A DNA stretch of 26,643 nucleotides from a virus, in IMG/VR virus record IMGVR_UViG_3300023178_000222, positions 1 to 26,643 of that record; one strand, written 5' to 3'. Positions 1-26,643 of the stretch are shown piece by piece. Both the position numbers and the translations under genes were made by a program. Within the stretch, counting starts at the first letter, position 1; every line of letters starts with the position of its first letter. The notes under the pieces are model-generated. The model was not told the origin of the DNA, did no database searches, and saw only the letters and a program-made list of their open reading frames with translations.

Positions 1-1
1 T

Positions 2-1051
2 TTAGCAGAAGAATTAAAAAGGTTTAAACAAGAAAAAAGACTAAAAGATTTTAATGATTTACTTTTAGATTTTATTGCAAAAGAAACTACACCAAGTTTT
101 AAAGTTTTATTTATTGATGAAGCACAAGATTTATCTTTGTTGCAGTGGGAGATGGTAAGAAAACTTTGGAGTAATGCAGAAAAAACTTATATTGCTGGTG
201 ATGATGATCAAGCAATATTTAAATGGGCAGGCGCAGATGTAGATCATTTTATTGCACTCAAAGAAGAAGTAAATGATATAAAAATTTTAGATCAATCTTA
301 TCGTATACCTGGTGGACCCATTCACGAACTATCACAAAAGATAATTGGTCAAGTACAAAATAGATTTGATAAAGAATATAAACCAAGAACAGAAGAAGGA
401 ATACTCCGTAGATATTCTGACGTTACACAAGTAGATATGTCAGAAGGTAATTGGTTAGTATTATCTTCTGCAAATCATTTTTTAGATTCAGTAAAAGAAG
501 TATGTGAATTACGAGGATGGTATTATCAATACAAAGGTAGCAACTCTATACCTTTAAAATTATTATTAGCTTTAAATAATTGGGAAGCTTGGCGTAAAGG
601 TTCTATGTTGAACCATTTAGAAATAAAAAATATTTATGAATATCTTGGATCAAATGTGTTGGAAGGTTTTAGAAAAGGTAAAACATTACATTCTGATGAT
701 CGTTATACATTACAAGAGTGTAAAGACAAACACGGTTTGATTACAGATAAAGTTTGGTTCGAATCTTTTGAAGGATTAGATACCATAACTGAAAACTATA
801 TTCGTAATATGAGGGCGAATGGAGAAACATTAAATAGAAATCCTCGTATAATAATGTCAACAATACACGGAGCGAAAGGAGGAGAAGCTGACAAAGTCTT
901 ATTGATGCAAGACTTAACAAACGCTGCACTTGAAACATTTAGCTATGATCCAGATGAATTACATAGATTGTTTTACACTGGAGCGACGAGAGCGAAGCGT
1001 GAATTACACGTCTTGGATCCAAGAGATTTTGATAAGGCTTATTTAATATGA
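2..1051 (+). CDS. UvrD/Rep-like SF1A DNA helicase, 5' truncated by window edge
   Basis: This is an ATP-dependent DNA helicase expected to unwind DNA ahead of the phage polymerase. The frame is open from base 2, so the N-terminus with the Walker A motif lies upstream of the window. Visible motifs, in order, are motif II (IDEAQDLS, about bases 113-136), motif III (GDDDQAIFKWAG, from about base 200), motif IV (LDQSYRIP), motif V (STIHGAKGGEADKV) and motif VI (HRLFYTGATRAKRELHVL) near the C-terminus. These match superfamily 1A UvrD/Rep/PcrA helicases. A TTG at 137 is an internal codon, since motif II precedes it. The stop overlaps the next ATG (ATGA), so translation is probably coupled. The family is certain; the exact biological role (replicative or repair) is inferred from the DUF3310 and PolA neighbours. 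Confidence 0.93.
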   Translation, partial: LAEELKRFKQEKRLKDFNDLLLDFIAKETTPSFKVLFIDEAQDLSLLQWEMVRKLWSNAEKTYIAGDDDQAIFKWAGADVDHFIALKEEVNDIKILDQSYRIPGGPIHELSQKIIGQVQNRFDKEYKPRTEEGILRRYSDVTQVDMSEGNWLVLSSANHFLDSVKEVCELRGWYYQYKGSNSIPLKLLLALNNWEAWRKGSMLNHLEIKNIYEYLGSNVLEGFRKGKTLHSDDRYTLQECKDKHGLITDKVWFESFEGLDTITENYIRNMRANGETLNRNPRIIMSTIHGAKGGEADKVLLMQDLTNAALETFSYDPDELHRLFYTGATRAKRELHVLDPRDFDKAYLI

Positions 1052-1212
1052 AATGTTTTTATTGTGATGAAGATGTTCTTTGGCAAAATGATTTTGATGC
1101 TGAAGACGTAAATCCAGATTCAAATTATACAATTATTTCTTACTACGATTGTAAAAATTGTGGTGCGTGGTACGAAGTTTATCAAAACCCAAAGGAGGAA
1201 AATGACACATAA
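1048..1212 (+). CDS. Small zinc-ribbon protein, 54 aa
   Basis: This 54-aa ORF starts at an ATG overlapping the helicase stop (ATGA) and runs into the start of the DUF3310 gene. Two CxxC pairs are visible, CFYC near the N-terminus and CKNC near residue 37, about 30 residues apart. That spacing fits a single zinc ribbon that could bind nucleic acid or protein. The tail is acidic (PKEEND). Tight overlaps on both sides indicate co-transcription in the replication operon. I do not recognise a named family; the function is unknown beyond likely zinc binding. Confidence 0.72.
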   Translation: MKCFYCDEDVLWQNDFDAEDVNPDSNYTIISYYDCKNCGAWYEVYQNPKEENDT

Positions 1213-1441
1213 AGAATTATTTAAAGGTACAACATACGATAGTTTAGAAAAGCAGGTCGGCGGGAAACATTATAAAAATTTTCGCATACAGCCAGCACAA
1301 TTTATAAACGAAAATAGACTTGAGTTTGCTGAAGGAAACGCTATAAAATATATTTGCAGACATAAATTTAAAGGTAAAGAAGAGGACGTGAGAAAAGCAA
1401 TTCATTATTTAGAAATGATATTAGAGAGGGATTATTCGTGA
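1202..1441 (+). CDS. DUF3310 family protein (T7 gp1.7-related), 79 aa
   Basis: The protein matches the DUF3310 pattern: an HYKNF core, then QPAQFI, then EGNAIKYICRHK, then a helix DVRKAIHYLEMIL. T7 gp1.7, an unusual nucleotide kinase, belongs to this family, so a role in the nucleotide pool or replication is plausible but unproved here. The frame is open further upstream, to 1160. The ATG at 1202 is preferred because a strong Shine-Dalgarno AAAGGAGG lies just before it and the conserved sequence follows. It overlaps the zinc-ribbon gene upstream by 11 bases and the polymerase GTG start downstream by 4 bases. Confidence 0.88.
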   Translation: MTHKELFKGTTYDSLEKQVGGKHYKNFRIQPAQFINENRLEFAEGNAIKYICRHKFKGKEEDVRKAIHYLEMILERDYS

Positions 1442-3300
1442 GGAGTACACAAATTCCTCTGTTCACACCAGAAACAGAATGGGTTATGCCTGAAGAACTA
1501 AAAGATCTTCGTGGGGCCAAAGAAATAGCAATTGACTTAGAGACGAATGATCCTCAGTTATTAGAGCTAGGCTCTGGTAATGTCACTGGAAAAGGGCACA
1601 TTGCTGGCGTTGCGGTGGCCGTAGAGGGGTGGTCAGGCTATTTTCCTATACAACACGAGTCTGGTGGAAATATGGACAAAAAACTGGTTTTTTCGTGGCT
1701 CCAAGACTTATTCAATCAAGAGGATTCTACCTTTATATTTCACAATGCAATGTATGATATTTGTTGGTTACGATCAGCAGGACTAACAATCAAAGGTAAA
1801 ATTGTAGATACAATGATAGCGGCCAGTTTGATTGATGAAAATAGATTATCGTACCGATTAGATATACTTGCAAAACATTATGTGGGTATGGGTAAGGATG
1901 AAAATATTTTACAAGCCGCAGCAAAAGAATACGGACTCGATGCAAAAAAAGATATGTGGAGATTACCCGCGATGTTTGTTGGGCAGTACGCGGAGCGTGA
2001 TGCAGAGTCTACACTTAAACTTTGGAAACGATTAGAAACAGAATTATACCATCAAGAACTTTGGGATGTATTTAATTTAGAGACAAAATTATTTCCGTGT
2101 TTAGTAGATATGAGATTCAAAGGTGTCAGAGTCGATCTCGACAAAGCTGACAAAATTAAAAAATATTTAATAGATAAAGAGCGAAAAATAATTAATAAAA
2201 TCAAGGACTTAACAGGAGTTGATGTAGAAATTATGGCGGCTCGAAGTATTGCAAAAGCTTTTGACAAATTAAAACTACCGTATGACAGAACTGCAAAAAG
2301 TAATGAACCAAGTTTTACAAAAAACTTTTTACAAAACCATCCACACGAATTACCAAAAGCAATTGCTGAAGCAAGAGAAATAAATAAAGCACATAGCACA
2401 TTTATAGATTCAATAACTAAACACGCAGTTGATGGAAGAATACACGCAGATATAAATCAAATAAGATCAGATCAAGGTGGAACTGTTACAGGAAGATTTA
2501 GTATGTCTAATCCAAACCTACAACAAATTCCTGCAAGACATCCAGAGTTAGGTCCTTTGATTAGATCTATTTTTATTCCAGAAAAAAATACAACGTGGGG
2601 ATCGTTCGACTACTCACAACAAGAACCAAGAATTTTAGTACACTATGCAAAGCTACAAAACTTAACTGGTGTAGATGAAATTGTAGATGCGTACAATGCA
2701 GGTGATGCAGACTTCCACCAGGTTGTTGCAGATATGGCAGGCATTGAACGTAAACAAGCTAAAACTATTAACCTTGGTTTGATGTATGGTATGGGTAAAA
2801 ATAAATTAATGGCAGAACTAGGTTTGATGAAAGAGTCTGCAGAAAAACTAATTAGACAATATCATTCAAGAGCTCCGTTTGTAAAACAATTGATGGATAA
2901 TGTATCACGTAAAGCAAATGATCGTGGTAAGATTAGAACACTAGGTGGTCGGGCCTGTCATTTTGATTTATGGCAACCTGTTCAATTTGGTGTTTATAAA
3001 CCATTACCATTAGAACAAGCACGAAAAGAATATGATGAACCATTAAAACGTGCATTTACTTACAAAGCATTAAATAAATTAATTCAGGGATCCGCCGCAG
3101 ATATGACAAAAAAATCAATGGTGGCACTCTATGAAAATGGTATAGTACCACACATTCAAATTCACGATGAAGTAGATATTTCTGTTGAGTCTGATGCAAA
3201 AGCAGAAGAGATAATACAAATTATGGAGTCTGCAGTAGAATTAAAAGTCCCTAACAAAGTAGATTACGAGGCGGGGGCTAACTGGGGTGATATTAAGTAA
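1438..3300 (+). CDS. polA: Family A DNA polymerase (PolA) with 3'-5' exonuclease domain
   Basis: This is the replicative polymerase, 620 aa. The N-terminal half is a DEDDy proofreading domain: D33/E35 (AIDLET), D107 (FHNAMYD) and Y184/D188 (YAERD). The polymerase domain has motif A with D391 (DYSQQEP), the O-helix motif B from R439 (RKQAK, then TINLGLMYG) and motif C H576-D577-E578 (HDEVD). There is no 5'-3' exonuclease domain, as is usual for phage enzymes. The O-helix residue matching E. coli Phe762 is Leu (L446); in phage surveys this has been linked to slower, more accurate and often temperate-type replication. The start is GTG, overlapping the DUF3310 stop by 4 bases. The stop TAA overlaps the next ATG (TAATG). 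All catalytic residues are intact. Confidence 0.97.
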   Translation: MRSTQIPLFTPETEWVMPEELKDLRGAKEIAIDLETNDPQLLELGSGNVTGKGHIAGVAVAVEGWSGYFPIQHESGGNMDKKLVFSWLQDLFNQEDSTFIFHNAMYDICWLRSAGLTIKGKIVDTMIAASLIDENRLSYRLDILAKHYVGMGKDENILQAAAKEYGLDAKKDMWRLPAMFVGQYAERDAESTLKLWKRLETELYHQELWDVFNLETKLFPCLVDMRFKGVRVDLDKADKIKKYLIDKERKIINKIKDLTGVDVEIMAARSIAKAFDKLKLPYDRTAKSNEPSFTKNFLQNHPHELPKAIAEAREINKAHSTFIDSITKHAVDGRIHADINQIRSDQGGTVTGRFSMSNPNLQQIPARHPELGPLIRSIFIPEKNTTWGSFDYSQQEPRILVHYAKLQNLTGVDEIVDAYNAGDADFHQVVADMAGIERKQAKTINLGLMYGMGKNKLMAELGLMKESAEKLIRQYHSRAPFVKQLMDNVSRKANDRGKIRTLGGRACHFDLWQPVQFGVYKPLPLEQARKEYDEPLKRAFTYKALNKLIQGSAADMTKKSMVALYENGIVPHIQIHDEVDISVESDAKAEEIIQIMESAVELKVPNKVDYEAGANWGDIK

Positions 3301-3950
3301 TGGCATATTTAAACGCAAACATACCAACCATTTATGCACAGGTGAGAAGGGAGTATTTATATGATCTTAAAAAGCATCACGGAGAAGTTGAAGACTGTAT
3401 TATCTTCGGTATTACTAGTATGGGGGGCCGTGCTATATTATTTCACGCTCTTATGGGTAACGGTGCAATATTTTATCGCTTACCAATTAGCGCGTTTATT
3501 CAAAAGGGATTTGACCCATCCAGAGTGCCCACAAGAAGACTTGATGAACTGGAGCTTTGGAATTGTTTTTCTTATTATCCTACTGTCACTCATTGGGCTA
3601 TTTTAAGCGCAGCTTCAGGTTATTATTTTGGTAAAGATAAAAAGAAACACTATGGATCTTATTTATTTACAGTTGACTGGGGACACCCAGATGCTAATAT
3701 ACTAGATACTGACCATTCAGAGATACCGCACGAACATAAGTGCGCTCACATAATTGCTTTAGATGATGGCAATTTTGCAGCACAACCTAACAACAGATGT
3801 ATATGGGATTTACCTTCATTCACTGTCAAAGATAATGTGCCTGATTGGAAAGTACAGACTAATGAATGGAACGTGGAAGATTCAGGTAAGTGGAGAACCG
3901 CTGATACTGATGACTTCTTCTACGAGATCGAGGAGCAAAAAGATGATTGA
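3300..3950 (+). CDS. Conserved-looking phage protein of unknown function, 216 aa
   Basis: This 216-aa soluble-looking protein starts in a TAATG overlap with polA and is followed at once by a small membrane gene. It is rich in aromatic and His residues (SYYPTVTHW, YYFGKDKKKHYGS, HSEIPHEHKCAH) and ends in an acidic tail (DDFFYEIEEQKDD). I recall similar proteins next to PolA in marine phages but cannot name a family. No catalytic motif is evident; the HxEIPHEHKCAH stretch could bind a metal, but that is a guess. Co-transcription with polA suggests an early or replication-linked role. A second frame inside it (3361-3606) is also open with its own ribosome-binding site. Confidence 0.8.
   Translation: MAYLNANIPTIYAQVRREYLYDLKKHHGEVEDCIIFGITSMGGRAILFHALMGNGAIFYRLPISAFIQKGFDPSRVPTRRLDELELWNCFSYYPTVTHWAILSAASGYYFGKDKKKHYGSYLFTVDWGHPDANILDTDHSEIPHEHKCAHIIALDDGNFAAQPNNRCIWDLPSFTVKDNVPDWKVQTNEWNVEDSGKWRTADTDDFFYEIEEQKDD
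3361..3606 (+). CDS. Possible nested membrane-protein ORF, 81 aa
   Basis: This ORF lies wholly inside the 216-aa gene in another frame. It has an ideally placed Shine-Dalgarno AAGGGAG, 7 bases before its ATG. The product looks like a real two-span membrane protein: a basic amphipathic N-terminus (MILKSITEKLK), a hydrophobic segment at about residues 17-41, a charged linker (ARLFKRD), and a second hydrophobic segment at about 65-81 ending at the stop. That plan resembles small holins. A hydrophobic shadow frame could arise by chance, so this stays a candidate. The enclosing gene looks more certain than this one. Confidence 0.3.
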   Translation: MILKSITEKLKTVLSSVLLVWGAVLYYFTLLWVTVQYFIAYQLARLFKRDLTHPECPQEDLMNWSFGIVFLIILLSLIGLF

Positions 3951-4044
3951 AAAAATTAAAAATTCAGCAATGCACTACTGGCACGAGCATAAAGTAGTAG
4001 TAATTGTAGTGGCTGTTATTATTGCTGCAGCACTGATATTGTAG
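3943..4044 (+). CDS. Single-span membrane miniprotein, 33 aa
   Basis: This 33-aa protein has a charged N-terminus (MIEKIKN, then HYWHEHK) and an uninterrupted hydrophobic C-terminal helix (VVVIVVAVIIAAALIL), which is a single transmembrane segment with the N-terminus in the cytoplasm. The frame is open upstream to 3763. The ATG at 3943 is chosen because GAGGAG sits 8 bases before it and it overlaps the end of the 216-aa gene. Similar tail-anchored miniproteins occur in marine phages, from memory. With the two genes that follow it forms a membrane-protein cluster. The function is unknown. Confidence 0.65.
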   Translation: MIEKIKNSAMHYWHEHKVVVIVVAVIIAAALIL

Positions 4045-4065
4045 GTTTTATGACGGGAGATTGTT

Positions 4066-4203
4066 ATGGATTACAGATTCACCGCAATTCTCATCATTTT
4101 ACTTTGTTTACTAGCAGTTTTTGTTAGGCCCAATAATCCCACATTGAAAATTGATGGCAAAGATTATATACTGCCGAAACCAAAACCAAAATTAAATGAG
4201 TAA
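4066..4203 (+). CDS. Membrane-anchored miniprotein with proline/lysine tail, 45 aa
   Basis: This 45-aa ORF has a good Shine-Dalgarno (CGGGAGA) a few bases before its ATG. The N-terminal 20 residues form a hydrophobic helix (TAILIILLCLLAVFV), followed by a short polar region and a Pro/Lys-rich end (LPKPKPKPKLNE). It is probably a signal-anchored inner-membrane protein with the tail in the periplasm. The plan recalls short inner spanin subunits, but it is too small and too generic for that call. It overlaps the next gene's start by 8 bases. Confidence 0.6.
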   Translation: MDYRFTAILIILLCLLAVFVRPNNPTLKIDGKDYILPKPKPKLNE

Positions 4204-4573
4204 TAAACCTTTAAATATTTCGGAGTCGGCGGCTGTGCAAATGCCGATGAAAACGGTAGCTAGCTTAATTTTGCTAGTCGCAGCCGGCGTCTTCGCATAC
4301 ACCGAGTTGACGGCCAGGTTGGTATCGTTGGAGACGTCACGTGAGTTGTTTGAAAATGATTTGTTAAAGAAAAGTGAGCAAGTGCCCACGGACCAGGAAC
4401 AACATTTTTTAATCGAGGATCTTTACAAAACCGTTGAGAAAATGGAACAAACACAAGAAATGAATATGACTAACAAAGTTAATATAGAATTTTTAAGAGA
4501 ACAATTAGATAAAGCACTAGCTGACATTGAAGAATTAAAAGATAAAGTTAGAGAAAATGGAAAGAATTACTAG
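4196..4573 (+). CDS. Transmembrane plus coiled-coil protein, 125 aa
   Basis: The protein has a short N-terminus (MSNKPLNISESAAVQMPMK), one transmembrane helix at about residues 18-36 (TVASLILLVAAGVFAY), then a long charged region. Heptad-like Leu/Ile spacing (FLREQLDKALADIEELKDKV) at residues 95-120 indicates a coiled coil. This plan, and the MPMKT stretch before the helix, match a protein I recall as common in marine phages and unnamed. The start overlaps the upstream stop (ATGAGTAA) and no strong Shine-Dalgarno is seen, so translation is probably coupled. A lysis-associated (spanin-like) role is possible but unsupported. Confidence 0.78.
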   Translation: MSNKPLNISESAAVQMPMKTVASLILLVAAGVFAYTELTARLVSLETSRELFENDLLKKSEQVPTDQEQHFLIEDLYKTVEKMEQTQEMNMTNKVNIEFLREQLDKALADIEELKDKVRENGKNY

Positions 4574-4721
4574 AAAAATATTTGATTACATCTATGAGAT
4601 GAAAAGAACGTTAACAAATAAACGTTTAGCAAAAGATTTAAGAAAAGAAGTAGAAATAGGTGCTACAGGCACACAAAAATATAGAATTAAAAAAGGACCT
4701 AACAAGGGTAAAATTTTATGA
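4557..4721 (+). CDS. Small basic protein, 54 aa
   Basis: This 54-aa ORF begins inside the end of the coiled-coil gene (17-base overlap) and ends in an ATGA overlap with the next gene. It is strongly basic and has an aromatic start (MERITRKIFDYIYEMKR), a charged helix (KRLAKDLRKEVE) and a Lys/Gly-rich end (KYRIKKGPNKGKIL). That end resembles a short nucleic-acid-binding tail, an inference only. Its position in a chain of overlapping genes supports it being real. No family is recognised. Confidence 0.6.
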   Translation: MERITRKIFDYIYEMKRTLTNKRLAKDLRKEVEIGATGTQKYRIKKGPNKGKIL

Positions 4722-4933
4722 CAGAGTTAATTATAGCCCTTCTTATGATTGTCAATGGAGAAATTAAAGAACATAGAATACAAGAAACTATGTCTGACTG
4801 TTTGAAAGGGAAAAGGGTTGCAATGAGATCAAATAAAAATAATAATATTCAGTACCAATGCATAAAGTCGAAGGCTGAACTCGAGAAAAATATAGATGGA
4901 TCTTTTTCTATAAAGAAGTTAATACTGGAGTAA
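4718..4933 (+). CDS. Small protein with N-terminal hydrophobic segment and two cysteines, 71 aa
   Basis: The first ten residues are hydrophobic (MTELIIALLMIV), which could be a short signal or anchor sequence. The rest has two cysteines about 20 residues apart (SDCLKG and QYQCIKS) that could form a disulfide if exported. The gene overlaps its neighbours on both sides (ATGA upstream, shared base with the next ATG downstream). The layout resembles the 79-aa product at 5287, so the two may be functionally related exported proteins. No family is recognised. Confidence 0.65.
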   Translation: MTELIIALLMIVNGEIKEHRIQETMSDCLKGKRVAMRSNKNNNIQYQCIKSKAELEKNIDGSFSIKKLILE

Positions 4934-5166
4934 TGCCAAAAAATTTTACATATAAAGTAGAAGTCGTAAATGGAAAATGTCCAACGTGTGAAGAATTTAC
5001 GATGTTAGTTGCAATGTCTAAAGAATACTACAGGTGTATGACTTGTGGTGCAGACTTAGAGCAACACGTAAATGGTAAGATAACATACTTACCGGCAATC
5101 ACAGCACCAAAAGGAGCAACACCTTTTGTGAAAGAATGGGCGGACGACGATGGCGAAAAAGTTTAA
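4933..5166 (+). CDS. Zinc-ribbon protein, 77 aa
   Basis: Two CxxC knuckles, CPTC at about residues 16-19 and CMTC at 35-38, 15 residues apart, are typical of a one-zinc ribbon. The second half is Pro-rich and ends acidic (EWADDDGEKV). Zinc ribbons of this type in phage early regions often bind nucleic acid or RNA polymerase, but nothing here decides between these. It is translationally linked to its neighbours: the ATG shares a base with the previous stop, and the next gene's ATG lies inside its last codons. Confidence 0.72.
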   Translation: MPKNFTYKVEVVNGKCPTCEEFTMLVAMSKEYYRCMTCGADLEQHVNGKITYLPAITAPKGATPFVKEWADDDGEKV

Positions 5167-5287
5167 AGACTTTATTGCACACGAACCTACCTTTCACAAA
5201 ACGAGTATTGGACGTAATCCTAGTAAAGCAAAAATGAACAAGTCGCGTCGACGTTCGTGGAAGAAGTATCGCGGTCAGGGAAAGTAA
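5150..5287 (+). CDS. Very basic small protein, 45 aa
   Basis: This 45-aa ORF overlaps the zinc-ribbon gene by 17 bases and its TAA overlaps the next ATG (TAATG). The sequence is dominated by Lys and Arg, with a NKSRRRSWKKYRGQGK end, and contains the segment HEPTFHKTSIGRNP. From memory, short basic proteins ending like this are frequent in marine phages. DNA or RNA binding is the natural guess. It has no hydrophobic segment and no cysteine. Confidence 0.62.
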   Translation: MAKKFKDFIAHEPTFHKTSIGRNPSKAKMNKSRRRSWKKYRGQGK

Positions 5288-5526
5288 TGAAATTTTTATT
5301 AACGGTGTTTATCTGCTCTGTTTCGGCAGGAGGGGATTGTAGAACTACAGAAGATTATCCAAAAGTATTTGATGATCATTATGATTGTATCAGAGCGGGG
5401 TTGTCTGAATCTTATGAAATTATATACGCAGAAAAACATTTTACCAAAGAACAAATAAACAACTTACAGTTGTATCCTAAATTTACTTGTAGTCCTGTTG
5501 AGGATGAAGGTAAAATTGTAACTTAG
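5287..5526 (+). CDS. Putative exported cysteine-containing protein, 79 aa
   Basis: The start is the ATG at 5287 in a TAATG overlap; an upstream in-frame start (5257) would add ten residues ahead of the hydrophobic N-terminus and is not preferred. The N-terminus MKFLLTVFICSVSAGGD looks like a signal peptide, possibly cleaved near SAG, and C10 is not in a clear lipobox. Three further cysteines (GDC, YDC, FTC) could pair in the periplasm. It is the last gene before a terminator, so it closes the first early transcription unit. No family is recognised. Confidence 0.68.
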   Translation: MKFLLTVFICSVSAGGDCRTTEDYPKVFDDHYDCIRAGLSESYEIIYAEKHFTKEQINNLQLYPKFTCSPVEDEGKIVT

Positions 5527-5547
5527 AATAATTATAAACTGTCTGCC

Positions 5548-5565
5548 CGTCCCAAGAAAGGGACG
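5548..5565 (+). other. Short hairpin after the early unit
   Basis: CGTCCC and GGGACG form a perfect 6-bp stem with the loop AAGAAA, shortly after the stop at 5526. No T-run follows, so it is not an intrinsic terminator alone. It may protect the mRNA 3' end together with the terminator 18 bases downstream. Confidence 0.4.
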
Positions 5566-5582
5566 AACAAACAAAAGGTGTG

Positions 5583-5605
5583 AGAAGAGAGCTTCTTTTT
5601 ATCTT
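5583..5605 (+). terminator. Rho-independent terminator candidate
   Basis: AGAAG and CTTCT form a 5-bp stem around an AGAG loop, followed at once by TTTT and ATCTT. The stem is short and not GC-rich, so strength is probably modest. It separates the genes ending at 5526 from the promoter that follows. Confidence 0.5.
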
Positions 5606-5618
5606 AAAAAAATAACAC

Positions 5619-5647
5619 TTGCAAATACTATTTTTCTGTTGTAATTT
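5619..5647 (+). promoter_or_regulatory. Sigma-70-like promoter for the 5690-7937 unit
   Basis: TTGCAA (5619-5624) and TAATTT (5642-5647) are separated by 17 bases. The -10 box runs straight into a TTTCCCATA element that resembles the TATTCCCATA motif found in other intergenic regions of the window. The next gene starts at 5690 with AAAGGAAA ahead of it. Confidence 0.45.
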
Positions 5648-5689
5648 CCCATAAAATTATGAGAAGACAATTAATTAGAAAGGAAACAA

Positions 5690-5935
5690 ATGTCAGAAAA
5701 TGAAATGAAAATATTATTAGCTTTAACAAGCAACATTAGAATAGGTGTTTTAATGTTAGATAGAGCTAATGATTTAAAAGAAATGGAGCTTCTTCTTAAA
5801 TATCCAGAGCATAAAGATATGATACAAGATGAAGCTTATGAAGAAAAAAGAGATGAAATGTTAAAAGGTACTCAACCTTATACATTAAAAAGATTTGAGG
5901 AAGAGAGGAAAGGAACCAATGGCAGATCCAAATAA
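5690..5935 (+). CDS. Hypothetical protein, 81 aa
   Basis: This is the first gene after the internal promoter, with a clear Shine-Dalgarno (AAAGGAAA). The protein is helical and acidic in its middle part (MLDRANDLKEMELLLKYPEHK) and becomes basic near the end. No cysteine pairs, membrane segments or known motifs are seen. Its last bases overlap the start of the ribbon-helix-helix candidate. Being promoter-proximal and next to a likely DNA-binding protein, it could be regulatory, but nothing in the sequence shows this. Confidence 0.68.
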   Translation: MSENEMKILLALTSNIRIGVLMLDRANDLKEMELLLKYPEHKDMIQDEAYEEKRDEMLKGTQPYTLKRFEEERKGTNGRSK

Positions 5936-6107
5936 ATTTAAATCTGTATCAGTACCAATTGATACTTACAAGAAACTTCGCTTTCTTGCTAATGGTAAAT
6001 TTTTAGATGCAGAACTAACAGTCAGTAAAACAATCGAAGCGCTCGCATCAAGAGCAGCTAAGAAGTTAGGATATAAAAATGGAAAAGCGAAAGATAATTT
6101 GTCCTGA
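5919..6107 (+). CDS. Ribbon-helix-helix-like small protein, 62 aa
   Basis: The start is the ATG at 5919, with AAAGGAAC just before it; the frame is open further upstream but lacks a better site. The sequence KSVSVPIDTYKKLRFLANG followed by TVSKTIEALASRA has the short beta-strand, helix, turn, helix pattern of Arc/MetJ/CopG-type DNA-binding proteins (strand residues alternate as in SVSVP). Such proteins bind DNA as dimers and often repress their own operon. Basic residues are concentrated in the C-terminal part (RAAKKLGYKNGKAK). The assignment is by pattern only. Confidence 0.6.
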   Translation: MADPNKFKSVSVPIDTYKKLRFLANGKFLDAELTVSKTIEALASRAAKKLGYKNGKAKDNLS

Positions 6108-6261
6108 GTGTAGAGGCAACGGCTTTACATACAACGATATTAAAAAAGATTTGTTTGATGTAGAGCAATGTTTAATCTGTAACTCCGAAGGTGAGTTAAC
6201 CGTTTGTGGTGAGACGGAAGATAAGTTTAAAGACGTGGTAAATCGTGCACGGTTGCAATGA
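6079..6261 (+). CDS. DnaJ-type zinc-finger miniprotein, 60 aa
   Basis: The protein has CPECRGNGFT near residue 8 and CLICNSEGEL near residue 31. These are the paired CxxCxGxG-like knuckles of the DnaJ cysteine-rich domain, enough for one zinc site. It lacks a J-domain. In some SAR116/SAR11 phages a DnaJ-like zinc domain is associated with the DNA polymerase, from memory, so a replication role is possible. It overlaps the upstream gene by 29 bases and the homing-endonuclease start by 4 bases (ATGA). Confidence 0.7.
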   Translation: MEKRKIICPECRGNGFTYNDIKKDLFDVEQCLICNSEGELTVCGETEDKFKDVVNRARLQ

Positions 6262-6698
6262 ACGACACCGACATAGCTTATATCGCCGGTTTGTTTGACG
6301 GCGAAGGTTCGATTCATATAAGACGTGGTATTGAAAAAAAGAAAAAACATAACAACAAACCAGGTTATAGATTATCGAATAGTATGAGATTATCTATGGA
6401 AATTACTATGACTGACCGTAGTGTTTTAATTTGGTTGCACGAAGTATTAGGTGTTGGGACCTTAACTCCTAAAACTGTAAAAGGTAAACGAGTTGATGGA
6501 ACACCTTATCTAAAACAATGGCGATGGCGTTGCACATTCCGTGATGCATTTAAAGTTTGTTGTTTATTGTTTCCTTACGCTCATACTAAACTTGGTAAGA
6601 TACAACAAGTTATTGAACACTATACTAGTATCCCTAAAGAAGTTGTAAAAGATAATGTGGTTAACTTTGAACATTATAAAATGTGGATTAAAAAATAA
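6258..6698 (+). CDS. Single-motif LAGLIDADG homing endonuclease, 146 aa
   Basis: Residues 8-19 (YIAGLFDGEGSI) are a LAGLIDADG motif, with D14/E16 at the catalytic end. A positively charged region follows (IRRGIEKKKKHNN) and a DNA-contacting core with KQWRWRCTF. One motif in 146 aa implies a homodimer that cuts a near-palindromic site. The gene is free-standing: it is coupled to both neighbours (ATGA upstream, shared base downstream), and neither polA nor terL in this window is split by an intron. It may act as a selfish element or have been recruited for phage recombination. Domain identity is strong; target unknown. Confidence 0.85.
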   Translation: MNDTDIAYIAGLFDGEGSIHIRRGIEKKKKHNNKPGYRLSNSMRLSMEITMTDRSVLIWLHEVLGVGTLTPKTVKGKRVDGTPYLKQWRWRCTFRDAFKVCCLLFPYAHTKLGKIQQVIEHYTSIPKEVVKDNVVNFEHYKMWIKK

Positions 6699-7390
6699 TG
6701 AAACTAAATAATTTATATAGATACCCAAAAACGGTACGAGAGGCGATTGAAGGTAAACGTCATTATAATATTAATGATAAAGAAAAATTACCGAGCGTTA
6801 CAACCATTCTGAGTAGCACAGAAAGTGAGGAAAAACGCCAAAAATTAGCCGAATGGCGTGAACGAGTGGGTCAAGCTACAGCTGAAAAAATTACTGAAGA
6901 GAGTGCCGCGAGAGGTACTGCGATGCATAAAATTTTAGAGAAATATATTTTACAACAAGGTTATCTTGATTTAACAAACGTGGGTCGCGAAGCGCACAAT
7001 ATGGCGATTCGAGTTATTGAACAAGGTCTTTGTAATGTTCCTGAGTATTATGGAACGGAATGTACTTTGTATTATCCTGGTCTTTATGCCGGGCAAACTG
7101 ATCTCGTTGGTGTACACAAAGGTGAGGATGCGATTATAGACTTCAAACAAACGAACAAACCGAAGCGTCGAGAGTGGATCGAGGATTACTGTCTGCAATT
7201 GGCGGCGTACGCAATGGCGCATAATTTTATTTACAAAACAAAAATTTCCAAAGGTGTGGTTATGATGTGTAGTAAAGATAATTATTACCAAGAGTTTGTC
7301 ATCGAAGGTTTGGAGTTTCAAAAATATAAACATAACTTTTTAAGGAGAGTGGATGAATATTATAAAGGAAGATCAAAGAAGATTGGATAA
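6698..7390 (+). CDS. PD-(D/E)XK exonuclease (Cas4/RecB-like), 230 aa
   Basis: Catalytic signatures are clear: ARGTAMHKILE (H77), E121 in GTECTLYY, D135 in AGQTDLVG, D148-F-K150 in IIDFKQT, and the trailing QLAAYA helix at 167-171 typical of RecB/Cas4/MGME1-type nucleases. The N-terminal LPSVTTIL stretch is also usual in this group. The enzyme probably trims DNA ends in phage recombination or replication. Cysteines at 112, 122 and 165 do not form a Cas4-style iron-sulfur pattern. The stop lies inside the next small gene, which overlaps by 38 bases. Confidence 0.9.
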   Translation: MKLNNLYRYPKTVREAIEGKRHYNINDKEKLPSVTTILSSTESEEKRQKLAEWRERVGQATAEKITEESAARGTAMHKILEKYILQQGYLDLTNVGREAHNMAIRVIEQGLCNVPEYYGTECTLYYPGLYAGQTDLVGVHKGEDAIIDFKQTNKPKRREWIEDYCLQLAAYAMAHNFIYKTKISKGVVMMCSKDNYYQEFVIEGLEFQKYKHNFLRRVDEYYKGRSKKIG

Positions 7391-7529
7391 CATAGCTAAT
7401 ATGTATTGGAAAACATCTGGTGAGATGAGAGAAATGTGGGGTCGTAAATGGTACGAGTTATTAAAACTAATAGGAAGGAAATTAGATGAGAGTCAGAGAC
7501 TTACAACAGATTCTAGAAAAATTCACTAA
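7353..7529 (+). CDS. Small helical protein, 58 aa
   Basis: This 58-aa ORF overlaps the end of the nuclease gene by 38 bases and the next gene's start by 44 bases. A strong Shine-Dalgarno (AAGGAGAG) precedes its ATG inside the nuclease gene. The sequence has Trp-containing helices (NMYWKTSGEM, GRKWYELLKLIGRK). The last ten residues may be a by-product of overlap. The ribosome-binding site and charged helical composition favour a real gene. No family is known to me. Confidence 0.55.
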   Translation: MNIIKEDQRRLDNIANMYWKTSGEMREMWGRKWYELLKLIGRKLDESQRLTTDSRKIH

Positions 7530-7716
7530 CGGTCAGAAAGGCACAATGATTTCTGATTGTCCGATTTACATTGAAACCCAATCTGGACACTTGGAAGATT
7601 TGAGAAAGATTGAGGTACAAGAAAGTGTAGTGATAGGTGATGCTAACCCAGCGCGGTTAGTGTTCAAGGCGGATGAAAGGAGATTGTTTAGATCGCTGAC
7701 CTATAAACAGAGTTAA
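7486..7716 (+). CDS. Hypothetical protein, 76 aa
   Basis: AGGAAGGAAAT precedes the ATG, a good ribosome-binding site. The 76-aa product begins with a helix (RVRDLQQILEKFTNG) and continues as a probable small beta fold (PIYIETQSGHL, KIEVQESVVIGD) with no cysteine pairs or membrane segments. It is the penultimate gene of the early operon and is followed by a structured leader before the last one. Function unknown. Confidence 0.65.
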   Translation: MRVRDLQQILEKFTNGQKGTMISDCPIYIETQSGHLEDLRKIEVQESVVIGDANPARLVFKADERRLFRSLTYKQS

Positions 7717-7729
7717 GGATCCCTTGGGA

Positions 7730-7759
7730 GTGGGGTGGAAGCGAGAGTGGAAGCCCCAC
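7730..7759 (+). promoter_or_regulatory. Leader hairpin ahead of the 56-aa gene
   Basis: GTGGGG (7730-7735) pairs with CCCCAC (7754-7759), and the loop region carries two direct copies of GTGGAAGC (7735-7742 and 7747-7754). The ATG follows 7 bases later and no free Shine-Dalgarno lies between. The stem may therefore control access to the start, or end the upstream transcript weakly. Confidence 0.35.
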
Positions 7760-7766
7760 GAAAATT

Positions 7767-7937
7767 ATGAAAAAAGTAACAATACAGTCTAAAGATATAT
7801 CCCCGAAGCAATGGTCAAATCTTATTGTGGAGCTGAACTTAGTGCGTAAGGCGTGGAAACCCTATGCAACGATAGAGCTACGCGGAGCGGGGGTGAAGAA
7901 AATAGTGAAAAATGGCGAGAAAAAATACAAACTTTAG
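7767..7937 (+). CDS. Small conserved-type phage protein, 56 aa
   Basis: This 56-aa basic protein (start MKKVTIQSKDISPKQW, then RKAWKPYATIELRG) alternates strand-like and helical stretches and ends in Lys-rich GEKKYKL. I recall close relatives in marine phage genomes at the end of early gene blocks, unnamed. The start ATG follows the GTGGGG hairpin rather than a normal ribosome-binding site. Its stop is 8 bases before the operator-like palindrome at 7945, so it marks the end of the early block. Confidence 0.62.
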   Translation: MKKVTIQSKDISPKQWSNLIVELNLVRKAWKPYATIELRGAGVKKIVKNGEKKYKL

Positions 7938-7944
7938 AATGCTT

Positions 7945-7961
7945 CTTAGAATCATTCTAAG
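7945..7961. promoter_or_regulatory. Operator-like palindrome
   Basis: CTTAGAAT, one central C, then ATTCTAAG: a perfect 8+1+8 dyad. TTAGAAT also occurs 12 bases earlier (7934-7940) as a direct repeat. This looks like a repressor site, possibly for the ribbon-helix-helix candidate at 5919. Confidence 0.5.
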
Positions 7962-7970
7962 TGTGCCAAA

Positions 7971-8268
7971 CTATAGTGGAATATTTGGGCAAATTTTTTT
8001 TTCAGTGATAAAAAAAAACTGGTGGCACAGGTGGCACAGTGCCAAAAATAGGCTAGAAGTGTTGGTATTAGCGAATAATAGGTGTGCCACGGCGTTGAAT
8101 TATGGTGGCACAGCGTGGCACAAATGGTGATTTTATTGACTTTTTTGCAAATATGCCTTGGCACAGTCAAATTAGTGTTGATTTTACTAGCTTTTTCAGG
8201 AATGTATTCGGCGCGCGCGACCCTTTTTGGTTTTTTAAAAACTTTTTTGCCCAAATATTCCCCTATAG
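7971..8268. repeat. 23-bp inverted repeat pair bracketing the iterons
   Basis: The left arm 7971-7993 and the reverse complement of the right arm 8246-8268 agree at 22 of 23 positions; 16 of these, GGAATATTTGGGCAAA, are contiguous. The arms are 252 bases apart. Each also contains a form of the TATTCC-TATAG motif seen in other control regions. Confidence 0.75.
8022..8122. repeat. Five GTGGCACA iterons
   Basis: Exact copies lie on the plus strand at 8022-8029, 8031-8038, 8105-8112 and 8115-8122, and in reverse complement at 8083-8090. Seven-of-eight matches flank the cluster at about 7962 and 8158. Copies come in pairs 9-10 bases apart, about one helical turn. Confidence 0.75.
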
Positions 8269-8276
8269 AGTATAAA
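8247..8276 (+). promoter_or_regulatory. Promoter candidate for 8284
   Basis: TTGCCC (8247-8252) and TATAAA (8271-8276) are 18 bases apart, with ATATTCCCCTATAG in the spacer. The ATG is only 7 bases after the -10 box, so a transcript from here would be nearly leaderless. The same layout (18-bp spacer with TATTCCC) recurs at 12183. Confidence 0.45.
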
Positions 8277-8283
8277 CCCAGAT

Positions 8284-8574
8284 ATGAAACGTCCTAAAAA
8301 ATCTAAATACAAATCTGTTGTTATCAACAAGAAGCGATATTACTATTACAAAATTACCTGGATTGATCCGACAGGTGATAGCGGGCACGCTACACATCAC
8401 GACTCGTATGGTTTGATACCATCTACGATGATAACCCACGCTTATGTATTTGATAAGAATAAAAAATACATATGGACGTTTGCATCTTACGAAGAGAATG
8501 ATGAGTTATTTTCTGATAGAAATGTATTTCCTGTTGGGTGTATAATTAAAATGGAAAAAATAAATGAAAAATAA
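8284..8574 (+). CDS. Hypothetical protein, 96 aa
   Basis: The protein is rich in Tyr and Lys, with a basic start (MKRPKKSKYKS, KKRYYYYKITWIDPTGDSGHA) and a compact beta-like remainder (YVFDKNKKYIWTFASYEE, VFPVGCIIKME). The ITWIDPTGDSGH stretch resembles small phage beta-barrel proteins whose role is unknown. There is no Shine-Dalgarno before the ATG, fitting a leaderless mRNA from the promoter at 8247. The next gene overlaps its end by 11 bases. No family recognised with confidence. Confidence 0.7.
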   Translation: MKRPKKSKYKSVVINKKRYYYYKITWIDPTGDSGHATHHDSYGLIPSTMITHAYVFDKNKKYIWTFASYEENDELFSDRNVFPVGCIIKMEKINEK

Positions 8575-8722
8575 AACCTTGACTAAGAATATGCCTAACG
8601 TAAAATGGGATCAACTACCACCAAGACGTGGGCCCAATCCACAAGGATTAAATTATGGAAATGTACACAGGAATAACAAACAAGTGGTCACTAGTAAAAA
8701 AGTTTCCAAGAAGAATATTTAG
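8564..8722 (+). CDS. Small basic protein, 52 aa
   Basis: This 52-aa ORF overlaps the 96-aa gene by 11 bases and ends 5 bases before the convergent small terminase gene. The core KWDQLPPRRGPNPQGLNYG is a Pro/Arg/Gly motif I recall from similar marine phage miniproteins, which supports its being real. The tail is basic (SKKVSKKNI). It has no membrane segment or cysteine. Function unknown; it could associate with packaging because of its neighbour, but it is on the opposite strand. Confidence 0.62.
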   Translation: MKNKTLTKNMPNVKWDQLPPRRGPNPQGLNYGNVHRNNKQVVTSKKVSKKNI

Positions 8723-8727
8723 TAAAA

Positions 8728-9240
8728 TTATTTCTTCTTTGAATCACTATCAAGGCTTGCTTGTTCTATTGATTCTTCTATCTCTTCTTCTGGGGTAATA
8801 TTAATTAAAGTTTTATGGTCGTCTAAGATTTGTTTCATCTTAGCTTCTAATTCTTTTTCAGACATATTATCTAGATTACCAGACAAGACTAGTTTTTGAT
8901 CTACATATAAACCACCCGCTTTACCTCTAGCTATCTCTGCGTTTATGGCGGCTGACCACGCACCTTTTTCACGTGCGTCCTCTCGTAGCTTTGCTAGTTC
9001 ACCAATGTGTTTTTCAAAAGTGATTCCGTATTTTTCTTGTATCTCTGCTCGTAGCTCACCAATGTATTTAACAACTAATGGTGATAATTTTGGATTACGT
9101 AGCTCGCTCGCAGCCTGACGCGGTCTAGTCTTATATCCTGCCTCATACGCACATTCGCTTGGGCTCTTGCGTCCTTCATTGTATACAAGTAATTCTGCAA
9201 ACTTTTGTTGTCGTTCCGTAAGATTTTTAGGTAGTCCCAT
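8728..9240 (-). CDS. terS: Terminase small subunit, 170 aa
   Basis: This is the DNA-recognition subunit of the packaging motor. An N-terminal helix-turn-helix-like region (LTERQQKFAELLV, then CAYEAGYKTRPRQAASEL) is the usual terminase small-subunit DNA-binding domain. A long charged helix follows (EIQEKYGITFEKHIGEL), then AAINAEIARGKAGGLYVDQK, a stretch typical of this family, and an acidic C-terminus for contact with the large subunit. It lies on the minus strand, convergent with the 52-aa gene and about 6.8 kb from terL, which is on the plus strand. It is probably transcribed with the minus-strand operon upstream (42-base gap), though no clear Shine-Dalgarno is seen. Confidence 0.88.
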   Translation of the reverse strand: MGLPKNLTERQQKFAELLVYNEGRKSPSECAYEAGYKTRPRQAASELRNPKLSPLVVKYIGELRAEIQEKYGITFEKHIGELAKLREDAREKGAWSAAINAEIARGKAGGLYVDQKLVLSGNLDNMSEKELEAKMKQILDDHKTLINITPEEEIEESIEQASLDSDSKKK

Positions 9241-9282
9241 AGCTTGTGCTCTTACCGTAATATAACGTATATGTCCAGTTAA

Positions 9283-9615
9283 TTATGATTTTTTGATTTC
9301 AAATTCAAATGGCTTGACTTCTTCACCTTCATCAAATTTTTCAGCAAACTTAGAGCATTGCTCTATATCGTTTATTGAATCTTGATCAACTAATTCTTTA
9401 TAGTCATTATCTGGGTCTTGTACTGAAATATAAAAAAGTTCGTGGAACATTTTATATTCATCTGGATCATCACACCACCCCACTGATACATTCTTCCACT
9501 GAAAATGATCCCATACTGCTAACGCAATTGGACAACATTCTTTTGGGTTAACTTCTGTTTTACTTCTATATAAAATAGCCGAATCAATATGTTTTTGTTT
9601 AACCTTTATTTTCAT
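9283..9615 (-). CDS. Hypothetical acidic protein, 110 aa
   Basis: The protein begins with KIKVKQKHIDSAILYRS, followed by CCPIALAVWDHF, then an acidic body (WCDDPDEYKMFH, DEGEEVKPFEFEIKKS). From memory, the pattern of an N-terminal helix followed by CPIALA is seen in short phage/plasmid proteins of unknown function. Two or three cysteines (CCP, GWC, QCS) are too scattered for a zinc site. It is the last small gene before terS in the minus-strand operon, with 1 base between it and its upstream neighbour and AAGGAGT before its ATG. Confidence 0.7.
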   Translation of the reverse strand: MKIKVKQKHIDSAILYRSKTEVNPKECCPIALAVWDHFQWKNVSVGWCDDPDEYKMFHELFYISVQDPDNDYKELVDQDSINDIEQCSKFAEKFDEGEEVKPFEFEIKKS

Positions 9616-9616
9616 A

Positions 9617-9835
9617 TTACTCCTTCAAAGTTTTTTTAATATCATTAAATAATTTCTGACCCTCTTTTGTTAAGTCGGTGTCTGTAAAAAATTCCTCAAG
9701 TGTGTAGTCATCCATATATTCTGAAAACACACATAATAATTTATTAGCTAGTGCATCTAACTTTTTGTTGCGCTCGTATGCCTCTGCTCTATTCTTACTA
9801 TCTCTATAGTCGTGTCCATCATCTCGTTGTGTCAT
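9617..9835 (-). CDS. Hypothetical protein, 72 aa
   Basis: This 72-aa helical protein starts in an ATGA overlap with the upstream gene. It has a charged N-terminus (QRDDGHDYRDSKNRAEAYERNKK) and an amphipathic middle (LDALANKLLCVFSEYMDDYTLEEFF), ending in KTLKE. No conserved motif is recognised. Position in an unbroken chain of overlapping genes is the main support for its reality. A role as a small host-takeover or counter-defence protein would fit its size and charge but is speculative. Confidence 0.62.
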   Translation of the reverse strand: MTQRDDGHDYRDSKNRAEAYERNKKLDALANKLLCVFSEYMDDYTLEEFFTDTDLTKEGQKLFNDIKKTLKE

Positions 9836-10014
9836 TCTTCTACCTCCACTGTGTCTATTTCAAAATCACCCGCTGATTCTTCATTAAAATCTTTATAGTC
9901 TTCTGGGTGCATCTCGCTCGCTATCTGTTCTGCTTGTTTTTTATTTTCTGCTTCAACTATTGTTTCGTATGTATGGTAAATAGTTTCACCCGCTATTATT
10001 TTATATTTTTTCAT
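9832..10014 (-). CDS. DpnD/PcfM-like small protein, 60 aa
   Basis: The start MKKYKIIAGETIYHTYETIVEAENKKQAEQIA has the strand, strand, helix pattern of the DpnD/PcfM-like group: a KxY start, a substituted strand, then an (A)EAExxxxAxxxA helix. The C-terminus is acidic (DFEIDTVEVEE). Function of this group is unknown. It is coupled by 4-base overlaps on both sides. The gene at 10489 shows the same pattern (MKKYRVSLEV, then EQDAEAQAM), so the two may be paralogues. Confidence 0.6.
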   Translation of the reverse strand: MKKYKIIAGETIYHTYETIVEAENKKQAEQIASEMHPEDYKDFNEESAGDFEIDTVEVEE

Positions 10015-10316
10015 TTGTCCCTCGCTTGTTTTTTAAAAAAATAATCATACTCTTTAAAAAACTCTTCTTTACTTTCGTATGTTTTAGTTTCATAAAATTT
10101 CTCTTGGTGTCCCTCTTCATCCCTTCCAAACTCTAATCTTAACTCTGCATAAGGATCATCGGGTTTATCGTAAAATTCCTCTACAAATCCATTACTCCAA
10201 CCGTCTTTGTAATAATTTTCTGATCTCATAACTTCTGATAAAAAATCTGCAAAGTTAGATAGATTGTCTTTAGACCATTCTCTTTTTAATTTTGAAGTAT
10301 CATAGTAAAAATTCAT
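10011..10316 (-). CDS. Hypothetical acidic protein, 101 aa
   Basis: This 101-aa protein is acidic and aromatic (YYKDGWSNGFVEEFYDKPDDPYAELRLEFGRDEEGHQEKFYETKTYE), with a Lys-rich end (YFFKKQARDK). The C-terminal KKQAR and the DNA under it resemble the end of the 66-aa gene at 10658 (KKQASEQKE), so parts of these small genes may share ancestry. It overlaps the genes on both sides by 4 bases. No known domain. Confidence 0.65.
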   Translation of the reverse strand: MNFYYDTSKLKREWSKDNLSNFADFLSEVMRSENYYKDGWSNGFVEEFYDKPDDPYAELRLEFGRDEEGHQEKFYETKTYESKEEFFKEYDYFFKKQARDK

Positions 10317-10489
10317 TCGTCCCCCTCTTCGTCTTCATCATCCTCGTGCCAAAAAACAATATTATTTTCTATATCGTGATCTGCTTTTTTTAACTCTTCT
10401 TTTGTATAGGTATCTAAATACCCCCAATTTGTATGACCGTAATTGTCTCTACAATAATCGTCTATATATTCGCTTTGATCTTTTGCCAT
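10313..10489 (-). CDS. Very acidic small protein, 58 aa
   Basis: This 58-aa ORF starts at a TAATG overlap, with a strong Shine-Dalgarno (GAGGAGGGGG) in the preceding gene's last codons. It is highly acidic, ending in FWHEDDEDEEGDE, with an aromatic middle (HTNWGYLDTYTKEE). Such charge suggests a DNA-mimic or a partner of a basic protein, which several anti-restriction and other counter-defence proteins are, but this is only an analogy. It is part of the continuous minus-strand operon. Confidence 0.6.
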   Translation of the reverse strand: MAKDQSEYIDDYCRDNYGHTNWGYLDTYTKEELKKADHDIENNIVFWHEDDEDEEGDE

Positions 10490-10656
10490 TAGTCCCCCTC
10501 CTCATCTGCATATGCTGTTATGTAATCTCCAAGATTCATTTTAACTTCTACCATAGCTTGCGCCTCTGCGTCTTGCTCGTCAACTGCATCAAATGTTAAG
10601 TCAAAATTCTTGACCCATTTTTTATCTACTTCTAATGATACTCTATATTTTTTCAT
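10489..10656 (-). CDS. DpnD/PcfM-like small protein, 55 aa
   Basis: This 55-aa ORF (start MKKYRVSLEVDKKWVKNFDL, then AVDEQDAEAQAMVEVK) shows the strand-helix pattern of the 60-aa gene at 9832. Both begin MKKY and carry an Ala/Glu-rich helix with a similar spacing. Its TAA overlaps the next start (TAATG), and a single base separates it from the gene upstream. The C-terminus is acidic (YADEEGD), and its codons form the next gene's Shine-Dalgarno. Function unknown. Confidence 0.6.
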   Translation of the reverse strand: MKKYRVSLEVDKKWVKNFDLTFDAVDEQDAEAQAMVEVKMNLGDYITAYADEEGD

Positions 10657-10657
10657 A

Positions 10658-10858
10658 TTATTCTTTCTGCTCGCTCGCTTGTTTTTTAATATAATAATTA
10701 TAATTCCAACCTTCTTTTATTTTTTTAAAATTATTATCAATGTAATTGTGTGCTTGATCATAATGTTCAAACTCTTTAATGATAATATCTTCATCATTAA
10801 TATTATTACAAACATAACTTTTATCGCTCATAACAATACTTAATTTGTATTGTTTCAT
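10658..10858 (-). CDS. Hypothetical protein, 66 aa
   Basis: The protein begins MKQYKLSIVMSDKSYVC, followed by a helix with DIIIKEFEHYDQAHNYIDNNFK, then IKEGWNYNYYIKKQASEQKE. It shares the small strand-helix layout of its neighbours. The last residues are the clearest point of interest: ASEQK and IKEGW both reappear in the next upstream ORF (10860-11102), with similar underlying DNA. One base separates the two genes. No known family. Confidence 0.6.
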   Translation of the reverse strand: MKQYKLSIVMSDKSYVCNNINDEDIIIKEFEHYDQAHNYIDNNFKKIKEGWNYNYYIKKQASEQKE

Positions 10859-10859
10859 A

Positions 10860-11102
10860 TTATCCCTTCTGCTCGCTCGCTAGCTCGCTTGTGTTTTTAA
10901 TTTGGGGTTGTTGGCGCGGTTCAGCTGTCCGAAAACATCTGCTTCTTATCCAACCTTCCTTTATCGCAAACCCCGTTTTAATCCCAACAGGCGCTTGCGC
11001 TCGCGCCTGTCGGTTCCTGTGCTTTAGCAACGCGGGAGTACAGTATTGCCCATTTATACAAACTCTATACTCAATCGATTTAAGTATATTATATAAATTC
11101 AT
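10860..11102 (-). pseudogene. Degenerate or interrupted paralogue of the 10658 gene, 80-aa ORF
   Basis: The ORF is open for 80 aa but reads poorly after residue 30: an Arg-rich, low-plausibility segment (KHRNRQARAQAPVGIKTG, then RSRCFRTAEPRQQ) encoded by unusually GC-rich DNA. Pieces match the neighbouring gene at both protein and DNA level: IKEGW and the ASEQK ending, with CCAACCTTC and TCTGCTCGCTCGCT in the DNA. The natural reading is a copy of the 10658 gene into which GC-rich DNA, including a hairpin at 10987-11010, was inserted. Its start is intact (TAATG-like junction with 11103). A functional, odd protein cannot be excluded. Confidence 0.45.
10987..11010. repeat. GC-rich hairpin within the degenerate ORF
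   Basis: ACAGGCGC (10987-10994) and GCGCCTGT (11003-11010) form a perfect 8-bp stem around TTGCGCTC. It stands out in very AT-rich surroundings and may mark inserted DNA, in the manner of small palindromic repeat elements. Confidence 0.55.
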
Positions 11103-11291
11103 TTAATATTTTATTCCTTCACACATTGTCTTAATAATTCCTTCATCAGCTTGTGCGCTTGTTAGTTTAATTTTTTTTAATCCTAATAATTTTAATTGTG
11201 ATTTTGTTAGCGCTCGACCGCCATTTAATTTTTTAAAACTATTTATATTTAAAATTTGATTATCTTTATTTATATAAACGTATTTAAACAT
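11103..11291 (-). CDS. Small basic protein, 62 aa
   Basis: The ATG at 11291 is preferred over an upstream start at 11336, which would add 15 residues and extend the overlap with the GP88-like gene from 8 to 53 bases. The 62-aa product begins MFKYVYINKDNQILNINSFK, then has a Lys/Leu-rich helix region (GRALTKSQLKLLGLKKIKLT) and a short end (DEGIIKTMCEGIKY). LTKSQLKLLGLKKI is reminiscent of a helix-turn-helix element but is too short to call. It is co-transcribed with the GP88-like gene. Confidence 0.58.
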   Translation of the reverse strand: MFKYVYINKDNQILNINSFKKLNGGRALTKSQLKLLGLKKIKLTSAQADEGIIKTMCEGIKY

Positions 11292-11985
11292 CTTGCACAA
11301 ACCCCGAATTGTCATAACGCGCTTTACCTTTAGCATATAAACCCGCTATTATGTTTTTTGGGTCTTTAAATCTTAAATCAGTTTTATCAGCATTAAAGAC
11401 TTTATAACCCCAAAATGTTTTTGGTAATTTTTTATTTCTAAATACAACAGCAACATTACCGCCCATTTTTAAAATTTCTTTAGCGCTTGTTTCATTAGTT
11501 GACCCTAAACTAAACGTTAAATGATAATTAGAAGGCATTAAACCATTTAAAAATTTTTTCATACGTATCGGGTTTTTGGTGTAATCATACCATTGCGCCG
11601 TTGGGTATTGTTGCATCACGCCCCAATTTTCAACCTTTAAATCACTCATCCCGTTAATTCTAAATGCGGGTTTATAACCTTTAATTTTACAACGGTTAAT
11701 ATGTCTTTTAATTTCTTTATGTAATTGCGCCATAAATGTATTGCGCTCTAAAAAATACCATCTTGTTTTATTGATACGGCCTTGTCTTACTGAATTCATT
11801 TGACCCCGCCCCGCGTCATATATGCAATTATCGGCGCAATTATCCGCAAACGGGCAAACATTAAAACCGCTTTCACGCGCGGGCGCAAAATACAATATTG
11901 CGGTCATAATTTTTTTAGATTGTCCCTTTATTGTTTTTGGGTTGTTATCTATGTTTAATAATTTTTTTGATTTATATAATTTCAT
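11284..11985 (-). CDS. GP88/DUF7227-like cysteine-containing phage protein, 233 aa
   Basis: The protein matches, from memory, the GP88-type phage family. It has a cysteine motif C44-x5-C50-x3-C54 (CPFADNCADNC), a following DAGRG and RINKTRWYF, then FRINGMSDL (residues 108-116) and QWYDYTK (131-137). The family has no proven function; the clustered cysteines suggest a metal or iron-sulfur site. Ala and Arg codons here are often GCG and CGN, unlike the GCA/AGA-rich core genes, suggesting separate acquisition. It follows directly on the zinc-binding 67-aa gene and precedes the 62-aa gene with an 8-base overlap. It begins the main body of the minus-strand operon. Confidence 0.75.
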   Translation of the reverse strand: MKLYKSKKLLNIDNNPKTIKGQSKKIMTAILYFAPARESGFNVCPFADNCADNCIYDAGRGQMNSVRQGRINKTRWYFLERNTFMAQLHKEIKRHINRCKIKGYKPAFRINGMSDLKVENWGVMQQYPTAQWYDYTKNPIRMKKFLNGLMPSNYHLTFSLGSTNETSAKEILKMGGNVAVVFRNKKLPKTFWGYKVFNADKTDLRFKDPKNIIAGLYAKGKARYDNSGFVQDV

Positions 11986-12189
11986 TTAACAATCCATACA
12001 GTAATTTTTATATTTTTGATAATCGGGTCTTAATGGTTTTAAACAACTAAAACAAAAACCATTAAAATTTTTGTATTGATTATCTATAATATGGGTTAAT
12101 TTAAAAATTTCTCTAACATCATTAATATTATTTTCTTCAATAATTTTAATGAAATCTTTTTTATTTAATAATCTTTTTTCTATTGACAT
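11986..12189 (-). CDS. Small zinc-binding protein, 67 aa
   Basis: This 67-aa protein has an N-terminal helical part (KRLLNKKDFIKIIEENNI, VREIFKLTHIID) and a C-terminal zinc knuckle made of CFSC and CMDC, 15 residues apart, the second at the very end. It is the first gene of the minus-strand operon and abuts the GP88-like gene without a gap, so the two probably act together. Its ATG lies inside the TATTCCCATATAATA motif at 12188-12205, leaving no room for a usual Shine-Dalgarno; the mRNA may be leaderless. The start is therefore less certain. Confidence 0.65.
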   Translation of the reverse strand: MSIEKRLLNKKDFIKIIEENNINDVREIFKLTHIIDNQYKNFNGFCFSCLKPLRPDYQKYKNYCMDC

Positions 12190-12212
12190 ATATTCCCATA
12201 TAATAGTATAAA
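12183..12212 (+). promoter_or_regulatory. Strong promoter in the divergent region, with TATTCCC motif
   Basis: TTGACA (12183-12188) is consensus, TATAAA (12207-12212) lies 18 bases on, and the spacer is ATATTCCCATATAATA-like. It should drive the plus-strand genes from 12259. The motif is AT-palindromic in part (TATTATATGGGAATATA on the other strand) and probably also serves the divergent minus operon, whose ATG is at 12189. Confidence 0.65.
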
Positions 12213-12258
12213 CTCAATATGTCAATACTTAAAAATAAAAAAAGAAAGCGAGGCAAAA

Positions 12259-12849
12259 ATGAGTAAAGCGACATATCCGACTAAATATCAGTTGGAACAT
12301 TTAAAAAAGCGTATCAATAATGAAATTGACCCATTAATAGAGCAAGCGGAATTAAGCGTTAAATCTATTGTGGCTGATCTTACTGAAAGCGCTGAATTAA
12401 AACTTGCTAAAAAAATCAAAGCGGACGTTGTTATAAAAGAACTTGAGCAAGCAATCGAGCAATTAGAAATAAAACAGCGCAAGGCTATGACATTTTTTGG
12501 TAAAATAGGTAATAGAGAACTTAAAGATAATTTAAACTATAAGTTTAAAAAATCCGATAGTGATAATTACTACTCACGCGATAGGTACGGCAAGGGTATT
12601 CAACCGTCCGATTGTAGAGAACAATTGCGAGATTGGGCGTCGCATCTAGCCCATAAAGAGGCCGAAAAAACACCAGAAGGCAAAAAAGTAAAAGAGCTGA
12701 AATTATATAAACAAAGCGCGATTAATTCAGTTTTTGAGTGTGGGGTTCCAGAGCAATTAAACGTCGTATTAGAGAAGGTATTATCGGGCGTTGGTATTGT
12801 ATGGAATAAAACAAAGGCGCTTCAATTAGAAAATAAAGGATATAATTAA
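12259..12849 (+). CDS. Coiled-coil-rich hypothetical protein, 196 aa
   Basis: This is the first gene of the divergent plus-strand module, with GCGAGGCAAAA before its ATG. The 196-aa protein has long charged helices in its first 80 residues (EIDPLIEQAELSVKSIVADL, then VIKELEQAIEQLEIKQRK), a polar loop with SDSDNYYSRDRYGKG, and a second helical half (CREQLRDWASHLAHKEAEK). No enzyme motif is visible. Ala is often GCG and Arg CGN, as in the GP88-like gene and unlike core phage genes. It is followed after one base by a 65-aa gene and then the nuclease. Confidence 0.72.
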   Translation: MSKATYPTKYQLEHLKKRINNEIDPLIEQAELSVKSIVADLTESAELKLAKKIKADVVIKELEQAIEQLEIKQRKAMTFFGKIGNRELKDNLNYKFKKSDSDNYYSRDRYGKGIQPSDCREQLRDWASHLAHKEAEKTPEGKKVKELKLYKQSAINSVFECGVPEQLNVVLEKVLSGVGIVWNKTKALQLENKGYN

Positions 12850-12850
12850 T

Positions 12851-13048
12851 ATGAAATATATAATTATAAATAAATGGCAGTTAAAAGATTGCAAACCGCA
12901 TTATTACTTAAAAGAAGTAGTTGACAATCTTGAAACCGCAAACTCTAAATTAAAAGCGTATCAAATCATAGAAAATGACAAAAATGACCATTATTATATT
13001 GTCCCGTTTAATGAAGAGGCGCTTTTATTAACAAATCAAGTCGCATAA
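12851..13048 (+). CDS. Hypothetical protein, 65 aa
   Basis: This 65-aa ORF starts one base after the upstream stop, with AAAGGATAT before it. It has an Ile/Tyr-rich first strand (MKYIIINKWQLKDCKPHYYL), a helix (NLETANSKLKAYQII) and an acidic mid-section (ENDKNDHYYIVPFNEEALLL). The plan of strand, helix, strand resembles the small DpnD/PcfM-like proteins of the minus-strand operon, though without clear identity. It is translated with the 196-aa gene and ends just before the nuclease promoter. Confidence 0.62.
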   Translation: MKYIIINKWQLKDCKPHYYLKEVVDNLETANSKLKAYQIIENDKNDHYYIVPFNEEALLLTNQVA

Positions 13049-13049
13049 T

Positions 13050-13096
13050 TTGACAAAATAGGGCTTCACCGTATATACAAGTGTACGGTGAAACCC
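13050..13096 (+). promoter_or_regulatory. Promoter covered by a long dyad at the nuclease start
   Basis: TTGACA (13050-13055) and TATATA (13072-13077) are 16 bases apart and point at the GTG at 13088. A dyad of 13-base arms (13061-13073 and 13084-13096; one mismatch; nine contiguous pairs TTCACCGTA with TACGGTGAA) spans the -10 box, the expected transcription start and the GTG. It could be a repressor operator or, in RNA, a hairpin hiding the start codon. Confidence 0.6.
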
Positions 13097-13468
13097 GAAA
13101 AAAAATTATATCAAAAATTTAAAAAAAATACCCCATTAATACAGCATACGAGAATTGAAACCGCCGTCAATTTTGGCGTGCCAGATGTACTATGTTATAA
13201 TGATTTATGCGGTTTTTTTATGGTTGAACTTAAACACACAACCACAAATAAAGTTAGATTTTCACCGCATCAAATCTTATTTCATACCCAAAAATCAAAA
13301 CGGAATTTTCTGTTATTAGAACACGCCCCGCCCCGCGCCCCTTCCTCAATAAAACTTTATGAAAGTAAATCTATTGAAGGCCTACTATTAGATCATAGAG
13401 AAGTTAAACCGTTAGCGGTCAACGATTGGTTATTAATTCAAAATAAATTAATAGGCATTAAGAACTAA
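13088..13468 (+). CDS. PD-(D/E)XK nuclease, VRR-NUC/Holliday-resolvase-like, 126 aa
   Basis: A GTG-start gene of 126 aa. The catalytic core is RIET (E24), GVPDVL (D33) and VELKHT (E47, K49), followed by a basic RFSPHQILFH segment. This is the order E, PD, ExK of VRR-NUC and related resolvase-like nucleases. It could cut branched or foreign DNA. There is no Shine-Dalgarno: the promoter at 13050 puts the transcript start about 4 bases from the GTG, so the mRNA would be leaderless or controlled by the dyad covering the start. Its GC-leaning codons match the 12259 gene. Its target is unknown. Confidence 0.8.
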   Translation: MKPEKKLYQKFKKNTPLIQHTRIETAVNFGVPDVLCYNDLCGFFMVELKHTTTNKVRFSPHQILFHTQKSKRNFLLLEHAPPRAPSSIKLYESKSIEGLLLDHREVKPLAVNDWLLIQNKLIGIKN

Positions 13469-13545
13469 CCGCGCCCCGCGATCCGCAAACCTTCCCTCAA
13501 AAGTTGTATGTAATTCTTGCATATACTACATATAGTAGGTCAAGC

Positions 13546-13616
13546 ATTATTCCCACATATTCCCAGGCAAATTGACGCAGACAACCTGTGCTTGTGTCCT
13601 TCGGGCCCACCCACCC
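13546..13616. repeat. Intergenic repeat module, copy A
   Basis: Order: a doubled TATTCCCA motif, then ATTGACGCAGACAAC, then TGTGCTTGTGTCCT, then CGGGCCCACCCACCC. Copy B (14224-14304) has the same order with near-identical blocks. The single-gene cassette 13760-14209 lies between the two copies. Confidence 0.75.
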
Positions 13617-13646
13617 TAAAAAAATAAAAAAGAGCTCGTGCCCCGC

Positions 13647-13660
13647 GGGCCCACCCGCCA
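13647..13660. repeat. Variant GGGCCCACCC element, copy D
   Basis: GGGCCCACCC followed by GCC, preceded by GCTCGTGCCCCGC. The lead-in GCTCGTG is shared with the copy at 15855. The C-run that follows gives at least four G-runs on the minus strand. Confidence 0.5.
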
Positions 13661-13672
13661 CCCCCCCATCGC

Positions 13673-13701
13673 TTGAAGGCTTGCTCGTTAATTGTTATAA
13701 T
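13673..13701 (+). promoter_or_regulatory. Promoter candidate firing antisense into 13760-14209
   Basis: TTGAAG (13673-13678), 17 bases, TATAAT (13696-13701): a good sigma-70 match on the plus strand. No plus-strand gene follows. A transcript from here would pass the terminator hairpin and run antisense to the 149-aa gene, as a regulatory RNA might. Confidence 0.4.
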
Positions 13702-13711
13702 TTATTTGGAG

Positions 13712-13750
13712 ATTAAAAAAGAAAAAGCCCGGGCGATTTCTCGCCCGGGC
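13712..13750 (-). terminator. Strong intrinsic terminator of the 149-aa gene
   Basis: A perfect 10-bp GC-rich stem (GCCCGGGCGA and TCGCCCGGGC) with a four-base loop that reads GAAA on the minus strand, a stable GNRA-type loop, followed by TTTTTC and TTTTTT. It starts about 10 bases after the gene's stop. Confidence 0.9.
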
Positions 13751-13759
13751 CATTTATGT

Positions 13760-14209
13760 TTATTTATATTTCTTAGGCATATCCCCGGTTCTTTCTAGAA
13801 CGTGGAACACCTCAGTGACAATTGGATGACCAGACATATCGAACTTAGAAGTGTGATACTTATCGAAAATTCTCCAGATGTACTGAACCATTTTCTTTCT
13901 CACAGCTACTGCCCGACCTTCTCCCCAGTCATTCTCTACGTGCTCTAGATATATATTATTATACTCACCTTGATGCTTTCTAACTGCATCGTAAAGAGCA
14001 TTCATAATAATTTCTCTAGCGATCTCACTATTTGACCACGGCTTACCGTCACCATTGTCAAAATGTTTTTGATCCACACGCGTGCCATTTTTAGTATAAT
14101 GTGATAACATTATATCTCCTGTGCGTATGTCCGCATCTTTCCCTGCGGTTTGGGACTGCCTACCTTTAAGCCATTCCGGAAAGGTTTGGTATTTATTAAA
14201 AGTAAACAT
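13760..14209 (-). CDS. Hypothetical cassette protein, 149 aa
   Basis: The start is taken as the ATG at 14209 (MFTFNKYQTFPEWLKGRQ); the frame stays open upstream to 14302 but runs through the repeat module, so that extension is rejected. The 149-aa protein has polar segments (KDADIRTGDIMLSHYTKNGT) and helices with Trp and Tyr (SEIAREIIMNALYDAVRKHQG, VRKKMVQYIWRIFDKYH). No known domain is seen. It is a self-contained unit: repeat module with promoter-like motif upstream, strong terminator downstream, and direct repeats on both sides. Confidence 0.7.
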   Translation of the reverse strand: MFTFNKYQTFPEWLKGRQSQTAGKDADIRTGDIMLSHYTKNGTRVDQKHFDNGDGKPWSNSEIAREIIMNALYDAVRKHQGEYNNIYLEHVENDWGEGRAVAVRKKMVQYIWRIFDKYHTSKFDMSGHPIVTEVFHVLERTGDMPKKYK

Positions 14210-14223
14210 AAAAACCTTATACC

Positions 14224-14304
14224 ATATATTCCCATATAATACTATAGGACAGATTGACGCATACAACTTATAGTTGTGCTTGTGTCCTACGGGCCCACCC
14301 ACCC
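14224..14304. repeat. Intergenic repeat module, copy B
   Basis: Begins with ATATATTCCCATATAATA (14224-14241), identical over 18 bases to 12188-12205. ATTGACGCATACAAC follows, then TGTGCTTGTGTCCTAC and GGGCCCACCCACCC (14291-14304). An ACAACT/AGTTGT dyad (14263-14277) inside it is collapsed in copy A. On the minus strand it forms the promoter region of the 149-aa gene. Confidence 0.75.
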
Positions 14305-14319
14305 CAGGATTTTTTTAAA

Positions 14320-14357
14320 AATAAAAAAATCCCCGAGCCGATTTGATCGGCTCGGGG
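14320..14357 (-). terminator. Strong intrinsic terminator of the 14365-15583 operon
   Basis: A perfect 12-bp stem (CCCCGAGCCGAT and ATCGGCTCGGGG) with a 3-base loop, followed on the minus strand by A and then seven Ts. A neighbouring GGATTTTTTT/AAAAAAATCC dyad could make it work in both directions. Confidence 0.9.
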
Positions 14358-14364
14358 TTGGTTG

Positions 14365-14757
14365 TTATTGTACGTCGGTAAAGTCGTTGAATATATTGTG
14401 CCAGATATCATCAAAGACTTCTATTTCAGCGCCGTCAAACCAATCCATATAAGAATAAGTTATCTTATAGAATCGTTCGTGCTCGGCTTTGGTGTAGTAC
14501 CTAACCTCGTCGCTTGGGCCACCCCAACTTAATTGAAGTCGATAATAACCGTCTGGTTGATTATCAAAAGTATTGGCCTCAACGAAATCAAAAGCCAAAA
14601 TACTTTCATTAAAACGCTCTGACCAATAGCCGTAGTTTTCGTGGCCGAGTGTCTCATTACAGCATTGGTCTTCTAACTCGCTGAATTGGTTTACTCGGTC
14701 AGAGTATTGCGCCGAGATTAACTCGGCGCACGTTTTTTGTTTTGTTTGTGTTTGCAT
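14365..14757 (-). CDS. WGGPSDE-motif protein of unknown function, 130 aa
   Basis: The core DGYYRLQLSWGGPSDEVRYY, followed by YMDWFDGAEIEV, is a pattern I recall in small proteins carried by many plasmids and phages; no function is established that I know of. The protein is acidic, with a Cys-containing N-terminal part (DQCCNETLGHENYGYW). It is the last gene of the minus-strand operon from 15583 and is followed closely by a strong terminator. Its start shares a base with the end of the upstream gene. Plasmid occurrence hints at a mobile-element role such as counter-defence, which is inference. Confidence 0.72.
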   Translation of the reverse strand: MQTQTKQKTCAELISAQYSDRVNQFSELEDQCCNETLGHENYGYWSERFNESILAFDFVEANTFDNQPDGYYRLQLSWGGPSDEVRYYTKAEHERFYKITYSYMDWFDGAEIEVFDDIWHNIFNDFTDVQ

Positions 14758-14963
14758 TATCTTTTCATCTCCTCTTCTACTTTTTTATCGATTTCATCTA
14801 AAGCAAGTTCATAGATCTCGCCCAATGTCATCGTGTTTTTTAATTGAACAAAGTGTATTCCATTTAATTCTAGTTTTGATTTTTTTTCTAGAATTAACTC
14901 CCAACACTTACGCTCCACGTTTGATTCTACGTAGAACCAATATCCTTTATAGCTGTTCCTCAT
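14757..14963 (-). CDS. Hypothetical protein, 68 aa
   Basis: The ATG at 14963 forms an ATGA overlap with the upstream stop and follows GGGGGA, so it is preferred over the start four residues earlier. The 68-aa product begins MRNSYKGYWFYVESN, has a strand-rich middle (CWELILEKKSKLELNG) and a charged helical end (LALDEIDKKVEEEMKR). No known family. Translation is coupled with both neighbours, so it belongs to the same cassette. Confidence 0.62.
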   Translation of the reverse strand: MRNSYKGYWFYVESNVERKCWELILEKKSKLELNGIHFVQLKNTMTLGEIYELALDEIDKKVEEEMKR

Positions 14964-15229
14964 TTTTTCCCCCAACTAAGTTTATCGTAAATACCTTTTT
15001 TAACTAAATAGTTATAAAGGTTCTTTTTTGTTTTTGGTGCTTTTTTATCATTTAAAAAATTTAACACCGCTTTTGCAAATGACGTGAAACCTGTATATCT
15101 AGGATTAGTCATTAGCATTCCTGTTGTTACTTCTCTCTTTAATGCTTGAAGTAATAACTCTTGTTGAAGAGTGAAACCACTCTCCAACACTTCGTCCGCT
15201 ATTCGCGTTCCTGGTTGCACTACTATCAT
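14960..15229 (-). CDS. Hypothetical protein, 89 aa
   Basis: This 89-aa protein starts MIVVQPGTRIADEVLESG, then has helices (LQQELLLQALKREVTTG) and a basic C-terminal half (NFLNDKKAPKTKKNLYNYLVKKGIYDKLSWGKK). The basic end could touch nucleic acid. It overlaps both neighbours by 4 bases. No motif identifies it. Confidence 0.62.
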   Translation of the reverse strand: MIVVQPGTRIADEVLESGFTLQQELLLQALKREVTTGMLMTNPRYTGFTSFAKAVLNFLNDKKAPKTKKNLYNYLVKKGIYDKLSWGKK

Positions 15230-15405
15230 ATCTTCTCACTTTCTGTAGTTAGATTATACCCCAACTCTTTTATCATCTCGATAACTTCTGGAAGTAGGGT
15301 TTTGTTTCCAGATATATTGGCGAACAGTTTCGCCTTTTTGCAAATGGGGTAGACACGCTCCACCCCATAAACATTCTTTTTTGATACGATAAGATTAGTT
15401 GACAT
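15226..15405 (-). CDS. Hypothetical protein, 59 aa
   Basis: The start at 15405 (MSTNLIVSKKNVYGVERVY) is chosen because GGAG lies about 8 bases ahead; the frame extends six residues further upstream without a better site. The 59-aa product has a basic, strand-rich first half and a helix (LLPEVIEMIKELGYNL) near the end. It overlaps the upstream gene by 11 bases and the downstream one by 4. Unknown function. Confidence 0.58.
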   Translation of the reverse strand: MSTNLIVSKKNVYGVERVYPICKKAKLFANISGNKTLLPEVIEMIKELGYNLTTESEKI

Positions 15406-15583
15406 ATAAATCTCCATCATCATCTAATCTAAATACATCTTCAGACAAACCACATTTACTATTCATTATAATTTGTCTTAAATGTTTTTTACTTACTTTA
15501 ATATATTCTCCATCATCTGGAGCGTAAATTAAAACCCAAGCAAAAATGTTTTTAGCTTTTTTTATTTTCTGTCCGATTGTCAT
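15395..15583 (-). CDS. Hypothetical protein, first gene of the minus-strand cassette, 62 aa
   Basis: The ATG at 15583 (MTIGQKIKKAKNIFAWVLIY) is preceded by AGAAGAAA; an upstream in-frame start at 15682 would run through the leader and the TATTCCCATA motif and is rejected. The 62-aa product has a basic amphipathic start, a short middle (DDGEYIKVSKKHLRQIIM) and an acidic end (FRLDDDGDLYVN). Its leader of about 100 bases carries ATTATTCCCATA (15653-15664), probably part of the control site for this operon. Confidence 0.58.
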   Translation of the reverse strand: MTIGQKIKKAKNIFAWVLIYAPDDGEYIKVSKKHLRQIIMNSKCGLSEDVFRLDDDGDLYVN

Positions 15584-15682
15584 ATTATTTCTTCTTTCTT
15601 TGTTGTTTAACATTAATTGAACCTTATCACTTGCCCTTATAAAGGTAAAGAAATTATTCCCATAAAAACCCATAATGAACAC

Positions 15683-15842
15683 TGTTGTATATTTACTACA
15701 TTCCGAAATTGCATAACTACATCTTGTGTCACGTCCCGCGATTCGCTACTAGATATTGTGTGTTGCATTTTTATCACTACTATATCTTGTGTTGTATTTT
15801 TACCACACACACAACATCTTGTGTTGCATAATTGCAACACTG
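15683..15842. repeat. Phased direct repeats upstream of terL
   Basis: Unit cores of 14 bases lie at 15716-15729 (ACTACATCTTGTGT), 15748-15761 (ACTAGATATTGTGT), 15779-15792 (ACTATATCTTGTGT) and 15811-15824 (ACAACATCTTGTGT). Starts are 32, 31 and 32 bases apart, about three helical turns. Units two to four continue with TGTTGCAT or TGTTGTAT, and a partial copy (TGTTGTATATTTACTAC) begins at 15683. Confidence 0.8.
15821..15840. promoter_or_regulatory. Perfect inverted repeat at the last direct repeat
   Basis: GTGTTGCA and TGCAACAC form an 8-bp dyad around TAAT. It is built from the tail of the fourth repeat, which suggests the same protein may bind both. Confidence 0.6.
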
Positions 15843-15854
15843 CTCGTGACCTAC

Positions 15855-15868
15855 GGGCCCACCCACCC
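15855..15868. repeat. GGGCCCACCCACCC element, copy C
   Basis: Identical over 14 bases to 13603-13616 and 14291-14304, and preceded by CTCGTGACCTAC. It sits upstream of the minus-strand operon, as copy B does for the 149-aa gene. Confidence 0.75.
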
Positions 15869-15940
15869 GGCCTTCGGCCTATAGGGGTCCCGACACAAAT
15901 CCAAAATACAAAAACAAACAGACCCCCACCACCCCTCTGG

Positions 15941-15969
15941 CTGACAAACTGTACAGATATACCTATAGT
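15941..15969 (+). promoter_or_regulatory. Late promoter candidate for terL and the structural operon
   Basis: CTGACA (15941-15946), 17 bases, TATAGT (15964-15969). It is the best plus-strand promoter between the repeats and terL. The expected start near 15976 leaves a leader of about 110 bases if terL starts at 16088. Confidence 0.45.
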
Positions 15970-16087
15970 GTAAGATTTAGACTTATACTTGCTTAAATTA
16001 GAAAATGGCAATATTATAGAGGGGGTACCCCTAAAAAAACAAAAACTGGTACAAAACAGAAGTGAAAAAAATTCTGCAAAAATTTTT

Positions 16088-17551
16088 ATGAAACAAGAAG
16101 TCATTGATAAGTTACCACCTGACGCCAAAAAACAATTCTTAAAATACGCAATCAAATTATCCGAGAAGAAAAAACAAACTAAAGTTAACGACGATTTTCT
16201 ATCCTTTGTTAAACACGTCTGGCCTGAATTCATTGAAGGCAAACATCACAAAGAGATTGCAGATAAATTTAACAAGCTCGCGACCGGTGAGATAAAACGA
16301 TTAATTATTAATATGCCGCCAAGGCATACCAAATCAGAATTTGCGTCTTACCTCTTACCCTCTTGGATGGTAGGACGTAAACCCGATTTAAAAATTATAC
16401 AAACGACCCACACAACAGAACTCGCGATCCGCTTTGGACGAAAAGCCAAAACGTTAATTGATTCCCCTGAGTACCAACAAATATTTAAAACAAGACTCAG
16501 AGAGGACTCACAGGCCGCGGGTAAATGGGAAACCGAGCAAGGAGGTGAGTACTATGCAGCGGGTGTGGGATCGGCGATAACGGGACGTGGAGCGGATCTA
16601 CTAATTATCGATGACCCACACTCAGAGCAAGATGCATTAAACGTCCAAGCTTTGGAGAGAGCTTACGAGTGGTATACATCAGGACCACGTCAACGTTTGC
16701 AACCAGGTGGAGCAATCGTTGTTGTTATGACAAGATGGAATATGAAAGACTTAACAGGAATGCTGTTAAAGAATCAAAAAGAATTAAAATCAGATAAGTG
16801 GCACGTGGTTGAGTTTCCAGCGATAATGCCATCAGGTAAACCTGTGTGGCCACAATATTGGAAACTAGATGAACTAGAATCTGTTAAAGCCAGTTTGAAT
16901 ATTGGTAAATGGAACGCGCAGTGGATGCAAAATCCTACAGCAGAAGAAGGATCTTTAATCAAACGGGAGTGGTGGAAAGTTTGGGATAAAGGCTACATCC
17001 CACCTTTGCAACACGTCATACAATCCTATGATACTGCATTTTTAAAAAAAGAATCTGCTGACTATTCTGCTATTACAACGTGGGGTGTTTTCTATCCAAA
17101 TGAAGATAGTCCTGCAAATTTAATATTATTAGACGCGCTTAAAGAACGATTGGAATTTCCAGAACTTAAAAAAGAAGCGTGGGAACAGTATCGATATTGG
17201 AATCCTGAGACAGTGATTATTGAAGGAAAGGCATCTGGTCTACCATTAACTTATGAGTTGAGAAAAATGGGGATTCCTGTTATAAATTACACTCCTAGTA
17301 AAGGACAAGACAAACACGCTAGAGTTAACGCTGTAGCACCGCTTTTTGAGTCTGGAATTATTTGGGCCCCTGAAGAGAAGTTTGCAGAAGAGGTAATTGA
17401 AGAATGTGCATCATTTCCATATGGAGATCACGATGATTTGGTGGACAGTACAACACAAGCGATAATGCGTTTTAGACAAGGAGGGTTCGTGGCGCATCCA
17501 GAAGATTACCAAGAGGATTCACTTCCTCAAGTTGAAAGAACTTATTACTAA
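16088..17551 (+). CDS. terL: Terminase large subunit (ATPase and nuclease), 487 aa
   Basis: This is the packaging motor and headful nuclease. With the ATG at 16088, the ATPase has a Walker A-like PPRHTKSE (about residues 77-84) and Walker B LLIIDDPHSE (D175/D176), then the coupling region VVVMTRWN. The C-terminal RNase H-like nuclease has SYDTAF, VIIEGKASG and DHDDLVD for the three acidic metal ligands. The frame is open to a TTG at 15989, but those 33 residues look atypical, and homologues as I remember them begin near MKQEVIDKLPP. No Shine-Dalgarno is obvious at either start. terS is not adjacent but lies nearly 7 kb upstream on the other strand. Confidence 0.95.
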   Translation: MKQEVIDKLPPDAKKQFLKYAIKLSEKKKQTKVNDDFLSFVKHVWPEFIEGKHHKEIADKFNKLATGEIKRLIINMPPRHTKSEFASYLLPSWMVGRKPDLKIIQTTHTTELAIRFGRKAKTLIDSPEYQQIFKTRLREDSQAAGKWETEQGGEYYAAGVGSAITGRGADLLIIDDPHSEQDALNVQALERAYEWYTSGPRQRLQPGGAIVVVMTRWNMKDLTGMLLKNQKELKSDKWHVVEFPAIMPSGKPVWPQYWKLDELESVKASLNIGKWNAQWMQNPTAEEGSLIKREWWKVWDKGYIPPLQHVIQSYDTAFLKKESADYSAITTWGVFYPNEDSPANLILLDALKERLEFPELKKEAWEQYRYWNPETVIIEGKASGLPLTYELRKMGIPVINYTPSKGQDKHARVNAVAPLFESGIIWAPEEKFAEEVIEECASFPYGDHDDLVDSTTQAIMRFRQGGFVAHPEDYQEDSLPQVERTYY

Positions 17552-17553
17552 TT

Positions 17554-19122
17554 ATGATTTTAGCAGCACCTTTAGTTATCCCATTTGCAAAAGCCGTTGG
17601 CATTTCAGTTGCCACATTAGGAATGGCAAAAGCTGCGGATATGGTAAACGATTACATCCAAGCGAATCCAGAAGAGTCGATGAAAATTTTATCAACGATT
17701 GTACCAGGTGTTGGTATCGGTCAAGTCTTTATGAACAAAGAAAAAATATCTTTAGAAGATTTAGACGAGATGACTGATGAAGAGGCACAAGATTTATCCA
17801 AAGAAGAAAAAGCAGAATTAATGAAACAAGCTGGTAAGACAGGTGGATCTAACAAACGTCAGACGATGATTGATATTTCTGAAAAGTTAGGATTGTCAGG
17901 TGAAGGAAAAGAGAAACAAGATATTGAATATGATATTGATGAACGTTATGACGAAGGTGGTGTTGAAGAAGTCAGCAAACCAAAGTTTGATTATAAAAAG
18001 TTTTTTAGAAACAGAAGAGCGGATGGTGGAAGAGTAGGTTTTAATTTAGGTGGTTCACTTACTGGTCCTGCATTAAATATTTATAACAGTATGAGTGCTG
18101 CAGGATATTTTACTGACGATGAAATTAGAAATGCAATCACTGCAGCAGGTTATGAAATACCTGATGCATCTACACCAACACAACCAGAACAAGTTACAGG
18201 AATTATTAATCAATCTATGAATACGATGGGTAGTGCCCCTGTAGGACCTTTAGGAGTTGAGTCTTTAGTTTCTGATTACAAAACACAAACACAGAACAGA
18301 CAAAATAGATTAACTAATCCAAATAAAGCTACAGAATTTTTTAATAAATTTACAGGTGGCGGACAAAGAGATATTGGTGAAATGATTAGAACTGGTCAAG
18401 TAGATCAAAGAAGATTAGCAGGCATTCCTACAGTTGGAAATATTATTGGTAAAGCATTACCAGATAAATATTTTGATATGTCTTTAGGAGATCAAGTATT
18501 CACTCAAGCAATGTCAGGTTATACAGGTCCGACAGTATTTGGTGAAAATACATCTGGACTACAAAAAGATCCATTTGGTTTAAATGTTAGATCTGGTTTT
18601 GGTAATTATGCAGAAGCAGTTGGAGAAGATTTTGCTAGTTTAAGAGAAAGTTTAACAGGAAGATTAGCAGATAAATATGGTGTAGAGTTTGATGAAGAGA
18701 CAGGACTGTTTACAGGAAAAAATGCAGAGCTTGCAAATAAAATGACTAATATGATGAGAACTAAATTTAATTTTAGAAAAGATCAACTCGCTGCTAAAAA
18801 TAGATTAGATTCACAAATTAAAGCTGCAGAAAAACAAAGACAAGAAGCACAAAGAATACAAAACGAATTAGCAGCGGCGGCTGCAGCAAAAGACAAAGCC
18901 GCAGCTTTAGCAGCAATTCAAAAACAAGGACGACAAGATTATAATCCTAATATACACGGACGAACTGATTATGGACGAGACAGTGGAGGTAATCAATCTT
19001 TTGATTTTGGAGGAGGATTTGGTATTGGTTCTGATGGCGGTCCAGTAAGTAATAGAACTGGTAGAGGAAGAACAGGATATTCAGAAGGCGGCCTCGCTTC
19101 AATGTTCGCGGAGAAAAAATAA
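17554..19122 (+). CDS. Large Gly-rich phage protein between terL and portal, 522 aa
   Basis: The N-terminus has a hydrophobic stretch (MILAAPLVIPFAKAVGISVA), then an acidic region (LEDLDEMTDEEAQDLSKEEK). A motif ADGGRVGFNLGG follows at about residues 156-167. The middle is Gly/Asn/Thr-rich, an Ala/Gln/Lys helix lies near 420-450, and the end is Gly-rich (YSEGGLASMFAEKK). Similar proteins with DGGRxGF and GGLA-M-F endings are, from memory, common and unnamed in marine phages. Placement between terminase and portal suggests a virion or internal protein. Two bases separate it from terL and its stop overlaps the next ATG. Confidence 0.82.
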   Translation: MILAAPLVIPFAKAVGISVATLGMAKAADMVNDYIQANPEESMKILSTIVPGVGIGQVFMNKEKISLEDLDEMTDEEAQDLSKEEKAELMKQAGKTGGSNKRQTMIDISEKLGLSGEGKEKQDIEYDIDERYDEGGVEEVSKPKFDYKKFFRNRRADGGRVGFNLGGSLTGPALNIYNSMSAAGYFTDDEIRNAITAAGYEIPDASTPTQPEQVTGIINQSMNTMGSAPVGPLGVESLVSDYKTQTQNRQNRLTNPNKATEFFNKFTGGGQRDIGEMIRTGQVDQRRLAGIPTVGNIIGKALPDKYFDMSLGDQVFTQAMSGYTGPTVFGENTSGLQKDPFGLNVRSGFGNYAEAVGEDFASLRESLTGRLADKYGVEFDEETGLFTGKNAELANKMTNMMRTKFNFRKDQLAAKNRLDSQIKAAEKQRQEAQRIQNELAAAAAAKDKAAALAAIQKQGRQDYNPNIHGRTDYGRDSGGNQSFDFGGGFGIGSDGGPVSNRTGRGRTGYSEGGLASMFAEKK

Positions 19123-19304
19123 TGAATATAAAATACAATCCAGACATCGGCGCTTTTGTAAATACTGAAAACGATCAAAGAGTTTCGCAAGCAGAATTAT
19201 TAGAATGGGCTGCTGCAAATCCAGAACCATTAAAAGAAGACGAAAAACCTACTAGTAGTGTATTGCTAGAGGAAGTAATTGAAACATTTAAAAAAAGAGG
19301 ATAG
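19122..19304 (+). CDS. Small acidic protein, 60 aa
   Basis: This 60-aa ORF begins in a TAATG overlap. The sequence MNIKYNPDIGAFVNTENDQRVSQAELLEWAAANP looks like a compact strand-helix fold, followed by an acidic linker (KEDEKPTSS) and a terminal helix (LLEEVIETFKKRG). It lies between the Gly-rich protein and the portal in the late operon, so a head or connector accessory role is possible. Family unknown. Confidence 0.7.
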   Translation: MNIKYNPDIGAFVNTENDQRVSQAELLEWAAANPEPLKEDEKPTSSVLLEEVIETFKKRG

Positions 19305-19313
19305 ATTAGACAA

Positions 19314-21839
19314 ATGGCTGAAATAGATAAACCGTTACCGAATACAAAAACAACTGTAGAACTTCCAGGCGAAGTAGAGATTCAAGAAGCAATCAAAGAA
19401 AACGTTCAAGAGATTCAAGAAAAAGGTGGACCTGTTGAAATCGAAATGACAGAAGAAGGTGGTGCAGAAGTTTCTTTTGACCCCAAAGCCGCGAGCCCCG
19501 AAGGAACTGAAGATCACTTTGCAAACCTTGCAGAATTTTTAGGTGATGAAATTTTAGAGCCACTAGGTTCTAAAATGGTTGACCAATACAACGAGTACAA
19601 AGAATCGCGTGGAGATTGGGAAGACACATATAGAAACGGTTTAGAACTTTTAGGATTTAAATACGAGAGACGAACAGAACCTTTCAGAGGTGCATCAGGT
19701 GTAAACCATCCTGTACTTGCTGAAGCGGTTACACAGTTTCAAGCACAAGCTTACAAAGAATTATTACCAAGTGATGGACCTGTTAGAACACAGATAATGG
19801 GTGACGTGACTGTTCCAAAAGAAGAACAGGCAAAACGTGTAAAAGATTTTATGAATTATCAAATTATGGATCAGATGAAAGAATACGAACCAGAGTTTGA
19901 TCAAATGCTTTTCTATCTCCCTCTAAGTGGTTCTACCTTTAAGAAAGTCTACTACGACGATCTTTTAGGTAGAGCTGTTTCAAAATTTGTACCAGCGGAA
20001 GATTTGATTGTACCTTATTCTGCAAACTCATTAGACGATGCAGATGCAGTGGTACACGTTATAAAAATTTCAGAAAACGAATTAAAGAAACAACAGGTTG
20101 CAGGATTTTACAGAGATGTAGAATTAGGCAATCCACCTGTAACTGAAAATCAATTACAAGATAAAAAATTAGAACTAGAAGGAATTGCTAAAGATGGTCA
20201 AGAAGATCAATACACACTTTACGAAGTTCATACTAATTTAGATTTAGAAGGTTATGAAGATATGGGTGAAGACGGCGAGCCTACAGGAATTAAACTTCCA
20301 TATGTAGTTACAGTTGCTCAAGCAGGTAATAAAGTTTTATCAATTAGAAGAAACTATAGAGCAATGGATCCGTTAAAGAAAAAAATAAATTACTTTGTAC
20401 AATTTAAATTTTTACCTGGCACAGGATTTTATGGTTTTGGTTTAATCCATATGATTGGTGGATTAACTAGAACTGCAACAGCAGCTCTAAGACAGTTGTT
20501 GGATGCAGGAACTTTAGCTAACTTACCAGCTGGTTTTAAATCTAGAGGTATCAGAGTCAGAGATGACGCTCAACCTTTACAACCTGGTGAGTTTAGAGAC
20601 GTAGACGCTCCTGGTGGAAACATCAGAGATCAGTTTATGACTCTACCCTTCAAAGGTCCTGATGCAACTTTACTTCAATTGATGGGAGTAGTTGTATCAG
20701 CGGGCCAACGATTCGCGAGCATCGCAGATGCACAAGTGGGTGATATGAACCAAGCCGCTGCAGTTGGAACAACAGTTGCGTTATTGGAGCGTGGATCGCG
20801 GGTAATGTCAGCGATACATAAAAGATTGTATGTTGGATTAAAACAAGAATTTAAATTATTAGCAGAAGTATTTAAAACTTACTTACCACCAGTTTATCCT
20901 TACGATGTACCAGGTGCATCAAGAGAAATTAAGGTTCAAGACTTTGATGATAGAGTAGATATATTACCTGTAGCAGATCCAAACATCTTCTCACAGACGC
21001 AAAGGATATCTTTAGCTCAATCTCAATTACAACTGGCGCAATCGAATCCTCGTATACATAATTTATATCAAGCATATAGATCTATGTATGATGCGCTGGG
21101 TGTGAAAAATGTAAATGCAATCTTACCACCACCGGCACCACCAATGCCAATGGACCCAGCATTAGAACATATTATGGCAATGAGCACAAAACCATACCAA
21201 GCATTTCCAGGACAAGACCACAAAGCTCACATCGATGCGCATTTAAACTTTATGAGACTAAATCAAACACAAAATAATCCTGCAGCAATGGCAAGTTTAC
21301 AAAAAAATATTTTAGAACACATTAGTTTGATGGCTCAAGAGCAAGTTCAATTAGAATTTGTAGAAGAATTACAAGAAGTACAAATGATTCAACAACAAAT
21401 GCAAGCAATGGGTGCGCAAAATCCTGCGATGATGCAAGGAATGATGCAAAATCCACAAGCAATGCAAGCACAAAGACGTCTACAACAGATTACAAACCAA
21501 ATTGAATCTAGAAAAGCAAAATTAATTGCTGAAATGCAGGAAGATTTTGCAAAAGAAGAAGAAAAAATTATGGGTGAGTTTGGTGGCGACCCATTATTAA
21601 GATTAAAAGGTAGAGAAATTGACCTTCGAGCGCAAGAAAATCAGCGAAAAGAAGAAGAAGGACAAGAAAGATTGGATCTTGATAAAATGAAAGCAATGAT
21701 GAACCAACAAATCCAAGAAGATAAGCTAGAACAGAACGAAGAACTAGCTGGTTTACGTGCTGGCGTGTCATTAGCTAAACAACAAATGGCTGATGCAAGT
21801 AAGATTCACGATTTCGGTAGAAACTTCGGAAAAAAATAG
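19314..21839 (+). CDS. Portal protein (P22-type), 841 aa
   Basis: This is the dodecameric portal through which DNA enters the head. Conserved regions include FRGASGVNHPVLAEAVTQFQ (about residues 124-143), YLPLSGSTFKKVYYDDLLGR, FYGFGLIHMIGGLTRTATAAL in the stem/wing region and VGTTVALLERGSRVMSAIHKR. The N-terminal 60 residues are acidic (MTEEGGAEVSFDP). The C-terminal part is Gln/Met-rich (about residues 690-725) and then a long coiled coil, fitting the barrel extension of large podoviral portals. At 841 aa it is longer than the roughly 725-aa P22 protein. A 25-base gap with AAGGAGT follows it. Confidence 0.93.
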   Translation: MAEIDKPLPNTKTTVELPGEVEIQEAIKENVQEIQEKGGPVEIEMTEEGGAEVSFDPKAASPEGTEDHFANLAEFLGDEILEPLGSKMVDQYNEYKESRGDWEDTYRNGLELLGFKYERRTEPFRGASGVNHPVLAEAVTQFQAQAYKELLPSDGPVRTQIMGDVTVPKEEQAKRVKDFMNYQIMDQMKEYEPEFDQMLFYLPLSGSTFKKVYYDDLLGRAVSKFVPAEDLIVPYSANSLDDADAVVHVIKISENELKKQQVAGFYRDVELGNPPVTENQLQDKKLELEGIAKDGQEDQYTLYEVHTNLDLEGYEDMGEDGEPTGIKLPYVVTVAQAGNKVLSIRRNYRAMDPLKKKINYFVQFKFLPGTGFYGFGLIHMIGGLTRTATAALRQLLDAGTLANLPAGFKSRGIRVRDDAQPLQPGEFRDVDAPGGNIRDQFMTLPFKGPDATLLQLMGVVVSAGQRFASIADAQVGDMNQAAAVGTTVALLERGSRVMSAIHKRLYVGLKQEFKLLAEVFKTYLPPVYPYDVPGASREIKVQDFDDRVDILPVADPNIFSQTQRISLAQSQLQLAQSNPRIHNLYQAYRSMYDALGVKNVNAILPPPAPPMPMDPALEHIMAMSTKPYQAFPGQDHKAHIDAHLNFMRLNQTQNNPAAMASLQKNILEHISLMAQEQVQLEFVEELQEVQMIQQQMQAMGAQNPAMMQGMMQNPQAMQAQRRLQQITNQIESRKAKLIAEMQEDFAKEEEKIMGEFGGDPLLRLKGREIDLRAQENQRKEEEGQERLDLDKMKAMMNQQIQEDKLEQNEELAGLRAGVSLAKQQMADASKIHDFGRNFGKK

Positions 21840-21865
21840 GTATAAACCACATTAAGGAGTAAATT

Positions 21866-22045
21866 ATGGATAAAAAAGTTAAAAAACCTAAGATTACAAA
21901 AGAATCAGGTTTGAATAAAGATGGTTACAAGAACGGTGGCATCGAAATTCAAGCAACTGATCCTATGGAAGCACAGGTTGTTGATGTTAGAGGCACAAGA
22001 AGAATGCGTCCTGACAAAAAACCTGTAAAAGCAACTTGGTATTAA
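21866..22045 (+). CDS. Small basic protein, 59 aa
   Basis: This ORF of 59 aa has an excellent Shine-Dalgarno (AAGGAG) before its ATG. It begins with a Lys-rich stretch (MDKKVKKPKITKESGLNKDG), contains YKNGGIEIQA, one example of the Lys-x-Gly-Gly pattern repeated in neighbouring proteins, and ends RMRPDKKPVKATWY. It has no cysteine or membrane segment. It lies between the portal and the holin-like gene; a virion-associated nucleic-acid-binding role is plausible but unproved. Confidence 0.7.
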   Translation: MDKKVKKPKITKESGLNKDGYKNGGIEIQATDPMEAQVVDVRGTRRMRPDKKPVKATWY

Positions 22046-22048
22046 GTA

Positions 22049-22438
22049 ATGGCTTGGTTTAGTTTAGCAAAGGTAGCTTTGCAAGCTGGCACGCACATTT
22101 TTAAAAAGCGTCAAGAGACGAAAATGGCGATGGCAGATGCACAATATATGCACGCGCAAAAAATGGCTCAAGGCCAAGAAGCTTACCAAGGTAAACTCCT
22201 AGAAGCCCGTCAATCAGATTGGAAGGACGAGGCGGTTTTATTAATTTTGTCGGCGCCCATAGTGGTGCTGGCTTGGGCAGTCGTAAGTGACGATCCGACT
22301 GCGATGGACAAGGTTAAATTGTTCTTCGAATACTTCTCGTCATTGCCGTCGTGGTTTACAAATTTGTGGATCCTTGTCGTGGCGTCAATTTACGGAATCA
22401 AGGGAACACAAATATTTCGTAACGGAGGAAAAAAATAA
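22049..22438 (+). CDS. Holin-like membrane protein, 129 aa
   Basis: The first 60 residues are polar and helical (FKKRQETKMAMADAQYMHAQ, EARQSDWKDE), followed by two hydrophobic spans at about 62-79 (AVLLILSAPIVVLAWAVV) and 101-116 (SWFTNLWILVVASIYG) and a short basic end (FRNGGKK). This matches a small membrane family of marine phages that I recall as annotated holin or internal protein. If a holin, it would form the lysis hole in the inner membrane; no endolysin is visible in the window. Its stop overlaps the next ATG (TAATG). Confidence 0.65.
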   Translation: MAWFSLAKVALQAGTHIFKKRQETKMAMADAQYMHAQKMAQGQEAYQGKLLEARQSDWKDEAVLLILSAPIVVLAWAVVSDDPTAMDKVKLFFEYFSSLPSWFTNLWILVVASIYGIKGTQIFRNGGKK

Positions 22439-22779
22439 TGGCTAATCCAAGATATAACACTCAAGTTGCACAACCGAGAGGAATGAAAGTTGGCGGCAGA
22501 GTAAAAAAAATGGGCGGTGGAATGTCTACTGCTAGAAAAGATATGGCTTCAGGATACTACAAAGATGATATGGGTATGAAAGGTGGAGCTATGTATAAAA
22601 AAGGTGGTTCTGTGAAAAAGAAAAAGAAAATGAAACAGGGCTACAAAGATAGAAAAGATGAATCTATCGCTATGAGAATAAAAAAGAAAAGAACTAAAAA
22701 ACAATTAAAAGATTCAAGAGATGAGTCTTATGGAAGATTTGGTTCTAAGGCTAAAAAATCTGGCAAAATAAACAAGTAG
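22438..22779 (+). CDS. Lys/Gly-rich basic protein, 113 aa
   Basis: The protein is composed largely of Lys, Gly, Met, Ser and Arg. It repeats a Gly-Gly plus basic theme: KVGGRVKKMGGGM (residues 17-29), MKGGAMYKKGGSVKKKKK (about 46-63), then KKKRTKKQLKDSRDES. No globular fold is evident. It opens a run of six basic genes (22438-23931) in the late operon. Such proteins could neutralise packaged DNA or bind RNA; both are inferences. It overlaps the holin-like gene by one base. Confidence 0.72.
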   Translation: MANPRYNTQVAQPRGMKVGGRVKKMGGGMSTARKDMASGYYKDDMGMKGGAMYKKGGSVKKKKKMKQGYKDRKDESIAMRIKKKRTKKQLKDSRDESYGRFGSKAKKSGKINK

Positions 22780-22782
22780 TTT

Positions 22783-22968
22783 ATGGCGAAAGATTTTATA
22801 CAGAAGGCAATTAAAAAGCCGGGAGCTTTGCGTAAATCTTTAGGAATAAAGAAAGGCGAAAAGATTCCAGCTTCTAAATTAAGAGCCGCTGCGAAGAAAA
22901 AAGGTAAGATGGGTCAACGTGCTCGACTTGCTATAACTTTAAAAAAACTAAATAAGAAAAAGGCATAA
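22783..22968 (+). CDS. Basic phage protein of a recurrent type, 61 aa
   Basis: The sequence MAKDFIQKAIKKPGALRKSL, then GEKIPASKLRAAAKKKGKMGQRARLA, recalls a small basic protein widely seen in phages of aquatic bacteria and gut bacteria, with no proven function. Three charged helices are likely, with Lys-rich linkers. It sits 3 bases after the 113-aa gene and its stop overlaps the next ATG (TAATG). The regular helical pattern suggests a folded protein, unlike its disordered neighbours. Confidence 0.75.
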   Translation: MAKDFIQKAIKKPGALRKSLGIKKGEKIPASKLRAAAKKKGKMGQRARLAITLKKLNKKKA

Positions 22969-23090
22969 TGAAAAAAATAGATCCAAAAAAACAAAAAGGT
23001 CTAGCTGCTTTAAAAAAGAAAGCTCCGCAAGTAGTTGCGAAAATGGGCTATATGAAAAAAGGTGGCAGAGTTAAAAAAAGGAAAAAGTAA
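22968..23090 (+). CDS. Very small basic protein with KKGGRVKK motif, 40 aa
   Basis: This ORF encodes only 40 aa but begins in a TAATG overlap and is followed directly (0 bases) by the next gene. About 40 percent of its residues are Lys or Arg. The second half, YMKKGGRVKKRKK, repeats the motif found in the 113-aa protein (VGGRVKKM). The first half (DPKKQKGLAALKKKAPQVVAKMG) may form one amphipathic helix. It is probably a duplicated or shuffled motif-bearing peptide. Confidence 0.62.
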   Translation: MKKIDPKKQKGLAALKKKAPQVVAKMGYMKKGGRVKKRKK

Positions 23091-23288
23091 ATGGCTAAAC
23101 TATGTCCAGAAGGTAAGGCTGCAGCAAAGAAAAAGTTCAAGGTATACCCCAGTGCATACGCTAATATTTGGGCCTCCAAATATTGTAAAGGCAAAGTAGG
23201 TAGAACTAAAAAAGCTGATGGTGGTTTTATTGCTAGAGGATGTGGTAAGGTTATGAACAACAGACGTAAAAAAACAAGAATGGTATAA
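23091..23288 (+). CDS. Small basic cysteine-containing protein, 65 aa
   Basis: The core LCPEGKAAAKKKFKVYPSAYANIWASKYCKGK is a recurrent pattern in aquatic-phage and giant-virus small proteins I recall without a function. Cysteines at about 5, 32 and 51 could pair or bind metal. Residues 41-49 (KADGGFIAR) carry the same Gly-Gly module as the 522-aa protein (ADGGRVGF). It ends MNNRRKKTRMV. It directly abuts the previous gene and overlaps the next by one base (TAATG). Confidence 0.75.
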   Translation: MAKLCPEGKAAAKKKFKVYPSAYANIWASKYCKGKVGRTKKADGGFIARGCGKVMNNRRKKTRMV

Positions 23289-23650
23289 TGGCTAAGAAAG
23301 GCTTAAAGGAATGGCTAGACGAGAAATGGGTGGACATTGGAGCACCAAAGAAGAATGGGAAGTTTCAGCCTTGCGGGCGCTCAAAAGGTTCGAAGAGAAA
23401 GTATCCAAAGTGCGTCCCACTTGCAAAAGCCACACGAATGACAAAGTCGCAAAAGGAGAGTGCTGTCAGACGAAAAAGAGCTGTAAGTAATAAAGGTCCT
23501 AAACCAACTAACGTTAAAACGTTTGCAAAAGATGGTGGTATGATTAAACAAGCTCAAAGAAATTATACAGGAAGTTATATATCTGGAGATTTAGGTGGCG
23601 TGAGTGTTGGTAATCCAAGTTATAAAAAATATTATAAAGGAATGTTGTAA
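23288..23650 (+). CDS. Basic protein, DUF5872-like, 120 aa
   Basis: The first 60 residues (LKEWLDEKWVDIGAPKKNG, then FQPCGRSKGSKRKYPKCVP and ATRMTKSQKESAVRRKRA) match a small conserved module I associate with DUF5872 from phages and large viruses; the Pfam name is from memory. PCGR and PKCVP place two cysteines where they might coordinate a metal. The second half is less conserved and carries FAKDGGMIKQA, another Gly-Gly module. It overlaps both neighbours by one base. Confidence 0.78.
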   Translation: MAKKGLKEWLDEKWVDIGAPKKNGKFQPCGRSKGSKRKYPKCVPLAKATRMTKSQKESAVRRKRAVSNKGPKPTNVKTFAKDGGMIKQAQRNYTGSYISGDLGGVSVGNPSYKKYYKGML

Positions 23651-23931
23651 TGAGAAAACAAGACAATATGCCTAAAAGAAATAAAAAGAATTTCCGTCCT
23701 ACGGAAAAAGGTGCAGGTATGACGAGAGCTGGTGTAGCTGCATATAGAAGAAAAAATCCTGGCTCTAAATTAAAAACAGCTGTGACTGGTAAAGTTAAAA
23801 AAGGGTCCGCTGCCGCTAAAAGGCGAAAATCTTACTGCGCAAGAAGTGCAGGTCAAATGAAAAAATTTCCTAAAGCTGCAAAAGATCCTAATTCTAGACT
23901 ACGTCAGGCTAGAAGAAGGTGGAAGTGCTAG
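23650..23931 (+). CDS. Basic protein, DUF6321-like, 93 aa
   Basis: The body GMTRAGVAAYRRKNPGSKLK, then GSAAAKRRKSYCARSAGQMKK, and the ending SRLRQARRRWKC match a short basic viral module I associate with DUF6321 (name from memory): a GxTxxGxxxYxRxxPGS start, a RRKSYCARSxG middle and a terminal RWKC. The start at 23650 is in a TAATG overlap; an internal ATG at 23668 is also possible. Two cysteines sit in the two most conserved places. It overlaps the GTG-start gene that follows by 7 bases. Confidence 0.78.
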   Translation: MRKQDNMPKRNKKNFRPTEKGAGMTRAGVAAYRRKNPGSKLKTAVTGKVKKGSAAAKRRKSYCARSAGQMKKFPKAAKDPNSRLRQARRRWKC

Positions 23932-24065
23932 ATCGATTTATTTATAATTGTTTTGCTAAATTAGATGATGCAGTTTCTTTTGTAGAGACACATATTATCA
24001 AAATGACTGAGTGGTGTTGGCATACACGAGTAAAACTTTTAAAAAAGAAAAGGAGAAGAAAATGA
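23925..24065 (+). CDS. Small GTG-start protein with basic tail, 46 aa
   Basis: This ORF starts with GTG inside the last codons of the preceding gene, with AAGGTGG ahead of it. The 46-aa product has an aromatic, cysteine-containing helix (LDRFIYNCFAKLDDAVSFV, then MTEWCWHTRVK) and ends in a Lys/Arg run (LLKKKRRRK) whose codons also form the next gene's ribosome-binding site. Short proteins of this layout occur in other marine phages as I recall. Reality is likely but not certain, as GTG is a weaker start. Confidence 0.5.
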   Translation: MLDRFIYNCFAKLDDAVSFVETHIIKMTEWCWHTRVKLLKKKRRRK

Positions 24066-24262
24066 GAAGAGCAATCCTACAAGCATTAGAAGATAGATAT
24101 AATGCACAAATATCTGAAGCTGATGCAACAATCAAAATTTATTTAGATCATTCTGTTGGAATAGGTGAACATCCACAACATATTGATGAAATAGATAAAC
24201 AATTATTAAAAATAACAGAAGCACAAGAGAAGCTAAAGGAGTTACAACATTTTAAAATATGA
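24062..24262 (+). CDS. Small helical protein, 66 aa
   Basis: The ATG at 24062 (MRRAILQALEDRYNAQISEA) is preferred over an upstream start at 24011, since AAAAGGAGAAGAAA precedes it directly. The 66-aa protein is almost wholly helical, with a loop SVGIGEHPQH in the middle and a second helix (DEIDKQLLKITEAQEKLKEL). This helix-loop-helix hairpin recurs in T4-like and podoviral marine phages, unnamed. The stop overlaps the next ATG by 4 bases. A structural or assembly-adaptor role is conceivable given the late operon. Confidence 0.72.
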   Translation: MRRAILQALEDRYNAQISEADATIKIYLDHSVGIGEHPQHIDEIDKQLLKITEAQEKLKELQHFKI

Positions 24263-24504
24263 TAGATCAATTAATACTTTTAGATAAATTAAAAAAAAGA
24301 ATCACTGTAACTGTTCAACAAATTGGAGATACAATGATGAGTGGTGGGGTTGACAGTATGGAAAAATACAAGTATTTACTAGGACAAGCGCAAGCTTATC
24401 AATTAATAAATCAGGAAATCTCTAACCTGCTAAAAGAAGATGAAAAGGAGCAAAATGACAAAGGAAACGTTATCGACATCGGAAAAGGAAGTACCAAAAA
24501 CTAG
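24259..24504 (+). CDS. Small helical protein, 81 aa
   Basis: The product begins MIDQLILLDKLKKRITVTVQ, then a loop with DTMMSGGVDSMEKYKYLLG, then a helix AQAYQLINQEISNLLKEDEK and a polar end. Its two-helix plan resembles the 66-aa protein before it, and the two are translationally coupled. The gene's last 50 bases overlap the start of the GroES gene, whose Shine-Dalgarno (AAGGAG) is inside it. From memory, similar proteins accompany phage head genes. Function unknown. Confidence 0.72.
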   Translation: MIDQLILLDKLKKRITVTVQQIGDTMMSGGVDSMEKYKYLLGQAQAYQLINQEISNLLKEDEKEQNDKGNVIDIGKGSTKN

Positions 24505-24922
24505 ATTGGCACTTCAAGAGAAATACGACAAAGAAAAAAAAGAAGAACCTCACGCAAAAAGATTAGACGAAAATAATATTAAAGACGTAGCTGATCAATT
24601 GCCAGAACCAGTTGGTTATAGAATTTTAGTTTTACCTTTTACTCCAAAAGAAAAAACTAAAGGTGGAATTTTATTCTCTCAAGAACAATTAGACAAAGCA
24701 AGAATTGCAACAACTTGTGGTTATGTTTTAAAAATGGGAGATCTTGCATACGCGGATAAAGATAAATTTAATAAGCCGTGGTGCAAAGTAGGAGATTGGG
24801 TAATGTTCGCTAGATATGCTGGCGCAAGATTACCAATTGAAGGTGGAGAAGTGCGAATACTAAACGATGATGAAGTGTTAGGGACCATAGGTGATCCCGA
24901 ATCAGTTCTTCATTACATTTAA
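24455..24922 (+). CDS. Phage GroES-like co-chaperonin, 155 aa
   Basis: The Cpn10 fold is evident: PVGYRILVLPF (from residue 52), a mobile loop KEKTKGGILFS (65-75), GYVLKMGDLAY (89-99), WCKVGDWVMFARYAG (109-123) and EVRILNDDEVLGTI (132-145). It should cap host GroEL, as T4 gp31 does, to fold the phage capsid protein. About 50 charged residues precede the domain, more than bacterial GroES has. The start at 24455 is taken for its strong Shine-Dalgarno (AAAAGGAGC); the frame is open five codons further upstream. It is directly upstream of the scaffold and coat genes. Confidence 0.92.
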   Translation: MTKETLSTSEKEVPKTRLALQEKYDKEKKEEPHAKRLDENNIKDVADQLPEPVGYRILVLPFTPKEKTKGGILFSQEQLDKARIATTCGYVLKMGDLAYADKDKFNKPWCKVGDWVMFARYAGARLPIEGGEVRILNDDEVLGTIGDPESVLHYI

Positions 24923-24937
24923 CATAGGAAGGAAACT

Positions 24938-25903
24938 ATGCCGGAAGACGCACAAAAAGCAGAGAATCTCATTGATGTAGGCGAAACAGTAGGAGCCGAA
25001 ATTAATTTAGATGATAAGGGTGAACCAGAAAAAGTTGAAGCACCCAAAGAAGAGAAGATTGAAATCGAAAAAGTTGAAGAGTCTGTGGAACAACCACAAG
25101 CTGAAACTAAAGTAGAAAAAAAAGAAACTCAAAAAGACGAGCTAAAAGAATATAGCGAAGGCGTTCAAAAACGTATTGCTAAATTAACTCGTAAAATGAG
25201 AGAAGCTGAAAGACAAAGAGAAGAAGCAATAGCTTTTGCTGAAGCAGCTACTAAATCAAAAACAGAATTAGAAGGAAGACTTTCTAAATTAGATAAGTCT
25301 TACACATCTGAATTTGAAAGTAGAGTTAAAACTAATATGGCAGCAGCCAAGTTAGCTTTAAAAAATGCTATCGAATCTCAAAATGTTGATGCGCAAATTG
25401 CAGCTCAAGAGCAAATTGCTAATTTAACAATGGATGCAGCTAGATTAAATGCAATGAAAGTTGCAGAAGAATCTAAGCCTGAACCTCAAAAAGATGTAAC
25501 TATTACACCTCAAAGAACTCAACAACCAGCAACTGACCCAAAAGCAGAAGACTGGGCATTGAGAAATCCTTGGTTTGGTAATGATTCAGCTATGACTTAT
25601 ACTGCTTTTGATTTACATAAAAAGCTAGTAGAAGAAGAAGGTTTTGACCCCAAATCTGACGAGTATTATGCAGAAGTTGATAAAAGAATCAGACTTGAAT
25701 TTCCGCATAAATTTGATAAGGTAGAGGACAATACTACAGAAAGAGCCAAACCGGTTCAAAATGTAGCTTCGGCTAAACGTTCGGCCTCAACAGGACGCAA
25801 AAAAACTGTTAAGCTCACACCTTCACAGGTAGCAATCGCTAAAAGATTAGGTGTGCCACTTGAAGAATACGCAAGACAATTAAACATCACGGAAGGAGCG
25901 TAA
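24938..25903 (+). CDS. Capsid scaffolding protein, 321 aa
   Basis: It has an acidic, disordered N-terminus rich in Glu/Lys (residues 1-70), a long coiled coil (RIAKLTRKMREAERQREEAIAF and onward to about 180), a short conserved segment WALRNPWFGNDSAMTYTAFDLHKKL and a basic C-terminus (KRSASTGRKKTVKLTPSQVAIAKRLGVP). This is a typical scaffolding-protein plan, with the basic helical tail binding the coat. The location just before the coat gene agrees. AGGAAGGAAA precedes the ATG. The next gene starts one base after its stop. Confidence 0.87.
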   Translation: MPEDAQKAENLIDVGETVGAEINLDDKGEPEKVEAPKEEKIEIEKVEESVEQPQAETKVEKKETQKDELKEYSEGVQKRIAKLTRKMREAERQREEAIAFAEAATKSKTELEGRLSKLDKSYTSEFESRVKTNMAAAKLALKNAIESQNVDAQIAAQEQIANLTMDAARLNAMKVAEESKPEPQKDVTITPQRTQQPATDPKAEDWALRNPWFGNDSAMTYTAFDLHKKLVEEEGFDPKSDEYYAEVDKRIRLEFPHKFDKVEDNTTERAKPVQNVASAKRSASTGRKKTVKLTPSQVAIAKRLGVPLEEYARQLNITEGA

Positions 25904-25904
25904 A

Positions 25905-26366
25905 ATGGACAACGAAAATATAAAAACTTCACGTGCGAGCCAAACAAGAGCGAAAGCTGAACTTAAAAAAGTTTGGACTCCACCCAACTCACTTGATGCA
26001 CCACCAGCGCCAACTGGATTTAGACATCAATGGATAAGAGCCGAGATCCTCGGTCAACAAGACACTAAAAATGTAGCGTCTTCGTTGAGAGAAGGTTATG
26101 AATTAGTGAGAGCTGATGAATATCCTGAATCTAATTTTCCTGAGATGACTGAAGGTAGATACGCTGGAGTTATCGGAGTGGGAGGCCTTTTGCTGGCAAG
26201 GATACCAGAAGAGATCGCGCTTCAAATCGATGCTTATTATAAAAAGCAAAACGAGGCTAAAGAAGAAGCAGTTAATAACGATCTTTTGAAGGAACAGCAC
26301 CCAAGTATGAAATTCCACAGGGAATCTAATACTAGTGTAACCTTCGGTGGTACAAAGAAACGTTAG
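25905..26366 (+). CDS. Head-region protein between scaffold and coat, 153 aa
   Basis: This 153-aa protein has a basic start (RASQTRAKAELKKVWTPPNS), then a Pro-rich turn leading to GFRHQWIRAEILGQQDTKNV, LREGYELVRADEYPE, and GVIGVGGLLLARIPEEIALQ, then a Lys/Glu helix and a short end. I recall this GxxHRWIR-ELVRADEYP type next to coat genes in marine podoviruses and some myoviruses, without a proven role. Being between scaffold and coat, it may help assembly or be a minor head protein. GGAAGGAGCG lies ahead of its ATG. Confidence 0.83.
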   Translation: MDNENIKTSRASQTRAKAELKKVWTPPNSLDAPPAPTGFRHQWIRAEILGQQDTKNVASSLREGYELVRADEYPESNFPEMTEGRYAGVIGVGGLLLARIPEEIALQIDAYYKKQNEAKEEAVNNDLLKEQHPSMKFHRESNTSVTFGGTKKR

Positions 26367-26404
26367 TCTTCTAACGATTCCTACCCAACGAATAATATTA
26401 ACCC

Positions 26405-26429
26405 GTATTAACTTATTATGAGTTAATAC
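26405..26429 (+). promoter_or_regulatory. Perfect hairpin in the coat gene leader
   Basis: GTATTAACT and AGTTAATAC form a 9-bp perfect stem with the loop TATTATG. It ends 23 bases before the coat ATG, ahead of its AAAAGGAAAA ribosome-binding site. No T-run follows, so it is more likely an mRNA-stabilising 5' hairpin or a processing site than a terminator. Confidence 0.6.
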
Positions 26430-26451
26430 ACATTAAAAGGAAAACTAAACT

Positions 26452-26643
26452 ATGGCTAATGATAGTACAACAGGTTTTGGCTTTAGAACGTCTATGACGC
26501 TTGGAAATACTCCGGCAACTTCAGGACAATCTGAGTACAAAATCAAGTCTGGTCTAGGCGTAGGCATCTTCCAAAATAACCCGGTATCTTTACAGGATTC
26601 TTCTGGAGATCAAGGTTACTTACAAGATGCTAGTTTTGCGACA
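26452..26643 (+). CDS. Major capsid (coat) protein, N-terminal 64 residues
   Basis: The ORF starts at ATG 26452 behind AAAAGGAAAAC and runs off the window edge. The visible start, MANDSTTGFGFRTSMTLGN followed by SEYKIKSGLGVGIFQNNPVSL, resembles the N-termini of coat proteins of marine podoviruses as I remember them. Its position after scaffold in a podoviral head operon is expected. The fold cannot be seen, since only 64 residues are present; identity rests on start sequence and synteny. The preceding hairpin and clean ribosome-binding site fit a highly expressed gene. Confidence 0.82.
   Translation, partial: MANDSTTGFGFRTSMTLGNTPATSGQSEYKIKSGLGVGIFQNNPVSLQDSSGDQGYLQDASFAT

Follow-up and report, generated by a model that had tools for sequence, protein, structure and literature searches.

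A conserved iteron array in an HTVC023P-type pelagiphage as a probable replication origin, putatively recognised by the winged helix of an AEP primase

Where the pelagiphages of the HTVC023P type begin to copy their DNA is a question on which a genome paper on these phages is silent, as it names no origin (PMC9599517). The window analysed here (the whole stretch of 26,643 nucleotides, IMG/VR record IMGVR_UViG_3300023178_000222) contains a non-coding stretch of about 300 bases, filled with short repeats and enclosed by inverted arms, which is very probably the start of phage DNA copying. We consider it highly likely that positions 7962-8268 form an HTVC023P-type replication origin that is bound by the AEP primase of these phages via a winged helix.

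The window belongs to an HTVC023P/HTVC027P-type pelagiphage. In sequence comparisons, its PolA is 89.5% identical to that of phage 023Pt_psg01, and 54.5% and 51.8% identical to the PolA of the Pelagibacter phages HTVC027P and HTVC023P, respectively. Upstream of the array, the plus strand carries replication genes encoding a UvrD-like helicase, PolA and a PD-(D/E)XK exonuclease; downstream, two small plus-strand genes are followed by the convergent gene for the small terminase subunit (TerS). The proposal of the earlier note that the array closes the replication operon therefore holds only in part: replication genes do lead up to the array, but the genes at 8284-8574 and 8564-8722 still follow it. 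Elsewhere in the window, annotations conflict for positions 3300-3950, which PHROG labels 'ferredoxin' and the annotation of relatives labels phosphoribosylaminoimidazole synthetase. The features relevant to the locus are the following.

5919-6107, plus strand: small ribbon-helix-helix-like (RHH-like) DNA-binding candidate, read by eye, no family match
6258-6698: LAGLIDADG-like gene
7962-7968, minus strand: iteron A, TGGCACA, inverted site, 58-61 bp ahead of the B/C pair in most relatives
7971-7993, plus strand: left inverted-repeat arm, CTATAGTGGAATATTTGGGCAAA, 22 of 23 positions matching the right arm
7992-8018, no strand: A/T-rich tract separating iteron A from the B/C pair, putative melting site
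8022-8029, plus strand: iteron B, GTGGCACA, exact repeat
8031-8038, plus strand: iteron C, GTGGCACA, exact repeat, 9 bp past B
8059-8081, no strand: inner element, GTGTTGGTATTAGCGAATAATAG, found in a loose form in 69 of 97 arrays
8083-8090, minus strand: iteron D, inverted GTGGCACA, exact repeat
8105-8112, plus strand: iteron E, GTGGCACA, exact repeat
8115-8122, plus strand: iteron F, GTGGCACA, exact repeat, 10 bp past E
8159-8165, plus strand: iteron G, TGGCACA, core match
8210-8219, no strand: GGCGCGCGCG block, then T runs; GCGCGCG in 83 of 97 arrays
8246-8268, minus strand: right inverted-repeat arm, pairing with 7971-7993
8284-8574, plus strand: gene of 96 amino acids, kept in relatives, starting just past the right arm; a 54% homologue also in HTVC111P
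8564-8722, plus strand: second small gene, likewise kept in relatives
8728-9240, minus strand: TerS gene (phrog_51)

The repeats and arms are real and far beyond chance. Both had been described in the earlier note and were found again at the same places: five exact copies of GTGGCACA, four direct and one inverted, begin at 8022, 8031, 8083 (minus strand), 8105 and 8115 and span 101 bases, and the arms match at 22 of 23 positions. The whole window contains six GTGGCACA matches (0.43 expected), five of them in the array; none of 1000 dinucleotide shuffles of 7938-8283 gave five copies of any 8-mer, and the best 8-mer count in any other stretch of the window is three. The array extends beyond the five 8-mers, as the core TGGCACA marks seven sites from 7962 (minus) to 8159 (plus). 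The arm pair is unique in the window (23 nt, at most one mismatch, 40-330 apart), and its similarity stretches weakly to 45 nt at 76%. A search for a structured RNA gave no Rfam match.

To follow the array beyond the window, eighty relatives were fetched via the exonuclease and further ones by iteron pattern. The array is present in nearly all relatives whose sequence covers the locus, in the order minus site, about 60 bp, 9-bp pair, about 50 bp, minus site, 13 or 22 bp, 10-bp pair, 43 bp, single site. The A-B spacing is exactly 60 in 59 of 70 arrays and the B-D spacing 59-61 bp in 88 of 93. Among 97 distinct arrays, B and C are 9 bp apart in 82 and 8 bp apart in 15, D-E is 22 or 13, E-F is 10 or 9, and F-G mostly 42-43; the relatives cannot be counted as independent, and in many cases the search pattern that led to them already required a pair and an inverted site. 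Sites and arms are conserved in close relatives, the point on which the earlier note had staked its origin reading, and A/T runs are present in the relatives as well. Looser analogues occupy the corresponding gap in HTVC023P (a TAGGAA array) and HTVC027P (a TGTKACA array). The arms of HTVC023P, HTVC027P and DSL-LC04 lie at the corresponding place and differ in sequence, with complementarities of 78% over 27 nt, 74% over 23 nt and 83% over 36 nt, respectively. Arm co-variation exceeded shuffled pairing (13.8 vs 11.2), in a set that mixes kin and unrelated loci and provides a hint only. In Pseudomonas phage KPP25 (L351/L345), a TCGTAA array that resembles these in its pair and inverted sites occupies an unannotated gap (L345:6838-7100), adjoining a threefold 49-nt repeat.

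In some relatives, all sites have switched together to CGGCAAG/TGGCAAG or to TGGTCA, while the layout is unchanged. Such coherent switching points to a single sequence-specific binder. The inner element GTGTTGGTATTAGCGAATAATAG occurs in relatives of all three iteron types and may be the site of a second factor. The binder was sought among the proteins of these phages by a column scan of eighteen proteins in 22 contigs that contain both array and AEP primase (16 TGGCAC, 4 GGCAAG and 2 TGGTCA contigs); the scan thus covers only six non-TGGCAC contigs, some of them close kin, and many columns, and orf8341 and the LAGLIDADG-like protein had too few members to be scored. In the primase, exactly one column splits TGGCAC from GGCAAG phages, and the same column splits all three types (Arg, Thr and Ala/Pro). 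The probability of this split would be about one in a million if the 22 contigs were independent, which they are not, and many columns were scanned. No column separates the iteron types in TerS, PolA, DUF3310 and several small proteins. UvrD has two TGGCAC/GGCAAG columns and the exonuclease one, none of them three-way; Pam3gp33 has ten, with two GGCAAG members, and no three-way column.

The products of the genes at 5919 and 6079, which the earlier note had put forward for binding tests, are unlikely binders. The RHH protein has 17 TGGCAC/GGCAAG columns and three three-way columns in a comparison where the GGCAAG type has only two members and the TGGTCA type one, and these were discounted because the window, itself of the TGGCAC type, shares the RHH version of the GGCAAG phages; relatives whose iteron has switched carry the protein at about 89% identity to that of the window. 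The zinc-ribbon protein encoded at 6079 shows one weak TGGCAC/GGCAAG column and no three-way column. The LAGLIDADG-like protein was rejected as well: its gene is present in 64 of 70 TGGCAC loci and none of five GGCAAG loci, yet one GGCAAG phage (L305) has it at 97% identity. A Dcm methyltransferase goes with the GGCAAG type but was set aside too, as it is missing from L807 and L809. A cytosine-5 DNA methyltransferase, recognised from motifs, occurs in four of six GGCAAG-type phages with enough sequence and in none of 40 TGGCAC phages (L329:9438-11051, L517, L514, L075 and L078). It is encoded upstream of the exonuclease, at a place mostly taken by the LAGLIDADG-like gene in TGGCAC phages.

The primase combines an AEP primase domain with PriCT_1. 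Its gene is located about 10 kb upstream of the array in 023Pt_psg01 and G001, and that of the analysed phage falls outside the window. When one GGCAAG phage was compared with TGGCAC phages, the specific differences in its primase were mostly C-terminal and included the non-conservative pair E477T and R480T. In further phages, the wing residue is Arg with TGGCAC, Thr with CGGCAAG and TGGCAAG, and Ala with TGGTCA. This rule was framed on few contigs and then checked in contigs fetched later, which fit it: L809 combines Thr with GGCAAG, L764 Pro with TGGTCA, and L768 and L763/L159 Arg with TGGCAC. The Thr wing of L809 sits on a TGGCAC-like backbone and the Arg wings of L768 and L159 on GGCAAG-like backbones. 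On a primase tree built without the C-terminus, the iteron labels need 5 changes, compared with 5.6 for shuffled labels, indicating that iteron type does not simply follow primase descent. The TGGTCA-type phage G028 is sister to the TGGCAC-type L159 (support 100/99), and the two TGGTCA phages G028 and L764 stand beside different TGGCAC phages. This scattering suggests repeated switches, each with a change in the wing. In one contig (L323 and L325, the contig behind L072), the AEP primase is broken into several pieces with many in-frame stops, reflecting decay or an assembly error.

The C-terminus of the primase is predicted to fold as a winged helix. A model of the last 111 residues (mean pLDDT 71, pTM 0.64) shows a strand (40-44), two helices (45-54 and 61-70) and two further strands (75-79 and 88-93), which is the winged-helix order, and the co-varying residue, numbered from the alignment, is residue 81, the first of the wing. 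Foldseek returned no match to this model at E <= 0.001; the top match, TcpK of the pCW3 relaxosome, is weak (E 0.046), as are the matches to solved winged helices. A C-terminal profile searched against the PDB found only weak staphylococcal toxin-like chains (E 0.01-0.03), taken as chance. The model of the whole primase was unusable (pLDDT 37). Pfam recognises AEP and PriCT_1 only and no helicase domain in the primase; the helicase is encoded separately.

Searches by TGGTCA and TGGCAA array patterns also led to phages that lack the exonuclease, primase and 8284 genes of the window's family. Where a locus had at least six sites, Pfam was queried with the larger of the genes at the array; besides that of G019, twelve arrays adjoin primase/helicase-type genes, in a raw tally of genes picked by size and closeness and not scored against random expectation. 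These are Prim-Pol/VapE or VapE (L613, L713, L716, L731 and L566), PriCT_2 with AAA_25 (L561), AAA_25 (L575 and L623), D5_N (L536), DnaG (L572) and DUF927 (L668 and L663, the latter with a Cch HTH domain). At six further arrays (L528, L688, L678, L593, L620 and L684), the gene encodes a terminase or portal or has no family match. Two loci in other viral contigs (L580:8370-8505 and L757:3509-3707) contain runs of 13-14 units, either TGGTCA or TGGCAA, at spacings that are multiples of nine bases.

The replication-origin reading is favoured because the winged helix of the primase changes in step with the iterons and because arrays in unrelated phages often abut initiator genes. Together with the conservation of sites and arms, these observations support the origin proposed in the earlier note, its function being what we infer from them. 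The GC-skew check suggested there was also run: a peak near 8.5 kb tracks gene direction and is neutral on the origin.

The strongest rival is a packaging start (pac, or cos), at which TerS would bind the iterons and terminase would cut, since terminase genes lie near the array in many phages. PacA binds hexamers of phage P1. The TerS gene is only 450 bp from the array in the window, the HTVC023P array lies about 100 bp before TerS, and homologues of TerL, TerS or both occur at ten unrelated TGGCAC-array loci. TerS and the iterons do not change together, however: the scan found no separating column, its recognition helix is unchanged across iteron types, L101 and L305 have nearly the same TerS N-terminus but different iterons, and TerS identity falls to about 36% beside the same TGGCAC array. 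In G019, moreover, TerS is about 7 kb off and a Prim-Pol/VapE gene abuts the array. A cos or terminal-repeat end was rejected as contig ends do not gather at the array, which is a weak argument against a fixed cut end. Packaging is thus an improbable explanation. Next to arrays that are otherwise alike, the TerS gene (8728-9240 and orthologues) is between 33% and 100% identical and therefore seems to be exchanged often.

An operator or promoter array that controls 8284 or late genes, with the arms as divergent promoters, would account for the right arm just ahead of the 8284 start codon and for the arms that read outward into TATAG-like ends in several phages. Yet the promoter scan detected no more sites than in shuffles and none on the arms, and the co-varying protein is the primase. 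Divergent phage-RNA-polymerase promoters were likewise rejected because no single-subunit RNA polymerase was found, in a search whose control was silent too. This makes transcriptional control very unlikely. Hardly credible is a site for partition (parS-like) or for recombination (an attachment site that has repeats of the arm type), with the RHH protein as its binder; the repeat style and the small RHH-like protein encoded 2 kb upstream speak for it, but the annotated relatives list no integrase and the RHH protein remains unchanged when the iteron changes. The operator and attachment-site readings are both weak because no protein matches them.

If the array is the replication origin, the primase, consisting of AEP, PriCT_1 and the C-terminal winged helix, would bind the iterons via the winged helix, and primase oligomers on both sides would open the A/T-rich tract. 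The primase would then lay the first primers at the opened tract, to be extended by the phage helicase and PolA. The inverted arms may hold the geometry in place or fold up in single-stranded DNA.

Several known systems share parts of this arrangement. In the origins of PICIs, an A/T-rich region lies between two sets of short iterons; the iterons are recognised by an initiator or primase and vary in sequence between elements (PMC6092414), and SaPI Rep recognises its origin via its C-terminal domain (PMC7581432). The array of the window resembles PICI/SaPI-type origins in that its A/T tract lies between iteron A and the B/C pair; the co-variation and the structural model suggest that a C-terminal domain of the initiator may set iteron specificity here as well. 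The array differs in that the carrier is a lytic tailed phage and the array is enclosed by inverted arms. Furthermore, PICI/SaPI origins lie directly 3' of the initiator gene, in contrast to the primase gene about 10 kb upstream in 023Pt_psg01 and G001, and their initiator has helicase activity, while no helicase domain is recognised in the AEP primase that is the putative binder here. Thus, the pelagiphage array would work like a PICI origin, yet gene adjacency and initiator helicase set it apart from that class.

In SCCmec, the C-terminal domain of Cch2 binds direct repeats specifically, and nearby inverted repeats are not needed for binding (PMC7581432). This putative origin shares the direct repeats and, presumably, the recognition by a C-terminal domain, but contains only three iterons, and Cch2 is a helicase, the primase (CCPol-MP) being separate. 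ORF904 of pRN1 is an AEP primase with a C-terminal winged helix, and the pRN1 origin has a large, obligatory stem-loop in which arm sequence varies and pairing is kept (PMC4234260); likewise, the arms in HTVC027P, HTVC023P and DSL-LC04 are unrelated in sequence and stay 74-83% complementary. However, iterons are absent from pRN1, its ORF904 includes a fused SF3 helicase, and the stem-loop is directly downstream of its gene rather than about 10 kb away. The alpha protein of phage P4 is an initiator that primes and binds origin repeats (PMC4234260), as proposed for the pelagiphage primase, but its primase is of the Toprim type and fused to a helicase.

A broader generalisation is tentative and, in our view, somewhat short of an even chance. 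Facing iteron pairs, phased by 8-10 bp round an A/T core, would be a general design of tailed-phage origins, shared with PICIs and SCCmec, and their initiators (AEP primase, Prim-Pol, D5/VapE, DnaG or DUF927 helicase) would end in a winged helix. In pelagiphages, one wing residue would reset specificity, so that co-infecting kin would not fire each other's origins.

The new part of these findings is the apparent link between the iterons and the primase wing, as read from sequence comparison. Phages of the HTVC023P type belong to the widespread viruses of SAR11, the commonest bacteria of the ocean. If the proposed reading is true, origin, initiator and specificity residue would all be named together for these phages, and natural variants would allow each to be tested. 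Lytic phages would then share an origin organisation that has been described for PICIs only, and the array would provide a sequence rule for locating origins in other phage genomes.
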